Below, piece by piece: positions 1-64,000 of a DNA stretch of 64,000 bases. Every line of letters begins with the position of its first letter. Position 1 is the first letter of the stretch. Both the position numbers and the translations under genes were made by a program. The stretch comes from Candidatus Sulfotelmatobacter sp. (GTDB taxonomy: Bacteria; Acidobacteriota; Terriglobia; Terriglobales; Acidobacteriaceae): NCBI GenBank assembly GCA_030041215.1, contig JASHOH010000006.1:17775-81774 (forward strand), in the 5' to 3' direction. Under the pieces are notes generated by a model, which was not told the DNA's origin, did not search any database, and saw only the letters and a program-made list of their open reading frames with translations.

Positions 1-2
1 TG

Positions 3-2132
3 CCCGCCTCGATGGCGGTGGCATTTCATCCGGATGAGGAGTACGTGGCTTTGGAAGTTCCCACTTCTCGCAAAGACGGCGAGAAGTGGGGCACCCAGGT
101 TTATATTGTCGCTTCCAAGCTGGCGAAAGAAACTGCCGAGAAATGCGGCTTCGTCAATCCCCGCGAGCTTGCGCACTTCGCCGGCCGCAAGCTCGAGCAC
201 CTGAATTTTCAGCATCCATTTCTCGATCGCAAAATTCTCGGCGTGCTCGCCGAATACGTCACGATGGACACGGGAACAGGCGTGGTTCATACTGCGCCGT
301 CGCATGGCGCTGAGGACTTCGCTACCGGCGTGAAGTACGGGCTCGATGCCACCAGCAACGTCGATGAAAAAGGCATCCTGCGCAATGGCCCGCCCGAATA
401 TACCGGCAAGCGCGTGTGGGACGCGAACCAGCCCATCATCGAGCTGCTCAAGAGCCGAGGAGCGCTACTGCATGAGGAAAAAACGGAGCACTCCTATCCG
501 CATTGCTGGCGCTGCCATAATCCTGTGATCTTCCGTGCCACCGAGCAGTGGTTTATCTCGATGGAAACACCTATGCCGGGCGGCAAGGGGAAAGACGACG
601 TTCTGCGCACGCACACGCTGGAAGACATCAAGCATGTGAAATGGGACCCGGCTTGGGGCGAAGAGCGTATGGCCAACATGATCGCCACGCGACCTGACTG
701 GTGCATTTCGCGGCAGCGCGTGTGGGGCGTGCCCATTGCCGTCTTTCTTTGCGAGGCCTGCGGCAAGCCACTGAACGACAAAACGATCAATCGAAAGGTA
801 GTCGAGCTGTTTCGGCGAGCAGGCGCGGATGCGTGGTTCATTGATGAACCATATTCTTTGCTTCCGGCCGGTGCGAAATGCCCTGATTGCGGCGGCACGA
901 AGTTTGAAAAAGAAACCGACATCTTCGACGTGTGGCTGGAATCGGGTGCAAGCTATCTCGCGTTGATCGACGATGAGCCTTCATATCCCTGGCCGTCTGA
1001 TGTTTATCTCGAAGGCGGCGATCAATACCGTGGATGGTTTCAATCTTCTCTGCTTTGCGGCGAGGGAACGCACAGTTCGCCTCCGTACAAGGGCGTGGTC
1101 ACGCCCGGATGGACGCTCGACGAAACAGGCCAGGCCCTGTCGAAGTCGCGCGGTAACGATGTCGATCCGGTCGACATAGCGAACCGCCTGGGCGGAGAAA
1201 TTGTGCGTTTGTGGGTGGCTTCGGTTGATTTCCGCGAAGACGTGGTCGGCTCCGAAAGGCTCATGCAGCGCGTGGCCGAGAACTACCGGGACATTCGCAA
1301 CCGATTTCGCTACATTCTGGGCAATTTGTATGACTTCGATCCGGCACAGGATGCGCTTGAGTTCGCTCGATTGCAGTCGCTCGATCAATACATGCTGCGG
1401 CAGACGGCGGCCTTCGCCTCAGACGTGCGCAGCTCGTACGAAGAGTTCGCGTTTCACAAGATCTATCACCGGCTGAATCACTTCTGCATCGTCGATCTGA
1501 GCGCGTTCTATTTTGATGTGCTCAAGGACCGGCTCTATACTTCTGCACCAAAATCAAAAGCGCGGCGCGCGGCACAAACGGCCATTTGGCGGATCGGAGA
1601 AGCTCTGGCACGTCTGCTCGCGCCCATCATGAGCTTTACCTGCGAAGAAGTCTGGGAGCATCTGCCGAAAGTTTCTGGTCGCAGCGAAAGCGTTCACTTG
1701 GCGCACTTCCCAGCCGCGAACGACATTCTCGGCGACCGGATTCCAGAGCAAGATGAACAACAATTCAAAGACTGGCAGACGCTGCGCTCGGTTCGCGATG
1801 AAGTGTTGAAAGCGCTCGAAGAAGCCCGCAACAACAAGTTGATCGGCACGGGACTTGAAGCGCAGATTGTGCTCAATGCCTCCGATCCTGTCTATTCCGC
1901 TCTAAAGCGTTATGAAGACCAGTTACGGTATCTTTTCATCGTGTCGGCGGTGCATCTGCACCGCGGTTCAGGAAACGGAACATCCGGCGTGCACGTCGAA
2001 GTGAAGAAAGCTGACGGACTGAAGTGCGAGCGCTGCTGGAATTATTCCATCCATGTCGGGGAGGACAAAAACTATCCCACGGTATGCGAACGTTGCAGCG
2101 CTGTACTGAAAAAAATCGAAGCACGCTGCTAA
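3..2132 (+). CDS. ileS: isoleucyl-tRNA synthetase, 5' truncated by window edge
   Basis: Charges tRNA-Ile with isoleucine in the cytoplasm. About 709 residues of a usual ~940 are present. The frame stays open to base 3, so the ATG at 12 is internal, not the start. Visible landmarks in order: the CP1 editing domain (TGTGVVHTAPSHGAEDF), the class I KMSKS variant LSKSRGN (about base 1138), the helical anticodon-binding region, and a C-terminal zinc site with CERCW and CERC pairs. Residues near the start (PTSRKDGEKWGTQ) look like an insertion, because they are encoded by a perfect hairpin resembling a repeat elsewhere in the window (see findings). Family identity is certain; the insertion is an inference. 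Confidence 0.97.
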   Translation, partial: PASMAVAFHPDEEYVALEVPTSRKDGEKWGTQVYIVASKLAKETAEKCGFVNPRELAHFAGRKLEHLNFQHPFLDRKILGVLAEYVTMDTGTGVVHTAPSHGAEDFATGVKYGLDATSNVDEKGILRNGPPEYTGKRVWDANQPIIELLKSRGALLHEEKTEHSYPHCWRCHNPVIFRATEQWFISMETPMPGGKGKDDVLRTHTLEDIKHVKWDPAWGEERMANMIATRPDWCISRQRVWGVPIAVFLCEACGKPLNDKTINRKVVELFRRAGADAWFIDEPYSLLPAGAKCPDCGGTKFEKETDIFDVWLESGASYLALIDDEPSYPWPSDVYLEGGDQYRGWFQSSLLCGEGTHSSPPYKGVVTPGWTLDETGQALSKSRGNDVDPVDIANRLGGEIVRLWVASVDFREDVVGSERLMQRVAENYRDIRNRFRYILGNLYDFDPAQDALEFARLQSLDQYMLRQTAAFASDVRSSYEEFAFHKIYHRLNHFCIVDLSAFYFDVLKDRLYTSAPKSKARRAAQTAIWRIGEALARLLAPIMSFTCEEVWEHLPKVSGRSESVHLAHFPAANDILGDRIPEQDEQQFKDWQTLRSVRDEVLKALEEARNNKLIGTGLEAQIVLNASDPVYSALKRYEDQLRYLFIVSAVHLHRGSGNGTSGVHVEVKKADGLKCERCWNYSIHVGEDKNYPTVCERCSAVLKKIEARC
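59..98 (+). repeat. palindromic element inside ileS
   Basis: Bases 60-71 (CCCACTTCTCGC) are perfectly complementary to 79-90 (GCGAGAAGTGGG) around a 7-nt loop, followed by GCACCC. The same layout occurs between bioY and mqnD (55274-55310). The two stems differ by a compensatory G-C to T-A change. Here the element lies in frame and would add about 13 codons. Confidence 0.75.
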
Positions 2133-2174
2133 ATCGGCAGCGCATCCAATCGGTGTCCGCAGCCGGAGTGTACG

Positions 2175-2699
2175 GTGAACTGGCGAAAGATACGAACATT
2201 CCTCATTACGCTTTTCGTCCTGCTTCTGATCCCTGCAACGCGCTTTTACCAAATTGATGAACCCATTCTGCGCATGTTTCGCAACCCTCGCCGGGTGGAT
2301 CCTTTTTCGCTGCACGTAGAGGGCGAGTTCGTCGAGAGTAACCTTGGAACTGAACAGAATTCCGACGGCTCCGTCACAGTGCGGATGATCGCGCAGCAGT
2401 ATCTTTTTATTCCACACTGCATTCTCGTTCCTGCGGGAGTTCCGGTGCATCTGCGAATCACGAGCCCGGATGCAGTCCACTCGCTCGCGTTTCTCGGAAC
2501 GGACTACAACGTCAAGGTCACGCCGGGAGCGATCAGCGTGGCTGAAATGCAACTTCCCCGTGCGGGAGAATACAAGACCGCCTGCCGTGAATTCTGCGGC
2601 GCCGGCCACTACGCCATGCGGTCGGTAGTGAAAGTTGTGCCGCAGGAACAATTCCCGGTTTTGCAGCCGGGAGAAAGGGGTGCCTGTGCCGCACAATAG
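2175..2699 (+). CDS. CuA-domain protein, cytochrome c oxidase subunit II-like
   Basis: A 174-residue membrane-anchored CuA electron-transfer protein. It begins with GTG and has one N-terminal membrane segment (FLITLFVLLLIPATRF), followed by a periplasmic cupredoxin domain. All CuA ligands can be placed: a His in PDAVHSLAF, then CREFCGAGHYAM with two Cys, the backbone-ligand Glu, His and Met. It is shorter than a classical subunit II and lacks a second transmembrane hairpin. It overlaps the following diheme cytochrome, so the pair is probably one electron-transfer unit. No subunit I gene is next to it, so the terminal acceptor is unknown. It starts 43 bp after ileS. Confidence 0.85.
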   Translation: MNWRKIRTFLITLFVLLLIPATRFYQIDEPILRMFRNPRRVDPFSLHVEGEFVESNLGTEQNSDGSVTVRMIAQQYLFIPHCILVPAGVPVHLRITSPDAVHSLAFLGTDYNVKVTPGAISVAEMQLPRAGEYKTACREFCGAGHYAMRSVVKVVPQEQFPVLQPGERGACAAQ

Positions 2700-3444
2700 A
2701 AATAGAAGTCGCTCGGCTTTTCGATTAGTGGGGATCCTCTTTCTCGTGCTAACTGCGACCGTACTGCTGTTGCGCGCCGGTGACAATCCGGGGGTTCACG
2801 TTCCCTCTTACGTTGAGTGGACTCCCGAGACAATTGCAACGGCCTCCAGCGGCGATGCGTTTCGGGGGCTTTTATTGTCGCGCCATTGTGAGCACTGCCA
2901 TGGTGCAGAGGGTTTCAGTCAGAAAGCGGATACTCCAAATCTTGCGGGCATGGACCGGCTGGCCATCTGGAAACAGTTGCAAGATTTCCGCGCGGGTAAG
3001 CGTGTTTCGTTCCCGATGAACCCTATCGCTCAATCGCTTTCAACCAAAGACGTGGCTGATGTGGTTGCTTACTACGCGAAGCTGCCCGTCTTTTATGACC
3101 CCGATGACCACCGTGCGTTTCCCGAGCCCGCGCCTGATCCGGTTCGCAAAGGCGTTGCCTGGCGGCTGATCAACTTCGGCGACGGTGAGCGCGGGATTCC
3201 CCCATGCCAGGCCTGCCACGGCCCAGTTGCGTATCGCCCGGGAGCGCCGGCTCTACTGACGCAAAACGGGCCTTATCTTTTAGAGCAGTTGGAGGCCTTC
3301 GCGAATGACAAGCGCGCCAACGACATCAACGAAGCTATGCGCACGATTGCGCAGTTATTGACCGATGATGAGCGGCACGCACTGGCGGAGTATTACGGCG
3401 CGGGATTGGGAATGAATCCGGGGAGCGCGGTCGCGCCGAGATAA
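2680..3444 (+). CDS. membrane-anchored diheme cytochrome c
   Basis: Carries two c-type heme sites, CEHCH and CQACH, each starting one cytochrome-c fold. It resembles cytochrome c4 or the cytochrome partners of CuA oxidases. The ORF track opens at 2635, but the GTG at 2680 has a GGAG about 7 nt upstream and gives a clean N-terminal anchor (LVGILFLVLTATVLLLRA), so I start there. It overlaps the end of the CuA gene by 20 bp, which suggests translational coupling. Met axial ligands are plausible (for example FPMNPIA) but cannot be assigned firmly. Electron flow from diheme c to CuA is inferred from the pairing. Confidence 0.87.
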   Translation: MPVPHNRNRSRSAFRLVGILFLVLTATVLLLRAGDNPGVHVPSYVEWTPETIATASSGDAFRGLLLSRHCEHCHGAEGFSQKADTPNLAGMDRLAIWKQLQDFRAGKRVSFPMNPIAQSLSTKDVADVVAYYAKLPVFYDPDDHRAFPEPAPDPVRKGVAWRLINFGDGERGIPPCQACHGPVAYRPGAPALLTQNGPYLLEQLEAFANDKRANDINEAMRTIAQLLTDDERHALAEYYGAGLGMNPGSAVAPR

Positions 3445-3470
3445 ACACTATTCGCGGGCCCATGAAAGAC

Positions 3471-3642
3471 GTCATGCCGAACGTGGCGAAAGCCGCGAGG
3501 GGACCTTAAATGAGCCGGAAGCGTTCGTGCTGTGAGCGCCAATTGCCACGCGGCATGCAGAGAAAAGGTTCTTTGCCGCGCCGACGCCGATTGACGTGCC
3601 TCGTAAAGTCCCTCCGAGAGCTGACGCTCTCGTCGGGATGAC
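3471..3642 (-). repeat. MITE-like palindromic element, left copy flanking korAB
   Basis: About 172 bp bounded by near-perfect terminal inverted repeats (GTCATGCCGA and TCGGGATGAC). It carries a hairpin module at each end (GAGAGCTGACGCTCTC; CGTGGCGAAAGCCGCG). Its reverse complement aligns along its whole length with 6751-6921, so the two copies are inverted around korAB. Confidence 0.8.
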
Positions 3643-3659
3643 ATTGTTGAAAGAGCACA

Positions 3660-4715
3660 CTACCGCAGCTCTTCCATGGCCGCTTCCAGCGCTTCTCTGC
3701 TCGGACGAACCAGCGATTCGGGCAGCGTGGCCAGCGGTTCGTCGACCATGTTCAGCATGTCAAGGAACGTGGGCACCTTGGGATTCACGTAGAACAATCC
3801 CGTCAGAACTTCACCCTTCTCATGCGCTTCGGCCAAGCGCGAAATCGCTCCGATCCGGTCGGTCGGATCGTAATCTTCTTCCAGCTTGCGCAGTTGCAGG
3901 TGTGAGCCATCGTGCATCGTGACATTTACAGTCGTGCCCGGGTCGTACTCGACGTCAATTTCTTCAAAGTGCGGCACGAAGCTGATTTCCTGCAAAATTT
4001 CGTCGTGATCCTTGACGTATTTGTAGGATTTGGTCGAGCCTTCATGATCATTGAACGTCACGCAGGGAGAAACCACATCGAGCATAACCGTGCCATGATG
4101 GGCGATGGCCGCTTTCAGCAGTGCGCTGAGTTGCTTCTTGTCGCCGGAGAATGAGCGTCCGACAAACGTCGCCCCGAGTTCAATCGCCAGTCCACAGGTG
4201 TCGATCGGCGGCAGATCGTTGATCACACCGGTTTTCAGCTTCGAGCCTAGATCGGCGGTGGCGGAGAACTGGCCTTTGGTCAGCCCGTAGACGCCGTTGT
4301 CTTCGATGATGTAAATGAGCGGAAGATTTCGCCGCATCAGGTGAACAAACTGGCCGATGCCGATCGAAGCTGTGTCGCCATCGCCGCTTACGCCGAGAGC
4401 AAGCAGGTTTCGGTTCGCCAGCATCGCGCCACTCGCCACCGAAGGCATTCGCCCATGCACGGCGTTGAAACTGTGCGAGCGGTTCATAAAATACGCCGGG
4501 CTCTTGGAAGAGCACCCGATTCCGCTCAGCTTCACCACGCGCTCGGGTGAGACGCCCATCTCGTACATGGCTTCGATGATGCGTTCGGAAATTGCATTGT
4601 GGCCGCAGCCAGCGCATAGCGTGGTCTTGCCGCCCTTGTAGTCGATTACGGTCAGTCCGATGCGGTTGGTTTTTGGTTCGGAAGATCTGGGTTCAGAAGT
4701 TGGCGTAGTCGCCAT
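3660..4715 (-). CDS. korB: 2-oxoacid:ferredoxin oxidoreductase, beta subunit
   Basis: The thiamine-diphosphate-binding subunit of a KorAB-type enzyme that oxidatively decarboxylates a 2-oxoacid, most likely 2-oxoglutarate, to an acyl-CoA while reducing ferredoxin. It shows CAGCGHNAISERI, GIGCSSKSP, the ThDP motif VSGDGDTASIGIG and NGVYGLTKGQ. At 351 residues it is slightly longer than usual because of N- and C-terminal extensions. Its ATG overlaps the korA stop as TAATG, a typical coupling signal. No separate gamma or ferredoxin-like delta subunit is present; the gamma domain is fused to korA. Substrate is assigned by family resemblance, so another 2-oxoacid remains possible. Confidence 0.93.
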   Translation of the reverse strand: MATTPTSEPRSSEPKTNRIGLTVIDYKGGKTTLCAGCGHNAISERIIEAMYEMGVSPERVVKLSGIGCSSKSPAYFMNRSHSFNAVHGRMPSVASGAMLANRNLLALGVSGDGDTASIGIGQFVHLMRRNLPLIYIIEDNGVYGLTKGQFSATADLGSKLKTGVINDLPPIDTCGLAIELGATFVGRSFSGDKKQLSALLKAAIAHHGTVMLDVVSPCVTFNDHEGSTKSYKYVKDHDEILQEISFVPHFEEIDVEYDPGTTVNVTMHDGSHLQLRKLEEDYDPTDRIGAISRLAEAHEKGEVLTGLFYVNPKVPTFLDMLNMVDEPLATLPESLVRPSREALEAAMEELR

Positions 4716-6571
4716 TACTTGCCCTCCATGGTGCTCAATTCGTCAGTAACGGAGCGCGCATCCAGCGGCAGACCGTCCAGATGAGCGATGGCGCGCAGGC
4801 GCGTCGTGAGTTCAGGTTTCAGGTCGAGCTTCAGCAAGCTGAGCATCTGCGCGTCGCGGTTCTGCTCGACCACATACACGCGATCGTGCTGCTCCACGAA
4901 ATCGTGCACTTCGCGCGTAAACGGATACGCCCGAAGTCGTAGGTAATCAGTTTCAATACCATACTCGCTGCGCAACTGGTCGCGGCTTTCGGTGACGCCC
5001 CAATGCGACGTGCCGTAAGCGATGATTCCAATCTTTGCATTTGAAGAGCCGGCGTTTATGCCCTTTTGAATTTCCGGGCGCGGCACAAAGGAGCGCGCCG
5101 TCTCGAACTTGCGGTTCAGGCGCTCCATGTTGTTTTCGTAATCATCGGGGCGCTCGCTGTAGCTGGATTTGTCGTTATGTCCGCTGCCGCGCGTGAAGTA
5201 TGCCGCTGCAGGATGATCTGTTCCCGGCAGCGTGCGATAACCCACGCCATCGCCGTCGAGATCTTTATAGCGAGCAAATCCGCCGAGCCTGTCGAGATCG
5301 GCTTTGCTCAAAACTTTGCCGCGTTTGATCGGCGTGGTCGGATATTCGAATGGATCCGACATCCAGTTGTTCATGCCGAGATCGAGATCGGACATCACGA
5401 AGACAAGCGTCTGAAACTGTTCGGCTAGATTAAATGCGTCTTGCGCCATGCTGAAGCATTCAGAGACCGAGCACGGAATCAGCATGATGTGCTTGGTATC
5501 GCCATGCGACAGAAACGCGGTCGAAAGAATGTCACCTTGCGAAGTGCGCGTGGGCAAACCAGTGGAAGGGCCGACACGCTGAATGTCCCAAATCACACCG
5601 GGAACTTCGGCGTAGTAAGCCAGGCCGGCGAACTCCGACATCAGTGAAATGCCGGGGCCCGCGGTCGCGGTCATTGACCGCGCGCCCGCCCATCCCGCGC
5701 CGATCACCATGCCAATGGCAGCAAGCTCATCTTCTGCCTGCACAATCGCAAATGTTGCTTTGCCATCCGGGCCGATGCGGTACTCCTTCATGTACTCGAT
5801 CATCGTTTCGACGAGCGATGACGACGGCGTGATCGGATACCACGTGACCACGGTGCATCCGGCGAACATGCAGCCCAGCGCCGCTGCTGAGTTGCCGTCG
5901 ATGATGATCTTACCGGCTGTCTTGTCCATGCGTTCGATGTAAAACGCGCCACGCTTTTGCAAGCTTGCCTTGGCGTAATCGAATCCGGCCTGCGCCGCAG
6001 CCAAATTCAAATTGGCCGCTTTGGCTTTCTTCGCGAATTGTTTGCGAATTGCCTTCTCAATCTCGCCCATCTCGATTTCAAGCAACTGCGCGACCACGCC
6101 AACGTACACCATATTCTTGACCAGCTTGCGCAGCTTCGCCTCAGGACAGACCGCCGCTACCAGCTTGTCGTAGGGAACCGAGTAGAAGACGAGATCATTG
6201 CGCAGCCTATCGAGTGCGAGTGGCTCGTCGTAAAGAACCGAAGCGCCCGGCGCGAGCGACATGACGTCATCCTGGGCCGTTTCAGGGTTCATCGCTACCA
6301 GAAAGTCGATCTCTTTCTTGCGGCCGATGTAGCCGTCTTTATTGGCGCGAATCGTGTACCAGGTGGGCAATCCCGCAATGTTCGATGGAAAAAGGTTCTT
6401 GCCGGAAACCGGCACGCCCATTTGAAAGATTGCTCGCAATAAAACCGTATTTGAGCTTTGCGATCCTGAGCCATTCACGGTGGCGACCTGAATGCTCATG
6501 TCGTTGACAATGCGCTTGCGCCCCAATTGCCCGCCGCCCGTACCCTGGGGCGCAACGTTCGTAGTAGACAT
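4715..6571 (-). CDS. korA: 2-oxoacid:ferredoxin oxidoreductase, fused gamma-alpha subunit
   Basis: About 618 residues. The N-terminal ~200 form the gamma domain (GSGSQSSNTVLLRAIFQMG). The rest is the alpha subunit with the pyrimidine-binding region (YPITPSSSLVETM; ATAGPGISLMSEFAG) and the C-terminal domain. The ORF track opens at 6616, but the ATG at 6571 is preceded by AAGGAAGGAG at good spacing, so I use it. It is co-transcribed with korB. A TATAAT lies about 63 bp upstream and a 14-bp perfect palindrome lies between it and the start. The pair is probably the reductive/oxidative TCA link or a ferredoxin supply. Confidence 0.93.
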   Translation of the reverse strand: MSTTNVAPQGTGGGQLGRKRIVNDMSIQVATVNGSGSQSSNTVLLRAIFQMGVPVSGKNLFPSNIAGLPTWYTIRANKDGYIGRKKEIDFLVAMNPETAQDDVMSLAPGASVLYDEPLALDRLRNDLVFYSVPYDKLVAAVCPEAKLRKLVKNMVYVGVVAQLLEIEMGEIEKAIRKQFAKKAKAANLNLAAAQAGFDYAKASLQKRGAFYIERMDKTAGKIIIDGNSAAALGCMFAGCTVVTWYPITPSSSLVETMIEYMKEYRIGPDGKATFAIVQAEDELAAIGMVIGAGWAGARSMTATAGPGISLMSEFAGLAYYAEVPGVIWDIQRVGPSTGLPTRTSQGDILSTAFLSHGDTKHIMLIPCSVSECFSMAQDAFNLAEQFQTLVFVMSDLDLGMNNWMSDPFEYPTTPIKRGKVLSKADLDRLGGFARYKDLDGDGVGYRTLPGTDHPAAAYFTRGSGHNDKSSYSERPDDYENNMERLNRKFETARSFVPRPEIQKGINAGSSNAKIGIIAYGTSHWGVTESRDQLRSEYGIETDYLRLRAYPFTREVHDFVEQHDRVYVVEQNRDAQMLSLLKLDLKPELTTRLRAIAHLDGLPLDARSVTDELSTMEGK

Positions 6572-6592
6572 CCCTACTCCTTCCTTGTGAGT

Positions 6593-6606
6593 GCGGAGTA
6601 CTCCGC
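6593..6606 (-). promoter_or_regulatory. perfect 14-bp palindrome in the korA leader (operator candidate)
   Basis: GCGGAGTACTCCGC is a perfect palindrome lying between the TATAAT candidate and the korA ribosome-binding site. The position suits a repressor site or a leader hairpin. The regulator is unknown. Confidence 0.5.
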
Positions 6607-6633
6607 GTGACGTCAAAATCGAGGATTGGCATA

Positions 6634-6639
6634 ATTATA
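6634..6639 (-). promoter_or_regulatory. -10 box candidate for korAB
   Basis: Reverse-strand TATAAT (plus-strand ATTATA). No good -35 hexamer is found at 16-18 bp, so this is tentative. Confidence 0.45.
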
Positions 6640-6750
6640 CGCGGCTGAGGCCGAGCGTCGCGGCAAATCGCGCGCCGGAAGCGGCCAGGAACCTAAGTCG
6701 AAACCACCCGATGTCGTCAGAATTAGTCGAATCTCATCAATCTTCACGAT

Positions 6751-6921
6751 GTCATCCCGACGAGAGCGATAGCTCTCGGAGGAACTTATGATACGTTTCA
6801 AGCGGCATCGGCGCGGGAAAGAACGCCTCTATGCATGCAGCGGGGCAACTCCCGTCCGCGGCGCAAACTCCTCCGGCTCACGTACGGTCCCACTCGCGGC
6901 GATAGCCGCGTTCGGGATGAC
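6751..6921 (+). repeat. MITE-like palindromic element, right copy flanking korAB
   Basis: A 171-bp element with ends GTCATCCCGA and TCGGGATGAC (exact terminal inverted repeats), a left hairpin (CGAGAGCGATAGCTCTCG) and a right hairpin (TCGCGGCGATAGCCGCG). The first 34 bases match the reverse complement of the 3642 end with about three differences, and similarity continues through the interior. Confidence 0.82.
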
Positions 6922-6942
6922 ATCACTCAAATTATTGTTCTA

Positions 6943-7902
6943 TCACTCGCCTTTGAAGAACTGCGCGATGGTACGGAACTTATTATATCGTGACACGACC
7001 AAATCAGAGAGGGGGATTTCCTTCAATTCGGCAAGATGTTTTTGCAGGCTGACGTCGAGGAGGTTCGCTGCGGCTTCGTGATCGCGGTGAGCCCCGCCTT
7101 CGGGCTCAACAACGATGTCGTCAATGCAGCCTAATTCCTTGAGGTCCGGGGCGGTAATTCGCATGGCTTCAGCCGCCAACTCTTTCTTGCTGGCATCGCG
7201 CCACATAATTGCCGCGCAACCCTCGGGAGAAATCACCGAGTAGATGGAGTTCTCCATCATTAATACGCGATCAGCGACTGCGATGGCCAGCGCGCCGCCG
7301 CTTCCGCCGACTCCGATCACGGTCGCGATAATCGGAACCTCTAGGCGCGCCATCTCCCGCAAGTTGTAGGCGATGGCTTCGGCCTGGCCCCGTTCCTCGG
7401 CGTGAATTCCCGGGTATGCCCCGTCGGTATCGACCAGCGTGAAAATCGGCCGACCGAATTTTTCGGCGATCTGCATCACGCGCAACGCCTTGCGGTAGCC
7501 CTCGGGATGCGGCGTACCGAAATTGCGGTGTACGCGCTGTTTCATGTCACGGCCCTTCTGCGTGCCAACCACCAGAACTTCCTCGCCGTGAAAACGCGCC
7601 ATGCCACAAACGATGGCAGGATCATCGCCGAAGCCACGGTCGCCGTGGATTTCGCTGAAATCAGTAAAGACGCGTTCGATGTAATCCAGAGTCTGCGGGC
7701 GCTGCGGATGGCGCGCCAGCTCGGTTTTCTGCCAGGCGGTGTTCAGCGAGGTCATTTCCTGACGCAAGGTGTGAATCCGCTGATGGAGTTGCGCGAGCTG
7801 CCGCTGCGTCTCGGCGTTTTTGCCGCCGTTGGCCTCAATCTGCGCGACTTGCCGCTCGATCTGCTCAAGCTCCTGCTGCGCCTTGGCGGATGATGCTTCC
7901 AT
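6943..7902 (-). CDS. accA: acetyl-CoA carboxylase carboxyltransferase, alpha subunit
   Basis: Works with AccD to transfer the carboxyl group from biotin to acetyl-CoA, making malonyl-CoA for fatty-acid synthesis. At 319 residues it is full length. It has an N-terminal coiled-coil (residues ~1-55), then the crotonase-like carboxyltransferase core with GTQKGRDMKQRVHRNFG, HPEGYRKALR, the oxyanion-forming GVGGSGGALAIAVADR and SPEGCAAIMWRD. The start has AGGTAA just upstream. It lies 79 bp downstream of dnaE on the same strand, as in many bacteria where dnaE and accA are adjacent, so the two may share a transcript. Confidence 0.97.
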   Translation of the reverse strand: MEASSAKAQQELEQIERQVAQIEANGGKNAETQRQLAQLHQRIHTLRQEMTSLNTAWQKTELARHPQRPQTLDYIERVFTDFSEIHGDRGFGDDPAIVCGMARFHGEEVLVVGTQKGRDMKQRVHRNFGTPHPEGYRKALRVMQIAEKFGRPIFTLVDTDGAYPGIHAEERGQAEAIAYNLREMARLEVPIIATVIGVGGSGGALAIAVADRVLMMENSIYSVISPEGCAAIMWRDASKKELAAEAMRITAPDLKELGCIDDIVVEPEGGAHRDHEAAANLLDVSLQKHLAELKEIPLSDLVVSRYNKFRTIAQFFKGE

Positions 7903-7981
7903 TGATTACCTGACTGAATAGTAACGCCGCGGTCCCGGCGGCTATCGAGCGGGCGTATCGCCCGCTCCCGTGTGAGCAGCG

Positions 7982-10900
7982 TTAGCTGATTAGCCGCACG
8001 CTTCCCCGTCCACAAATCTGCTCCACGCGGGCGATGAAATTACGGTCTGGCAGCACATTATATCCTTCCGCTTCCATCACGACCATGAAATCGCCGACGC
8101 GCTCCACATCGAACAATACCCGAGCCTCACCTCTGCGCTCGCGGAAAAGCGTATGCAGATCATCGACAGTCGATTCGCCCGACGTTTCCAGCGGCACGTG
8201 AATGCGAATGGCGCGAGGCAGTGGGACCTTCGCATCCTCCAGCGGCATGATCTCAGAAGCGATGAGCTTGGGATTCGCGCCCTCTTCGATTCTCACTCCC
8301 GCACGCACCAGTACCGGAACTTCAAGTTTGACCTTATCTCCTAGCCGCTTAAACGCCTCGGGAAACACAATCATATCGATGGAGCCCGACATGTCTTCGA
8401 GCGTGGCCTGGGCGTAAAACTCGCCGCGCTTCGATTTGAGCACGCGCACGTTGGCGATAATGCCTGCCGTCGCCAGTGTTTCATCTTTGCCCGTGCTCTT
8501 CGTCATGGCGCTCAGTTCGGCGATCGACAGCGCCTGCAAATCCGCCAGCTTGTCTTTGAATTTTTCCAACGGATGGCCGCTGATGAAGAAGCCAAGAATC
8601 TCTTTTTCCGCGCTCAGGCGGGTATGTTCATCCCAATCGGGAATGTTGGGCAGCTTGTCATTATGCGCTTCGGTTTCTTCCTCCTGGAAAATGCCGAAGA
8701 GCCCATGTTGGCCGGATTCGACGTCGCGCTGGGTTTTCTGAGCGCGTTCCATCGCGCGGTCAAGCACCGTCATCAGTTGCGCGCGGCGGCCGAGAGAATC
8801 CATGGCACCGCTCTTGATTAAAGACTCCAGCACACGCTTGTTCAGCAGCCGCAGATCGACGTTCTCGCAGAATTCGTAAATCGATCGGAACCGCCCCAGC
8901 TTCTTGCGCGCTGCAATGATCGATTCGATGGCGTTTGCGCCAACATTCTTCACCGCTGCCAGCCCGAAGCGAATGGCTTCGTCATGCGGCGTGAAGTTCG
9001 CATCCGAAACGTTGATATCGGGAGCTTCCACCGCAATCCCCATCTCGCGGCATTCGTTGATGTACTTCACCACGTCATCCGTGCTCCCCGTAACCGAGGT
9101 CAGCAATGCCGCCATGAACTCCACGGGGTAGTGCGTCTTCAGATACGCGGTGTGATAGGCCAGCAGCGCATAAGCAGCCGAGTGCGATTTGTTGAAGCCG
9201 TATCCCGCGAACTGTGCCATCAAATCGAAAATCTTTTCAATCTTCTTGGGAGGGAACTTGCGCTGCGTCGCGCCTTCGACGAACCGCTCGCGCTGCTGCG
9301 CCATCTCTTCCGGCTTCTTCTTTCCCATGGCACGGCGCAGCAAATCGGCCTCACCGAGTGAATATCCGGCGAGCCGGTTCGCGATCTGCATCACCTGCTC
9401 CTGATACACAATCACGCCCAGCGTTTCTTCGAGAATTTCTTTCAACTCGGGCAATTCGTATTCGACTTTTTTGCGGCCATGCTTTCGATCGACGAAGTCG
9501 TCGATCATGCCGCCCTGAATCGGCCCCGGCCTGTACAAGGCATTCAGTGCGGTCAAATCTTCAATCGAATTTGGCTGATACTTCCGCAGCACGTCGCGCA
9601 TGCCGTGCGATTCAAACTGGAACACGCCCGACGTGAGTCCCTTATGAAAGACCCTCTGATAGGTCTCGGCATCTTCCAGGGGGATCTGTTCGAGGGTCAT
9701 TGGCGTGCTGCGCGTTTGCGCAATCAGTTTCAACGTGTCAGTCAAGATTGTCAGCGTAGTGAGGCCAAGGAAATCCATCTTCAACAGGCCCATCTTCTCG
9801 ATCGCGACCATGTCGAAGGCGGTAACGATTTCGTCGTTCTTTGTTTTGTGAAGCGGAACAAGTTCGGTCAGCGGCCGCGGAGAAATCACGACACCTGCCG
9901 CGTGAACTCCGGCATTGCGTACGAGCCCTTCCAGCTTCTTGGCAGTCTGAATCAGTTCCTTGATTTGTCCATCTTTCTCGATTGCCTCCCGTAACGGTGG
10001 TGATTCTTCGATCGCTTTCTCGATGGTGATGTTGAGTTGCGCGGGAATCATCTTCGCGATGCGGTCCACGTCGCTGTAAGGAATATCCATCGCGCGCCCC
10101 ACATCTTTAATGGCTGCCTTCGCCGCCATGGTGCCGAAAGTGATGATCTGCGCAACATTATCGCGGCCATATTTCCGTGTTACGTAATCGATCACTTCTA
10201 CGCGGCGGTTCATGCAGAAATCGATGTCGATATCCGGCATGGAAACGCGTTCCGGATTCAGAAAGCGCTCAAACAGCAGCTCATGCTGCAATGGATCGAG
10301 GTCGGTAATGCCGAGCGCATACGAGACCAGCGATCCGGCCGCCGATCCCCGCCCTGGCCCCACGGGAATGTAGCGCTCTTTCGCGTAGCGGATAAAGTCC
10401 CAAACGATCAAGAAATAGCCGGAAAACTTCATCTGTTGGATGATGGTGAGTTCGCGCTCCAGGCGTTGCTCGTACTCTGTCAGCGAATGTTTCAGGTTTC
10501 CTTGTTCGGCAAGCGGCCGCAGCGCCTCTAGCCGGCGCGCAAATCCTTCGCGGGTGACGTGAACAAAATAACTATCGATCGTGTAGCCGGGCGGCACATC
10601 GAATTGCGGAAACGGCGACGCGACCTTCTCCAGCCGCACGCTGCAGCGCTCTGCGATACCGAGCGTGCGCTGCAAGACCTGCGGCGAGTCCTTGAATACG
10701 CTGTACATCTGCTCGCCGCTTTTGAGGAAAAACTGTGTGCCGTCGAACTTCATGCGCTGCGCGTCGTGAATCGACTTGCCTGTCTGAATGCAGATCATCA
10801 CATCCTGCGCATGCGCATCGTCCTCGCACAGGTAGTGGCTGTCATTGGTTGCAACCAGAGGCAGGCCGAGATCTTTTTCGAGTTGAAAGAGGCTGGGATT

Positions 10901-11470
10901 GATGCGGGCCTCCATGGCGAGGCCCTGGTTTTGAATCTCCAGGAAAAAGTTGTTCTTGCCGAAGATATCGGCAAATGTTCCGGCGGCGGCTCGCGCGGCT
11001 TCGAGATTCCCTTCCATCAATCGCTCGGCGACTTCGCCCTTCAGGCATCCTGAAAGCCCGATCAGTCCCCGCGAATGCTCCGCAAGAAATTTCTTGCTCA
11101 CGCGCGGTTTGTAATAGAAGCCGTGCAGCGACGCCTCTGACGTGATCTTCACCAGGTTGCGGTAGCCTTCTTCGTTTTCCGCCAGCACCAGCAGATGGTT
11201 ATAGGTATCACCCTCCGGCGGCGTGCGCTCGACGTTGTGATCTTCTTTTTTGCAGATGTAAAGCTCGCACCCGACGATGGGCTTCACGCCGTGCTTGTGC
11301 GCATTTGTGACGAACTCGACGGCTCCGAAGATATTGCCGTGGTCCGTCATGGCGACTGCAGGCATGCCTAGTCTCTCCACTCGTTTGCAGAGTTTTTCGA
11401 TATTGCAGGCGCCATCCAGCAAGGAATAGTCGGTGTGCAGGTGCAGGTGGACGAATTGGGATTCCGCCAT
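7982..11470 (-). CDS. dnaE: DNA polymerase III alpha subunit
   Basis: The replicative polymerase catalytic subunit, 1162 residues, normal for DnaE1. Domains in order: N-terminal PHP domain (HLHTDYSLLDGACNI, MTDHGNIFG), polymerase core with the catalytic acidic motif PDIDIDFCMNRR (about residue 400), fingers and beta-binding region, tandem HhH, and a C-terminal OB fold (ANVRVLKSKRGEFYAQ). The PHP metal-binding residues look largely retained, so residual proofreading or structural metal binding is possible. It starts MAESQFVHLH. Its upstream gap contains one DnaA-box-like word, which I do not rely on. Confidence 0.97.
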   Translation of the reverse strand: MAESQFVHLHLHTDYSLLDGACNIEKLCKRVERLGMPAVAMTDHGNIFGAVEFVTNAHKHGVKPIVGCELYICKKEDHNVERTPPEGDTYNHLLVLAENEEGYRNLVKITSEASLHGFYYKPRVSKKFLAEHSRGLIGLSGCLKGEVAERLMEGNLEAARAAAGTFADIFGKNNFFLEIQNQGLAMEARINPSLFQLEKDLGLPLVATNDSHYLCEDDAHAQDVMICIQTGKSIHDAQRMKFDGTQFFLKSGEQMYSVFKDSPQVLQRTLGIAERCSVRLEKVASPFPQFDVPPGYTIDSYFVHVTREGFARRLEALRPLAEQGNLKHSLTEYEQRLERELTIIQQMKFSGYFLIVWDFIRYAKERYIPVGPGRGSAAGSLVSYALGITDLDPLQHELLFERFLNPERVSMPDIDIDFCMNRRVEVIDYVTRKYGRDNVAQIITFGTMAAKAAIKDVGRAMDIPYSDVDRIAKMIPAQLNITIEKAIEESPPLREAIEKDGQIKELIQTAKKLEGLVRNAGVHAAGVVISPRPLTELVPLHKTKNDEIVTAFDMVAIEKMGLLKMDFLGLTTLTILTDTLKLIAQTRSTPMTLEQIPLEDAETYQRVFHKGLTSGVFQFESHGMRDVLRKYQPNSIEDLTALNALYRPGPIQGGMIDDFVDRKHGRKKVEYELPELKEILEETLGVIVYQEQVMQIANRLAGYSLGEADLLRRAMGKKKPEEMAQQRERFVEGATQRKFPPKKIEKIFDLMAQFAGYGFNKSHSAAYALLAYHTAYLKTHYPVEFMAALLTSVTGSTDDVVKYINECREMGIAVEAPDINVSDANFTPHDEAIRFGLAAVKNVGANAIESIIAARKKLGRFRSIYEFCENVDLRLLNKRVLESLIKSGAMDSLGRRAQLMTVLDRAMERAQKTQRDVESGQHGLFGIFQEEETEAHNDKLPNIPDWDEHTRLSAEKEILGFFISGHPLEKFKDKLADLQALSIAELSAMTKSTGKDETLATAGIIANVRVLKSKRGEFYAQATLEDMSGSIDMIVFPEAFKRLGDKVKLEVPVLVRAGVRIEEGANPKLIASEIMPLEDAKVPLPRAIRIHVPLETSGESTVDDLHTLFRERRGEARVLFDVERVGDFMVVMEAEGYNVLPDRNFIARVEQICGRGSVRLIS

Positions 11471-11691
11471 AGGCTAATCTAATTTTACGGTAGTTGCCGC
11501 CATTCTAGCGGGAAAGAGCGCCCGGGCAAGAGGAGAGTTATCCACAATCGGTGGAAGATCACCTCTGTACGTGTCTGCCGCCAACTGGCTGCCTTCAGGA
11601 GCTCCCGTGCGAGTTATGCGCCCGCATTCTCTGCACTCAAGTTCAGGAATCGAGCAAAACGGAGTAACGCGGGGGCCGGGTCAAATCAATC

Positions 11692-13134
11692 TCATTTCCC
11701 CAGCACCGCAACCAGCTTCCCCACGCGCTGGTAATCAGAGGCTTCGCGCGGCCACGGTACGAGAACGTCGGGCATGATCCCATTAACCTCATTTGAGCCA
11801 TCGGCCCGCAGCCGCACGCAATCCGGCATTTTCACCTCGGCCCCGGAATTCTTCAACTTTGTTGGGATGCCACCGTTCGTATAGCCGCATCCCGCGCCTC
11901 CTGTAGCTTCGCCCAAGACAGTCGCCGCGTGATTGTCCTGAAGTAGCGCCGCGAGGTATTCGGCCGAGGACCAAGTATCGCGATCCACCACCACGTACAG
12001 CGGCAGCCGATGTTTGTCTTCCGAGTACGCATAGCGTGCCGGATGAAACAGCGTGGTCTTAGATTCCAGAGATTCGAAGCTTCCCGGTTTCGCATAATCG
12101 AGCACTCCGGAAACATACAAACGATTGCGCACCAGCATCGAACAGCTAAGTTTTCCGGTATCCCAAACGTCTACAGGTTGGCATATCTGCTCGGTCTCTT
12201 GAATGGCGGCGTCCAATGTTTTCGCCGCTGCGTGGAGAATATTCTGATCGCCGGCGCGATTTTTGATGTCTGTCTGAACAGCGTTGAGTTCCTGCTGCAA
12301 ATTTTTTGTCCAGTGCGGGTGCTTAAGAAATGCCATCCACGAGGCCCGCAGCGGAACTGAACTCAGCTCCCTGGCGACCGCGTCAACCCAAGCCGAGCCG
12401 CCACCATTGTGAGTAATGTCGATAAGAAGCGCTGTCGCACCCGCCGTGCGCAAAGCGTCCGCTCGCTTCGAAAGTGAAGCCGTCAGAGCATTGGCCGTTT
12501 CGACTTCTAGTTTATTTTCACAGTCTTGGTCGCACTTTGAGTCATCTGCCAAATGCAGAGTTTTGGCCGCGGCCTCACAAACTTCGGGAAAAGCGTGTTC
12601 GGTGAATAACCCGATGCGAATTGTGCCGATGACTTTTCCGTTCGGCAGACGCAGCAAACCACCGGGAAAACTCTTCGCGTCTTCGGTATCGAGTGGCGCA
12701 AATTCGGAGTAAGTTGAAAAATCCAGTCCCGGTTTCAGTGAAGAGTTATACCCTAACCGTTGACATAGATTCGGAGCGGTGTCTCCTTCCGGCTTCGCGC
12801 TAGTATGCGGCTGCACCCATCGAATTTCCAAATGCCCGTCGCCAAAGCTGGCAAGAAACTTTTCAATCGCGCGTTGAGCGGTGCGTTCATCCTGAGCATT
12901 CCGCAGCTTTGCCTCTGTCTCTTTTCGCAGTCTGGGCAGGTCCATTCTGCGGTCTTGCACTGCAAACTCAAGGTCCGCATAATGGGCCGCCATCTCCAGC
13001 TGAAGCTGACGGAAGTCTTCCAGCCACAGTGTCGGATCGAAGGCGGTCGTTTGACCTTTTCCTTTGCCGCCAACTGCCGTAAGGACTACGGAGACGCACA
13101 CGACCAAGACGACAATTCGAATGGGTCCCTTCAT
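11692..13134 (-). CDS. secreted S41-family peptidase
   Basis: A 480-residue exported protein with an N-terminal signal segment (RIVVLVVCVSVVLTAVGG). The C-terminal half has the S41 (tail-specific/IRBP-like) layout: ALLIDITHNGGGS, then DRDTWSSAEYLAALLQDN with the probable nucleophile Ser, then GEATGGAGCGYTNGG. The Lys of the classical Ser-Lys dyad (normally GKG) is Ala here, so it is closer to the IRBP/tricorn-like subgroup or may use another base. It is last of three same-strand genes for exported hydrolases, 36 bp after the propeller-phosphoesterase gene. Substrate unknown. Confidence 0.85.
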   Translation of the reverse strand: MKGPIRIVVLVVCVSVVLTAVGGKGKGQTTAFDPTLWLEDFRQLQLEMAAHYADLEFAVQDRRMDLPRLRKETEAKLRNAQDERTAQRAIEKFLASFGDGHLEIRWVQPHTSAKPEGDTAPNLCQRLGYNSSLKPGLDFSTYSEFAPLDTEDAKSFPGGLLRLPNGKVIGTIRIGLFTEHAFPEVCEAAAKTLHLADDSKCDQDCENKLEVETANALTASLSKRADALRTAGATALLIDITHNGGGSAWVDAVARELSSVPLRASWMAFLKHPHWTKNLQQELNAVQTDIKNRAGDQNILHAAAKTLDAAIQETEQICQPVDVWDTGKLSCSMLVRNRLYVSGVLDYAKPGSFESLESKTTLFHPARYAYSEDKHRLPLYVVVDRDTWSSAEYLAALLQDNHAATVLGEATGGAGCGYTNGGIPTKLKNSGAEVKMPDCVRLRADGSNEVNGIMPDVLVPWPREASDYQRVGKLVAVLGK

Positions 13135-13170
13135 GTGAGTTCAATAGGCCTGTGCTTGTGCTCAGCAATC

Positions 13171-16008
13171 CTAGTTGCCTCTGGCAGGAAACAGAGCGTG
13201 TTTCGGTGCAGGCACCGGCACGTCGCCTTTTTCATCGCGCCAGAGAATTGCATTCAGCTTTGCCGCGTCCGCCGCATCGGGACGCGAAAAATCCATTTTG
13301 GCCGACTCGCTTGCGCCCTTCGCATTCCGCTTGTTGGTTTCATAAATCAGGCCGTTGTTGAGATTTCGGTAATCGGCCTCGAAAGCCGGCTGATTGCCAT
13401 GACCTGAAAACATGGGTCCCATCACCGGCGCATACGCATCGTTCAAGTTCATAGGCGGAAGGCCAAGCCGCATCTCGATCGTGTGGACCATGTTTACCGT
13501 GGTGTAGAAACGGTGATCGACATAAGGTGCGGCTGCACTTCCCGGAGAGTATTTACTGATCACAAACGCGATCGAGCGGTGCGCGTCCACGTGATCACCG
13601 CCATCCTGCGCATCATCTTCGAGGACGAAAATCGCGGTGTCATCCCAATAGGGACTGTGCGAGACGGCGTCAACGACGCGCCCCAGGGCGAGATCGTTAT
13701 CGGCGACCGAGGCCGCAGGGCGCGGATGATCGGGGCGCGTGCCTCCCGTGTGATCGTCGGGAAGATAAAGCAGCACAAATTGCGGAAGCTGAAATTGCGG
13801 ATCCTTGTTCGCCTGCCGGGCCTGAGAAAACGTTTGAAACTCGTTCAGGAACTCGTCGACACGGAGCTGGTCGGGATAATCCGTGTTGAAATCGGGGAAA
13901 AGCGGATCGAAATGATCTCGCAGCGCCGCCTTGGTCGGCTTAACCAGACTGAACAACGGGACTGCCCACGGCCACGGGCTTGCGCCTGCGTGCGGATTCC
14001 CCACATTGGGAGCCAGCATTTCTCCTTTGTGAACCTCAGATCGTGGGCATGGCGCTTCGCTCGCCGAAGGAGTTGCCTGCTTTGGGCTTTCTGCTTTGCG
14101 AATTTTGTTGCACCAGGCGGCGTCAACAAACTCACCGTAGTCGCGATAGGTGTATCCATGCCGCGCCAGATTGTCCCAGAGAAATCCTGTGGAGGGATCG
14201 TCGACGTCCGGCAGCTTGTGTTCAAGCATCACTTCATCAGCCACAGCGCCGCCGAAATCATACGTCCTTTCTTTTCCGCGATACGCAATCTGCCAGGTTT
14301 TTTCGTTGTAGTCGCTGGTGATAGCGGCGGTGGACCAGAGATGCCCGTCGCCGGAAACTTCTCCGCTGTCATAAAAATTGTCGAGCACGCCGAACTGCAG
14401 TGCGAGCTTGTGCTCGTTGGGGGTGATATCGGCGCCATACATCGTAAGCGATGGATCGCCGTCGCCGACAGGTTTGCCTCCGGTCTTCAGATCGCCGAGC
14501 ACCTGATCGTACGTGCGATTCTCCTTGATGACGTAGATCACGTGCTTGATGAGGTTGCCGCCTTGCGCGAATTGCATCTTGCCGGGATCGTTGTGCAGCA
14601 GATTGTCATGCTCGACTGTGCGCGTGAGTCCGTCGAGCCGCTCGAGAGTAGGGAGGAGTTTGAGTCGTGCGATTGATCCGTGCAGCAGCGTCGGGATGTA
14701 GGGATGCTCGTGGTGACGGACCTCCCAAGAAGTTTTGCCCGGTCCTTTGTTGGGTACTGTGCCCTCGCCTTTTGCGGTAGCAATCAGGAGATCGTTGCCT
14801 TGGACTGCAACGGCACTCGGGTACCAGTCGGTGGGGATAAAGCCGGCCGCGACCTGAGGAAAGTTGCTGCTATTCTGCTTATTCGCGGGCAAACTTGGAA
14901 CATCGAAGACAGCCACTGCGTTGGCTGAAGAATCCGCCACGAACAGATACTTTCCATCGCTGGACTGTGCCAGAGCGCTGGGCGTAGTTCCGGCAAACTT
15001 CTGATTTGGCATCGTGGTGCTCAGGAACGCGATCAGCTGACCACTCTCGGTCGAAACCACTGCGACTGAATCAGAATTCGATAAAGCCACGTAGAGCAGT
15101 TTTTCCTCGGGGCTCAAGAGCAGAGCCGTTGGGTGCGACCCGGGCGCAATCTGCTCCTCAGGCTCGTTTAGCTTGATCCAGTGCGTCACCTGGCCACTTG
15201 ACAAGTCCAGTTCAGCGACTCGAGATGCGTTCCACAGGCTGCACCAAGCGCAGCGCCCGTCATGCGTGGCCACACAGGTATAAGGAAACAACGATGGCAC
15301 AAGTTCATTCGTGCTCAGGTCGAAGCGCTGCACGACCTTGCCGCTCGTGACATCTAGCAGCACTACATTGTCGGAAAGATTGTTGGCAATCAGAAGCCGG
15401 TCTTGACCGTTCTGCCCAGCAATCAGCGCCAAGCCCGCCGGATACGGAATCGCCGTCCCCGCAGGCGTCTTCTGCAAAGCACTTGCTACTTTCTTGCCGG
15501 CCGCGAGCGTTTGCGGTTCGATCGCGATGAACCGCTCCGGCGCAACTTTGCCAGCGGCGAAGCTGTAAACAGCGACTCCATTTCCGGTATCGCCGGGCTT
15601 TTGTCCAGTTGGATCGGTGATCGAACCCACCGACGTATAAAGATGTTTGCCATCCGAACTGAAAACCAGGCCGACGAAATAACTTTGGTGAACTTCTTCG
15701 CCGAAGCGCTTGTCGGGAAAATCGGCAAGTTGATTGGTTTTCAGGTCGAGCACACCTATCGATTGTGTTGCCCTCGCTTCCTGAGTGCCGTAACCATCAT
15801 TCAAAAAGGCGGCGTAGCGCCCATCCGGGCTGAGGGTGATCGTGGCAGGAAATCCGTTGGTGCTGCTGAGGCGGCCGGGCGAGGGAACTGTGAGGCTCTT
15901 GCTGCTGGGAAGCGAAATCACCGACGGGCTCGACTTCGCTTCCTGAGCTGGCACTGCATTCTGGCCGCAGAGCAATGTGATCAGGAAAATAATGCTGCAA
16001 CGCGTCAC
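13171..16008 (-). CDS. secreted YncE-like beta-propeller / phosphoesterase fusion
   Basis: 945 residues with a GTG start preceded by GGAGG and a signal peptide (CSIIFLITLLCGQNAVPAQ). The first ~430 residues are YVTN/YncE-type propeller repeats (SPDGRYAAFLN; SSDGKYLFVADSSANAVAVF). The rest is an alkaline-phosphatase-superfamily phosphoesterase of the phospholipase-C/acid-phosphatase type, opening with HVIYVIKENRTYDQVLGDL and ending with VLEDDAQDGGDHVDAHRS. Such fusions are common in Acidobacteriota. The propeller probably serves substrate or wall binding. It lies 26 bp downstream of the M28 gene, so they are likely co-transcribed. Natural substrate unknown. Confidence 0.88.
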   Translation of the reverse strand: MTRCSIIFLITLLCGQNAVPAQEAKSSPSVISLPSSKSLTVPSPGRLSSTNGFPATITLSPDGRYAAFLNDGYGTQEARATQSIGVLDLKTNQLADFPDKRFGEEVHQSYFVGLVFSSDGKHLYTSVGSITDPTGQKPGDTGNGVAVYSFAAGKVAPERFIAIEPQTLAAGKKVASALQKTPAGTAIPYPAGLALIAGQNGQDRLLIANNLSDNVVLLDVTSGKVVQRFDLSTNELVPSLFPYTCVATHDGRCAWCSLWNASRVAELDLSSGQVTHWIKLNEPEEQIAPGSHPTALLLSPEEKLLYVALSNSDSVAVVSTESGQLIAFLSTTMPNQKFAGTTPSALAQSSDGKYLFVADSSANAVAVFDVPSLPANKQNSSNFPQVAAGFIPTDWYPSAVAVQGNDLLIATAKGEGTVPNKGPGKTSWEVRHHEHPYIPTLLHGSIARLKLLPTLERLDGLTRTVEHDNLLHNDPGKMQFAQGGNLIKHVIYVIKENRTYDQVLGDLKTGGKPVGDGDPSLTMYGADITPNEHKLALQFGVLDNFYDSGEVSGDGHLWSTAAITSDYNEKTWQIAYRGKERTYDFGGAVADEVMLEHKLPDVDDPSTGFLWDNLARHGYTYRDYGEFVDAAWCNKIRKAESPKQATPSASEAPCPRSEVHKGEMLAPNVGNPHAGASPWPWAVPLFSLVKPTKAALRDHFDPLFPDFNTDYPDQLRVDEFLNEFQTFSQARQANKDPQFQLPQFVLLYLPDDHTGGTRPDHPRPAASVADNDLALGRVVDAVSHSPYWDDTAIFVLEDDAQDGGDHVDAHRSIAFVISKYSPGSAAAPYVDHRFYTTVNMVHTIEMRLGLPPMNLNDAYAPVMGPMFSGHGNQPAFEADYRNLNNGLIYETNKRNAKGASESAKMDFSRPDAADAAKLNAILWRDEKGDVPVPAPKHALFPARGN

Positions 16009-16034
16009 AAGAGCCTCCGCAGAAATATTCTTGG

Positions 16035-17660
16035 CTACTGCCCAGGTTTCTTCTCTGTTTCTTTTTCTTTGGGCAAGCCCTTCTCGATGGCCTTACGAGG
16101 CAGCATCTGATCGCGCATGGCGGCGTCATAAACAAAACCGGCTACGACAACGGCCATTTGCTTGAGGTCGTCGGGCTCAAGGCGGTCGTAAACGTCCATG
16201 TTGGAGTGGTGGGTACGCGATTCGTATTCGAGCGGGTCTTGAATGAATTGGAATCCGGGGATGCCGACGGCGTCGAAAGATTGATGATCGGTGCCACCAG
16301 TGTTACGCATGGTGAGCGTAGTCATACCGAGATCTTTGAATGGTTTCATCCATGCTTCGAAAATAGGCGCAACGGCGGCATTCTCCTGCAGGTAGACGCC
16401 GCGAATTTTTCCGCTGCCGTTGTCGACGTTGAAATAGACAGAAACTTTGGCTTGCTCGGGCTTGACGGTCACGTCTCCGGCTTCGCGGCGCAATAACGTA
16501 GGATCATCTTTCTTGCCGGGCTCCTCTGAGTGCGGGCGCGAACCGAAATGGTGCTCAACGTAGCCCTGCGAGCCGAGCAGTCCTTCTTCTTCACCACTCC
16601 ACAGCCCGATGCGAACCGTGCGGCGCATCTTGAGATCGAGCGATTTCAGAATGCGCATGGCTTCCATCATCACGATTGTTCCCGCACCATTGTCCGTGGC
16701 GCCGGTGCCGGCGTGCCAGGAATCGAGATGCGCGCCGACCATGACCACCTCGTCTTTCTTATCGCCTCCGGGAATTTCAGCGATGGTGTCGTAGGCCATG
16801 GGATCGTCGTCGTAGAACGTGTTTTGCACGTTCAATTCGAGCGTGAGATCTTTATTCTGCGAAAGCAGCCGAGCGATGCGCGTCCAGTGCTCCAGCGCGA
16901 TGGTGATCTGCGGAACGGTGGTAGTCTCACCGATTTTGTACGATCCGCCCTGCTGCACGAATACCGTGCCGCCACCTGAGGTCTGGCGGCTGTGATCGAT
17001 GACGGCGAGAACTTTCTCATCCGCAAAGAACTGATTGGTATCCTTCATCAACTGCTGCCGCCTGAGAATATCGGCCATGCGGTATTGGCGCTCGGGCGCG
17101 GCCGTGTAATCGTAGATTCTTGCGAGGTCTTCCTCGGAATCGCGTTTGAACGGGGCTTCAGTGATCGGCTTGGCTTCAGTGTCCGGCCCGGCGATGACGA
17201 TCATGCCTGCCAGCTTGCCCTTGTACTTATCGAAATCTTTTTTGTCCTCGATGTCGACGCGGACGCATTTGCCGGTAACGCTGCCATTTGTTCCCGGAGT
17301 CCAAGCCTTAGCATAAGCAATCAGCGGGGCGACATCAGGCGAAATCATGCGCACGTTGATATATTGGTTCGCCCAGCCGCGGCCGAATGGTCCCCATGCT
17401 TCGAGGTGCGCGTTGTAAAGGCCCATAGCGGCGAGTTGATCGCGCGTCCACTCGTTGGCGCGCTTCATGTTGGGCGAGCCGGTCAGGCGCTCCCCGATGT
17501 TATCCATGAGGCCGGTGGCGTAATCCATGATCTTCGAGTTGTGAAAGCCTTCATTTCGAATACGGCTCATCACTTCAAGGTCGACTTTTTCCTGAGACCA
17601 TGATGCAAGAGCTGATGACAACAAGAAAATAAAGCAGAAGAAGCGGGCGAAGTTCTTCAT
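16035..17660 (-). CDS. secreted M28-family zinc aminopeptidase with PA domain
   Basis: 541 residues: signal peptide (FFCFIFLLSSALASWSQ), a protease-associated domain around residues 130-250, then the M28 catalytic domain. Zinc ligands and catalytic residues are visible: GAHLDSWHAGTGATDNGAG (His, Asp), GEEEGLLGS (catalytic Glu and ligand Glu), an Asp in YFNVDNGSG, and a His in SRTHHSNMDVYD. It resembles glutamate-carboxypeptidase/aminopeptidase-like exported enzymes. As the first of three secreted-hydrolase genes it may head an operon for peptide scavenging. The 17661-17884 gap before it holds a REP-like unit. Confidence 0.92.
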   Translation of the reverse strand: MKNFARFFCFIFLLSSALASWSQEKVDLEVMSRIRNEGFHNSKIMDYATGLMDNIGERLTGSPNMKRANEWTRDQLAAMGLYNAHLEAWGPFGRGWANQYINVRMISPDVAPLIAYAKAWTPGTNGSVTGKCVRVDIEDKKDFDKYKGKLAGMIVIAGPDTEAKPITEAPFKRDSEEDLARIYDYTAAPERQYRMADILRRQQLMKDTNQFFADEKVLAVIDHSRQTSGGGTVFVQQGGSYKIGETTTVPQITIALEHWTRIARLLSQNKDLTLELNVQNTFYDDDPMAYDTIAEIPGGDKKDEVVMVGAHLDSWHAGTGATDNGAGTIVMMEAMRILKSLDLKMRRTVRIGLWSGEEEGLLGSQGYVEHHFGSRPHSEEPGKKDDPTLLRREAGDVTVKPEQAKVSVYFNVDNGSGKIRGVYLQENAAVAPIFEAWMKPFKDLGMTTLTMRNTGGTDHQSFDAVGIPGFQFIQDPLEYESRTHHSNMDVYDRLEPDDLKQMAVVVAGFVYDAAMRDQMLPRKAIEKGLPKEKETEKKPGQ

Positions 17661-17820
17661 GTGCGGTCCCCCGGGAGAAGATGAAAAGCGTGATTATACA
17701 GCGGAGTCGCGATGAAGGCGTTCGCGTAGAGGATCAGGCAGTGGTGCAGTTTGGTAAGGATGCGAGCCAACCGCGCGATTGTTGCGGCGCAAAAAGCACG
17801 CCGCGTCGGGCGGCTCGCCC

Positions 17821-17859
17821 AGATCCCTCGCTGCGCAAAAGAAGCTTGCTCGGGATGAC
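17821..17859. repeat. single REP-like unit
   Basis: AGATCCCTCGCTGCG, a short spacer, then CTTGCTCGGGATGAC. This is a solo half of the TCGGGATGAC-ended family found around korAB. It lies in the gap between the M28 and motB genes. Confidence 0.6.
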
Positions 17860-17884
17860 AAGCAAGCCTCACCACTACCAAGGG

Positions 17885-18685
17885 TCAATCCAGCTTCTCA
17901 GGAGCGGCGGGGTTCGGCTCGTTCTCTGGTTTCTTCGGTTCCTCTTTTTCTGCCGGTTGATCATCATTTTTCACCACGTATTCGACAATCAGCGAGATGC
18001 GGCGGTTGGCAGGATCGAGCGGGTTATCGGGCTTTCGCAGATGTTGATCGGCAAAGCCGCGGACCTGCGTGATCTGATCAGGGCGAATGCCGTTGGCCTG
18101 CATCAAACGGCGCGTGGAGTTCGCGCGGTCGGTGGAAAGCTCCCAATTGCTGTAAGTGCCGCTGCCGGCATAGGGTTTCGAGTCAGTGTGGCCTTCGATC
18201 GATATTTTGTTCGGCAGCTTGCCTAGTTCCTGTGCCAGAGTGATCAGCAGGTCTTTGCCATCAGCGTTCAGATTGGGGCTGCCGATGTCGAAAAACGTTC
18301 CGGCGGCCGATTCCATCAGCTCGATGCGCAGCCCCTCCGGCGTAACGGTGATTTCTATCTGATTTTTGATCTTGTCCAATTCGGGTAACTGCCGAATCGC
18401 GTTTTGTAGTTCGTCCTTGAGCTTGGGCATGTTGTCTTTGGTGAGGATGAAGTTTTCTCCCGCACCGAGCATGTTGCTGCCAATTTTTTTCGAGCTTCCG
18501 GTTGGATCTTTGAAGTAACCGCCGACCGCTTCCTGAACCTTCTTGCTGGCATTCAACAGCCAGAGAACGATGAACAGCGCCATCATGGCGGTGACGAAAT
18601 CAGCATAGGCGACCTTCCACGCCCCGCAGTGGTGGCCGTGGCCGCTCTTTTTTTTGACGATGATGATGGGGCGTGTCTTGTCCAT
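17885..18685 (-). CDS. motB: MotB-like flagellar motor stator protein
   Basis: 266 residues. The N-terminal segment AWKVAYADFVTAMMALFIVLWLL is the single stator helix with the proton-accepting Asp. A plug/linker follows, then a C-terminal OmpA-like peptidoglycan-binding domain (GHTDSKPYAG; LSTDRANSTRRLM; ANRRISLIVEY). The charged C-terminal tail is Acidobacteria-like. It lies 15 bp after a motA piece that has lost its N-terminal half, so unless another motA exists in the genome this MotB has no partner. No other flagellar gene is in the window. Confidence 0.93.
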   Translation of the reverse strand: MDKTRPIIIVKKKSGHGHHCGAWKVAYADFVTAMMALFIVLWLLNASKKVQEAVGGYFKDPTGSSKKIGSNMLGAGENFILTKDNMPKLKDELQNAIRQLPELDKIKNQIEITVTPEGLRIELMESAAGTFFDIGSPNLNADGKDLLITLAQELGKLPNKISIEGHTDSKPYAGSGTYSNWELSTDRANSTRRLMQANGIRPDQITQVRGFADQHLRKPDNPLDPANRRISLIVEYVVKNDDQPAEKEEPKKPENEPNPAAPEKLD

Positions 18686-18700
18686 GGATTTGGTGATTCG

Positions 18701-19258
18701 CTACCTGGCAGCCGTGGCGGCAGCGGCCTGCGGCTCCGTCGCAGGCTCCGCCGTTTTCTTCCGGCAAGCTGCTTCGACTTCGCGGAAAGACGGGCGCACA
18801 TGCCCGGGGATTGCGCGGCGCGCCACTTCCACCGCCATGATCGGCGCCGTCCCCCGCAGGAAGGAAATCATCAGAACGCGCAGGACGTAAAGATAGGCAT
18901 GCTCCTCTTCTGCCGCCTTGCTCATGTTGGCGGCGATGGGGCCGATCAATCCGTAGCAAAGCAGAATGCCGAGAAATGTTCCCACCAGCGCCGCGGCGAC
19001 TTTTTTGCCGATTTCTTCCGGCGGTCCACCCATTGCCTGCATAGTGATGACTACTCCCAGCACTGCTGCGACAATTCCTAGTCCGGGCATGGAATCAGCC
19101 ATGGTACTTAGAGCTGTCGTCGGCTGCGATGCGTCGTGATGATGCACTTCCAGGTCGAGGTCGAGCAGCTGGTCGAGATCGAAGGCATCGATGCCGGTGA
19201 TGGCCATCCGCAAGGAATCGCAGACGAAATCCTGCACATGATGCTTTTTCAGAACAGC
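18701..19258 (-). pseudogene. motA: MotA C-terminal fragment
   Basis: The frame is open far upstream (to 19765), but only the last ~185 residues look like MotA, from LKKHHVQDFVCDSLRMAI onward. They include helices 3 and 4 (MPGLGIVAAVLGVVITM; VGTFLGILLCYGLIGPIA), the conserved prolines and a normal C terminus. The first ~115 residues, with transmembrane helices 1-2 and the first part of the cytoplasmic domain, are absent. They are replaced by alanine-rich and unrelated sequence that runs into a PAS-protein fragment. Without helices 1-2 a stator cannot form. This is either a deletion fusion or an assembly misjoin. Confidence 0.75.
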
Positions 19259-19339
19259 GGAAGCGGCCGCAGCAGCGGCTGCGGCAGCACCGTAAACCGC
19301 ACGGCTCTCCTCGAGGCTCTGCTGGGCGCGCTGCAACTG

Positions 19340-19643
19340 TGTGCACGGGAGTGCGATGTCCGGACTTGTGATGGACCAACCCTTCCGTTTGCACTGGCTT
19401 GGCTTCGCATAGCGCAGTTGTGATCGGGCACATCTCGCACACTTCGCAGCTTTCCTAGTTGCAATGCAAGAGAATGTTCTCGGAGCAGACATGGCCCAGC
19501 ACCTCGATGCGCGCGTAGCCACTGATCTGCTCGGCGCCGTCGCTCCAGAAAACGATTTTTTTTTGCAGATCAAGCACACAGACTCCCACCTGCAACTGGT
19601 TGAGGATGTCTCGGTAAACATCTGGATCCTGGAAGGCAGACAT
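19340..19643 (-). pseudogene. PAS-domain sensor fragment with in-frame TAG
   Basis: From an ATG at 19643 the frame reads MSAFQDPDVYRDILNQLQVG and VFWSDGAEQISGYARIEVLG, a PAS domain of the kind found at the N terminus of diguanylate cyclases. It hits TAG after LLHCN. The same frame then continues with ESCEVCEMCPITTALCEA and HHKSGHRTPVH, which also fit that PAS family, so the TAG most simply replaces CAG. Homology stops near 19340. The rest of the gene, including any output domain, is missing and MotA sequence follows. I infer a dead gene remnant joined to motA. Confidence 0.7.
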
Positions 19644-20178
19644 GGCATGAACGCAGTGCTGACGAGTTTTCTATCGGCGGAATAGCAGCCCGACTTCATG
19701 CCCGGCGAGGGCGGCATAGAGACTGAAATTGTGCCTAACCTGTCGTGTTTACAGTGCATTAACAACCTAACACTTTTGGGTCAGGCAGTGGCACGAGGGT
19801 GCCATTTGCAAGACTCTCCCCGGGATGTAACTTGACAAGTGAGCAGTTCTGGGGGAGGGCTGCCCGGGCGCCTCGATCTCACTGAGATTGAGGCGCTCGT
19901 TATTTTTGGGCGAGATTCTTGATGTGGGGGCGGGCACTCCTGCCCGCCGAATACGCGCCCATTCTGAAGCCTTTCCCTGGCTAAGTCCGATGGCACCGCC
20001 TCCGCTTACCAGGCCTTGCCTTCGCATCTTTGGCGGTTGATCATCTTCTCCCATCTTCGGTGGTCAAACCTGCGTGTATGATATTCACCACCTTCCGAAA
20101 CTTTCGCGTGCCTGGTGAATCCCATCTGCAAGCCTGGCAAATCAAAGGGCGTGAATCGAGCATGTTGAAGAATCACTT
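19644..20178. other. 535-bp gap upstream of the molybdoprotein gene
   Basis: Contains a strong plus-strand terminator-like hairpin (19868-19907). No credible gene was found on either strand and ORF-track entries here have no recognisable composition. The far end (20100-20178) must hold the promoter of the downstream molybdoprotein gene, but I cannot assign boxes. Confidence 0.5.
19868..19907 (+). terminator. intrinsic terminator-like hairpin
   Basis: GCGCCTC and GAGGCGC pair at 68-74/90-96 (plus 19800). The inner bases extend the stem to about 12 pairs around a 5-nt loop, followed by TCGTTATTTTT. There is no plus-strand gene directly upstream, so it may end a small RNA or be a relic. Confidence 0.6.
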
Positions 20179-20886
20179 ATGGACGAGAAGAAATTTCGCC
20201 AGAACAGCCGCCGTGAATTGCTCAAACTGACGCCGGTACTGGCGCTGGGCGCATTCGCGATTCCAAACCTGCAAGAAGGATTGCTGAAAAAGGGATTGCG
20301 CTTCAGCGATTGGACTGCGGCGCGGCTGTTCCGGCCGCGTCATCTGGCGACTACATTCGATGATTCGGAAGTGACTCCGTTCGAGAAGTTCCCTCTGAAC
20401 ACTTACGACGTGGATGATCCGGGAGTGATTTTTGAAAACTGGACTTTGACCGTGAGTGGCGCGGTACAAAAGCCGGGTGACTATACGCTGGAGCAGATAC
20501 AAGCGCTGCCGCGCGTGCGGCAAAACACGCGGCATATCTGCGTCGAGGGCTGGGACGTCATCGGCCGCTTTGGTGGCGCGCGGCTTTCCGATTTTCTGGG
20601 TTTGATTGGCGCAGATCCTACGGCGCGCTTTATTACAGTGAACTGCGCCGACGATTATTACGAATCGCTGGACATGGCGACGGCGATGCATCAGCAGACG
20701 CTATTGTGTTACGAGATGTACGATCGTCCGCTCACGCGCGAGCACGGCGCGCCGCTGCGCCTGCAGATTCCGACAAAGATTGGCTACAAGCAGGCGAAAT
20801 ATTTGACGGACTTGAAGGTCACGCACGTGCTTGATCGGCTGGGATACTGGGAAGATCAGGGGTATTCGTGGTTCTACGGGCTGTAG
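20179..20886 (+). CDS. sulfite-oxidase-family molybdopterin oxidoreductase (MsrP/YedY-like)
   Basis: 235 residues with a Tat-like leader (SRRELLKLTPVLALGAF), then a molybdopterin-binding sulfite-oxidase fold. The molybdenum-ligand Cys is in RHICVEGWDVIG. The C-terminal IPTKIGYKQAKYL is typical of the family. It lacks a dimerisation domain, as MsrP and related single-domain enzymes do. A membrane cytochrome b gene follows 66 bp later, which fits a periplasmic catalytic subunit with a heme anchor. The substrate could be protein methionine sulfoxide or another sulfur/N-oxide compound, and sequence alone does not decide. Confidence 0.88.
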   Translation: MDEKKFRQNSRRELLKLTPVLALGAFAIPNLQEGLLKKGLRFSDWTAARLFRPRHLATTFDDSEVTPFEKFPLNTYDVDDPGVIFENWTLTVSGAVQKPGDYTLEQIQALPRVRQNTRHICVEGWDVIGRFGGARLSDFLGLIGADPTARFITVNCADDYYESLDMATAMHQQTLLCYEMYDRPLTREHGAPLRLQIPTKIGYKQAKYLTDLKVTHVLDRLGYWEDQGYSWFYGL

Positions 20887-20918
20887 AGGTGCGCGTCTGC
20901 GGAAATCAAGAAACTTAA

Positions 20919-20945
20919 CCACGGAGGGCACGGGTTACACGGGGT
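20919..20945 (+). repeat. three degenerate nonamers upstream of cytochrome b gene
   Basis: CCACGGAGG, GCACGGGTT and ACACGGGGT follow each other without a gap. The last unit ends 7 bases before the ATG and supplies the only purine-rich ribosome-binding candidate. Confidence 0.55.
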
Positions 20946-20952
20946 AAAGCTG

Positions 20953-21651
20953 ATGAGTGGTGTAGTGGTTGAGATTACGCGGCAAAAAGGCAAAGACGAG
21001 CCAATCGTCGTCGGGCGCGGAGTGTATGAACACCCATTCATCGTGCGGTTGTGCCATTGGCTAAATACGATTGCTCTGTTCGTGATGGTAGGCAGCGGGC
21101 TTCAAATCTTTCGCGCGTTTCCCAGCTTTGGGGCGAAGATTCCGCAGAAGGATTTGCTGCACTGGCCGAAGCAGTTTGCCATTGGCGGATGGCTGGGCGG
21201 GGCTCTGCAATGGCATCTGACCTTCATGTGGATTTATATCGCGACCGGCGTGGTTTACATCGCGTATCAGATTTTTAGCGGGAATTATCGTCAAGTCTTG
21301 TTCACGCACCGTGACATTCCTGATGTGTGGCCGATGGTGAGGCATTACTTCTTTTTTGGTCCTAAGCCGCCGACGCGGGAAGCTTACAACGCGCTCCAAA
21401 AGCAGGCTTATACGACGGCGATTGTGCTGGGCATTCTGTCGGTAGCGACTGGATTTGCGGTGTGGAAACCGATTCAGTTTTCCTGGCTGGCGTGGATGAT
21501 GGGCGGCTTTCACTATGCCCGTATCTGGCACTTCGCTGTGATGTGGGCAATGGTGGCTTTTGTTTTAGGACATCTGGTCATGGTGATTCTGCACGGATGG
21601 AACAATTTTGTTTCCATGTTGACGGGGTGGAAGAAGGATCCAGAGTATTAG
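20953..21651 (+). CDS. membrane cytochrome b (b561/thiosulfate-reductase type)
   Basis: 232 residues with four or five membrane segments: FIVRLCHWLNTIALFVMVGSG, WHLTFMWIYIATGVVYIAYQ, TTAIVLGILSVATGFAVW, WHFAVMWAMVAFVLGHLVM. Histidines on these helices (RLCHW, LQWHLTF, RIWHF, LGHLVM) fit bis-His b-heme ligation. It is translated with the preceding molybdoprotein and probably passes electrons between the quinone pool and it. It is closer to the cytochrome b subunits of hydrogenase/thiosulfate reductase than to YedZ/MsrQ. The partner is inferred from adjacency. Confidence 0.87.
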   Translation: MSGVVVEITRQKGKDEPIVVGRGVYEHPFIVRLCHWLNTIALFVMVGSGLQIFRAFPSFGAKIPQKDLLHWPKQFAIGGWLGGALQWHLTFMWIYIATGVVYIAYQIFSGNYRQVLFTHRDIPDVWPMVRHYFFFGPKPPTREAYNALQKQAYTTAIVLGILSVATGFAVWKPIQFSWLAWMMGGFHYARIWHFAVMWAMVAFVLGHLVMVILHGWNNFVSMLTGWKKDPEY

Positions 21652-21695
21652 ATCGGTTGACGACTTCAACTTCAAAATCTTAAATCGCAAACGCC

Positions 21696-21742
21696 GCTAA
21701 GAAAGGCCCTAAAGAGCGCAAAGCAAGAGCGCAAAGAAAAGC
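21696..21742 (+). repeat. degenerate ~11-13-nt array upstream of the sigma gene
   Basis: CGCTAAGAAAG, GCCCTAAAGAG, CGCAAAGCAAGAG and CGCAAAGAAAAG follow one another and end about 10 bases before the sigma-factor ATG. They supply the purine-rich region where a ribosome-binding site would be. Confidence 0.5.
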
Positions 21743-21751
21743 AGCCCGCGC

Positions 21752-22420
21752 ATGGAAAGCAAGGCATTGAACACTGCCATCGGTAATCCGGAGCAGAGTG
21801 CCGCCTCGCGTGAGCGGGAGTTGATCCTGGCCGTGCAAGGCGGCCAGCGGGAGTTGTTCTACGAACTGGTCCGGCCATATGAGCGGCGGGTTTACGCTGC
21901 GGCGCTGGCAATCCTCCGTAATGAACATGACGCCGAAGACGCCTCGCAGGAAGCCATGCTGAAGGCTCTGGCCAAGATCCGGCAGTTCCGTGCGGAGGCG
22001 CGCTTCAGCACCTGGCTCATCCAGATCACAGTCAACGAAGCTCTAATGCGCCGCAGAAGGGAGCGAACGGTGGTCATCGAAGGCATTGACGATCACGAGC
22101 CTGACGAAGGCGAGTATATGCCGCGCGATTTTGCCGACTGGCGCGAGATTCCCTCCGAAGCGCTGGAGCGCAAGGAAGTGCGCCAGCATCTGGCGAAGGC
22201 GCTGGCCTCGCTCGACAGGAAATATCGCGAGGTCTTTGTGCTGCGCGACATGGAGCACCTCAACATTCAGGAAACGGCGGAGGCGCTGGGAATTTCTATC
22301 GCCTCGGTGAAGACGCGGCTGCTGCGGGCGCGGCTGATGCTGCGCGATCTGCTGGCCGCTGGATGGGAGCAGGGCTGGTTCAGCCGGCTTCCATTCGAGA
22401 AGGGGACCAAGCCATGGTAG
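21752..22420 (+). CDS. ECF sigma factor (RpoE/SigW-like)
   Basis: 222 residues. Region 2 (RRVYAAALAILRNEHDAEDA, then QEAMLKALAKIRQFRAEARF and STWLIQITVNEAL) and region 4 (YREVFVLRDMEHLNIQETAE, then ALGISIASVKTRLLRARLML) are both complete, with no region 1.1 or 3. It directs RNA polymerase to a stress or envelope regulon. The anti-sigma gene starts inside its last codons (ATGGTAG), so the two are translationally coupled, the standard arrangement for this pair. Confidence 0.94.
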   Translation: MESKALNTAIGNPEQSAASRERELILAVQGGQRELFYELVRPYERRVYAAALAILRNEHDAEDASQEAMLKALAKIRQFRAEARFSTWLIQITVNEALMRRRRERTVVIEGIDDHEPDEGEYMPRDFADWREIPSEALERKEVRQHLAKALASLDRKYREVFVLRDMEHLNIQETAEALGISIASVKTRLLRARLMLRDLLAAGWEQGWFSRLPFEKGTKPW

Positions 22421-23073
22421 ACCAGAAAATGTCGAGCTGCGAAGAAGTCTGGCGCGAGATTTCGAATTACATCGACGAAGACGTAGAGACTGGCCTGCGC
22501 GCGGAGATGGACGATCATTTGAAGATGTGCCCGCGTTGCGCTTCGGTACTGGCGGGAATGCAAAATGTAGTGAAGCTGTACGGCGATGAGCGCATGCTGG
22601 AGGTGCCGGCGGGATTCAGCGTTCGTTTGGAAAAACGGATCGAGCGAGGACTAGCGACAGATCTTCGCGAGCGTCGGCAGTGGTGGTCGAGTTGGATGGC
22701 CTGGCTGATACCGGTGGCGGCTGTGTTGTTGATTGCCGGAGGCATATGGCTGGCCAATCCGTCGGGATTCAGAAATCCGTTGAGATCGCAACATGCGGAG
22801 CCGGCGAAGAATATTCCTCCTGATCTTCAGGTCGTAGTTTCGGACGGGGAGAAGCTGTTTCATCTGCCGGGATGCAAATTCATCAAGGACCCGAATTCAG
22901 AGCGCACGATGACCGCCAAAGAAGCGATCCAGGAGGGCTATGCGCCGTGCACGCGGTGTCTGCGGCAGTATTTGAAGACTGGATTGATCAGTCCGCATGG
23001 GCAGGCCGGCGATAAGGACGACGAAGCGGAAGAAGAACAAGAACAGCCGATCGTCGGAGCGGCGGTGCAGTAG
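22414..23073 (+). CDS. membrane anti-sigma factor with ZAS zinc finger and extra C-terminal Cys domain
   Basis: 219 residues from the ATG at 22414 (the track's 22363 start lies inside the sigma gene; GAGAAGGGG precedes 22414). The N terminus has the anti-sigma zinc motif HLKMCPRC, then one membrane helix (WMAWLIPVAAVLLIAGGIWL). The outer part has FHLPGCKFIK ... GYAPCTRCL, resembling Ada-type/metal-binding Cys modules found in exported bacterial proteins. It holds the upstream ECF sigma at the membrane. The outer Cys module may sense metal or redox state, which is inference. Confidence 0.87.
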   Translation: MVDQKMSSCEEVWREISNYIDEDVETGLRAEMDDHLKMCPRCASVLAGMQNVVKLYGDERMLEVPAGFSVRLEKRIERGLATDLRERRQWWSSWMAWLIPVAAVLLIAGGIWLANPSGFRNPLRSQHAEPAKNIPPDLQVVVSDGEKLFHLPGCKFIKDPNSERTMTAKEAIQEGYAPCTRCLRQYLKTGLISPHGQAGDKDDEAEEEQEQPIVGAAVQ

Positions 23074-23149
23074 TGGCCGTGGTGAACAGATCATGTCGTC
23101 GGATCCGAAGCAGGTGACATTGTTCGTGGAAGGTGAGCTCCCCAGTCGT

Positions 23150-24373
23150 TCACGGCACCATTTGGATCACCATGGTTGCGAAGTCGATGCGCACTTCGCG
23201 CGGTTGACTGAGGACATCAAGACCGAGATGGCCATAATGGAAATCGTCGCCAACGGGCTTAGAGAAAACATTTGCGGGACGCAAGGTTGCCTCGAAACCG
23301 CCGACCCGGAACCGGATCTCGGGCAACTCCGTAATCTGGCGCTCGTTCGAACCACCGGTTTCCGTGACTTTCCTTGTGCGTTTTGAGCCGCGTTCCTTTA
23401 ACAGCGCGGGGAAATCATCGGCGAAGCGTGTCCAGAATTGCGAGCCGGCACTCTCGCCGCTGTCCAGGATGAAGTCGAGCTGCCTACCTTGAAATTCGAT
23501 GCGGGTTACGGGATTGAGTCCGTCGAAACACAAATTCGCGTCCACTGATGCGGGACCGGCGGACCCAAAGCCTGACTCGAAGGCTCCATCCGCCTTCCAC
23601 GCAAGCGACCGCAGCGCGATGGGAACCTGGATGCCGATCACTCCCCGTTCACCCGCCTTCAGATCGCTCATCGGCTCCTGAGAATCCGGTAAGACAAGGA
23701 AGGCAACATTTCGGAGAATCGAATCACCGACGGTCAGCTCGTCCACCACCGCCGTTCGAATCTTGGCTGTCCCTCCGGCCCCATCCTTGACGCTCGCAGA
23801 GGTTTCATCTACAGCGATCCCGAACAGCGCAGCCTCTTTTTCGCTGATCATCGAAAAGTTCGCGCCCGTGTCGAGCGCCCAGTGCGCGATCTTGCCGTGA
23901 ATGGAGGTGGGCGGCACGATGCCATCACGGTCCGCCTGGCCTTGAAAATGGCTGGGGCGATTGCGTGCGATGGATTGATCAGGATGCCGGCTCCACGCGG
24001 CAAAGAGCAATCGCGCATTGGTCAGGTCGGCCCGGCCTGGCTTTATTTTTAGAGCCTCATCGATTTCCCGCAACGCCTCATGATACCGCCCCAAGCGGCC
24101 ATAGAGATCAATGAGCATGTCGCGGGCATCGGCCGCTTCCTTCGTCGCTGGGTTGAGCCTTACCGCTTCGTTTAGGTATTTCTCGGCTGATTGTGGATCA
24201 TTGAAAGCGGAAGCAATGGCGCCCTTGTAGAGCACGGGGGCTTCCTGGTTCTTGAGGACATCGCGCAGTTCGAACCAGCGGTGCTGGTCATAGAGTGTCT
24301 TCGGCGAAGGCTTGTTTGTGACGGCTGTGGAACTCAGAAAGATCAGAGCGAACGCGAAAATCGCCTTGCTCAT
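23150..24373 (-). CDS. secreted retropepsin-like aspartyl protease with TPRs
   Basis: About 407 residues from ATG 24373 (GGTGAGG upstream; the track's 24433 start lacks one). Signal segment KAIFAFALIFLSSTAVT, then two or three TPR-like repeats (residues ~50-130: AEKYLNEAVRLNPATKEAAD, YHEALREIDEALKIKP), then two retropepsin-like halves. The first active motif is WALDTGANFSMIS. The second region has FILDSGESAG, where the expected DTG is DSG. Similar proteins are annotated as aspartyl protease family. It is convergent with the anti-sigma gene. Substrate unknown. Confidence 0.82.
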   Translation of the reverse strand: MSKAIFAFALIFLSSTAVTNKPSPKTLYDQHRWFELRDVLKNQEAPVLYKGAIASAFNDPQSAEKYLNEAVRLNPATKEAADARDMLIDLYGRLGRYHEALREIDEALKIKPGRADLTNARLLFAAWSRHPDQSIARNRPSHFQGQADRDGIVPPTSIHGKIAHWALDTGANFSMISEKEAALFGIAVDETSASVKDGAGGTAKIRTAVVDELTVGDSILRNVAFLVLPDSQEPMSDLKAGERGVIGIQVPIALRSLAWKADGAFESGFGSAGPASVDANLCFDGLNPVTRIEFQGRQLDFILDSGESAGSQFWTRFADDFPALLKERGSKRTRKVTETGGSNERQITELPEIRFRVGGFEATLRPANVFSKPVGDDFHYGHLGLDVLSQPREVRIDFATMVIQMVP

Positions 24374-24457
24374 GTTTTCGTCCTCACCTTTTAAACGCGA
24401 CTGCGAAACGAACGGCCCTCGCCGCGTGGACATTGGCTTCGTGCTGCATTAAAGGAT

Positions 24458-25258
24458 CTACTGCAACGGCCCACTCTTCGCCAGCTGCATCTCTGTCTTC
24501 CGAATCATCTGCAGCCACAAAGAATCCGGATCGGAACTGAATACCGTGCCGGCGTCTGCCGGAAAAACGAACCACGCCCCCAGTTGCACCTCGGTCCGCA
24601 ATTGCTCTTTTGTCCATCCAGCGTATCCCACATAAACGTGAAAAACGCCAGCGTCAGGGCGGGCCGAAATGGTTCGTTCGAAGAGGGTCTCGTCGGAAAT
24701 CAGGTAAACGCTGCCGAAGACGTTTTCAGCTCCTTCGATCTTGCTCGACGACTGAAACAGCGCAAACACGGCCGGATGTCCGACAGGGCCTCCGAGATAG
24801 ATCGGGTCGGAGCGGTCTTTCGCGCCCTTGAGATCAAGCGCTCGTGAAAGCGGGACATCGGTGCGCCGGTTGAGAACCAGCCCGAGTACGCCTTTTTCGT
24901 CGTAGCGAACCAGCAGGATCACCGTTCCTGCAAAATGCGGATCGCCGAGTTCGCGGCTTGCCACCAGCAACTTTCCGGCCGCCAGACTCTTGGCATTCTG
25001 CGATTGAATCGGAAGAAGCGCCGCCAGCAGCATTTCGCCTTCCGTGCGCAACGCCTTGACCCAATGCGATCGACTTGGCTTGTTCGCCGGATGGCGCCCG
25101 TACAAAAACGACCTATCAGCGGCCAGCACCGGACCGTGCAACCACGTATTGAACCTCGCCACATCAAATTCCGCGGTGTAAGGATTTAGCTTTCCGGGAG
25201 CTGCGAACGTAACAATCGTGACCAGCATTGCGAGGAAGCACGATTTGCGCAGAGACAT
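24458..25258 (-). CDS. exported YqgE/AlgH (DUF179) family protein
   Basis: 266 residues from ATG 25258, preceded by AAGGAGAG. The core ([63 protein letters not shown]) is the DUF179 fold, whose members are usually ~185 residues and cytoplasmic. Here there is an N-terminal signal-like segment ([16 protein letters not shown]) and ~70 extra residues before the core, so it is probably exported. It lies 84 bp before the aspartyl protease gene on the same strand and is divergent from the kinase gene. Biochemical role of the family is not settled. Confidence 0.85.
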
Positions 25259-25432
25259 GAGCGCTCTCCTTCCGCCGAACAACGAACTGACCTCATTAAC
25301 GGTCACAGGTTGCCACTTATACCTCAGCATACGCTGTTTACGATTTGTGTCTGTGACACATCTGCTACATTGTTGACTGCCTTCGTTGACTTCCCCTTCG
25401 CAACGCTCCTACCATTGCACTCGGAATCCGGC

Positions 25433-28114
25433 ATGATCGGCCAAACCATCTCGCACTATCGCATCATCGAGAAGCTCGGTGGCGGGGGCATGGGAGTCGT
25501 TTACAAGGCCGAGGACGTGAGACTCGGGCGCTTTGTCGCTCTCAAGTTCCTGCCTCACGACGTAGCAAGTGATCCGCAGGCGCTAAGCCGGTTCCAGCGC
25601 GAGGCCAAGGCCGCCTCGGCGCTGAACCATCCCAACATCTGCACGATTTACGAGATTGACGATCAGCACGAGCAGGCGTTCATCGCGATGGAGTTTCTGG
25701 ATGGCCTGACGTTGAAGAACAGGATCGCTGGCAGACCATTGGAGATGGAGACATTATTGTCGCTTGGAGTTGAAATCGCCGATGCGCTGGACGCTGCCCA
25801 CGCCGCTGGCATCGTGCATCGGGACATCAAGCCTGCCAACATCTTCATCACAAAACGTGGGCACGCCAAGATTTTGGATTTTGGATTGGCAAAGGTGACT
25901 GCCCCAGGCAAGTGGGAATCGGCGGGCGCCAGCTCCGCGCCGACCATTACTCTGGAAGAACATCTGACGAGTCCCGGTCAAGCGATTGGAACCATCGCGT
26001 ACATGTCGCCAGAGCAAGTCCGCGCCAGGGAGCTCGACTCCCGCACTGACCTGTTTTCGTTTGGCGCCGTCCTTTACGAGATGGCGACCGGATCACTGCC
26101 CTTCCGAGGTGAGAGTTCCGGAGTGATCTTCAAGGCCATTCTGGATGCGAGCCCGACCGCGCCGGTGCGGCTGAATCCGGATCTTCCGCCGAAGCTCGAA
26201 GACATAATCAACAAATGCCTGGAGAAAGACCGCGATCTGCGATACCAGCATGCTTCCGAAATCCGCGCGGATTTGCAGCGGCTCAAGCGTGACACGGAAT
26301 CGAAGAGCGCCGTAAGTTCGGCTGCCGGGACCACTTCAGCGGCGCAGAAGAGAAAGATCTGGCTGGCTGCCTGGCCCAGCCCCACAGTACTGACACTTGT
26401 GAGCCTGGCGCTCGTTCTGATTGGGATGGGCGTTTATGTCTCGCTGGGCCGAAAAAAAACTTTCACCCCCTTCCAGACGATGAACATCGAGCGGCTCACG
26501 ACCAGCGGGATAGCCCGAAGAGTCGCCCTCTCGCCGGATGGCAACTATGTAGCCTATGTTACTGGTAATGCGGGAAAGCAGAGCCTTTGGATGCGACAGA
26601 CCGTCACCCGCAGCGATATCCAGATTATTCTCCCGAGCGAGGAGCATTATGGTGGGCTCACCTTCTCACCGGATGGAAACTACGTTTTCTACGTCCGAAG
26701 AGCAACTGCCTGGGGGTCGGGTACGCTGTATCAAATTCCCACTTTAGGCGGTGAGTCACGCAAGGTGCTAGATCACGTCGAGTCTCCGGTCGCGTTCTCC
26801 CCGGATGGCAAGCGCCTAGCCTTCATAAGAGATAACCCCGGGTCAGAGACTGCTTTGATGGTGGCGGAAGCCGATGGTAGTGGCGAGCTGCAACTCTCCG
26901 CACGGAAAGTTCCTGATCCCTTCAGTGAAGCAGGCATGTCCTGGTCCCATGACGGCAAGAGCATCGCCATCGGGGCGTATTCTGGCGGTGAGTGTTACGT
27001 AATGACCATTCAGATAGCAGACGGGTCTGTGAAACGCGTCGGTTCTCAAGGGTGGCGTCATGTCTTGAGGGTAGCCTGGCTGGCGGATTCGAGCGGGTTA
27101 GTTTTCGGGGCCCAAGATTCGGCGAACGGGCCACTTCAACTCTGGGAGCTTTCCTACCCTGATGGCCGGGCAGGAAGGGTTACCAATGATTTAGACGATT
27201 ACGTCGATCTGGATATGACAGCAGATTCGCGCGCGCTGGCGACCGTTCTGCGCGAGGTTCGCTCAAACCTCTGGCTTGCTCCCGGTGGTGCGCCCGGTCA
27301 GTCTGCCCAGATCAGTTCTAGCGTCGCCACACAGGAGGGCCTCTTCGGTCTCACGTGGACGGCGGAGGGGCGCCTTGCCTATGCTTCGCTGGCGAGCGGC
27401 CGCCGTGAGCTCTGGGTCATGGATACCGACGGCGGTTACCCGCGGCAGTTGACCTCCGCTGCCGACCTCCAGTTTTTCTCTTCGCCTTCATCTTGCCCCG
27501 ACGCGAGCATCTTGTTTGCATCCGGCGTCTACGGCGCCGCGAACATTTGGCGGATCGATTTGGATGGCGGTAACCGGAGACAGTTAACGCACGAAGGCAC
27601 AAATGGTGTCCCTTCTTGTTCGCCGGACGGAAAATGGGTGGTTTTCAACTCTTCGCGCGGGGGAGATTACTCGCTGTGGAGAGTTCCTGTCCAGGGCGGT
27701 AGCCCAGAGCAACTCACCGATTACGCTTCAGCTTTTCCCTCCGTTTCGCCCGACGGGAAGTGGATTGCCTTCGATGACTACCGACTTCCGCAGTCGCAGC
27801 GGATCGGGGTGATTCCTTTCGCAGGCGGCCAGCCTGTTCGGACCTTCGACTATTTGCCCTCCGGCGCGCCGGGCTACCCCATAATCCATTGGACCCAGGA
27901 CAGCCGTTACCTTACCTATATTCGAGACAAGCAAGGGGTCTCCAATATCTGGGCGCAGCCGCTCGACGGCAGCTCACCCAAACAGCTCACCAATTTCCCC
28001 GTCGACGTTATCTACAACTTTGCCTGGTCGCCGGACGGCCGACAACTCGCACTTGCGCGTGGCTCTCAGACCAGCGATGTAGTCCTGATCCGCAGCGTGG
28101 TCACCAATCAATAG
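25433..28114 (+). CDS. serine/threonine protein kinase with TolB-like propeller
   Basis: 893 residues from ATG 25433, the natural start of a PknB-type kinase ([20 protein letters not shown]). The kinase domain covers residues ~8-270 with the Gly-rich loop, VALKFLP (Lys), [12 protein letters not shown] and DFGLAK, all intact. A juxtamembrane linker and one membrane helix ([19 protein letters not shown]) follow. The outer ~500 residues are TolB/WD40-like propeller repeats with recurring [11 protein letters not shown]-type motifs. It signals from an external or periplasmic ligand to cytoplasmic targets. This architecture is very common in Acidobacteriota. Upstream ORF extension lacks kinase similarity. 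Confidence 0.92.
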
Positions 28115-28158
28115 ACTGGCCGGATTCCCAGCGCAACTGGCGAAATCAGGCTTAACTG

Positions 28159-29508
28159 TCACCGCCCTACAATAAGGTCGCTGGGACCGGGAAGATTGAT
28201 CCGGCATATATCGGTGAAACCCGCATCTTTCATCCACTGCGTATATTCGACTTCGCTATAGTCGGCGCCGCTGTCGGTGCTGACGAGCATGTTCAGTGAG
28301 AATAGTGCCGCGTGAAGAGGTCCGGTTTTATCGCGATTGAGGATGAAATCCTGCACGACGAGGCGGCCCTTTAGCGCAAGCGCCTGCCGGGCGCGCCGGA
28401 AGAGTTCTCGGTTCTCCTCCTCGGAAAACATGTGGCAGATGGCGTTCAGCATGACGATGTCATAGCCGGAGCCCAGATCGTCAGTGAGCATATCGCCGGC
28501 GCGTACCTTGACTTGCGCGGAAACACCAGCTTGCTTCACGTATTCGGTGGTAAGCGGCACGACCTCTGACACGTCAAGTATGTCGCAGTGAACATCGGAA
28601 GAAGCTCTGGCGAAGGCGATGGAGTAAGCGCCAGATCCTCCCCCGAGATCGAGGATGCGATGCACTCCGGCCGTACCCAGGGCCTTCACCACAGACGGGG
28701 CGCGCTCTTTGGCATGGCGATCCATGGCGGCAATGAAGTCGGTTGTCCATTCGGGAGTCTCGTCGCGACCGATCGGAATGCGGGTACCGCTGCGCACCGA
28801 GTCGGTCAGCGTGCTCCAGCGATGCCAAATGTTGGCTATATGGAGCAGACCGTTGCGGTGGTTGTCTTTGGAACCCTGCACAAAGAAGCGCGATGACGCG
28901 GGAGTATTTCTGTAAGTATCGCCACTCTTGCTGAGCAGTCCGAGTGCCACGAGCGCGTTGAGCAGCATGCCAACGGCGCGGGCATTGGCGTGGATCCTCG
29001 TCCCAGCCTGCTCGGCAGTCGCCCCGTCACCGACGGCGGTAAAAATGTCGAGCTCTAGCGCGGTGAGAATGCAGCGGCTCGGCATGTAGCCGCGGATCAT
29101 CTGATCGAGATGGTCGGGCAGAGTTCCTGCTTTGTCGCGGGCAGTCATTGCGGCGCGGAATTTTTCCCTGTGCTCCACCGCCATAGCTTTCATCGCAGAC
29201 GCGTCATTCCAAGCAAGGCGACCGACCGCCCTCCCCTGGCGCAGATGTGCGTCGACAATCTCACCTACATCCGACGCCTGGACACGCCGGTACCACACCC
29301 CTGCCGGATAAACCACCATCACGGGACCTTCATCGCAAAGCCCCATGCAGCCGCAGGTGGTGAGTTGGCAGTCGCCATCGAGGCCGCCTGCCTGTATCTG
29401 TCGATCGAGAGCATCGAGTACCGCGAATGAACCGCTGGCCGGGCACGACACAACACCTTCTGGTTTTTGTTGCGTACAAACGAAAAGATGAAAGCGAAAT
29501 GGTTCCAT
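28159..29508 (-). CDS. thioredoxin-like [2Fe-2S] ferredoxin / O-methyltransferase fusion
   Basis: 449 residues from ATG 29508 (TGGGAGG upstream). Residues ~1-95 form a Shethna-type, thioredoxin-fold ferredoxin with cysteines in FVCTQQKPEGVVSC and CGCMGLCDEGP. Residues ~130-449 are a SAM-dependent O-methyltransferase of the acetylserotonin/hydroxyneurosporene type: a winged-helix dimerisation part, then ILDLGGGSGAYSIAF for SAM. Both halves are in one uninterrupted frame. The fusion suggests redox control or electron transfer tied to methylation of an unknown (perhaps quinone-like) substrate. It is convergent with the kinase gene. Confidence 0.85.
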   Translation of the reverse strand: MEPFRFHLFVCTQQKPEGVVSCPASGSFAVLDALDRQIQAGGLDGDCQLTTCGCMGLCDEGPVMVVYPAGVWYRRVQASDVGEIVDAHLRQGRAVGRLAWNDASAMKAMAVEHREKFRAAMTARDKAGTLPDHLDQMIRGYMPSRCILTALELDIFTAVGDGATAEQAGTRIHANARAVGMLLNALVALGLLSKSGDTYRNTPASSRFFVQGSKDNHRNGLLHIANIWHRWSTLTDSVRSGTRIPIGRDETPEWTTDFIAAMDRHAKERAPSVVKALGTAGVHRILDLGGGSGAYSIAFARASSDVHCDILDVSEVVPLTTEYVKQAGVSAQVKVRAGDMLTDDLGSGYDIVMLNAICHMFSEEENRELFRRARQALALKGRLVVQDFILNRDKTGPLHAALFSLNMLVSTDSGADYSEVEYTQWMKDAGFTDICRINLPGPSDLIVGR

Positions 29509-29672
29509 GAATGCCTCCCAACAACAGTCCATGTTAGTCCTTTATTTCGGTCTGACAGAAGGCCCGTTGAAAGGCGAAACGGCGGGAGAGAACGATAGCC
29601 CTCACATGGGAAATGGGGTCGGGACACGTTTACACTCAGAATCCATCAAGGCCAGTCTTTGACTTGCTCCTG

Positions 29673-29705
29673 AAAAAAATTCGGCGCGGACCCGTGGCCC
29701 GCGCC
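29673..29705 (-). terminator. intrinsic terminator after the MXKDX-like gene
   Basis: On the minus strand GGCGCGG pairs with CCGCGCC (29683-29689/29699-29705), followed by GAA and a run of seven T (29673-29679). It lies about 30 bp past the stop of the 29736-29978 gene. Confidence 0.75.
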
Positions 29706-29735
29706 CTGGCAATTCGTGCAGATCGACTCGGACGG

Positions 29736-29978
29736 CTAGTTCTGCTTCATCGTATTGTCTTTCTTGCTGTCGTCCTTCATGGTGTTGTCTTTCTTTGTTG
29801 TGTCTTTCTTCGCGGCCTTGGTCTTCTTGGCTGACTTGGCGGCGCTCTTCTTCGTTGAAGTGTCTTTTTTCGTCGTGTCTTGCTTGCTGGTGTCTTGCTT
29901 CATTGAATCCTGGCCGAAGGTGGGCAGCGAAGCCGCGAGCAAACAGGCAAGCATCAGACTCCCGAAAATCTTCTTCAT
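29736..29978 (-). CDS. small secreted Lys/Asp/Thr repeat protein (MXKDX-like)
   Basis: 80 residues from ATG 29978 (AAGGAGAC upstream). A signal peptide (KKIFGSLMLACLLAASLPTFG) is followed by a low-complexity mature part built from five-residue words such as MKQDT, SKQDT, TKKDT, TMKDD and a Lys/Ala stretch. This resembles the pentapeptide MXKDX repeat proteins. It is highly charged and likely unstructured. It is followed by a good intrinsic terminator, so it is probably a single-gene transcript. Function unknown. Confidence 0.75.
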   Translation of the reverse strand: MKKIFGSLMLACLLAASLPTFGQDSMKQDTSKQDTTKKDTSTKKSAAKSAKKTKAAKKDTTKKDNTMKDDSKKDNTMKQN

Positions 29979-30214
29979 GTTGTCTCCTTGCAATAGGTGA
30001 GTTGGGTCGTCCGGCAGGTCTGCACCTGCAGACTAACGATGGAGATGAGCCGGGCGAAAGAAAGTTACAACATTGGGGCGGAAGGAATCAACCTTAATGG
30101 CTCTGCGTTGCCGGATGACAAACTGAGGAAAGCGCGCAAAGAAATCGCGGACGCCCGCGCGACAACCGGCGAGTATCTTTCGACTTCGTTCGGGGCAGCC
30201 CACGGCGCACACAT

Positions 30215-30742
30215 TTATTTTTGAGGAGGGTGCCGCGTTCCTTTCAGGAAGGCCTTCGTCTCGATAGCGGTGATCTTTTGGCGCAACTCTACAATTGGGC
30301 CGGGATCTGCTCCTTCGTTGTAGGCGATAGATTTCTTTTCTCCGTCGCTGACTTGCAACTCGATCCACGTAGTTGGTTCGTCGGCGCATCCTGGGCAGTC
30401 GGTTGGTGGGTTGGCGAAGGCGGGGAGTACTTTTGTGTCGATTAGGCGTTGCAGATCCTTCCAGTCTCGCTTCGTGATTCTGTACTCAGTGATTTGATCT
30501 GGATATTTCTTTTTGTCCGAATATGATCGGTTGGCAATGACAATTCGTTGCGGCTCAACGGTTGTCTCAACCTCGTTGTAACCTTCCGTGCACCAACCGC
30601 AAGAGTTTCCTACCCGCACGCGGACGACTTGTGCATTCGCGGAAGTCTTGGACAAGCTCTCTTGGCCCCAGAGGGTTGCAATCGTCAAGCCGGCCAGAAT
30701 GCTTAATCTCCAGATCCGGCGTTCGACTCGCAGGCTATGCAC
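30215..30742 (-). CDS. hypothetical exported protein with Cys pairs
   Basis: 175 residues using the GTG at 30742, which has AGGAAGA at normal spacing; the track start (30784) has none. An N-terminal hydrophobic segment (LSILAGLTIATLW) suggests export. The mature part has two conserved-looking cysteine pairs (NSCGWCTEGYNE and DCPGCADEP) and a Trp-rich ITKRDWKDLQRLI. I recognise the style from uncharacterised bacterial proteins but no named family. It follows the TPR lipoprotein gene by 42 bp in reverse order on the same strand, so it lies downstream in the same possible transcript. Confidence 0.65.
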   Translation of the reverse strand: MHSLRVERRIWRLSILAGLTIATLWGQESLSKTSANAQVVRVRVGNSCGWCTEGYNEVETTVEPQRIVIANRSYSDKKKYPDQITEYRITKRDWKDLQRLIDTKVLPAFANPPTDCPGCADEPTTWIELQVSDGEKKSIAYNEGADPGPIVELRQKITAIETKAFLKGTRHPPQK

Positions 30743-30784
30743 ACTCTTCCTTAAGCGAAGGGCCGGCGCTACACGTTGGCACAC

Positions 30785-33076
30785 CTAACTGCTGCGCAGC
30801 GATGACAATACCTTCTTCGCGTCGGCGTTGTTCGGATCCAGTTTCAGCACGTGTTCTAGTTGCTGGCGCGCCGAGGCCGTTTGCTTGGTTTTCTCATAGG
30901 CAAGCGCGAGATGGTAATGAACCGTGGCATCGTCGGCGGCCCCGTGCTTTTGGCTCAGGCGCAGCGACTCCTGGAACATGTCAATCGCCGACTGATACAC
31001 GCCTTTCTGGAAATAGGCGTAGCCCAGAGTATCGGCCGCAGCGGGAGAATCCGGCATGCCGCGGCGCGCGGTCTGCGCCATGGCGAGGGCAACATCGACA
31101 TTGCCGCCCTGCTGCAACATGATGTACGCCAGATTGTTCGAGGCGAGAGGATTTTCTGGCTGGATATTCAGCGCCTGCTGGTACATGTTCTTTGCCTGAT
31201 CGTATTGGTGCTGTGACTCATACAACATGCCGGCAAGCAGGTAGAAGGAAATCTCCCGAGGATGGTCCTTGATCGACCGCTGGTAGGTTGCCAGCGCCTG
31301 GCTCACTGAACCTTCGGCAGTCTGCACCTGCGCCAGTTTCAGCAGGGCATCGGAATTGTTCTTGTCGAGTTCAATTGATTTTTGAAACGCCGCGTCTGCG
31401 CCGCTGTAGTCTTTTTTCTGAAACAGGGCGGTGCCCAGCAGGTCGTAAAAGCCACTATTGGCAGGCTGCTTGGCAATCTGAGCCCGAGCCGCAGCAATGG
31501 CCTGATCGAGCTGTTTCTGCGCGATGTAGGTGTTCATCATGCCCTGCAACGCATCGGTTGAGTTGCCATCTTTATCGAGCGCCTGCTGATAGGACTTGAT
31601 GGCTTCGGGATATTGTTTTTGCGCCTGGTGCAGATTTCCCATCTGAACATAAGGCGCGGCACTGGCGGGTGCGACCTCGGCCGCCTTGTGTATGTCACTT
31701 TCAGCATCGGAGAATTTCTGCCGCTGCATCTCGGCGACAGCGCGCAAAAGGTATCCATCGGGAGAATTAGGGGCGCCGTAAACGATCTGCTGTGCGGTCT
31801 CGGTCAGGGCGTCAACATCGTTGTGGCGTATTTCGATTGCTGCCAGCGCGCGTTGAGCGTCGGTGAGATCGGGATGCAATCCAACAGCGGTGCGCAATTC
31901 TGACTCGGATTGCGCTTCGTTGTTCTGCATGCCCAGCGCGACGCCGAGGTGATAGTGTGCCACTGCATTGTTTGGGTCCTCTTTCAGCGCCGCTTGCAGC
32001 GAATCAACCGCACCAGCGGCGTCATTCTGGCGAAGGCGTATTTGTCCCCGATAGACCAGCGCTTCGCTGTCGTGCGCATTGGCTTTCAAGATCTCGTCAT
32101 TCAGCTTGGCCGCCTCATCGAGGCGATTTTTTAAGATCAGCAACTGGATATAGTTTTTCTTAACCTGGAGGTCTTTGGGGTGTTCGCTGAAGAGCGAGGC
32201 ATACTCCTCCGTCGCCTTGTCGAGCTGACCATCGGCGAAATAGAAGTCGCCGAGCATGCGGTAGCCCTCGGAATCATCGGCCAAATCTTGCTTCGTCCGG
32301 CGGAGGAAGGCCTCGCTCTCGGCGCGCTTGCCCTCAGTCATCAGCAGGCGAGTATAGGCGGCGCGCGGCGCGGGATCGTGGGGATCGACGTCGATGGCGC
32401 GCTTGAACTGCTGCTCCGCTTCGGCCATCCGATTGTGCGACTGGTAAAACCCTCCCAGCGCCAGTTGTGCGTTCATGTTCTTGGGGCCAAGCTCGGTCGC
32501 TTTCTTTAAGTTGATCTCTGCCTGGTCGGGCAACTGAGCCCGCAGCTGCAGAAGAGCAAGACTTAAATAAGAGTCTGCGCGGCTGGGGTCGGCGGCGATG
32601 CCTTTTTGCATCTCGGTTAAGGCCGCGCCCAGATTATCCTGCGCAGCATAGAAGTTCCCCCAAGCCATATGAGTATCCGCACTGTCGGGCTGACTGGACT
32701 TCAGGAAATCGAGGTGTGGCTGAGCGTCTTTCAATTGGCGCGCAGCAACGAGCAGATTCGCCATCTCCAGATGAGCAGAATAATTGTCCGGGACTAAATC
32801 GAGGGTGCGCGAGAGCTCCACAAAAGCGCGGTTGTAATCCTTAAGTTTAAGGTAGGTCTCGCCCAGCTGGTAATGCGCCTCAGCGAAACGGGGATCGACC
32901 TGAATTGCGTTGGCATACTGGATGACTGCTTCCCGAAACTTGCCTTTATCGCGGTAGCGGTTGCCGCTTTCAAGAAACTTCTGTTTGCGCACATTGGGGT
33001 CGCGCGAACATCCAGTTAGCAGGGTAGTAATGAAAAATGTGATAAAGAAAAAACGAACGAAACTCGAACGGCTCAT
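30785..33076 (-). CDS. large TPR lipoprotein
   Basis: 763 residues from ATG 33076; the track start at 33121 adds 15 residues without a leader. The N terminus is a lipoprotein signal (FFFITFFITTLLTGC, lipidated Cys then SRDPN). The remainder is about 18-20 tandem tetratricopeptide repeats, for example FREAVIQYANAIQVDPRFAEA, LDQAIAAARAQIAKQPANSG. It resembles PEP-CTERM/PrsT-like TPR lipoproteins, which act as scaffolds in envelope or exopolysaccharide assembly, but there is no PEP-CTERM gene near. Partner unknown. Confidence 0.85.
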   Translation of the reverse strand: MSRSSFVRFFFITFFITTLLTGCSRDPNVRKQKFLESGNRYRDKGKFREAVIQYANAIQVDPRFAEAHYQLGETYLKLKDYNRAFVELSRTLDLVPDNYSAHLEMANLLVAARQLKDAQPHLDFLKSSQPDSADTHMAWGNFYAAQDNLGAALTEMQKGIAADPSRADSYLSLALLQLRAQLPDQAEINLKKATELGPKNMNAQLALGGFYQSHNRMAEAEQQFKRAIDVDPHDPAPRAAYTRLLMTEGKRAESEAFLRRTKQDLADDSEGYRMLGDFYFADGQLDKATEEYASLFSEHPKDLQVKKNYIQLLILKNRLDEAAKLNDEILKANAHDSEALVYRGQIRLRQNDAAGAVDSLQAALKEDPNNAVAHYHLGVALGMQNNEAQSESELRTAVGLHPDLTDAQRALAAIEIRHNDVDALTETAQQIVYGAPNSPDGYLLRAVAEMQRQKFSDAESDIHKAAEVAPASAAPYVQMGNLHQAQKQYPEAIKSYQQALDKDGNSTDALQGMMNTYIAQKQLDQAIAAARAQIAKQPANSGFYDLLGTALFQKKDYSGADAAFQKSIELDKNNSDALLKLAQVQTAEGSVSQALATYQRSIKDHPREISFYLLAGMLYESQHQYDQAKNMYQQALNIQPENPLASNNLAYIMLQQGGNVDVALAMAQTARRGMPDSPAAADTLGYAYFQKGVYQSAIDMFQESLRLSQKHGAADDATVHYHLALAYEKTKQTASARQQLEHVLKLDPNNADAKKVLSSLRSS

Positions 33077-33245
33077 GAAATCTCCCAGGAATGGTACAGA
33101 CGACCACGCACACGTGGTCATGGATAAAAATACCCCAAGTAGCTGTTGAACACAAAGTTACCCGAGTCATGGGAGGAGAGTTGAAACAGGGAGACGCAAT
33201 GTCGTTGTTGCCCTCACGGGCGTGGATTCTCGTCGCAACGCGCAG

Positions 33246-33803
33246 CTATCGGATCTGTATGCTGTTAAAGAACTTGTTGGCATCCGCTTCCGAGCAGTTG
33301 GTTTTGGCGTCGCAGATGACGATGGCCTGCCAGATGCGGTCGCCTTTCACCGTAATGCGTTCGTAGGAAGTGACGTGGAAGGTGGTCTGGCCGTGAACAT
33401 AGGTTCCGGTGGCCGAAACGGCGCGAGCGGGAAAACCGCCGAATGTTGAATCGGTCTTCGGGCCAGGCTTGGCATTATCGAGCTGCCCGAGTGCGCTATC
33501 AAGCATGTGGTCGAGCGCTGCCGTGTCATTGCGGGTGTTGGGAATGTCGCAATAGAGCACCAGAAAGGCGTCGGAATCGTCATGCACGCTCAGGGTGTAG
33601 TTATGCATCTTGGCGGTGCCACCGCTTTTCAGCTGAATGTTGTCGAAGGAATACCCGACGCCGGGCTTGTCTTTATCGGGCAGCGGATACAAGGCAGAAA
33701 ACTCAGGAGCCTCATAGCGCATGCTGGCGAAATCGAGATTCTGCGCCGCGGACGCGGCAACGGCCAACATCCAGAAAGCGAGCGTCAGTTTCATGAAATT
33801 CAT
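33246..33803 (-). CDS. hypothetical exported protein
   Basis: 185 residues, or 182 if the second Met (33794) is used. Signal peptide KLTLAFWMLAVAASAAQ, then a compact beta-rich domain with LYCDIPNTRNDTAALDHML and VICDAKTNCSEADANKFFNS. The C-terminal half resembles the exported domains that follow a 'does it change on stress' type of expression, but I cannot name a family. It lies 169 bp upstream of the TPR lipoprotein gene on the same strand and both products are exported, so a joint role is possible but not shown. Confidence 0.6.
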   Translation of the reverse strand: MNFMKLTLAFWMLAVAASAAQNLDFASMRYEAPEFSALYPLPDKDKPGVGYSFDNIQLKSGGTAKMHNYTLSVHDDSDAFLVLYCDIPNTRNDTAALDHMLDSALGQLDNAKPGPKTDSTFGGFPARAVSATGTYVHGQTTFHVTSYERITVKGDRIWQAIVICDAKTNCSEADANKFFNSIQIR

Positions 33804-34205
33804 GCACTTCCCCTTTTGCTGCCAGATTGTTTCAGGGGAGAATAGGCATTGCCAGTTACTTCTGTCACGCCAGGCCGCGAGTACCTTTCAAGTCCTGGTC
33901 GTGATTCTTCTAATGGACGAGAGCATGCTCGCCAGATGCGCCGTCGAAAACGATCGGTGGCGATTTTTCTGCTGGCGAGGACAAGACACTTCAAGTCACC
34001 TTCGAGAAGCACAACTCTGTGATGCGGCTGGCGTGGCAGTAGCATGAGCGCCACCCTTTTCTGCCTCACGTCTTCGATTGAGTAATCACGCCCATGCAGG
34101 GACAGGCGCCGTCGAGCGCTTGCCTTGAAGCAGATCTGAGTCACTTTCACTGACAATTAACATCTGCGTAACATTGGCAGTCAATACTGTCCGAGCGGAG
34201 GTCTT
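33804..34205. other. 402-bp gap between divergent exported-protein genes
   Basis: Contains a possible plus-strand C-terminal gene fragment (33914-34042) and the leader of the phosphatase gene with ribosome-binding site GGAGG at 34197-34201. Long track ORFs here lack protein-like composition. Confidence 0.5.
33914..34042 (+). pseudogene. possible C-terminal fragment of an unknown protein
   Basis: After an in-frame TAA the frame reads ... SKTIGGDFSAGEDKTLQVTF and EKHNSVMRLAWQ, then stops. Composition looks like the end of a real beta-rich exported protein, but there is no start codon and no upstream domain. It may be a remnant or chance. Confidence 0.25.
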
Positions 34206-35915
34206 ATGAAAACGGACAGATTCCTATTGGCGGGAACTATGCTGGCGTTTGCGCTGGCGTCGACGCTGGGAACGGCTGCTCAAACGAATGCGGTCGGCAC
34301 GGGGAAAATCAAGCATGTTCTATTGTTGAGCATCGATGGCATGCACGCGGTCGATTTTTATAACTGTTCACGCGGACTTGCCGGTGTGAACGGCGGAAAC
34401 CCGTATTGTCCGAATATGGCAACGCTGAGCCAGACGGCAATCAACTACGTGAATACGGAGTCTTCGAAGCCATCGGACTCCTTTCCAGGAATGGCGGCGC
34501 TGGCTTCTGGCGGCACGCCGAAAACGACCGGACTTTATTACGACGTCGCCTATGATCGCTCGCTTGACCCACCCGCGCAAACAACGGGCACAGGCTTGGC
34601 GGGTGGTCCATGCAAAGCTTATGCGCCACCGGCCGGAACAACTACAGATTTCGACCAAGGTATCGATTACAACGATAACTTGCTGAACGGCGGTGCACCG
34701 GGCGCGTCACTGACCGAAGGAGGAATCGCTTCCATCGACCCGCAACATTTAGAACGTGACCCACTCAACGGGTGCGCGCCGGTCTACCCGTGGAATTTCA
34801 TTCGCGTCAATACGGCTTTTGGCGTGATTCGTGCGACCGGCGGATACACGGCCTGGATCGACAAGCATCCTTCGTATTCGTTCGTAGGCGGCCCCGGCGG
34901 TAACGGACTCGACGATTATTATTCGCCAGAAGTGGACTCAATGGTGGTGCCGCTGCCGGGGGTGAAAACCTTGGATGGCGCTTCGTGCGATCCGATTCGC
35001 GACCCGCTCGGCACATCTGCGTGAAACGCCAGCTTTAAGAATATCCAATGCTACGATGCGATCAAAGTGTATGGCCTGTTGAATCAGATTGCAGGTAAAA
35101 CACATTCCGGAGCGCCCGCGAAGGTTCCAGCAATTTTCGGCATGAACTTTCAATCCGTATACGTTGGACAATCGGTCTACGAAGCGGGCGTGGGCGGGGG
35201 TGGGTACCAAGACGCTGCGGCCACTCCCAGTGCAGAACTGCTGGGTGAAATCGAATACGTTGATACCTGCATCGGCAACATCGTCGCTGCCCTCCAGACC
35301 GCAGGTCTTTACAATGACACACTGGTCATAATCACGGCCAAGCACGGGGAGTCGCCAATCGATCCGACCCGCTATATCGCCGATGGAACCGACACGCCAG
35401 CGACGCTGTTGGGCGATCTCATTCCTTATTCCGAATCACCATTGAATTCTACGGGTATCGGGGCGACAGAAGACGATGTCTCGGTACTTTGGTTGAAAAA
35501 AGGCGTGGACGTAAAGACGGCCGTCGCAATCCTCGAAAGCGATGCGACCGAAATCGGCATGGGCGAGATTTTCTATGGCCCAACTGTCGCGTTGAACTAT
35601 AACGTGGGCGGTTGGGAGAGCGGCGACGATCCTCGCACGCCAGACATCATTGTCACGCCGAATGTCGGTGTCACGTACTCAAGCAGCACTGCAATGATCG
35701 GCGACCACGGCGGATTCACCCATGACGACACGAACGTAATCTTGCTGGTGGCAAATTCCAGCTTCACGGCGCAGACCGTCGCGACTGCTTCGACAACCCG
35801 GCAGGTAGCTCCAACAATGGTGCAAGTGTTGGGTTTGAATCCCGCGCTGCTGGATGCAGTACAACAGGAAGGCACGCAGGTGTTGGCCGAGGTTGCCGCA
35901 CAGCTGGCAAAGTAG
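34206..35915 (+). pseudogene. alkaline-phosphatase-superfamily phosphodiesterase interrupted by TGA
   Basis: One frame of 570 codons with a single in-frame TGA at 35022-35024. Part one (272 codons) has a signal peptide, HVLLLSIDGMHAVDF (metal-binding Asp) and the nucleophile region SKPSDSFPGMAAL. Part two continues in the same frame with NASFKNIQCYDAIKVYGLLN, VIITAKHGESPID and MIGDHGGFTHDD (metal ligands). The stop most simply replaces a Trp codon (TGG to TGA). GGAGG precedes the ATG. All active-site elements remain, so the lesion is recent, a sequencing error, or read through. I see no selenocysteine context. Confidence 0.85.
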
Positions 35916-35936
35916 TCTCGATTATTCCTGGGCGAG

Positions 35937-36794
35937 CTATGTAATTTCGGGATACGCTGAATTGAAAAAATCCGGCCGCTCGAAGAATTTTGTGTAGCAC
36001 TCAGTGCAAACCCAATCGTGGCCATTGGTGTAGCCAACGGCATGTTCGGCGTTATCTGACTGGCACAACTCCCAGCGGCACACGAAGCAATGATCTTTCT
36101 TCCAGCCGCCTTTCACTAAATCGAAATTTGCCGGATCGTTGGCAAGACTCAGATCGAATGATACGCGGCCCGTTTTGCGTTCGATGGCGATGTCACGAGG
36201 GGTCCACTGCGCTTTGTGCCAGTGCCAGTTGTACGACCGGCAGAGATTCACGACGTCGCGGACATAGTCGACTTTCCAGCGGGCGCCGTGGATTTCGACG
36301 GTTTCCTTGGAGAGCGATCTGAATCCAAGGTCCTTATACGACCCACGCTGAAATGAGAGCGGTCTCGAGACGTCCTCTCGACAAGCATAATGCTCACGGA
36401 TCTGCGCCGGATCGGCCCCGCGATCGCGAAGTAACTTTGCGGCAAAGGTGTTTTCCTCATCGAGCAATCCAAGAAGCAGGTGCTCGGTGCCGATATGCTT
36501 GTGGGCCAGCCGATCGGCTTCCGCAGCAGCATTCTTAAGAATTACTCTCGAAGACGCGCTGAGCGGCAAGTCCACAGAGGTTGGTATCTGCTCCCGCGGT
36601 GGCGAATGCTGTTCGACCCTTCGGCGGAGACGCTCGGCATTTGTCTCTGGTATCCAGCGATACAAAACTTTGTCTTCGCGAAGAAGTCCGAGCAGCAGAT
36701 GCTCGGCATCGATTACCTGTGATCCGAACTGGCTGGCTTCATAGCGTGCAAAAAAGATCGCACGCCGCGCTTTCTCAGTGTACCGCTCAAACAT
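35937..36794 (-). CDS. ClpN (double Clp repeat) protein without AAA+ domains
   Basis: 285 residues. The first ~145 are two Clp N-terminal repeats (EHLLLGLLRED; IGTEHLLLGLLDEEN), the substrate/adaptor-binding domain of ClpA/ClpC. No Walker motifs follow. The C-terminal half instead has a possible zinc site (HCFVCRWELC and WVCTECYTKFF) and a conserved-looking WHWHKAQWTPRDIAIE. It could be an adaptor or decoy for Clp ATPases. It starts 3 bp after the permease stop (TAAGTAATG), so it is the third gene of a tight operon with the zinc-ribbon protein and permease. Confidence 0.82.
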   Translation of the reverse strand: MFERYTEKARRAIFFARYEASQFGSQVIDAEHLLLGLLREDKVLYRWIPETNAERLRRRVEQHSPPREQIPTSVDLPLSASSRVILKNAAAEADRLAHKHIGTEHLLLGLLDEENTFAAKLLRDRGADPAQIREHYACREDVSRPLSFQRGSYKDLGFRSLSKETVEIHGARWKVDYVRDVVNLCRSYNWHWHKAQWTPRDIAIERKTGRVSFDLSLANDPANFDLVKGGWKKDHCFVCRWELCQSDNAEHAVGYTNGHDWVCTECYTKFFERPDFFNSAYPEIT

Positions 36795-36797
36795 TAC

Positions 36798-38225
36798 TTA
36801 CTCCACTGCGGCTTTCTTGCTGCTGCGCTTCCAATACAGATATCCCGGCACGCCGATCAGCACGATTGCCGTTCCCCAGAAAGCTTCTGACGGGCGGGTG
36901 ATGATGGTGTTCAACGTCCACGCCGCGCCGACGAGGACGTAAATCGCGGGTAGCCAAGGATAGCCGGCACAGCGATAGGGGCGCGGAATATCCGGACGCC
37001 GCCAGCGCAGCAGGAACATGCCGATCACAGTCAGCGTGTACGAAAGCACCATGCCATAAATGACGTAAGTGTACAGCTGATCGTAACGGCCGCTCAACGT
37101 GAGCAACGCGGCCCAGATGCCTTGTCCGATCAGGCTGAAAGCAGGCGTGCGCCATTTGGGATGGATGACCGCCATGCGCTTGAAGAAAACTCCATCTTGC
37201 GCCATGGCGAGATAGACGCGCGCTCCTGAGAGCGTGCAGGTTGCCGCCGCGCTGAAACACGAAACTGCGATCATGAGCGAGAGCCACACCGCCGCCTGGG
37301 GCGAAAACAGCACGGCAGCTGCGGCATGAGCGATGGTGTCGTGCTTGGCGATTTCGCCCAGCGGCAGGGCATATAAATAGGTCACGTTCATGGCGATATA
37401 GATCGCGCCAACAACCAGCACGCCGAGCACCATGCCCAGCGGAACGTTGCGGCGTGGATCTTTCACCTCGCCGGCGACCCATGTGATGTAAACCCACCCG
37501 TCATAGGCCCAGAACACGGCGATGAGCGCAACGCCCATGGCGGAAATCAGTTGCGCGGGTTGAAGTCCCATCGTCAGGCTCGTGCCGTGGGAATTGAAAT
37601 GCGACCAGTCGCCCTTGCCGAGAACGAATCCGAGGCAGACGAATCCGCCCATGGCGGAGAACTTCGTCCAGGTGGAAACATTTTGCAAGAGCGTGCCCCA
37701 GCGCAGGCCGACAACGTTGACGTACGTGAGAATTGCGATCAGCAGCAGGGCGAAGACGTGTGCGCGAGTGATGGCGATGCCCGCCATTGAAACGACAATA
37801 TGCTCCTGCGAAAGCATCGGAAAAACTTGGCCTGTATATGCCGCCGAGGCGACGGAAAGCGCGGCGATCGTCCCGCCGTTGGCGACGGCGAAGAGCATCC
37901 AGCCGTAAAGAAATGCGACCAGGTCGCCGTAAGCCTCGCGCAGATAAACATACTGGCCGCCGGATTCGGGGAACATCGATCCCAGCTCGGCAAAAGCCAC
38001 GCACCCGAACAGCGAAATCACGCCGCCGATGACCCACACGCTCAAGAAGAGCACCGGGTGCGGCAGCGGTCCGGCGATGTCTTTGGCAGTGAGAAAAATC
38101 GAAGACCCTATGATGCCGCTGGCGAGCAGCAGCACGGAATCGAGCAAGCCGAGACCGCGGACGAGCGTGGGCTGAGCTTTCTCGCTGACGGGACTGGCTG
38201 GGGCCGAGGCGAGAGTGGTTTCCAT
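36798..38225 (-). CDS. APC-superfamily amino acid permease
   Basis: 475 residues with about 12 membrane helices. The first helix holds LLDSVLLLASGIIGSSIFLT, the unwound GSSIF substrate region typical of APC/LAT transporters, followed by GGVISLFGCVAFAELGSMFP and GGQYVYLREAYG. It probably imports or exchanges amino acids across the inner membrane; the substrate cannot be read from sequence. Its ATG directly follows the stop of the zinc-ribbon gene (TAAATG) and its stop abuts the ClpN-like gene. Confidence 0.92.
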   Translation of the reverse strand: METTLASAPASPVSEKAQPTLVRGLGLLDSVLLLASGIIGSSIFLTAKDIAGPLPHPVLFLSVWVIGGVISLFGCVAFAELGSMFPESGGQYVYLREAYGDLVAFLYGWMLFAVANGGTIAALSVASAAYTGQVFPMLSQEHIVVSMAGIAITRAHVFALLLIAILTYVNVVGLRWGTLLQNVSTWTKFSAMGGFVCLGFVLGKGDWSHFNSHGTSLTMGLQPAQLISAMGVALIAVFWAYDGWVYITWVAGEVKDPRRNVPLGMVLGVLVVGAIYIAMNVTYLYALPLGEIAKHDTIAHAAAAVLFSPQAAVWLSLMIAVSCFSAAATCTLSGARVYLAMAQDGVFFKRMAVIHPKWRTPAFSLIGQGIWAALLTLSGRYDQLYTYVIYGMVLSYTLTVIGMFLLRWRRPDIPRPYRCAGYPWLPAIYVLVGAAWTLNTIITRPSEAFWGTAIVLIGVPGYLYWKRSSKKAAVE

Positions 38226-38396
38226 TTATCCGATTCCCAACTCGTCGGCGGATTCCAGCGGGGTTCCGCATTTTCGGCAGATCACGGCCGAGCAGTCGCC
38301 GCAGGTAAGGGGATCGTTCACCTCTTCAGCACAGTTTGGGCAATAGAGCGAGCCGGGTTTCGGCTCGGGATGAGGATTGTGAGGGTTCGCGGCCAT
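38226..38396 (-). CDS. 56-residue double zinc-ribbon protein
   Basis: Too short for the ORF track. Reads MAANPHNPHPEPKPGS, then four CxxC knuckles: YCPNC, TCGDC, VICRKC. The stop codon TAA is directly followed by the permease ATG, so the genes are translationally coupled. There is no Shine-Dalgarno in front of its own ATG, so it may be leaderless. A soluble zinc-ribbon at the head of a permease operon could be a regulator or chaperone, but this is inference. Supported by Cys spacing and the exact junction. Confidence 0.7.
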   Translation of the reverse strand: MAANPHNPHPEPKPGSLYCPNCAEEVNDPLTCGDCSAVICRKCGTPLESADELGIG

Positions 38397-38515
38397 GTGG
38401 AGAAAAACTGTAGCACAGATAGAGGACTGACAGCACAGTTGTTCGTGGCCTTCGTCACATACAAAACCGAATTGGCCTATTAAAATACTACGGGCAATTG
38501 CGTAGGAGGTGCATC

Positions 38516-38770
38516 ATGCAACGTCTGATTTTGTTGCAGCCAACGCCAAACGATCCAGAGATAGCCATTGTGCGAGTTTCGGGCACGGAACATAGCACCT
38601 TGCACAAGCCGGGGGACGAAGGGAAAAATCTCGTGAACAGCAACCATGTATTTACCAAGGATGCGACGAAGCTGACGATGAGGGCGTGTGAGCAGCCCAA
38701 CGTCGGCTGTCTGGTTGTGTTGCAGCACCCGCTCCAATGCTATGCAGTCGGTTCTTGCGTCGCTGCTTAG
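38516..38770 (+). CDS. small hypothetical protein
   Basis: 84 residues from ATG 38516, which has a strong AGGAGGTG 5 bases upstream (the track's TTG at 38498 precedes that site). The sequence starts MQRLILLQPTPNDPEIAIVR and contains three cysteines near the end. There is no signal peptide, membrane helix or family I recognise. The stop overlaps the convergent kinase-TPR stop by 4 bp. The main support is the ribosome-binding site. Confidence 0.5.
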   Translation: MQRLILLQPTPNDPEIAIVRVSGTEHSTLHKPGDEGKNLVNSNHVFTKDATKLTMRACEQPNVGCLVVLQHPLQCYAVGSCVAA

Positions 38771-41139
38771 GACGGTCCAGTCATGGAAGAGATTCCCAGC
38801 CCCTTCGATAACTGACGAAATCTAGGGTTTGAACGTAAACCATCGACCGCGGGGTCCACGCCGATCATGGTTATGTAGGGATCGCGTTCTGCATAGGCTT
38901 TGTCAAGCCAAAGTAAGGCGTTTCCGTTGTCTCCCAGAGCGGCATAGACTGACGCAATGAAATAAGGGGGAACGTAAGTCTTACGAGATTGCTTTAGCAA
39001 TTGCCCAATGATCGCCTGACCTTCGCTCTTATTTCCTGCCATCGCGTAGGTGCGTCCCAGCAGCGTGGTCCACACGGTTTCCTTATTGGAAAGAGTCCAG
39101 GCCTTCTTTGCTTCTTCAACAGCTTGCTGGTTTTGCCCCTTGCCGAGATAGGCATAACTAAAACAGGAGCGTGAGTTGATGCCGTTTGGCGCGAGCTCGG
39201 CCGCGATCTGGCATTGCGCCAGCGCCTGATCGTAACGGCGCGCACAATAAAGGTCCCACCCGGCAGTGGTGTTGTTCTCGCTGTTCAGAGGGTCGAGTTG
39301 CTGAGCGGCGAGGACCTGCGCCAGGGCTTGATCGGTGCGTCCCATCGCCGCGAGGAAAACCGAATACATGCGATGGCTCTCGGCATCATTGGGATTGAGC
39401 TCGAGCGCCCGCTGGTACTCGCGATCGGCGGCGTCCCAGTCCCAATCACCATAGAAACGCACCGTGGCCAGCGCCGTATGCGCGGCTGCCAAGTTCTCGT
39501 CGAGCGAGATGGCTTGTAGAGCATAGGCGCGGGCTTTAGGCATGGTTTCGCTGGCTGGTCGACTGGTGTCGCCCCAATAGGAGTCAGATAATCCCGCGTA
39601 GGCGGGCGCATAGCGGGAGTCGAGTTGCACGGCCTGCTCAAAATACTGCCGCGATCTGGTGCGCTGTTCGGCGGTTCCGAAGCGCAGATACTTTCCCTTT
39701 AGATAGGCTTCCTGCGCCGCGGGTTCGACGGAATGCGAGGCGAATTCGGTACGATCTCGCGGCTTCACGCCGGAATTGATCTCACGAGCGATGGCCAACG
39801 CAAGTTGGTGCCGCAGTGTGAGCAGATCGCGAAAGGCACTTTCATAGCTGTGAGACCAAATCTGGGTATCATCGCTCGCGCTTATCAGACGAACCGTCAC
39901 CTGCACGGCGTCATTCGCGCGCGTGACCGAACCTTCAATCACGGCATCGACCTTCAACTGCCGCGCCACCTCGCTCAGTGGCACGCGTTCAGTTTTATAG
40001 CGGATCACCGAGGTGCGCGAGATGATGCGTGGCACAGTGTGCATCTGGCCGAGGTCGGTAATGAGAAAATCCGTCAAACCGTCGGCCAGGTATTCCTGCT
40101 GGGAGTCTCCCGAGAGGTTCTCGAAAGGCAGAACGGCTAAAGATTCAACGCGGGGCCCGGCGGGGGTAGCGTTTGGCCTCTCGCGCGTGTAGATGCTAAA
40201 AGCAATCAGGAACAGAACCACGAGGCTTGCTACGATGACGGAAACGTATTTCGCTGCCATCCTCTCAGGTCCGGCGGTCGCAGGCTGGAAGGCGTCCAGT
40301 TTCTTGAGTTCCCGAGCGAGTTCCTTGGCCGACTGATATCGCTTTTCCGGATCCTTCTCCAGGCACGTGAGAATGATGGATTCCAACTGCGGCCAAATTC
40401 CAGATCGAAAGCGGCTGAGCGGAAGCGGGGATTTGTGCAGAATGTCATCGACCAGCGCGGGCAACACCTTTTGTTCAAATGGCGGATGCCCGGCGCAAAG
40501 CTCGTAGAGGACTGCTCCCGCCGAATAGATATCGGTGCGAGCATCGGTCGCCTGCCCCAGCAACTGCTCACTTGCCATGTAAGGCAGGGTTCCTGAACAA
40601 TTCGGAGGCCCGTCATAGCTCGCGGTGCTGGCCAGTTGACTCAGGCTAAGTGTGGACCGCGCCAGCCCGAAGTCGAGGATCTTCAATCGGCCATCTTTCG
40701 TCAGCCTCAGGTTTGCCGGCTTTAAGTCGCCGTGGATGACGCCATGTTCATGGGCCGCCGCCAGGCCCTCAGCGAGTTGCACGCCGATGCGGACGATCTC
40801 GCTTTCCGGCAAAGTTGCGCGGCGAGCCTTTTGATCGAGAGATTCTCCAGCGACGTATTCCATCACTAGGAAATCCAGGTCCTGCTGCGAGTCAAAATCC
40901 AGAACCGTGACGATGTTGGGATGGTTCAGCTTGGAGAGAGCGTGGGCTTCTTTGCGGAAAAGATGGCGGTCGCGATCACCGGTCTCAGGAGGCAGAACCT
41001 TGAGGGCCACGACGTGCCCGAGATGCTCGTCGTGAGCAAGAAAAACCTCTCCCATACCTCCGGCGCCCAGTCTTTCGACGACGCGGTAGTGGCCCAGTTC
41101 ACAGCCGATCAGCGAATCGCGGCTGAGTGCCTGGCTCAT
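38767..41139 (-). CDS. serine/threonine kinase with FlgO/TolB-N-like and TPR domains
   Basis: 790 residues. The kinase domain (residues ~14-275) has GAGGMGEVFLA, VALKVLP and DFGLARS. The catalytic loop reads HGDLKPANLRLT, with Gly instead of the usual Arg, so it is a non-RD kinase. One membrane helix (YVSVIVASLVVLFLIAFSIY) follows. The outer part begins with the adenylate-cyclase-associated TolB-N/FlgO-like segment (LAVLPFENLSGDSQQEYLA, ADGLTDFLI), then about six TPRs. It is an envelope sensor kinase. The non-RD loop suggests activation-loop phosphorylation is not needed. Confidence 0.9.
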   Translation of the reverse strand: MSQALSRDSLIGCELGHYRVVERLGAGGMGEVFLAHDEHLGHVVALKVLPPETGDRDRHLFRKEAHALSKLNHPNIVTVLDFDSQQDLDFLVMEYVAGESLDQKARRATLPESEIVRIGVQLAEGLAAAHEHGVIHGDLKPANLRLTKDGRLKILDFGLARSTLSLSQLASTASYDGPPNCSGTLPYMASEQLLGQATDARTDIYSAGAVLYELCAGHPPFEQKVLPALVDDILHKSPLPLSRFRSGIWPQLESIILTCLEKDPEKRYQSAKELARELKKLDAFQPATAGPERMAAKYVSVIVASLVVLFLIAFSIYTRERPNATPAGPRVESLAVLPFENLSGDSQQEYLADGLTDFLITDLGQMHTVPRIISRTSVIRYKTERVPLSEVARQLKVDAVIEGSVTRANDAVQVTVRLISASDDTQIWSHSYESAFRDLLTLRHQLALAIAREINSGVKPRDRTEFASHSVEPAAQEAYLKGKYLRFGTAEQRTRSRQYFEQAVQLDSRYAPAYAGLSDSYWGDTSRPASETMPKARAYALQAISLDENLAAAHTALATVRFYGDWDWDAADREYQRALELNPNDAESHRMYSVFLAAMGRTDQALAQVLAAQQLDPLNSENNTTAGWDLYCARRYDQALAQCQIAAELAPNGINSRSCFSYAYLGKGQNQQAVEEAKKAWTLSNKETVWTTLLGRTYAMAGNKSEGQAIIGQLLKQSRKTYVPPYFIASVYAALGDNGNALLWLDKAYAERDPYITMIGVDPAVDGLRSNPRFRQLSKGLGISSMTGPS

Positions 41140-41242
41140 ATGGGGAAGTCTCCTTTCCCCACACTACAAAAATCTTAGGGCCAGCATGGAGCAGAGTCAA
41201 TGAGTTAGTAGCGGGCTGACGTTACAATGAATCGGAAGAACT

Positions 41243-41992
41243 ATGCCGAACAAGCCCCTCACCCCCGACGAAATTCTTCAGCATGAATTCAACCGCTGGG
41301 CCGCCGCTGGCGAAGGCCCCAAGATGGAGCAGCATCACTTCGATATCACGACGAAAACGATTCGGCGTATGAATTTGCGTCCCGGAGAGCGTGTGCTCGA
41401 TCTGGGCTGCGGCTCGGGATGGGCAACGCGTCTGCTGGCGCGGCTGGTTGGGGAGGGCCCCGAAGGTTTCGGGCAGGTTGTCGGCCTCGATATTTCGGAC
41501 GAGATGATTCGCGAGGCGCGGGCTGCGTCGAAAGATTTCGACAACGTGCTGTATGTGTGGGGATCGGCGCAGCAGATTCCGTGGGAGGAGAATTTCTTCG
41601 ACAAGATTCTGTCGGTGGAGTCGTTTTATTACTATCCCGATCAGGACCGCGTTCTGATGGAATTGTTTCGCGTGATGGCGCCGCGGGGAAAGCAGTTCAT
41701 CCTGATTAACCTTTACAAAGACAATCCCTACTCGTTGCAGTGGGTCGACAAATTGAAGGTTCCGGTCCACGTGCGCTCGGTGGCAGAGTACGTCGAACTC
41801 CTCAGAAAACATGCATTCGATAATGTCGAGGCGATTCGGATCCCGGACGATACGCCCACTCCCGATGATTACCAGACCAAGTCGTTTAATAGCCTTGACG
41901 ATCTGCGCGCGTTCAAGCGAGAAGGCGCACTGTTGCTGATGGCTTCGAAGCCCGACCTGAGGACGCCGGGCCCGGCGTACACGATTTACTGA
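41243..41992 (+). CDS. class I SAM-dependent methyltransferase
   Basis: 249 residues. Motif I VLDLGCGSGWATRLLARL binds SAM, followed by VVGLDISDEMI and the family's acidic and WEENFFDKILSVE stretches. It is closest to the UbiE/COQ5-like and Methyltransf_11/25 families. The C-terminal third (SVAEYVELLRKHAFDNVEAI) is typical for small-molecule enzymes. It is monocistronic and divergent from the kinase gene. Substrate unknown. Confidence 0.88.
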   Translation: MPNKPLTPDEILQHEFNRWAAAGEGPKMEQHHFDITTKTIRRMNLRPGERVLDLGCGSGWATRLLARLVGEGPEGFGQVVGLDISDEMIREARAASKDFDNVLYVWGSAQQIPWEENFFDKILSVESFYYYPDQDRVLMELFRVMAPRGKQFILINLYKDNPYSLQWVDKLKVPVHVRSVAEYVELLRKHAFDNVEAIRIPDDTPTPDDYQTKSFNSLDDLRAFKREGALLLMASKPDLRTPGPAYTIY

Positions 41993-42031
41993 TGAGATTT
42001 TCGCCCGCTCCGAAGGGTCGCGGCGACAAGG

Positions 42032-43468
42032 TCAGCGGTAGCGGTTGGCGATTTCTTCCGCGCTTTGGTTTCCCAGAAGCACCTTGGAAGAGTCATCTTC
42101 CTCGATCCACTCTTTGAAGTAGCGGCTCAAATCTCTTTTGCTGACGCGCTCTGCGGTTGCTCGAAAAGCGCTAAAGTCGGCCGGCTCGGAGGCGTATTGA
42201 CTGAGAAACTCCCGAATGATGCTTGAGAATACTGCATCACCGACTATCGTGTTCAGCACGAATAAGGACCATGCCCCTTTGGTATAAGAACAGTCCCCGA
42301 ATTCAAGCTTCCCATAATCGCGAATTGCCGTCTCGGCGATGCGAGGATTTTTTTCCACCTGTTTTCGAAATCGTTCGCGATATGTATTCATACGATCGGC
42401 AAAGGCCGTTCTTCCTTCCAGTCTGCGCTGCGCAAGCGCCTCAAAATAAGAGGCAAACGCCTCGTCGAACCAGCGCGTGCGGTCAACTTCCGGCTTTGCC
42501 TTGGCATTCCAGGAGTGCCCGATTTCGTGATACATCTCATGCAGTCTTGCGGGATCGCGAAACGCCGGGGCTTCCTGCAGGAAATAAAACCTGCCCGCCT
42601 GCGACCCATACGCCTCCGGAATCTCAATCGCTGTATATCCTTCACCGCCCGGAGCGGGGCCGAATGCTTCCGTATAAAAGGCGATGGCCTGCTCCATAGC
42701 CTTCAACATGCGCCTTGCGCCACTTTCATCCTCGGGCAATGTGTAAACGCTTAAATTCGAACTCTCGTTTCGCAGCACCTTGAACTTCGCAGCTGCCACA
42801 TCGATACGTGAAACATCCACGCGACTGCGAAACCGAAACACAACCCCTTCATTGTTGGACTGGGACTCTATAGGTGCACCCCCGCTCACAGCGACGTAGC
42901 CTGAGGGTACATCCACCTCCAGTGCGTAACTGAAAGTTTGCCGCCATGCATCGATCAATGCCGCGAGCGACCGACCGCAGACAATTGGGTAGGTGAGGGC
43001 GTCTGGCCGCAGTAGAGTGTAATCCTCTCCCACGTGATCACGAACATACGCCATCACTTCCGGATATCCGTATACGTATCCACCGAACTTCACGATGACC
43101 GTGGTCTGGTCCCGCACGTTCAGCGGCGCTTGGAGCTGCAAGGTCACTGCATTTACTTGCATATTCGGTGCGTCCGTTAACTTGACGACGGCTTGGCGAA
43201 ACTGCAGTTTGTCTGCATTCTGATCTGTGACGGCCTTCACATCCAGCAAGCGATAAAGCGCAAACGATATTTCGCTGACCGGGTGATCGTCCAAGTTTTG
43301 AATCGTGATGCCCGATTCAGCGTCAAGAGTTTCTTCTGCTGGGATGATTCGGAGGCGAAGATCGTAGTGGGTAACGCGCAGCTTGGGCCCAGCGGTTTCC
43401 GACCATAACAGTACGGGCAGAAAAAACAAAAAAAGCCCCAATCCAATGCATTGGGGGTTTACTGACAT
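42032..43468 (-). CDS. M1-like zinc metallopeptidase, exported
   Basis: About 478 residues from ATG 43468. Signal segment LGLFLFFLPVLLWSE. The active motif is MYHEIGHSWNAK (HExxH), with the third ligand Glu and catalytic context about 20 residues on in WFDEAFASYFEALAQ. The N-terminal half is a beta-sandwich (LRVTHYDLRLRIIPAEETLD) typical of M1 aminopeptidases. The usual GAMEN exopeptidase motif is not evident, so it may be a divergent or endopeptidase member. The DUF4097 remnant lies 41 bp upstream on the same strand. Confidence 0.85.
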   Translation of the reverse strand: MSVNPQCIGLGLFLFFLPVLLWSETAGPKLRVTHYDLRLRIIPAEETLDAESGITIQNLDDHPVSEISFALYRLLDVKAVTDQNADKLQFRQAVVKLTDAPNMQVNAVTLQLQAPLNVRDQTTVIVKFGGYVYGYPEVMAYVRDHVGEDYTLLRPDALTYPIVCGRSLAALIDAWRQTFSYALEVDVPSGYVAVSGGAPIESQSNNEGVVFRFRSRVDVSRIDVAAAKFKVLRNESSNLSVYTLPEDESGARRMLKAMEQAIAFYTEAFGPAPGGEGYTAIEIPEAYGSQAGRFYFLQEAPAFRDPARLHEMYHEIGHSWNAKAKPEVDRTRWFDEAFASYFEALAQRRLEGRTAFADRMNTYRERFRKQVEKNPRIAETAIRDYGKLEFGDCSYTKGAWSLFVLNTIVGDAVFSSIIREFLSQYASEPADFSAFRATAERVSKRDLSRYFKEWIEEDDSSKVLLGNQSAEEIANRYR

Positions 43469-43508
43469 AAAAATACGATGTGTGATAGTCGCGGTAGCTC
43501 TCTCTGCC

Positions 43509-43889
43509 CTAGATTTCGGCCTCGTCTTCATCATTGTCCTGATCGTGGTGACTCAAATCCTTCACCGGGCTCATCGGACGGCCGTCGGAGGTGCGGCGAA
43601 TTTCGATTCTGCCATTCACGTTGCCCAGCTCGCCGCGCAGATCATGGCCAACGAAGCCGTGATGATTCGCGTGCAGCCCAAAATCGTTGTCGATTACACC
43701 CGAAACTGTTTCGGCTTCGATCTCTGCCTTCGAATCCGAAGGAATTGTCAGCTCCAACGCTCCGTTCACCGAATCCAGTTTAATGGATGAGCCGGGAAGT
43801 TCGTTAAACTCTGCTTCCAGTCGCTCATTGACAGTCGACAATTCCGCGCGTCCAATGGGTGATTCCTCAATTTGAAATTGCCATGTAGT
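43509..43889 (-). pseudogene. 5'-truncated DUF4097-type (adhesin-like) protein fragment
   Basis: The coding frame runs upstream of the track's TTG (43841) as ...WQFQIEESPIGRAELSTVNE and then loses protein character exactly where a palindromic element begins (43893). The retained part has beta-strand repeats typical of DUF4097 (SVNGALELTIPSDSKAEIEA; VNGRIEIRRTSDGRP) and an acidic Asp/Glu tail. The N terminus with signal peptide and first strands is missing and is not found on the other side of the element. I infer loss by insertion plus deletion. Confidence 0.7.
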
Positions 43890-43892
43890 CGC

Positions 43893-44090
43893 GTCATTCC
43901 GAAGCCCCGCGCTTTCAGGTAGACCCTCGGTTTCAGCCGAGGGCGGCGAAGCCGCGGGGCGAGGAATCTCCCAGAAAATGGCCTGTGCACAGGGAGATCC
44001 TTCGCTCCGCCTGAGGTCCCTCGCGGCGCTCGGGATTTCGGCGCGCGGCTCGGACGCCGCGCAGACGCCTCAAGCTACGCTCAGGATGAC
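43893..44090. repeat. 198-bp palindromic (MITE-like) element
   Basis: Ends GTCATTCCGA and TCAGGATGAC are terminal inverted repeats of the same family as the korAB pair, one mismatch each. The inside has a CCCTCGG ... CCGAGGG hairpin and a GGAATCTCCC ... GGGAGATCC pair. It abuts the truncated DUF4097 fragment. Confidence 0.7.
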
Positions 44091-44141
44091 GCCATGCCAG
44101 GAAGATCCGCCCCCACAATCTCCATACGAACTGCGGACGCG

Positions 44142-45869
44142 TCAGGGTGTGTAGGGTTGCAGAATCGGTGGCGACGATCCAGCGTGTACGGTCCAGAACT
44201 GCCGCCTAGGATAGTAATTCAGCAATTCCTGGTTTTGCTTCGGCCCCATGTCTCGTGCCCAAACGATTTTCGAGCCATCAATATCGGCGAGGTTATATAC
44301 CCATTCACGGTCCAGATCGAAATCTGGAGAGTAACTCACCAGCACCACATGCTCACCCGGAAGCGCGTTCAGTTCTTGAACAACGGCTGCCCGCTCCATG
44401 TCGCCGTGTTGGAACTCTTTCTCGGGATGGACGTGCGTCACCGCTAAACCGACACGCAGCACAACCGTTCCAATGTAAACCACGGTGACAGCGCGCACGA
44501 ACGCCAGGCCCACGGGTCGCCCGCGCCAGCGAAACATCCGCGCGTGCCTCATGCACTGCATTACGATCAGAAAAAGCAGTGCCGTCGCCGGGGCAATGTA
44601 ATGTGGCAGGAACCAGGTTTCAGCCTGAACGCCTAGTACAAAAATGATGAGGATCATCCAGGGCACGCGCATTTTGCGGTCGCGCAACGCCCATGGCAGC
44701 GCGATGAACGCGAACAATAACGGCGGGTTCAGATAGACTCGCCAAAAATCGTAAAGTGTTTGTCCGGTCTTGTGAATGAATCCACCGAGCGTCCGGTTTT
44801 CACGCCATTGCCTCAGCTCGCGTTCGTATTGCGCCTGCATTTTGGCGTGATGATATGTCTTCTGCGGCCACGCCGATTGCCAGATGAAATAACGTCCCGT
44901 GCCATACATCTCGCGGTTGACTTCATACGTCATGCGAAATGGGCTGCCGGTGACGCGGTAATAGTAATAACCGGTCCAGGCCGCGAGCGGGGTGAGCGTC
45001 AAAACCAAGGACAGGACGAACCTCTTGATCGAAACCCGTAGCGGAGGTGCGCGCCGGCCCAGCATCCATATCAGCAAAGCTAAGGCCACTCCGACGCTCA
45101 GCAACAATCCTTCATACGGACGTGTATTCGCCAGAATGAACAAACCAATTCCCATGATCACGGCGTTACGCCACGAAGGGCGGCGTTTGATTCTGGGCAA
45201 CGCGCCGAGAATCAAGGCTCCGCCGAGGGCAGGAAGGCTGGCGCACCAATATCCGTTGATCCAATAGCTCAGCAGGCCAAGACGGGGAATAGTAAGCACG
45301 CCGCCGAGTAGCGGCCAGCGCAAGGGCAGCCAGCCTTGCAGCATCCAGCAGATGGCGGCGCACATTACGGCCGCAGTCAGCAATTGTCCGATCCATGGAT
45401 TGCCCAAAATCTCGCCGAACGCCAGCACCAAGCCCTGGCCCGGCGGGTACATCGACATGTAGGTGGGGTGCCAGATCACATGGAAGGTTTCGAAGTGAAT
45501 CCACATCGGGTGTGGAGGGTTTGTCAGCCGCTCGTGGGCGAAGGTGTCGCCGGCGAGCAGATAGCTGAATTCGTCGTGCCGTTGAGGCAGAGGAATGCCG
45601 GAGACCGGAATTACGGCAGCTCTAATTGTCAGCAGCGCCAAGCCCACCAGAACTACGCAAAGCCCTTTTCGCGTGGCGAGCGACTTGCCAAACCGTTCCA
45701 GCCGCTTCAGTCCAACCGCTGACCAGAGTCCCGGAGACCTGATCTGCAAATACACCAGGACAGCCACGATCGCAACCGACTTCAAGATACCCAAAATTGT
45801 GAAAAGGATCGGGTGTGCAATCAGCAAGGCGGCAATTGGAGGTGGGGTGGAACTAATCCCGCGAATCAT
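44142..45869 (-). CDS. polytopic GT39-like glycosyltransferase
   Basis: 575 residues with about 12 membrane helices. Its N-terminal extracellular motif QRHDEFSYLLAGDTFAHERL carries the Asp-Glu pair typical of ArnT/PMT/GT83-type lipid-phosphate-sugar transferases. It probably transfers a sugar from a polyprenyl phosphate to a surface acceptor. Its start overlaps the end of the upstream GT39 gene by 17 bp, so the two form a coupled pair. Substrate and acceptor are unknown. Confidence 0.85.
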   Translation of the reverse strand: MIRGISSTPPPIAALLIAHPILFTILGILKSVAIVAVLVYLQIRSPGLWSAVGLKRLERFGKSLATRKGLCVVLVGLALLTIRAAVIPVSGIPLPQRHDEFSYLLAGDTFAHERLTNPPHPMWIHFETFHVIWHPTYMSMYPPGQGLVLAFGEILGNPWIGQLLTAAVMCAAICWMLQGWLPLRWPLLGGVLTIPRLGLLSYWINGYWCASLPALGGALILGALPRIKRRPSWRNAVIMGIGLFILANTRPYEGLLLSVGVALALLIWMLGRRAPPLRVSIKRFVLSLVLTLTPLAAWTGYYYYRVTGSPFRMTYEVNREMYGTGRYFIWQSAWPQKTYHHAKMQAQYERELRQWRENRTLGGFIHKTGQTLYDFWRVYLNPPLLFAFIALPWALRDRKMRVPWMILIIFVLGVQAETWFLPHYIAPATALLFLIVMQCMRHARMFRWRGRPVGLAFVRAVTVVYIGTVVLRVGLAVTHVHPEKEFQHGDMERAAVVQELNALPGEHVVLVSYSPDFDLDREWVYNLADIDGSKIVWARDMGPKQNQELLNYYPRRQFWTVHAGSSPPILQPYTP

Positions 45870-47178
45870 CGGATGTCTTCGTGTGAATGCGGTTCTTTCC
45901 CGCTTCGGTCAGCAAATACACGCCTAGAATCGCCATTTCCGGCTCGATGGGATGTCGGTAGCGCTGGCTGGTAAAGACGACGTAGTAAACGGCGGGATAG
46001 AAGAGGATCAGCCAAAACAAAAGCCATGCTCCCGGCCTGCGCTGGCGCAACGCACGGCCAAGCCCCCAGAACATGAGCACAGAAGAGGCGAGAAAAAGCG
46101 AATTCTTTACCTGTGAAAGCCACCATACCTGCGCCAGACGCGGCCCGCCCGCCCAGAAATAAATGAAGCGTTTCAGGCAAAGCACGGCGAAGCGGCCGTA
46201 ATCTGCCTTGATGTAGTCCATCGCCTGTTGCTTGCGCATGGCGATGTAGGGCAGCTCGCCCATAGCTTCATACTGCCGAAGTCCGTACAGATCCTGGGTT
46301 GGGTGCAGGTACTGCATCCAGGTCCCATCGGCAAGGCGTCCGTTCCCTAGCCGCAGTTCGGCGCCGAAGTTGTCGCGGATAAAAATCAACTTGTGGAACG
46401 TTACATAATTTCTCACTATCCACGGCGTGATGCAGGCAATGAACACAACCGACGCAAGCGCAACACCTGCCAAAGACTTCTTGCCGCCCTTCCCCCGCCG
46501 ATACCAGGCCCACAATCCCGATGCTGGCAGAAATGAAACCAGCACGGTGCTGTTCAGCGCCGCAATGCCCCAAAGCAGACCGAACCAAAACCACGGCTTC
46601 AGTCGATCGCGATCTTCCATCGTAAGCGCAAGCCAAAACAAAACTGCGATCAGCAGAGCCGAAAGGCTCGTCTCCCAAACCCAGCGCGTACACCAGGCCA
46701 TAGCGTAAGGAAGCAAGGCCCAGGTCCAGGCTGCGCCGACTGCGACTTTTTCGGAAAAGATTCGCCGCGCGATAAAAAAAATCGGAATGCAGGTCAGCGC
46801 AGAGAACATGCTGTTGATCGACAACAGAAAGAAAGCCGACGCCTGCGAGTAAATTCCGAATAGACGAAACACTCCCGCAGTGAGGTATGGGTACAGCGGC
46901 GGCTCCCATGCGGTCGGCCCGGTTGGCGCTTCGAAAGGATTGCTGAATCCGTGTCCTGAGGCGATGGCCGCGCCGATGCGGCCCATTTCCCAGCCAAAGC
47001 CGAAGTTATGATAGGCGGCATTGAACCTGTAGGTGTGGCCAATGATGATCCAGCCGATTCGCAGCAGGGCCCCAATGCCGAACATCCAAAACATTGAAGT
47101 GCGGATGCGGCGCCAGAATTTTCGGAGTCGAATTGCCGTGCTCGCCGGCTCAACCGTGGCGGCGGGATTCGGATTCAT
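45853..47178 (-). CDS. polytopic GT39-like glycosyltransferase
   Basis: 441 residues from ATG 47178 (the track's 47241 start adds a leader-like stretch without helices). About 10-11 membrane helices. The first outer loop has FGFGWEMGRIGAAIASGHG and PTGPTAWEPPLYPYL, the region that holds the catalytic acidic residue in ArnT/PMT-type enzymes. It heads a two-gene unit with the next GT39-like protein and lies divergent from nuoB across a repeat-rich gap. Confidence 0.85.
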   Translation of the reverse strand: MNPNPAATVEPASTAIRLRKFWRRIRTSMFWMFGIGALLRIGWIIIGHTYRFNAAYHNFGFGWEMGRIGAAIASGHGFSNPFEAPTGPTAWEPPLYPYLTAGVFRLFGIYSQASAFFLLSINSMFSALTCIPIFFIARRIFSEKVAVGAAWTWALLPYAMAWCTRWVWETSLSALLIAVLFWLALTMEDRDRLKPWFWFGLLWGIAALNSTVLVSFLPASGLWAWYRRGKGGKKSLAGVALASVVFIACITPWIVRNYVTFHKLIFIRDNFGAELRLGNGRLADGTWMQYLHPTQDLYGLRQYEAMGELPYIAMRKQQAMDYIKADYGRFAVLCLKRFIYFWAGGPRLAQVWWLSQVKNSLFLASSVLMFWGLGRALRQRRPGAWLLFWLILFYPAVYYVVFTSQRYRHPIEPEMAILGVYLLTEAGKNRIHTKTSDDSRD

Positions 47179-47230
47179 GAATAATTCTATTTGTAACTGA
47201 GACGGGGAGCGCGGGCAACTCGCCGGGCAC

Positions 47231-47316
47231 GCTGTTAGCAATTGGCATTTGGCCCTGATGGGGTCCTTCGCTGAGATCTGTTTGGACGAGTGCTAATAGC
47301 CAATGCTGATTGCTGC
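47231..47316. repeat. heptad inverted-repeat element upstream of nuoB
   Basis: Left arm GCTGTTA GCAATTG GCATTTG GCCCTGA (47231-47258). Right arm TGCTAAT AGCCAAT GCTGATT GCTGCTC (47291-47318). The right arm reads as an imperfect reverse complement of the left. Period 7. Confidence 0.6.
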
Positions 47317-47337
47317 TCATCGGCCCGACTGTATAAT
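47310..47337 (+). promoter_or_regulatory. nuoB promoter candidate
   Basis: TTGCTG (47310-47315), 16-bp spacer, TATAAT (47332-47337). The -35 lies inside the heptad arm. A GAGGT sits 6 bases before the ATG at 47355, so the leader would be about 12 nt. Confidence 0.6.
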
Positions 47338-47354
47338 GTTGCTCGAGGTCACCT

Positions 47355-47915
47355 ATGGCCTGGCTGCAAAATAAGTTCGAGAAGAATTTTCTAATCACCA
47401 CAGTCGATTACGTCTTCAACTGGGCGCGCAAGTCCGCCGTGTGGCCGATGACCTTCGGCCTGGCCTGCTGCGCCATTGAAATGATCGCGTCTTCGACGGC
47501 GCGCTTCGACATTGCGCGCTTTGGGTCTGAAGTGTTTCGTCCCAGCCCGCGGCAGAGCGATCTGATGATCGTCGCCGGCACGGTGACGTTGAAGATGGCG
47601 CCGGTGGTCAAACGCATCTACGATCAGATGCCGGACCCGAAGTGGGTGATCTCGATGGGCGCCTGCTCGTCTGTGGGCGGGCCGTTCAATACTTATGCGG
47701 TGTTGCAAGGGGTCGACAAGATTGTCCCGGTCGATGTCTATGTGACCGGCTGCCCGCCGCGTCCCGAGAATCTTTTTTATGCGCTGCTCAAACTGCAAGA
47801 CAAAATCGGCACCATGACAGTGGCCAAGAAGCCCACCGAAGTGCGGCTCGATGCGAACATGCTGGAGGCGTTTAAAAAGCAAGTCATGATTGCCCAAACT
47901 TTGCAACCGAAATGA
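47355..47915 (+). CDS. nuoB: NADH-quinone oxidoreductase subunit B
   Basis: 186 residues. Peripheral-arm subunit of complex I that carries the N2 [4Fe-4S] cluster, which passes electrons to quinone. Ligands are seen: ACCAIEM (two adjacent Cys), [10 protein letters not shown] and [10 protein letters not shown]. It is full length. The neighbours are GT39 genes and a Rieske protein, so nuoB stands apart from the rest of a nuo operon, as seen in some Acidobacteriota. GAGGT precedes the start. A REP half-unit follows the stop immediately. Confidence 0.96.
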
Positions 47916-47919
47916 GGGC

Positions 47920-47944
47920 GATCCTTCGCGGCGCTCAGGACGAC
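47920..47944. repeat. REP-like half-unit after nuoB
   Basis: GATCCTTCGCGGCGCTCAGG and CGAC. It matches the arm seen in the 43893-44090 element and begins 4 bases after the nuoB stop. Confidence 0.5.
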
Positions 47945-48022
47945 CGCTCCGCAGTCGGCTTCAAGAAGCAAGGTCATGATCGCGCAAACCCAAATAGCTC
48001 AGCCGCCAGAAATACAAATGTA

Positions 48023-48066
48023 GGGACAGCCGCCCCCGGCTGTCCGGCAGAGCGAAGCTCGGCAGC
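48023..48066 (+). repeat. 44-bp inverted repeat, left copy around the Rieske gene
   Basis: Contains two hairpins: GACAGCCG with CGGCTGTC, and GAGC-GAA-GCTC. Matches the reverse complement of 48411-48454 in 42 of 44 positions. Followed by TTTTTT, so it may also terminate nuoB transcripts. Confidence 0.85.
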
Positions 48067-48089
48067 TTTTTTCTCGAATCAAGATCAAG

Positions 48090-48395
48090 ATGGCTTTCAT
48101 AAAGCTCACTGCTCAATCCGCCCTTCCCGCCACCAACGAAGCCAAAGAATTCCCCTGCGGCAACAAGACCATCTGCATTGCCAACGTAAACGGAACCTAC
48201 AGTGCGATGGACAACATTTGCCTTCACCGCGGTGGTCCGCTCGGGCAAGGAATGATCGAAGGCGGCAAAGTGATTTGTCCGTGGCATGGTTGGGCGTGGG
48301 ACGCGAAGACAGGCGTAGCAGAACAAGATTCGAGAATGAAAGTTGCTCTATATCCTCTGAAAATCGAGAACGGTGAGGTGATGATTGAAATATAG
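48090..48395 (+). CDS. Rieske-type [2Fe-2S] ferredoxin
   Basis: 101 residues, a stand-alone Rieske protein of the small ferredoxin type. Cluster ligands are ICLHRGGPL (C-x-H) and ICPWHGWAW (C-x-x-H). No membrane helix or signal peptide, so it is cytoplasmic and probably serves an oxygenase or a reductase. It lies alone between two near-identical inverted repeats (48023-48066 and 48411-48454), which form a 432-bp cassette. No oxygenase gene is adjacent. Confidence 0.93.
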   Translation: MAFIKLTAQSALPATNEAKEFPCGNKTICIANVNGTYSAMDNICLHRGGPLGQGMIEGGKVICPWHGWAWDAKTGVAEQDSRMKVALYPLKIENGEVMIEI

Positions 48396-48410
48396 TTGCT
48401 CGCAACAGCG

Positions 48411-48454
48411 GCTGCCGAGCTTCGCTCGGCCGGACAGCCGAGGGCGGCTGTCCC
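48411..48454 (-). repeat. 44-bp inverted repeat, right copy around the Rieske gene
   Basis: Hairpins CCGAGC-TTC-GCTCGG and GGACAGCC ... GGCTGTCC. Reverse complement differs from 48023-48066 at two positions only. Confidence 0.85.
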
Positions 48455-48482
48455 TGCATGTGTCTTATTAATATCGGCTTCT

Positions 48483-49727
48483 TTATCCTAGATAGTGCAG
48501 GAACTTTGCCGGCTTATTCTCGTAACCCGGAAACACTTCACTTAAATTCCTATTTCCCACGTGGCGCAAAACGGCCTCGCCAAGCACCTGCCTGAAATCT
48601 GTGGTTAACGCCAGATCGCGGCCCTCATAAAGCTGCGACTGATCGAGTTCCGACCAGCGGCCATAGACCCGGCCTCCGCGAACCGGCCCGCCCAGCACGA
48701 ACATCACGTTCGCGTGGCCGTGATCGGTCCCGCGATTGCCGTTTTCGCGCGCGGTACGGCCGAATTCCGACATCGTCACGACAACTGTGTCCTCGCCGAG
48801 ATCGCCGAGGTCTTTCCAGAACGCAGCAATTGATTGAGAAAACTCGCGCAACACATTGGCAATCTGCCCGTCGACTGCGCCTTCGTTCACGTGATGGTCC
48901 CAGCCGCCGATATCGGCAAATGCGACCTGCACGCCGAGGTTAGCTTTGATCAGTTGCGCGAGCTGGCGAAGGCTGTCGCCGAAGCGTCCTTTGGGATACT
49001 CAACGCCGGGTGCAGGTTTATATTTCCCCGGGTCGGCGGACTTCAGCATTTTCACGGCGTCAAATGTCTCTTCGCCTGTGCCGTGCAGCACAGCGTCGGA
49101 GGAGTGGTCATACATAGCCTCGAATGCACTTGCAACCGGCGAAGACTTCGCGTTTCGTCCGCCGACGGTGAAGTCGTTGATGTTGTTCATGGCAATCGCT
49201 GGTTCCGGCCCGCTCAGAATTCGCGGAATCGATGGCCCCATCGCGATGGCCTGAAATGGGGACCTTTGTGGCCGGCCCGGCAGGTCGTGCAGGCAGCGGT
49301 TCAGCCAGCCATCCTCTGTCGCTTTCAGGCCGGGAGTGCCCGCTTCCATGTAATCCTGCGCGTCGAAATGCGAGCGCGTAGGATCGGGCGACCCCGCCGC
49401 ATGAACAATGGCAAGATGCCGCTGCGCCCACAATGGCTGAAAAGGCGCGAGCGACGGATGCAGGCCGAAAAATCCGTCGAGATCGATCACGGACCTGCGT
49501 GGAATGTTGATACTCGGCCGCATCGCGTAATACTGCGGTTCGGCGTGAGGCACAACAATGTTCAAGCCATCGGCGGCGCCGCGCTGAAAAATAACCACAA
49601 GGCGTTTCGTGCCCGAGGCTGCCTGGGCGGCGCCCATCGCTGCACGCGCCAGAAAGCTCGGGACTGCCGCCGTGCCAACGATGGCCAGCGCCCCGTTGCA
49701 AATGAAAATTCGTCGTGTGATGGACAT
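48483..49727 (-). CDS. DUF1501 family Tat-exported protein
   Basis: About 414 residues from ATG 49727. A Tat-type leader (ITRRIFICNGALAIVGTAAV) is followed by the DUF1501 core, an alkaline-phosphatase-like fold: LVVIFQRGAADGLNIVVPHA, GWDHHVNEG, TVVVTMSEFGRTARENGNRG, TDHGHANVMFVLGG. Its partner DUF1800 gene lies upstream on the same strand, 88 bp away; the two are nearly always paired in Acidobacteriota, Planctomycetes and others. Role unproven (possibly surface or secretion related). Confidence 0.93.
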   Translation of the reverse strand: MSITRRIFICNGALAIVGTAAVPSFLARAAMGAAQAASGTKRLVVIFQRGAADGLNIVVPHAEPQYYAMRPSINIPRRSVIDLDGFFGLHPSLAPFQPLWAQRHLAIVHAAGSPDPTRSHFDAQDYMEAGTPGLKATEDGWLNRCLHDLPGRPQRSPFQAIAMGPSIPRILSGPEPAIAMNNINDFTVGGRNAKSSPVASAFEAMYDHSSDAVLHGTGEETFDAVKMLKSADPGKYKPAPGVEYPKGRFGDSLRQLAQLIKANLGVQVAFADIGGWDHHVNEGAVDGQIANVLREFSQSIAAFWKDLGDLGEDTVVVTMSEFGRTARENGNRGTDHGHANVMFVLGGPVRGGRVYGRWSELDQSQLYEGRDLALTTDFRQVLGEAVLRHVGNRNLSEVFPGYENKPAKFLHYLG

Positions 49728-49757
49728 ATGAGTCTGCCTAGCTGGTAATTCCGCCAA

Positions 49758-49818
49758 AAGCTGTCAGCTCTCAGCTGGCCGGCAAAACTGATAGCCGACG
49801 GCTGAAAGCTGACAGCTA
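49758..49818. repeat. AGCTNNN heptad inverted-repeat element between DUF1800 and DUF1501
   Basis: Left arm AGCTGTC AGCTCTC AGCTGGC. Right arm GATAGCC GACGGCT GAAAGCT GACAGCT AT. The right arm overlaps the DUF1800 stop codon (TAG at 49816-49818). Confidence 0.7.
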
Positions 49819-51918
49819 TCTCCTCTGAAACTCCGGCGACCCCAGCAGCAATCCTGCAACCGTGTTTGGGCTGGCTTTTTTTTTCGCCTGCAATTGCGAG
49901 AGGATTGAATCGTGCGTCTGCTGCGAGACGCCGCCCGGAACCAGACTGCTCTCCAGCGAGAGAAGCGCCGCCGCCGCGTCCGGCGAAGGCGAAGCGTTGC
50001 CCGCCAGTTTGACCAGGTCCAGCGAGACTCCTTTGATCTTCCCGTTGGCCAGCGCCACAGCAAAATTCATGCGGTTGAGCAGCGCCGCCGAACTCACCCA
50101 GGTTTCAGCCTTCATCGAATAACCCGTCGGGGGCTGCGATCCATATAGCGGCATGCCCATATTCGCAATCTGTCGCGTCAATGGCAACGCATCGTCAATG
50201 TTCGCCCCTGAGGCGCGAACCGCCGACACGACAAACTCCAGCGGCGTCTTTAGTTTCGCTCGATAAGCCGAATCGTCCCAGAACTCCGGTGAATGAAACA
50301 TCGTGCCCAGCACTTCGCCAATGTCACCTTTTTTCTTCAGGAAAGTCTTCGACATTCGATCGACCAACGAAGATGGCGGATCGTCAGAGACGAATCGCTG
50401 TGCCAGCTTGAGTGAAATAAAATGTGCGGTCTGCGGACTCGTCGCCAGTCGGTGCAGCAGCTCCAGGCCTTCTTCTTCACCCTTCGGCCTGATCTTGTGG
50501 TCCATCACAAATTTCGGCCCCGGCTCATGCATGCGCGGATCGAATTTGAATCCGCCTCCCTCGGCTGGTTTGTCGATCGTCCATCCCGTAAACACTTTCG
50601 CCGTTTCGGTTACATCGCGCTGCGAATAGCCGCCGTTCACGCTGACTGTGTGCAGTTCAAGCAGCTCGCGGCCGTAATTTTCATTCAGTCCGTTCGCCCG
50701 CTTAGGAGGATTGGGCCGCGAATACGGCCCCGGATGCAGCGGCAGCCCCAGCGCCTGCGGCGAATGCGGTCCCACGCTCATAAAGTTGTCCAAATAAAAA
50801 AGCATCGCCGGGCTTTTCGCTGTCGCGACCAGCAAATCGTCAAACCTGCCCAAGGCATGCGGACGAATCACGTCGCGCTCATAACTGGTCACCATCATGC
50901 GGTCGAGGCCTTTATCGATGAAAACGTTGAAGTGGTTGAACCAGAAATCGGTCATCACTTCTTCGAGCTGGCGCTGGCTGTAGATAGCGCGCAGAAGTTT
51001 TGCCTGCGTCAGCTCGCTCATCACGGGCTGGACCGGATTATTCATCGCCATCAACGTTTCTTTTTGCGCCGGGTTCAAGCCCCGCAGAAATTCCTCACCC
51101 TTGCCGCCGCGAAGCTGGTTGGCAAATACATACTGCGCTGCCGGCGACATACTCATAATTTTTTTGTAACGCTCATCCGGAGGCAGGCTCGGCAGTTGCT
51201 GGACATCGAGATCTCTGTAAAGTTTTTCTTCGCTTATGCGCGCCTGCTCTTTTTCTTCGGGCGTTAATTTCCGGGGAGCAGTCGCTCCTGGGCTTTCCCC
51301 TCCGCGGTCGGTCATCGTGTCCGCCCAATTCTCGTTGGCACCCGAGTTCATCGTCCCGCTGCCGCTGCTGGCAGAATTCTCCTCGCCAGCAGCTCCCGCT
51401 CCCGGCGCCTTATTCGTCATAGCCCAAGAGTCTGGATTCCCTCCATCCGCAGCCGAACCCTTTGCCACCTTGCTCGTGGCTTCCTCCAATTCTTTCTTCT
51501 CTTCAATCCTTGCCAATTGGACCCCGTAAATGGCGCGCTGCACAGGATCCGTTGGCATCGGTTTCTTGCCGTTCTTCACCTCGTTGATTTCTTGCGGATT
51601 GGGAAACTCTTCGGCAATCTCGCGATCGGACATGCGCAATGTACGAAAGGGTTGGAGACGAGTGTCGAGCGCACTGTCATCGATCATTTCGGGATGGAGT
51701 TGCAGATCAATCCAGCGGTCGACGCCCATGGCCATGACCTGCTGAACATCGCCGGGGCGCGGGCCGAAAGTCAGGCGATTGAGGGCATGCAGTGCGCGCT
51801 TCGAATCATCCGCCGGAGTGGCTGCCTTCTCTTTCTTGCCTGCCAGAACCTGCGAAACCGGACACGCCAGGCTGAAGCAGAGCACAAGAGCAGCTAACTG
51901 AGTTCGGCCCAGGCGCAT
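49816..51918 (-). CDS. DUF1800 family exported protein
   Basis: About 700 residues from ATG 51918 (TTGGAG upstream). A signal segment (LAALVLCFSLACPVSQVLAG) is followed by ALHALNRLTFGPRPGDVQQV, the conserved DUF1800 opening, and later RAIYSQRQLEEVMTDFWFNH FNV and NGLNENYGRELLELHTVSVN. A low-complexity Gly/Ser/Asn insert sits around residue 170-220. It is usually co-expressed with the DUF1501 protein downstream. The last codons and stop (FQRR, TAG) run into the heptad repeat. Confidence 0.92.
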   Translation of the reverse strand: MRLGRTQLAALVLCFSLACPVSQVLAGKKEKAATPADDSKRALHALNRLTFGPRPGDVQQVMAMGVDRWIDLQLHPEMIDDSALDTRLQPFRTLRMSDREIAEEFPNPQEINEVKNGKKPMPTDPVQRAIYGVQLARIEEKKELEEATSKVAKGSAADGGNPDSWAMTNKAPGAGAAGEENSASSGSGTMNSGANENWADTMTDRGGESPGATAPRKLTPEEKEQARISEEKLYRDLDVQQLPSLPPDERYKKIMSMSPAAQYVFANQLRGGKGEEFLRGLNPAQKETLMAMNNPVQPVMSELTQAKLLRAIYSQRQLEEVMTDFWFNHFNVFIDKGLDRMMVTSYERDVIRPHALGRFDDLLVATAKSPAMLFYLDNFMSVGPHSPQALGLPLHPGPYSRPNPPKRANGLNENYGRELLELHTVSVNGGYSQRDVTETAKVFTGWTIDKPAEGGGFKFDPRMHEPGPKFVMDHKIRPKGEEEGLELLHRLATSPQTAHFISLKLAQRFVSDDPPSSLVDRMSKTFLKKKGDIGEVLGTMFHSPEFWDDSAYRAKLKTPLEFVVSAVRASGANIDDALPLTRQIANMGMPLYGSQPPTGYSMKAETWVSSAALLNRMNFAVALANGKIKGVSLDLVKLAGNASPSPDAAAALLSLESSLVPGGVSQQTHDSILSQLQAKKKASPNTVAGLLLGSPEFQRR

Positions 51919-51988
51919 GCGTACTCCAAGGCACAAAAGAAGAGTTTGTCCATATTATCAACCCGGATGGGACGAAAAGGTTGCTACC

Positions 51989-52070
51989 GAAGCAAGAAGC
52001 CGACAGCTTTCAGCCGTTAGCTCTCGGCAGATCGGCTGATGTCCGAAAGCTGACAGCTGATAGCTGCTGC
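51989..52070. repeat. AGCTNNN heptad inverted-repeat element between HD-GYP and DUF1800 genes
   Basis: Left arm AGCCGAC AGCTTTC AGCCGTT AGCTCTC. Right arm GGCTGAT GTCCGAA AGCTGAC AGCTGAT AGCTGCT. It ends on the base before the HD-GYP stop codon. Confidence 0.72.
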
Positions 52071-53324
52071 TTAAATCACATGCGTCTTCCCGTGTGAGAC
52101 TTTATGCTGCAGCGAAGCGGCCAATTGGTCTACATCTGGGGGTGAGATATTCACGGCCATGTGTCCGGCAAGCAGCGGGGTTCGATTGCTGCCAACTGCG
52201 TCCCGGCGCACCTGAATCAACAAGGCCTGCAACACATTGGGATCATACTTCTGCGGGGTCATTTTGATCAGATCGTTCAGTGCGCTGCCGAGCTGCAGCG
52301 GCTCGCGATATGGACGCGGGCTGGTCATGGCGTCGAATGTATCGGCGAGCGCCATGATGCGCACCGGCATTGGCAAATCTTCACCCGCAAGCTTGTCGGG
52401 ATAGCCCGATCCATCGCAGCGCTCGTGGTGCCAGCGCACAGCCTCATGAATCTTGGGCCAGGGAAATTGAACGCTGCTGACAATCTCATGGCCGACCACA
52501 GTGTGGTCCGCCATCTCGCGATACTCTTCCGCAGTCAGCGCTCCCGGCTTGCTGAACAGGCGCCGATCAACCGCGACTTTGCCGATGTCGTGCAGATACC
52601 CCGCGCTGCGCAGCGCGGCAACTTCACTGGCTTCGAATCCCATCGCCTCGCCGATCGCCGCGGCGTAGCGTCCCACGCGCAGCGAATGGCCATGAATATT
52701 CACGTGCTTCACATCGATGGCCGTGGCGAAGGCTTCAAGCGCCGTATCGTAAAAACTGTGTAGCGATGCCATCAAGCGCAAGTTATCGCTCACGCGCTGC
52801 GCCAGAGTTTGCGAAAGCGCATGGTTTTGCACCGCCAGACCGATGTAGCTGCACAACAGTTCCACGGCGTTCAGTTCAGAGTCTTCGTAGAGCGCATCGC
52901 CGGGACGGCGGCCCAGCGCAATCACGCCAGCTAATTTTCCCGCCGCCTTGAGCGGGGCCAGGCACTTGAAAAGTTCGGGAGCAACGTTGCCATTCGAGCT
53001 GAGAAATACGGAGTATGTAGATGCATTCAGCACGATCGGTCCGTGTGCGGCGCTGAGAGCGTGGGCATGTTTGGGAAGCAGAGGGATGAATGCCGGCTCC
53101 GGCAGCATGGCGAACCCCTCAGCCGCCACCGAGGTGAGCATGGTTGGCTTATCGCTGAAAATAAAAAGCGCCCCCTCCTGCGCGCCAGCCGCTTCCATGA
53201 CAGCGGCCAACATACGGCGCGAAGTTTCGGAGAAATCGCGCTGCGCCGTCAGCTCCGGCCCCAGATCAGAGAGAGCCTCTACGGTGCGCAACAGCCGGCG
53301 GAAATTATTGGTCTCCACGGCCAC
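52071..53324 (-). CDS. GAF / HD-GYP cyclic-di-GMP phosphodiesterase-like protein
   Basis: 417 residues. The N-terminal ~180 form a GAF-like sensor domain. The C-terminal part is a complete HD-GYP domain: HGHSLRVGRYAAAIGEAMGF, AGYLHDIGKVAVD (HD), ADHTVVGHEI, HHERCDGSGYPDKLAGE (GYP), and LADTFDAMTSPRPYR. It likely degrades cyclic di-GMP or a related dinucleotide in response to a small-molecule or redox cue. No membrane helix. Its stop is at the edge of a heptad repeat. Confidence 0.93.
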   Translation of the reverse strand: MAVETNNFRRLLRTVEALSDLGPELTAQRDFSETSRRMLAAVMEAAGAQEGALFIFSDKPTMLTSVAAEGFAMLPEPAFIPLLPKHAHALSAAHGPIVLNASTYSVFLSSNGNVAPELFKCLAPLKAAGKLAGVIALGRRPGDALYEDSELNAVELLCSYIGLAVQNHALSQTLAQRVSDNLRLMASLHSFYDTALEAFATAIDVKHVNIHGHSLRVGRYAAAIGEAMGFEASEVAALRSAGYLHDIGKVAVDRRLFSKPGALTAEEYREMADHTVVGHEIVSSVQFPWPKIHEAVRWHHERCDGSGYPDKLAGEDLPMPVRIMALADTFDAMTSPRPYREPLQLGSALNDLIKMTPQKYDPNVLQALLIQVRRDAVGSNRTPLLAGHMAVNISPPDVDQLAASLQHKVSHGKTHVI

Positions 53325-53509
53325 GGAGTGTTTGCGGAACGAACGCCGAACGATTCGAGCGTAGCATGAGGAAGTCGTCGCAGCGAGACGTGGTTGTTGG
53401 TTAGTTTGGTGCAGGGCGAAGAAGGCGCAGTTAAGTTCTTTGCGTGATCTTGTACGACAGGATTCGTATCAGGGCACGGCTTTAGCGGTGCCGGCCAGAA
53501 AGTCTCAGG

Positions 53510-53525
53510 AAAAGGGCTTCGCCCG
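53510..53525 (-). terminator. weak terminator candidate after the HAD gene
   Basis: Minus strand GGGC-GAA-GCCC followed by TTTTCC. The stem has only four strong pairs, so it is tentative. Confidence 0.35.
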
Positions 53526-53536
53526 AGAATTTTGCT

Positions 53537-54229
53537 TTAGAAATGCTCTCTCAGCTCCGCAAATTTCCCCACAATCAGCAGCTTCTGCGATTCCGGAGCG
53601 GCCGCTAATTCTTCATGCTCGAGAATCCACGTGTCCCCGTGCGGAATAAACACCGCGTGCAAACCCGCAGCCAGCGCGGGATTAATATCTGACTTCGGGC
53701 TGTTCCCGACCATCCACGTGCAGTGGCGGGCGAAATCATGCTTTTCCATCAATACGTGATACGTTGCCGCATTTTTCTCGGGAACGATTTCCGTGACGGC
53801 AAAGTAATGTTTCAGCCCTGAGCGCTCGATCTTGCCGTTCTGCTCTGCCTGCGCGCCCTTGGTCACCAGAATCAATTTGTGCCTCGCCGAAAGATACTCA
53901 AGCGTTTCAGGGACTTCGGGGAGCATCTCAATGGGATGATTTTCAATGCTGCGTGCGAAGCTGAGAATTTGCGCGTGCAACTCGGGCGTGACTGGATGCG
54001 GGCTCAGGCGTTCGAATGTATCCACCAGCGCGTGCGAAAAACTGTGCAGACCGTATCCGTGCTTTACGATACACTCGCGCTCCACGTCATTGAGCACCTC
54101 GCGCACCTGCTCGGGAGTGAATTCGTGATGGTTGAGAAAGGAAATGAACTTGGCAATCGCTCGCTCGAAATAGACATTGTTCTCCCAGAGCGTGTCATCG
54201 GCGTCGATGAGGAGAGTTTGGGAAAGCAA
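53537..54229 (-). CDS. HAD-superfamily hydrolase
   Basis: 230 residues. Motif I is LLIDADDTLWENN (nucleophile and acid/base Asp), motif II VTKG, motif III Lys region near SGLKHYF, motif IV VGNSPKSDINPALAAG. This is the phosphoglycolate-phosphatase/nucleotidase-like C1-cap group. The only start before motif I is TTG at 54229, and it lies at the first base of a heptad repeat arm, with no Shine-Dalgarno. The repeat may have replaced the original start. Substrate unknown. Confidence 0.85.
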   Translation of the reverse strand: MLSQTLLIDADDTLWENNVYFERAIAKFISFLNHHEFTPEQVREVLNDVERECIVKHGYGLHSFSHALVDTFERLSPHPVTPELHAQILSFARSIENHPIEMLPEVPETLEYLSARHKLILVTKGAQAEQNGKIERSGLKHYFAVTEIVPEKNAATYHVLMEKHDFARHCTWMVGNSPKSDINPALAAGLHAVFIPHGDTWILEHEELAAAPESQKLLIVGKFAELREHF

Positions 54230-54373
54230 GCTGTTAGTTCTTAGCCTTTAGCTCTTAGCTCAACCTCTTGGAATATTAAGTCCGCGCCGCAGGACATTTG
54301 TTGCAGTGGAGATTCGCGATCAAGTACGCGCAAAAATAAAAAGCTAAAGACCGAGAGCTAAAGGCTAAGAGCT
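54228..54373. repeat. 146-bp solo heptad inverted-repeat element
   Basis: Left arm AGCTGTT AGTTCTT AGCCTTT AGCTCTT AGCTCAA (from 54229). Right arm AAAAGCT AAAGACC GAGAGCT AAAGGCT AAGAGCT (54338-54372). A stretch of about 20 bases in the left arm matches the reverse complement of the right arm of the 59309-59768 cassette exactly. About 74 bp of unrelated sequence separates the arms. Confidence 0.78.
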
Positions 54374-54376
54374 TCT

Positions 54377-55258
54377 TCACACCCACTCCACTCTCGCTTC
54401 CGGCCCGATGATCCCCGCTTTGTGCCCCATATCGAGCAAACGCGCCACGGCCTCGCGGCCGTCGGGGCCGTAATCGAGTGTGCGCTCGTTCACGTACATC
54501 CCGACGAATCGATCGGCGGTAGGTGTGTCGAGATCGCGCGCAAACTGCATGGCGTAAGCCAAGGCCTCGTCACGATGATCAAGCGCATACTGAATGCTCT
54601 CACGCAGCGCGCCGGTAACGGTTGATATCAGTTGCCGGCCAAGCGCGCGTCGAATGGCGTTACCTCCCAAGGGCAGTGGCAAACCAGTCATTTTCTGCCA
54701 CCAGCGGCCGAGATCGACAATGCGATGCAGCCCGGCCTTGTCGTACGTAAGCTGTCCTTCATGAATGATCAGCCCTGCTTCATACTTGCCTTCGAGGACA
54801 AGCGGAATGATCTGATCGAAGGGCACGACTTCGGTTTCCACCCCGGGAGCAAAAAGTTGCAGCGCCAAGTATGCCGTTGTCAGTTTTCCGGGAACTGCGA
54901 TGCGCCTGTCTTTTATTTCAAGCTGCGTAAACGGGCGCGGCGAGACAATCATCGGCCCATAGCCTTCGCCGACGCTGCCGCCGCACGACATCAGCGCGTA
55001 CAAATCCTGAATATAAGGGTAAGCGTGAAATGAAATCGCCGTCACATCGTAGACGCCCTCGCGCGCCTTCTGATTCAGCGTTTCGATATCGCAGAGCGTA
55101 TGGGTAAATCGCAGCCCCGGCACGCGAACTTTATTCGTTGCCAGCGCGTAGAACATGAACGCGTCGTCGGAATCCGGGCTATGTGCGATCGTGATCTCGC
55201 GGACGCCTGCGGGAGAATTCGTCCGCGTTGTTTCGTGCTCGGAAACTACGGTCATCAC
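54377..55258 (-). CDS. mqnD: 1,4-dihydroxy-6-naphthoate synthase (futalosine pathway)
   Basis: 293 residues. MqnD catalyses the last recognised step of the futalosine menaquinone route, making 1,4-dihydroxy-6-naphthoate. It has the periplasmic-binding-like fold with HSPDSDDAFMFYALATNKV near the N terminus and LIIHEGQLTYDKAGLHRIVD. Residues that match family catalytic positions are present, but no single one can be proved here. MqnA and MqnC are encoded about 6 kb downstream on the other strand, so the pathway is split within this window. The start is not overlapped; a hairpin repeat lies just upstream. Confidence 0.92.
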   Translation of the reverse strand: MMTVVSEHETTRTNSPAGVREITIAHSPDSDDAFMFYALATNKVRVPGLRFTHTLCDIETLNQKAREGVYDVTAISFHAYPYIQDLYALMSCGGSVGEGYGPMIVSPRPFTQLEIKDRRIAVPGKLTTAYLALQLFAPGVETEVVPFDQIIPLVLEGKYEAGLIIHEGQLTYDKAGLHRIVDLGRWWQKMTGLPLPLGGNAIRRALGRQLISTVTGALRESIQYALDHRDEALAYAMQFARDLDTPTADRFVGMYVNERTLDYGPDGREAVARLLDMGHKAGIIGPEARVEWV

Positions 55259-55273
55259 TGAACTCCAACCTGG

Positions 55274-55310
55274 GGTGCCCCACGTCTCGCATCTGTTGCG
55301 AGACGTGGGA
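55274..55310 (-). repeat. hairpin repeat between bioY and mqnD
   Basis: CCCACGTCTCGCA (55279-55291) pairs perfectly with TGCGAGACGTGGG (55297-55309), 13 bp, 5-nt loop. The reverse complement matches the ileS-internal element (59-98) including the flanking GCACCC. Confidence 0.8.
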
Positions 55311-55316
55311 CTATCC

Positions 55317-55901
55317 CTACAAGCTTCTCTTCCTCTGCCACTGCACCGCGATTCCCGCCGCCATCATGACCTTGATCACTTCGGCGAACACAAACCAGTA
55401 CAGTCCCCAGCGAAAGGCCTGCGCCAGAGAATGCGTCAGAGCGGCCAGCCAGGCGAGACCTGCGGTAAACAGGACTATCTCGCCGAGAAAACCAGCGAAC
55501 GCCGCGCGGAGAAAGCTCTTGCGGCCGTGCTCCATCACGTAACCCGTGACAAACGCCACGAGAGGATACGCCAGCAGGAATCCACTGGTCGCGCCATGAA
55601 ACAGTTGCGCGATCCCTCCTGCTCCTGTGGGGCTGAACACCGGCAGTCCAGCCGCTCCTTCGGCCAGATACAGCGCCATCGCGGCAAATCCGCGGCGGCT
55701 GCCGAGCAGCAAGCCTACAAGCAGCACGCCAAAGTTTTGCACCGTCAACGGCACTGGGGTGAACGGCAAAGGAATCGAAACTCGCGCACACAAAGCAACC
55801 AGCAAACTGCCACCAACAATCAACCCAAAATTCCGCGCCCCCTCCGAAATGAAGAGACGCGCTCGCTCGCTCGTCAAATTTTGCATCGCAGATTTGGCCA
55901 T
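55317..55901 (-). CDS. bioY: biotin transporter BioY
   Basis: 194 residues, six membrane helices. The S-component of an ECF-type biotin importer, which often works alone or with EcfAT. It has the family motifs LPFTPVPLTVQNFGVLLVG (substrate region) and LYLAEGAAGLPVFSPTGAGG. GGAGAG precedes the ATG. A 53-residue single-helix protein is encoded 24 bp upstream. No biotin synthesis or ECF ATPase gene is near. Confidence 0.93.
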   Translation of the reverse strand: MAKSAMQNLTSERARLFISEGARNFGLIVGGSLLVALCARVSIPLPFTPVPLTVQNFGVLLVGLLLGSRRGFAAMALYLAEGAAGLPVFSPTGAGGIAQLFHGATSGFLLAYPLVAFVTGYVMEHGRKSFLRAAFAGFLGEIVLFTAGLAWLAALTHSLAQAFRWGLYWFVFAEVIKVMMAAGIAVQWQRKRSL

Positions 55902-55925
55902 ACGCTCTCCGCTCAGGGTCGGCAG

Positions 55926-56087
55926 TTAGCTTTCACTCGACTGATGCTCATGCTCGATATTACTGGGAGTTTCCTCGTGAACGCCATGAGTTGCCCGCAA
56001 GCGCCGCCGCAAGTGGACGTACGCCGCGATGGCAACACACACCACAACCAGAGTACTCACGCCCAAGATCAGGAAATACCAGATCAT
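55926..56087 (-). CDS. 53-residue single-helix membrane protein
   Basis: Below the ORF-track size limit. MIWYFLILGVSTLVVVCVAI is a clear membrane helix, then AAYVHLRRRLRATHG (positive-inside) and an acidic/His tail ending HEHQSSES. It lies 24 bp before bioY. No strong ribosome-binding site is seen in front of it. Its topology and location support a real small protein, but conservation cannot be checked here. Confidence 0.5.
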   Translation of the reverse strand: MIWYFLILGVSTLVVVCVAIAAYVHLRRRLRATHGVHEETPSNIEHEHQSSES

Positions 56088-56158
56088 CCGCACAACCGAT
56101 TAGCATAACAGATGGACGCCGCATATCTCCGCCATGTTCGCTGTGCTACGCAACTCGA

Positions 56159-56620
56159 TTAGCTGGCTTTGCGCTCGGCCATCTTCTGACGCATGGCTTC
56201 GACGCGCTTGATCATGAATTGCAGGCGGTTCCTTCCCCACTTTGTGCGGGTAACGGCTTTTTCGACGTTGACGAAAAACTCGGGATCGTTGAGCTTTTCG
56301 CGCAAGTCTTTCACGATAGGATGGATTTTCGCATAGATCACAAAAAGTTCGCCGCTGAATCCCGGCTGAAGGAATAATTCCTCGTTCAGCACACCGGCAA
56401 GCACAAACGAGGTCACGATGCCCCAGTAACCGCTCACCTGCCGCAACCACGCGTTTTCCTGCGTGCCCATTGCCCATGCCACTTTCAGGAAGTCGTCTGC
56501 GGTTTGCGGGAAAAACTGCGCCGTCCACCAAGTGCGGGCTTTACGCATTTCAGGTTCTCGGCGGAGATCGTAGAGCTGAAGGATCAGTTGAGCATCGGCA
56601 TGAGTCGCTTTTTTGGCCAT
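56159..56620 (-). CDS. hypothetical protein (conserved acidobacterial type)
   Basis: 153 residues from ATG 56620, which has CGAGGT at 10 bases; the track's 56704 start would cross a repeat. It opens MAKKATHADAQLILQLYDLR, has Trp-rich helices (ARTWWTAQFFPQTADDFLKV; GYWGIVTSFVLAGVLNEELF) and ends in a basic stretch. The middle could dip into a membrane, but charge pattern suggests a soluble helical protein. I recognise the type but no function. It is downstream of topA on the same strand across a repeat. Confidence 0.65.
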   Translation of the reverse strand: MAKKATHADAQLILQLYDLRREPEMRKARTWWTAQFFPQTADDFLKVAWAMGTQENAWLRQVSGYWGIVTSFVLAGVLNEELFLQPGFSGELFVIYAKIHPIVKDLREKLNDPEFFVNVEKAVTRTKWGRNRLQFMIKRVEAMRQKMAERKAS

Positions 56621-56636
56621 GAAGCACCTCGGAGGA

Positions 56637-56741
56637 ATTTGGTAATTGGGAGATCGAGTAATTTGGTAATTGAGAACCGAACCTGGCCTTTGATCGCGAA
56701 CCAAAAATTATTCAATCACTAAATTTCCCAATTACTCAATC
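56637..56741. repeat. octad inverted-repeat element between topA and DUF gene
   Basis: Left arm TTTGGTAA TTGGGAGA TCGAGTAA TTTGGTAA TTGAG. Right arm CAATCACT AAATTTCC CAATTACT CAATC. The right arm is the imperfect reverse complement of the left. It ends 5 bases past the topA stop and starts just before the next gene's ribosome-binding site. Confidence 0.7.
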
Positions 56742-56746
56742 GCTGT

Positions 56747-59239
56747 CTAGGTTCTTGCCGCCGCTGCTTCCGCTACTGGCGCTGGCCGCTCGTAATCGCA
56801 CTCTTTATTCGGGCACGCAATCACCGGCCCAGCTTTCAAATTCTTCTCGGCTAAATACTCGATGCCGCATTTCGGGCATTTCTCGGCGATCGGCCTGTTC
56901 GCCGATGTGAACTTGCACTTGGGATAATTACTACATCCGTAGAACGTGTTGCCCTTGCGTGCACGCTTCTCGACAAGTTCCCCATCCTTACACTCGGGGC
57001 ACTTCACCCCGATGAAGTTCTGCTTCACGTATTTGCAGTCGGGATATCCGCTGCACGCCGTGAACTCGCCAAATCGGCCATGGCGGATCATCAAGTTGCG
57101 TCCGCACTTGGGGCAAAGTTCGTCGAGCGGAATATCCGGAACTTTTTTCCCTTGATCCAGCCGCCGCGTGGTCTTGCAATCTGGATAACCCGTACACGCC
57201 ATAAATTGCCCGAAGCGCCCGCGCTTGAGCACCATCACGCGGCCGCAGTTTTCGCAGTATTCATCCTGCGCTCCCGTCTCCTGCATGTCGGCGGAATCGA
57301 GATCCGGCAGATTGATGGGATTCTCTTTCGTGAAGGTGCAGGTGTTCGGATCGTCTTTGTCGTAGGTGCTGCACGCGTAGAAGGAGCCGTGCTTGCCCCA
57401 CTTGATCACCAGCGGCGCGCCACAGCGCTCGCACTTCTCGTCTGTGGGCTTTTCCATCCGCTTGATGTTCTCCATATGCTTTTCTGCATATTTGAGATCT
57501 TTCTGGAATTTTTTGTAGAACTCGGCGAGCGCGTCGGTCCACTTTTCCTTGCCCTCTTCGATTTCGTCGAGTTCTTCTTCCAAACGAGCGGTATATTGCA
57601 CATCAAAAATATCGCGGAAGTTTTCCACGAGAAGATCGGTGACCACCAGGCCGATTTCAGTCGGCGTGAACTTGCCGCCGATCTTCTGCACGTATTGCCG
57701 CTCCTGGATAGTCGAGAGAATCGCCGAGTAGGTCGAAGGCCTGCCAATGCCGCGCTCCTCGAGTTCTTTCACCAGCGACGCTTCGTTGTAGCGTGGTGGA
57801 GGCTCGGTAAAATGCTGCTCCGGCTTCAACGCCTTCAGCGTCAGCTTCTGTCCTGCTTCGAGCGGCGGTAGCTTGTGCTTGAGTTCCTCGTCTTCTTCGT
57901 CTTTGCCTTCTTTCGATTCTTCGTAGACACGGAGGAAACCATCGAACTTGAGCACCGATCCGGTCACACGGAACCAGAATGTCTCTCCGCTTTTGGCGTC
58001 CGCGTCGATATCGACAGTCGTCTGATCGAAAACAGCCGGATTGATCTGTGATGCTACGAATCGCTGCCAGATCAGCTTGTAGACTTTGTACTCATCTTCC
58101 TTTAAGTACTGCTTGATCGAGTCCGGATGCCGCATCGCCGAAGTCGGGCGAATGGCTTCGTGCGCCGCCTGCGCCTCCTTTTTCTCTTTGAACGTATTTG
58201 GCGTTTCAGGTAGATAGTTCGGCCCGTACTCCTTGCCGACATATTCGCGAACTTCAGCAATCGCCTCAGGCGCGACGCGGGTCGAATCTGTTCGCATATA
58301 AGTAATGAGGCCGATCTGTCCTTCTTCGCCGAGTTCCACGCCTTCGTACAGCCGCTGCGCGATCATCATGGTGCGCTTCACGCTGAAGCGCACCTTACGG
58401 GAAGCATCCTGTTGCAATTTGCTGGTGGTGAATGGAGGGGCGGCGTTGCGGCGGCGCTCTTTCTTGTCGACCGAGCGAACAACCCAGTCAGCGGTCTCAA
58501 GCGCGGTGCGAAGCTTTTCAGCTTCCTCGCCGTTGTTGATCTCGATCTTCTCTTCGCCCTTGCCTAAGAATCGCGCATCGAATGCCGGCGGCTTGTTGGC
58601 TGCGAGATGCGCGTCGATCGTCCAGTATTCTTTTTTCTCGAACGCTTTGATTTCGCGCTCGCGCTCAACGATCAGTCTCAAAGCCACCGTCTGGACGCGC
58701 CCAGCCGATAAACCGCGGCGAACTTTATCCCAAAGTAGCGGCGAAACCTGATAACCGACCAAACGATCGAGCACGCGGCGCGCCTGTTGCGCATCGACCA
58801 GATTCTGATCAATCGACCGCGGATGCTCGAACGCCTGTTGCACCGCGCGCTTGGTGATTTCGTTGAACGTTACGCGCTGGATGCGCGGTGTACCATCGGT
58901 CTTGGCCTTTTTCTTCTTTTTCTTTTTGCCGGTGCCGTTGCCATCGAGTTCTTCAGCCAGATGCGCGGCGATGGCTTCGCCTTCGCGGTCGGGATCAGGC
59001 GCGAGATAAATCGAGTCCACACGGGCCGCGGCCTTTTTCAGCTTGGCCAGAACTTTCTCCTTGCCAGGGATGACGACGTAATCGGTGGCAAAATTTTCGC
59101 GGATATCGACGCCCAGCGTGCTCTTGGGCAAATCTTTCACGTGGCCGAGCGATGCCTCGACAGAAAATCCCTTCCCCAGATATTTCTGGATGGTCTTCGC
59201 CTTGGCCGGCGATTCGACAATGACTAAACCTTTTGACAA
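56747..59239 (-). CDS. topA: DNA topoisomerase I
   Basis: 830 residues. Relaxes negative supercoils by cutting one strand. Toprim domain at the N terminus (VESPAKAKTIQKYLG; DPDREGEAIAAHL), active-site Tyr in GLITYMRTDSTRVAPE, and a C-terminal series of five zinc ribbons (CERCG, CENCG, CPKCG, CPECK, CPKCG), more than the three typical of E. coli. A lysine run (KKKKKKK) lies in the Toprim insert. dprA and topA are usually neighbours. Here a four-helix-bundle gene sits between them. Stop is 5 bases from an octad repeat. Confidence 0.97.
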   Translation of the reverse strand: MSKGLVIVESPAKAKTIQKYLGKGFSVEASLGHVKDLPKSTLGVDIRENFATDYVVIPGKEKVLAKLKKAAARVDSIYLAPDPDREGEAIAAHLAEELDGNGTGKKKKKKKAKTDGTPRIQRVTFNEITKRAVQQAFEHPRSIDQNLVDAQQARRVLDRLVGYQVSPLLWDKVRRGLSAGRVQTVALRLIVEREREIKAFEKKEYWTIDAHLAANKPPAFDARFLGKGEEKIEINNGEEAEKLRTALETADWVVRSVDKKERRRNAAPPFTTSKLQQDASRKVRFSVKRTMMIAQRLYEGVELGEEGQIGLITYMRTDSTRVAPEAIAEVREYVGKEYGPNYLPETPNTFKEKKEAQAAHEAIRPTSAMRHPDSIKQYLKEDEYKVYKLIWQRFVASQINPAVFDQTTVDIDADAKSGETFWFRVTGSVLKFDGFLRVYEESKEGKDEEDEELKHKLPPLEAGQKLTLKALKPEQHFTEPPPRYNEASLVKELEERGIGRPSTYSAILSTIQERQYVQKIGGKFTPTEIGLVVTDLLVENFRDIFDVQYTARLEEELDEIEEGKEKWTDALAEFYKKFQKDLKYAEKHMENIKRMEKPTDEKCERCGAPLVIKWGKHGSFYACSTYDKDDPNTCTFTKENPINLPDLDSADMQETGAQDEYCENCGRVMVLKRGRFGQFMACTGYPDCKTTRRLDQGKKVPDIPLDELCPKCGRNLMIRHGRFGEFTACSGYPDCKYVKQNFIGVKCPECKDGELVEKRARKGNTFYGCSNYPKCKFTSANRPIAEKCPKCGIEYLAEKNLKAGPVIACPNKECDYERPAPVAEAAAART

Positions 59240-59308
59240 TGTTTCCTCAATTCTTCCGAAGCTAGCACGAATGGGAGCGATGCAACAAGTAACGGGAGAA
59301 AAGTTCGA

Positions 59309-59768
59309 AGCTTTTAGCTCTTAGCCTTTAGCTCTTAGCTCCGGAACCTCCACATGCTTGGTCATTTTCAATCGCGCTGAAAAAGCAGAGAGCATTCGCA
59401 TCACTTCGTCCAACAGCAGGCGCAGGCGATCGAAATCACCGGTTTTCAGATATCCAAGATCTTTAGACAAAAGCAAGTGATAGGACAGCTCTGCACCCGA
59501 CCCCATTGCGATTTGGACGAATCGTCCCATCTCACCGTCAGATCGTCGGCCACAACCTTCCGCCAGATTAGCGGCAATGGATGCCGAAGCGCGGCGTACC
59601 TGACTCGTCAGTCCAAAGCGTTCGTCGTTGGGAAATGCTTGCGTCGTTCTATAAATTTCTAAAGCGAGTCGGTGCGCTTTTTCCCAAACCGCTAAGTCTC
59701 GATAATTCCTCATGGAGTTCCTCGCAGTGCTTGAGCTAAAGGCTAAGAACTAACAGCTAAAAGCTCTT
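59309..59768. mobile_element. 460-bp cassette: four-helix-bundle gene between heptad inverted repeats
   Basis: Left arm AGCTTTT AGCTCTT AGCCTTT AGCTCTT AGCTCCG (59309-59343). Right arm AGCTAAA GGCTAAG AACTAAC AGCTAAA AGCTCTT (59734-59768). The arms are inverted, and enclose a single gene. The arms supply the four-helix-bundle stop and the dprA stop. Confidence 0.65.
59321..59713 (-). CDS. four-helix-bundle protein (S23/IVP-like)
   Basis: 130 residues of the family encoded inside 23S rRNA intervening sequences (IVP) and found widely as stand-alone genes; related to Avd of diversity-generating retroelements. The conserved opening YRDLAVWEKAHRLALEIYR and the motif SQVRRASASIAANLAEGCGR are intact. 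The last residues (ELRAKG, stop) are encoded by the heptad repeat. The gene separates dprA from topA, which are normally adjacent, suggesting insertion of a gene-plus-arms unit. Function of the protein is not established. Confidence 0.88.
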   Translation of the reverse strand: MRNYRDLAVWEKAHRLALEIYRTTQAFPNDERFGLTSQVRRASASIAANLAEGCGRRSDGEMGRFVQIAMGSGAELSYHLLLSKDLGYLKTGDFDRLRLLLDEVMRMLSAFSARLKMTKHVEVPELRAKG

Positions 59769-60920
59769 CACAAAATTCTTTCCCGGCATCTGCTTCACTT
59801 TGCCGGCCAGCTCCAACTCGAACAGGGCCGCGAAGATTTCTGAAGACGACATTTCCGTCTCCAGCTTTTCCACCAGTTCATCAATGTGGGTGGCTTCGTC
59901 GGCCTTGAGCAGGCCCAGGATTCGCTTCTCGTGAGGAGGTAACCCGTCTTCCGGAAATAGAGATGATGTTGTGTGGACCTGGGATTCACCGCCCATCGTG
60001 GGCGTGAGCGCAAGTTTTACTTCCGGCGGCAGATCTTCCCAAACGTCTTCCCAGGTCGCCACCAGCTTTGCGCCTTGTTTTATCAGCGTGTTAGGCCCCC
60101 AGGAGTTCTTATTCGTTACGTTGCCAGGAACGGCAAACACATCACGATTTTGTTCGAGCGCGCAGCGGGCCGTAATACGTGTTCCGGAATATTCGCCCGC
60201 TTCGACGACCAGCACCCCCACTGACATGCCGCTCAAAATTCGATTGCGTATCGGAAAATTCTGCGGCGCCGCAAACGTTCCCAACGGAAACTCTGAAATA
60301 ATCGCTCCGCCCAGCGCCAGAATCTGCTCCGCCAAGCGCGAATTTTCCTTCGGATAAATCACGTCCACACCCGTGCCAAACACCGCGATAGTCTTACCCT
60401 TCGCCGCGATCGCCCCCCGATGGCTCGCCGTATCAACGCCGCGAGCCATACCACTAATAATGACCAGTCCCTGGTTCGCCAGATCGCAGGCCAACCGCTC
60501 CGCCATGCCAGATCCGTACGGTGTAGGATGCCGCGTGCCGACCATCGCAATTCCCGGCTGCGACAGCAACTCTGCGTTTCCGCGCACGTATAGCACCAGT
60601 GGAGGATCGTAAATTTCTTTCAAGCGCGGCGGATATGTTGGATCTTCCAGCGAGGCGACCGTGATTTTCTCCGCAGCTGCTTTGGCAATTTCTTCTCGCG
60701 CCAGCTCCGCCGATTTTCCTGTGGCAATCGCTTGCGCCGAGACGGCCTGAATTCCAGTCCCTTCCAGTTCGGTCAGCGACGCCCGAAAAACAGCTTCGGG
60801 TCCGCCAAGGTGCTCAACCAGTTTTCGGGCTTTCGTCGGCCCGAGTCCGGGAGTGAGGGTGAGCGCAAGCCACTCTAAAAGGTGCGTTGCAGATGGCGAT
60901 GCCAGGGCGGCGGTTGTCAT
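59757..60920 (-). CDS. dprA: DNA-processing protein A
   Basis: About 387 residues from ATG 60920. Loads RecA onto incoming single-stranded DNA in natural transformation. The Rossmann-like core has GTRHPTPYGSGMAERLACDL, SGMARGVDTASHRGAI, GTGVDVIYPKEN and EFPLGTFAAPQNFPIRNR. The C-terminal winged helix (EKRILGLLKADEATHIDELV) is complete. The last residues (KSF, TAG) come from the heptad repeat arm. It is divergent from mqnA. Confidence 0.95.
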   Translation of the reverse strand: MTTAALASPSATHLLEWLALTLTPGLGPTKARKLVEHLGGPEAVFRASLTELEGTGIQAVSAQAIATGKSAELAREEIAKAAAEKITVASLEDPTYPPRLKEIYDPPLVLYVRGNAELLSQPGIAMVGTRHPTPYGSGMAERLACDLANQGLVIISGMARGVDTASHRGAIAAKGKTIAVFGTGVDVIYPKENSRLAEQILALGGAIISEFPLGTFAAPQNFPIRNRILSGMSVGVLVVEAGEYSGTRITARCALEQNRDVFAVPGNVTNKNSWGPNTLIKQGAKLVATWEDVWEDLPPEVKLALTPTMGGESQVHTTSSLFPEDGLPPHEKRILGLLKADEATHIDELVEKLETEMSSSEIFAALFELELAGKVKQMPGKNFVKSF

Positions 60921-61017
60921 ATCGATGCTCTCGTTGTGCAGGATGGGGCGGACTCTAAACACTCTCGGAAACCAAAGTCAAGGAAAGTCCTCACAAAGCC
61001 CTGTCAATATCCTCTGC

Positions 61018-61023
61018 TAGAAT
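61018..61023 (+). promoter_or_regulatory. -10 candidate for mqnA
   Basis: TAGAAT followed by CAA, 10 bases before the ATG. The same TAGAATCAA occurs in front of mqnC at 61928-61936. No clear -35. If correct, both messages have very short leaders. Confidence 0.45.
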
Positions 61024-61033
61024 CAAAAGCGGA

Positions 61034-61894
61034 ATGCCCCGTCTGCGCATCTCTGCGATTTCCTATCTCAACACCGCCCCTCTCATGTGGGATTTCGAAC
61101 ACGGTGCCGCCGGCCGAGACTTCGACATTTCCTACACCATCCCTTCCGCTTGCGCTCGCGCCTTGCAGGCCGGAACCGCCGATATCGGCATCATCCCCGC
61201 CGCGGCTTATGCGCAGATTCCCAGCCTCGTCGTTTTGCCGGATGTAGCCATCGCCTCGCGGCGTCCGGTGCGTTCGATTCTGCTGGTCAGCCGTGTGCCG
61301 GTAGAGAAAATTCGCAGCGTTGCGCTCGATACGTCTTCGATGACCTCGGTGGCATTAACTAAGATTCTGTTCGAAAAATGGCTGGGCGGGGGAAGAGAAT
61401 TTACACAGATGGCGCCGAACCTCGACGAAATGCTCGCCCGACACGATGCTGGCCTGCTGATCGGCGATCCGGCGCTGCAAGTCGACCGCTCGCGCTATAT
61501 AACTCTCGACCTTGCCGAAGAGTGGATTCGCTACACGAGCAAGCCCTTCGTCTTTGCGTTCTGGGCAGTTCGCCGACATGCACTCCAAGAGAATTTACAA
61601 AATCGGTTAAGCGAAACAGCTGCGACGCAGGATCTGGCCCGAGTTTTTCAACGTTCCCGCGACCACGGCCTCGAACTCGCAAGCCTCGATCAGATCGCCC
61701 ACGAATGGTCGCCTCAGCTCAAGCTGGCGGAAGCAGATGTACGCGCATATCTGACCGAGAATATTTACTACTATCTGGATGAGGATTGTCTGGCCGGCTT
61801 ACAACTTTTCTATCGCTATGCCGCCGAAATCGGAGCACTGCCCAAGGCACCAGAAATGAGGTTTGTGGAAGCAACTGCGACGGCGTCGCTCTAG
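61034..61894 (+). CDS. mqnA: chorismate dehydratase (futalosine pathway)
   Basis: 286 residues. MqnA dehydrates chorismate to 3-enolpyruvylbenzoate, the first step of the futalosine route. It has RISAISYLNTAPLMWDFEHG, the family's substrate region PSACARALQAGTADIGIIPA and ALDTSSMTSVALTKILFEKW. Sits 52 bp before mqnC on the same strand, with TAGAAT promoter-like words in front of each. A pair with mqnD at 54 kb accounts for three pathway genes; mqnE/mqnB are not in the window. Confidence 0.94.
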   Translation: MPRLRISAISYLNTAPLMWDFEHGAAGRDFDISYTIPSACARALQAGTADIGIIPAAAYAQIPSLVVLPDVAIASRRPVRSILLVSRVPVEKIRSVALDTSSMTSVALTKILFEKWLGGGREFTQMAPNLDEMLARHDAGLLIGDPALQVDRSRYITLDLAEEWIRYTSKPFVFAFWAVRRHALQENLQNRLSETAATQDLARVFQRSRDHGLELASLDQIAHEWSPQLKLAEADVRAYLTENIYYYLDEDCLAGLQLFYRYAAEIGALPKAPEMRFVEATATASL

Positions 61895-61946
61895 GACGGC
61901 ATTTTGCCTGCGTGTGTAAGCCTCCGTTAGAATCAACTTGTCGCAC

Positions 61947-62993
61947 ATGTCCCTAACCAAATCCCAGGCCCTTGACCTCTTCCGCTCCGACGATCTCATA
62001 GGCATCGGCATGGAGGCAGACTCCGTGCGCCGCAAGCTGCATCCCGAGGGCGTAGTCACCTACATCATCGACCGCAACATTAATTACACGAACTTCTGCA
62101 CCGAGTACTGCACTTTCTGCGCCTTCTATCGCCCGCTGAAAGGCCCTGCCGCGAAAGAAGGCTACATTCTCGACTTTGACACCATCTACGAAAAAATACG
62201 CGAGACCGTCGAACTCGGCGGCACCGGGGTGCTCATGCAGGGTGGTCTGCATCCCGACCTCAAAATTGACTGGCACGAGCGCATGTTGCGCGGCATCAAG
62301 CAGCGCTTCCCGCAGATTCACCTGCACTGCTATTCGGCGTCGGAAATCATCGCCATCGCTGAATACAGCCGCCTCTCGATTCGCGACACTATCCTCCGCC
62401 TGCGCGACGCCGGGCTCGACTCCATTCCCGGCGGCGGCGCCGAAATTCTCGACGACGAAGTCCGCTACCGCATCGCCCGCCTGAAATGCCTCACCGGCGA
62501 CTGGATCAACGTTCACCGCACCGCCCACCAGGTCGGCATGCGCACCACCGCGACCATGATGTTCGGCGTCGGCGAAACCTACGAGCACCGCATCAACCAT
62601 TTCCAGGAACTCTACAACCTTCAGGAAGAAACCGGAGGCTTCACCGCCTTCATCCCCTGGAGCTTCCAGCCGGCCAACACCGCCCTCGGCGGGCGCCACT
62701 GGGACGAAGCCACCGCCGTCGAATACCTCAAAGTCCTCGCCATCTCGCGCCTCTATCTCTCGAACTTCCTCAACGTGCAATCGAGCTGGGTTACGCAAGG
62801 ACTCAAAGTCTGCCAGATGGGCCTGCGCTTCGGCGGCAACGACGTCGGCTCCGTGATGCTGGAGGAAAACGTGGTCCGCGCCGCCGGCGTGAATAACTGT
62901 ACGACGGAAGAAGAACTGCGCCGGATTATTCGCGACGCGGGGTTTAGGCCGGCGCAGAGGGACACGCTGTACCGGCAGTATTTTCTGAATTGA
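61947..62993 (+). CDS. mqnC: cyclic dehypoxanthinyl futalosine synthase (radical SAM)
   Basis: 348 residues from ATG 61947 (the track's TTG at 61938 has no better signal). Radical-SAM cluster NFCTEYCTFCAFY (C-x3-C-x2-C), then VLMQGGLHPDLKI, SIPGGGAEILDDEVRYRIAR and TATMMFGVGETYEHRINHF. The residues DRNINYTN and the C-terminal NNCTTEEELRRIIRDAGF fit MqnC better than MqnE. It closes the dehypoxanthine futalosine ring. Convergent with the next gene (interrupted methyltransferase). Confidence 0.95.
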   Translation: MSLTKSQALDLFRSDDLIGIGMEADSVRRKLHPEGVVTYIIDRNINYTNFCTEYCTFCAFYRPLKGPAAKEGYILDFDTIYEKIRETVELGGTGVLMQGGLHPDLKIDWHERMLRGIKQRFPQIHLHCYSASEIIAIAEYSRLSIRDTILRLRDAGLDSIPGGGAEILDDEVRYRIARLKCLTGDWINVHRTAHQVGMRTTATMMFGVGETYEHRINHFQELYNLQEETGGFTAFIPWSFQPANTALGGRHWDEATAVEYLKVLAISRLYLSNFLNVQSSWVTQGLKVCQMGLRFGGNDVGSVMLEENVVRAAGVNNCTTEEELRRIIRDAGFRPAQRDTLYRQYFLN

Positions 62994-63032
62994 GCTCGCG
63001 ACTTCCCCGGTATTCGTTAGTCGGCGCTGGAA

Positions 63033-63788
63033 TCACCGATATTTTTCATCAAACAGCGGCGGGAACTGACCGCGGCGACCGGTGGCAATCAGCTCGCCGT
63101 CGAATACCCCGCCGTAGTTCACGCCGAACAGGCGATTGCGTACTCTGCTTTCAGCAAGAAATGGCCAACGCAACAGCATTCCGAATTTCTGTTTCAGGCC
63201 GCGAGGCTGCGAAGACGGGTAAAGGCGAATATCGTCAAAGCCGCAAACCAGCAATAGCGCTCGCAAATTTGAGCCGCTAAATCCATACTCATGCGCGAGC
63301 GTCACATAATAGGAGGAATTGGCGCATGGCCCTTCCATGTTTGGGGTGCGCAGAAAAAGCATGCCACCCGATTTCAGAGCACGATAAAGCGCGTCGCCAA
63401 TCCAGAGCAGCGAATACTTCGGAATGTGTTCGATTACGTGGGACATGTGAATGAAGTCGAACTCGCCCGGATGATCGGCAAGAAACTCGCCAATATCACT
63501 TTCGATTTTGTGTAACGTTACGTTCCAGTTTTTGAGATACGGCTTATTTTCCGGCGCAAATTCAGCGCCTGACACATTTTTATAGCCCAAGGCTAAACAG
63601 GCAGCCATAAACTACCCGTCACCGAAACCGATATCCAGGATAGCGGCATCCTTTTGCGAGGGCAGGAGGTCACGATATTCCTCCGCGACTTGCTTGATCC
63701 GGTGTTCAGTGGGAGGAATTCTCACCGTGGGCGCGGCGCGCAACGACATCCGCCGGTAAACTTCAGCGATAAATTCATGTGGATCCAT
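63033..63788 (-). pseudogene. class I SAM methyltransferase interrupted by TAG
   Basis: Start ATG 63788 (MDPHEFIAEVYRRM), reading through ILDIGFGDG, then TAG at 63612-63614, then FMAACLALGYKNVSGAEFAP in the same frame to 63033. The stop sits in motif I, where Trp is usual (GDGWF), so TGG to TAG is the simplest change. The remaining 190 codons are intact, with IHMSHVIEHIPKYSLLWIGD and LRTPNMEGPCANSSYYVTLA. Truncation or restart at ATG 63608 would lose the SAM motif. Likely involved in surface glycan or lipid methylation. Confidence 0.8.
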
Positions 63789-63932
63789 GTGTAGAGAGGA
63801 TGAAGAAGATGGGCATCTCCGTCAAGTTGGGTGTTCGCACCGGATAGCTGCGAACGATCGACGGCATTGAGTCGTGAGAACGCAAACGGCCCCGGGCATC
63901 ACAATGCTGCAACCGATAGAATGGAGCCAGTG

Positions 63933-64000
63933 ATGTCCTATCCCATCAAAACCTGTGCCGTTTGTGGAGAGGAATTCGAACTCAAACCTGGCAAGCCGGG
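63933..64000 (+). CDS. zinc-ribbon protein, 3' truncated by window edge
   Basis: Starts ATG 63933 with GGAG about 8 bases upstream: MSYPIKTCAVCGEEFELKPG. A CxxC knuckle begins at residue 8. Only 22 codons are in view, so the family cannot be named and it could also be the start of a larger enzyme. Confidence 0.55.
   Translation, partial: MSYPIKTCAVCGEEFELKPGKP

Follow-up and report, generated by a model that had tools for sequence, protein, structure and literature searches.

A REP-like, RAYT-associated hairpin repeat in frame in ileS and other genes of Candidatus Sulfotelmatobacter

The ileS gene of this Candidatus Sulfotelmatobacter genome contains a palindrome that lies in frame with the coding sequence, and the locus raises the question of what this sequence is and how an essential gene came to carry it. 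We examined it within the window (the whole 64,000-nucleotide stretch of DNA analysed), in the genome from which the window comes (G000; 5.03 Mb in 251 contigs), and in related genomes. The features concerned are as follows, in window coordinates.

3 to 2132, + strand: ileS, whose 5' part lies beyond the window (whole gene L064:1543-4407); 954 aa, with Pfam domains tRNA-synt_1 (residues 28-659), Anticodon_1 and zf-FPG_IleRS.
57 to 98, + strand: codons VPTSRKDGEKWGTQ in place of the SGGE of relatives, at the turn between two editing-domain strands.
59 to 97, + strand: the whole REP-like element, 39 nt, in frame in ileS and reading TCCCACTTCTCGC-AAAGACG-GCGAGAAGTGGG-GCACCCA; a 64.6-bit covariance-model match at G000:C171:17833-17871.
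60 to 71, + strand: 5' stem arm CCCACTTCTCGC, in perfect 12-bp pairing with 79-90.
72 to 78, + strand: loop AAAGACG, 7 nt.
79 to 90, + strand: 3' stem arm, pairing with 60-71.
91 to 96, + strand: conserved tail GCACCC; on the opposite strand, GGGTGC 5' of the hairpin.
55272 to 55310, - strand: second copy, extragenic, between bioY (55317-55901, - strand) and an mqnD-like gene (54377-55258, - strand).

The two window copies have an identical tail, and the second has a G-C pair where the ileS stem has T-A; the preliminary description had reported a perfect 12-bp stem and GCACCC common to both hairpins, with stems differing by one compensatory pair, and the sequence bears this out. The copies share the consensus TCCCACTTCTCGCAAAAGCGGCGAGAAGTGGGGCACCCC. 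Among 44 copies every position of the GCACCC tail is kept in at least 40, and the flanks beyond the 39-nt unit are approximately random. The 12 stem pairs are formed in 96.2% of cells in an alignment of 42 copies, compared with 36–59% in slid-pairing controls, and five of the pairs show changes on both sides. We found 54 near-canonical copies in the genome, 45 of them exactly 39 nt long and seven of 43 nt, and 51 of the 54 are open in all six reading frames. We considered six-frame openness as a special adaptation and rejected it, as shuffled hairpins of matching composition are also open in 33% of cases; the open frames permit survival within genes and are not exceptional for such hairpins. 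No Rfam match was found at the site of the ileS element, and plasmid records gave no match to the repeat.

Because the pattern GCGAGANGTGGGGCACCC, with up to three mismatches, has 38 + 47 matches (85) in the genome and the reversed control 2 + 2 (4), the repeat is present far above chance. A covariance model was trained on 42 copies, including the one in ileS, and gives the latter 64.6 bits (E 3.7e-13). With the same model (E 1e-5) the repeat was detected in all 45 genomes of the genus, with from 2 to at least 66 matches each. Of 16 other genera in the family, nine yield a few matches; the order's other family yields none, and the 26 genomes from other orders of the class yield one match, in a single genome. 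Approximately 80% of the 54 copies in the home genome are extragenic, with no coding frame across the copy; likewise, of 20 regions read around strong copies in other genomes, about 17 are free of any coding frame across the copy and about three are intragenic. The window also contains other repeats: an inverted 42-nt repeat (3606-3647 and 6746-6787), 90% complementary and itself palindromic, flanks korAB-like genes, and other dispersed families, of the GTAGGGACAGCC...GGCTGTCC and AGCTTTTAGCTCTTAGCC types, lie at 48011-48066, 48411-48466, 51997-52030, 54228-54261, 59294-59341 and 59733-59769.

We compared IleS across approximately 105 relatives (53–89% identical), and these read VALES-GGEVYIVA or have a similar short turn at the site. 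The home IleS reads VALEVPTSRKDGEKWGTQVYIVA, a net gain of 30 nt (10 residues) over the empty relatives. G009 is the one relative with an insert at this position, VALEVPTSRKSGETWGTQDGEVFIVA, which is in the reading frame used by the home copy and adds exactly 39 nt (13 residues); stem pair 7:27 is G-C in its insert and T-A in the home copy. A further 9 nt (DGE) seem to have been lost from the home copy. The in-frame insertion proposed in the preliminary description thus stands, and the inserted residues did not turn up, as would have refuted it, in the IleS of these approximately 105 relatives; the proposed size of 13 residues holds for G009 and has to be corrected to a net ten here. The solved IleRS structure 8c9e has a short editing-domain turn at this position, and a predicted model of the domain (pLDDT 87.5, pTM 0.85) places the insert between strands 58-65 and 76-82, as a loop that is itself modelled with low confidence. 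The model suggests that the IleRS fold is probably kept despite the insert.

A search for copies inside other genes, which the same description had recommended, shows that ileS is not a solitary case. Eleven of the 54 copies (about 20%) lie in frame inside genes, with coding composition to either side of the copy, and Pfam or NCBIfam identifies the hosts as IleS, an FG-GAP/UnbV protein, a GT2 glycosyltransferase, UbiD (antisense), a double aldehyde dehydrogenase, a GNAT acetyltransferase, melibiase, hydantoinase B, an ABC-F protein (antisense), DUF488 and RecN. Divergent forms of the repeat are present in AlaS and in a penicillin-acylase-like protein. Insertions occur on both strands and in each of the three sense frames (PTSRKxGEKWGTP, HFSQKxREVGHP and PLLAxAARSGAP). 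Avoidance of genes by the 43-nt form was not supported (none of seven copies in genes, versus 11 of 45 for the 39-nt form; p 0.32). For DUF488, hydantoinase B, GNAT and melibiase, all sampled relatives (five, five, seven and three respectively) are empty, and filled and empty versions differ by a net 36 to 42 nt. For GT2, UnbV, AlaS and RecN, repeat-derived peptides occupy the same loop in several relatives and other relatives are empty; the GT2 site is filled in one and empty in the other of two sister genomes (G036 and G029), and many species have inserts at the AlaS, GT2 and UnbV sites. Eight genomes have GT2 inserts at a shared site; across these eight inserts pairing is intact at 96.9%, and both partners have changed in three of the pairs.

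A second repeat, of type CCCTTCGACTTCGCTCAGGGCAGG, is nested in the first hairpin, in or next to the stem, at L287 (AlaS of G015), L271 (GT2 of G036), L036, L042 and L052; the nested copies of AlaS and GT2 keep the reading frame. In relatives, the RecN (L293, L299, L301) and UbiD (L258, L266, L270) loops also hold different peptides that recur, GRAALQGRVSG and AVRPGRSPAAPGT among them, and that look as if encoded by other repeat families, and in the C-terminal half of hydantoinase B (L187) the residues TELGKKHRSHRRSALRGRGRPRHM before VTVDFNGSD look like another in-frame insertion.

The home genome has six genes for REP-associated tyrosine transposases (RAYTs; NF047646), five above the cut-off and one truncated. 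Two intact RAYT genes (L066 and L067) have 43-nt copies on both sides in inverted orientation, while the 39-nt form lies near only the truncated gene (L070) in this genome; on contig 29 of G014 a RAYT gene is bracketed by 39-nt copies. The arrangement that characterises a REPtron, a RAYT gene flanked by repeat copies, is therefore found with the 43-nt form at L066 and L067 and with the 39-nt form at G014:C29. The G014 RAYT gene itself holds an in-frame copy (L365:1301-1339; VVPRSRKTGETWGTPS). Across 37 genomes RAYT number correlates with copy number (rho 0.45, p 0.005), which may be explained by genome completeness; when the comparison is confined to the 20 genomes with a completeness of 90% or more, no such relation is seen (rho 0.21, p 0.38).

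The family of repeats with its covarying hairpin, the in-frame copies in identified genes, the empty sites of relatives and the repeat-flanked RAYT genes are best accounted for if the 39 nt in ileS are a REP-like, RAYT-associated, non-autonomous mobile hairpin whose length and open frames allow an inserted copy to persist in a surface loop, a reading to which we assign a probability of about 0.87. The HUH/tyrosine RAYTs of the same genome would probably have spread the repeat, acting on a single-stranded hairpin with a GGGTGC foot, much as RAYT action on single strands has been shown in vitro for other REPs (PMC8266576). Surviving copies would lie mostly between genes, with some in surface loops that tolerate indels, such as the editing-domain turn of IleRS. 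A unit of 39 nt, or 13 codons, that is open in six frames would lengthen the protein of any gene it lands in by about 13 residues without breaking the frame. Stems within genes could stay paired through template-switch (quasipalindrome) correction, through exchange with other copies, or through both; template switching between arms has been described in E. coli (PMC7202029) and proposed for RNA hairpins (PMC8794818). We infer mobilisation of the repeat and RAYT catalysis on it, as well as tolerance rather than function of the encoded peptides, any function of which would be equally conjectural, and the means by which pairing is kept up.

An alternative explanation is that the mobile hairpin has been domesticated as a coding module, such that the peptide, or a hairpin in mRNA or DNA, serves the host gene, for instance by pausing translation or supplying a useful loop, and selection retains it, with the GT2, UnbV or AlaS loop refilled repeatedly across the genus and pairing itself selected. 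The pairing and double-sided changes of the eight GT2 inserts are what such selection might produce, as is the filling of the AlaS, GT2 and UnbV sites in many species. We nonetheless consider it improbable. The host proteins are unrelated and receive the repeat in every sense frame and on both strands, several of the loops vary in length anyway, the filled and empty states flip even between the close sisters G036 and G029, and template switching can keep pairing without selection (PMC8794818, PMC7202029).

Two further explanations dispense with an inserted element in ileS, and we regard both as less credible than domestication. The repeat could have been misjoined into ileS during assembly or binning of a metagenome-assembled genome, and the named relatives are nearly all such genomes and repeats do cause misassembly; against this, the frame is intact, 39 nt is less than a read length, and an independent genome, G009, is filled at the same site in the same frame, which leaves an artefact very unlikely. 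Ordinary length variation of IleS that is palindromic by accident has even less to recommend it: some distant IleS, for example that of G051, do have longer turns at the site, but this reading is refuted by repeat copy number, a near-identical 39-mer being present tens of times elsewhere in the genome, with the model E value of 3.7e-13 given above.

Under the mobile-hairpin reading, the history of the filled ileS site can be asked about separately. In an ileS tree computed with the insert region left out, G009 groups with the empty G005 (support 1.0) and the home genome with the empty G008 (support 0.69), and the filled state is at odds with a simple tree. These groupings, and the differences in stem variant and loop between the two inserts, would agree with a hot spot that was hit twice independently, by members of different subfamilies. 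However, both inserts share a non-element GT before and CA after, the ancestral codon being TCN, and the ileS genes of G009 and G005 fall from about 90% identity up to residue 200 to 74% around the site, a drop that possibly reflects recombination; we therefore hold two insertions to be a possibility, though a less likely one than a single old insertion. The choice bears on history alone and not on the identity of the element. Because both histories are still in play, the compensatory pair distinguishing the two ileS inserts is not proof of selection, and we have dropped it as such; independent insertion, recombination or template switching would explain it too.

REPs are defined as short, palindromic, mutually similar sequences, with many copies per genome and usually extragenic (PMC12306157), and the repeat described here, with its 39 nt, 12-bp stem and 54 near-canonical, mostly extragenic copies, has these general properties. 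The tag of the GTAG superfamily is absent, the conserved end being GGGTGC/GCACCC, and that of the CGTC superfamily, which includes RPE-4 and RPE-6, is absent from both ends. Intragenic GTAG and CGTC REPs, including some in tRNA synthetase genes, have been described, and intragenic repeats of R. conorii match RPE-4 and RPE-6 (Di Nocera et al. 2013, PMC3733652). The resemblance to GTAG REP/RAYT REPtrons (PMC3733652; PMC8266576) extends to a short palindrome with a conserved foot, many mostly intergenic copies, flanking of RAYTs and intragenic copies, but the foot is GGGTGC, the 39-nt unit has a perfect 12-bp stem, the phylum is another, and filled and empty sites are here compared across a genus. 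The preliminary description likened the repeat to Rickettsia palindromic elements (RPEs). This is apt for its behaviour, a hairpin repeat inserted in frame in unrelated genes, essential ones among them, that relatives have empty, rather than as a statement of membership; the repeat lacks the CGTC tag of RPE-4 and RPE-6 (PMC3733652), the sole RPE sequence feature compared, belongs to a soil lineage and is associated with RAYTs.

Acidobacterial elements of the TIRYT/TIR kind (PMC3733652) and class 3 TnpA-REP (PMC6006769) come from the same phylum and transposase superfamily. The former source describes acidobacterial tyrosine transposases, Koribacter ORF1552 among others, flanked by TIRs of which some have GGGGWSAS; the foot GGGGTGCC fits this motif at seven of eight positions, with the outermost G in 57% of copies. 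Those TIRs are described there as long and mostly not repeated, and the class 3 foot is given in PMC6006769 as CnGA, both unlike the present repeat. We found no report of coding insertions for either in the accessible text of these two papers. The best reading is to file the repeat as a REP-like, RAYT-associated family that is RPE-like in action and not shown to be an RPE. Intragenic REPs have already been described, and it is the Sulfotelmatobacter family itself that is new; a search of an open-access library gave no paper on this repeat in Sulfotelmatobacter.

These observations indicate that, in a soil lineage, housekeeping proteins gain peptide loops from mobile hairpins, beyond the species in which coding palindromes have been described. 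The 44 congeneric genomes permit filled and empty sites to be compared directly, and this comparison makes two questions testable: by what steps RAYT-linked repeats insert, and whether selection or template switching maintains the pairing of intragenic copies.
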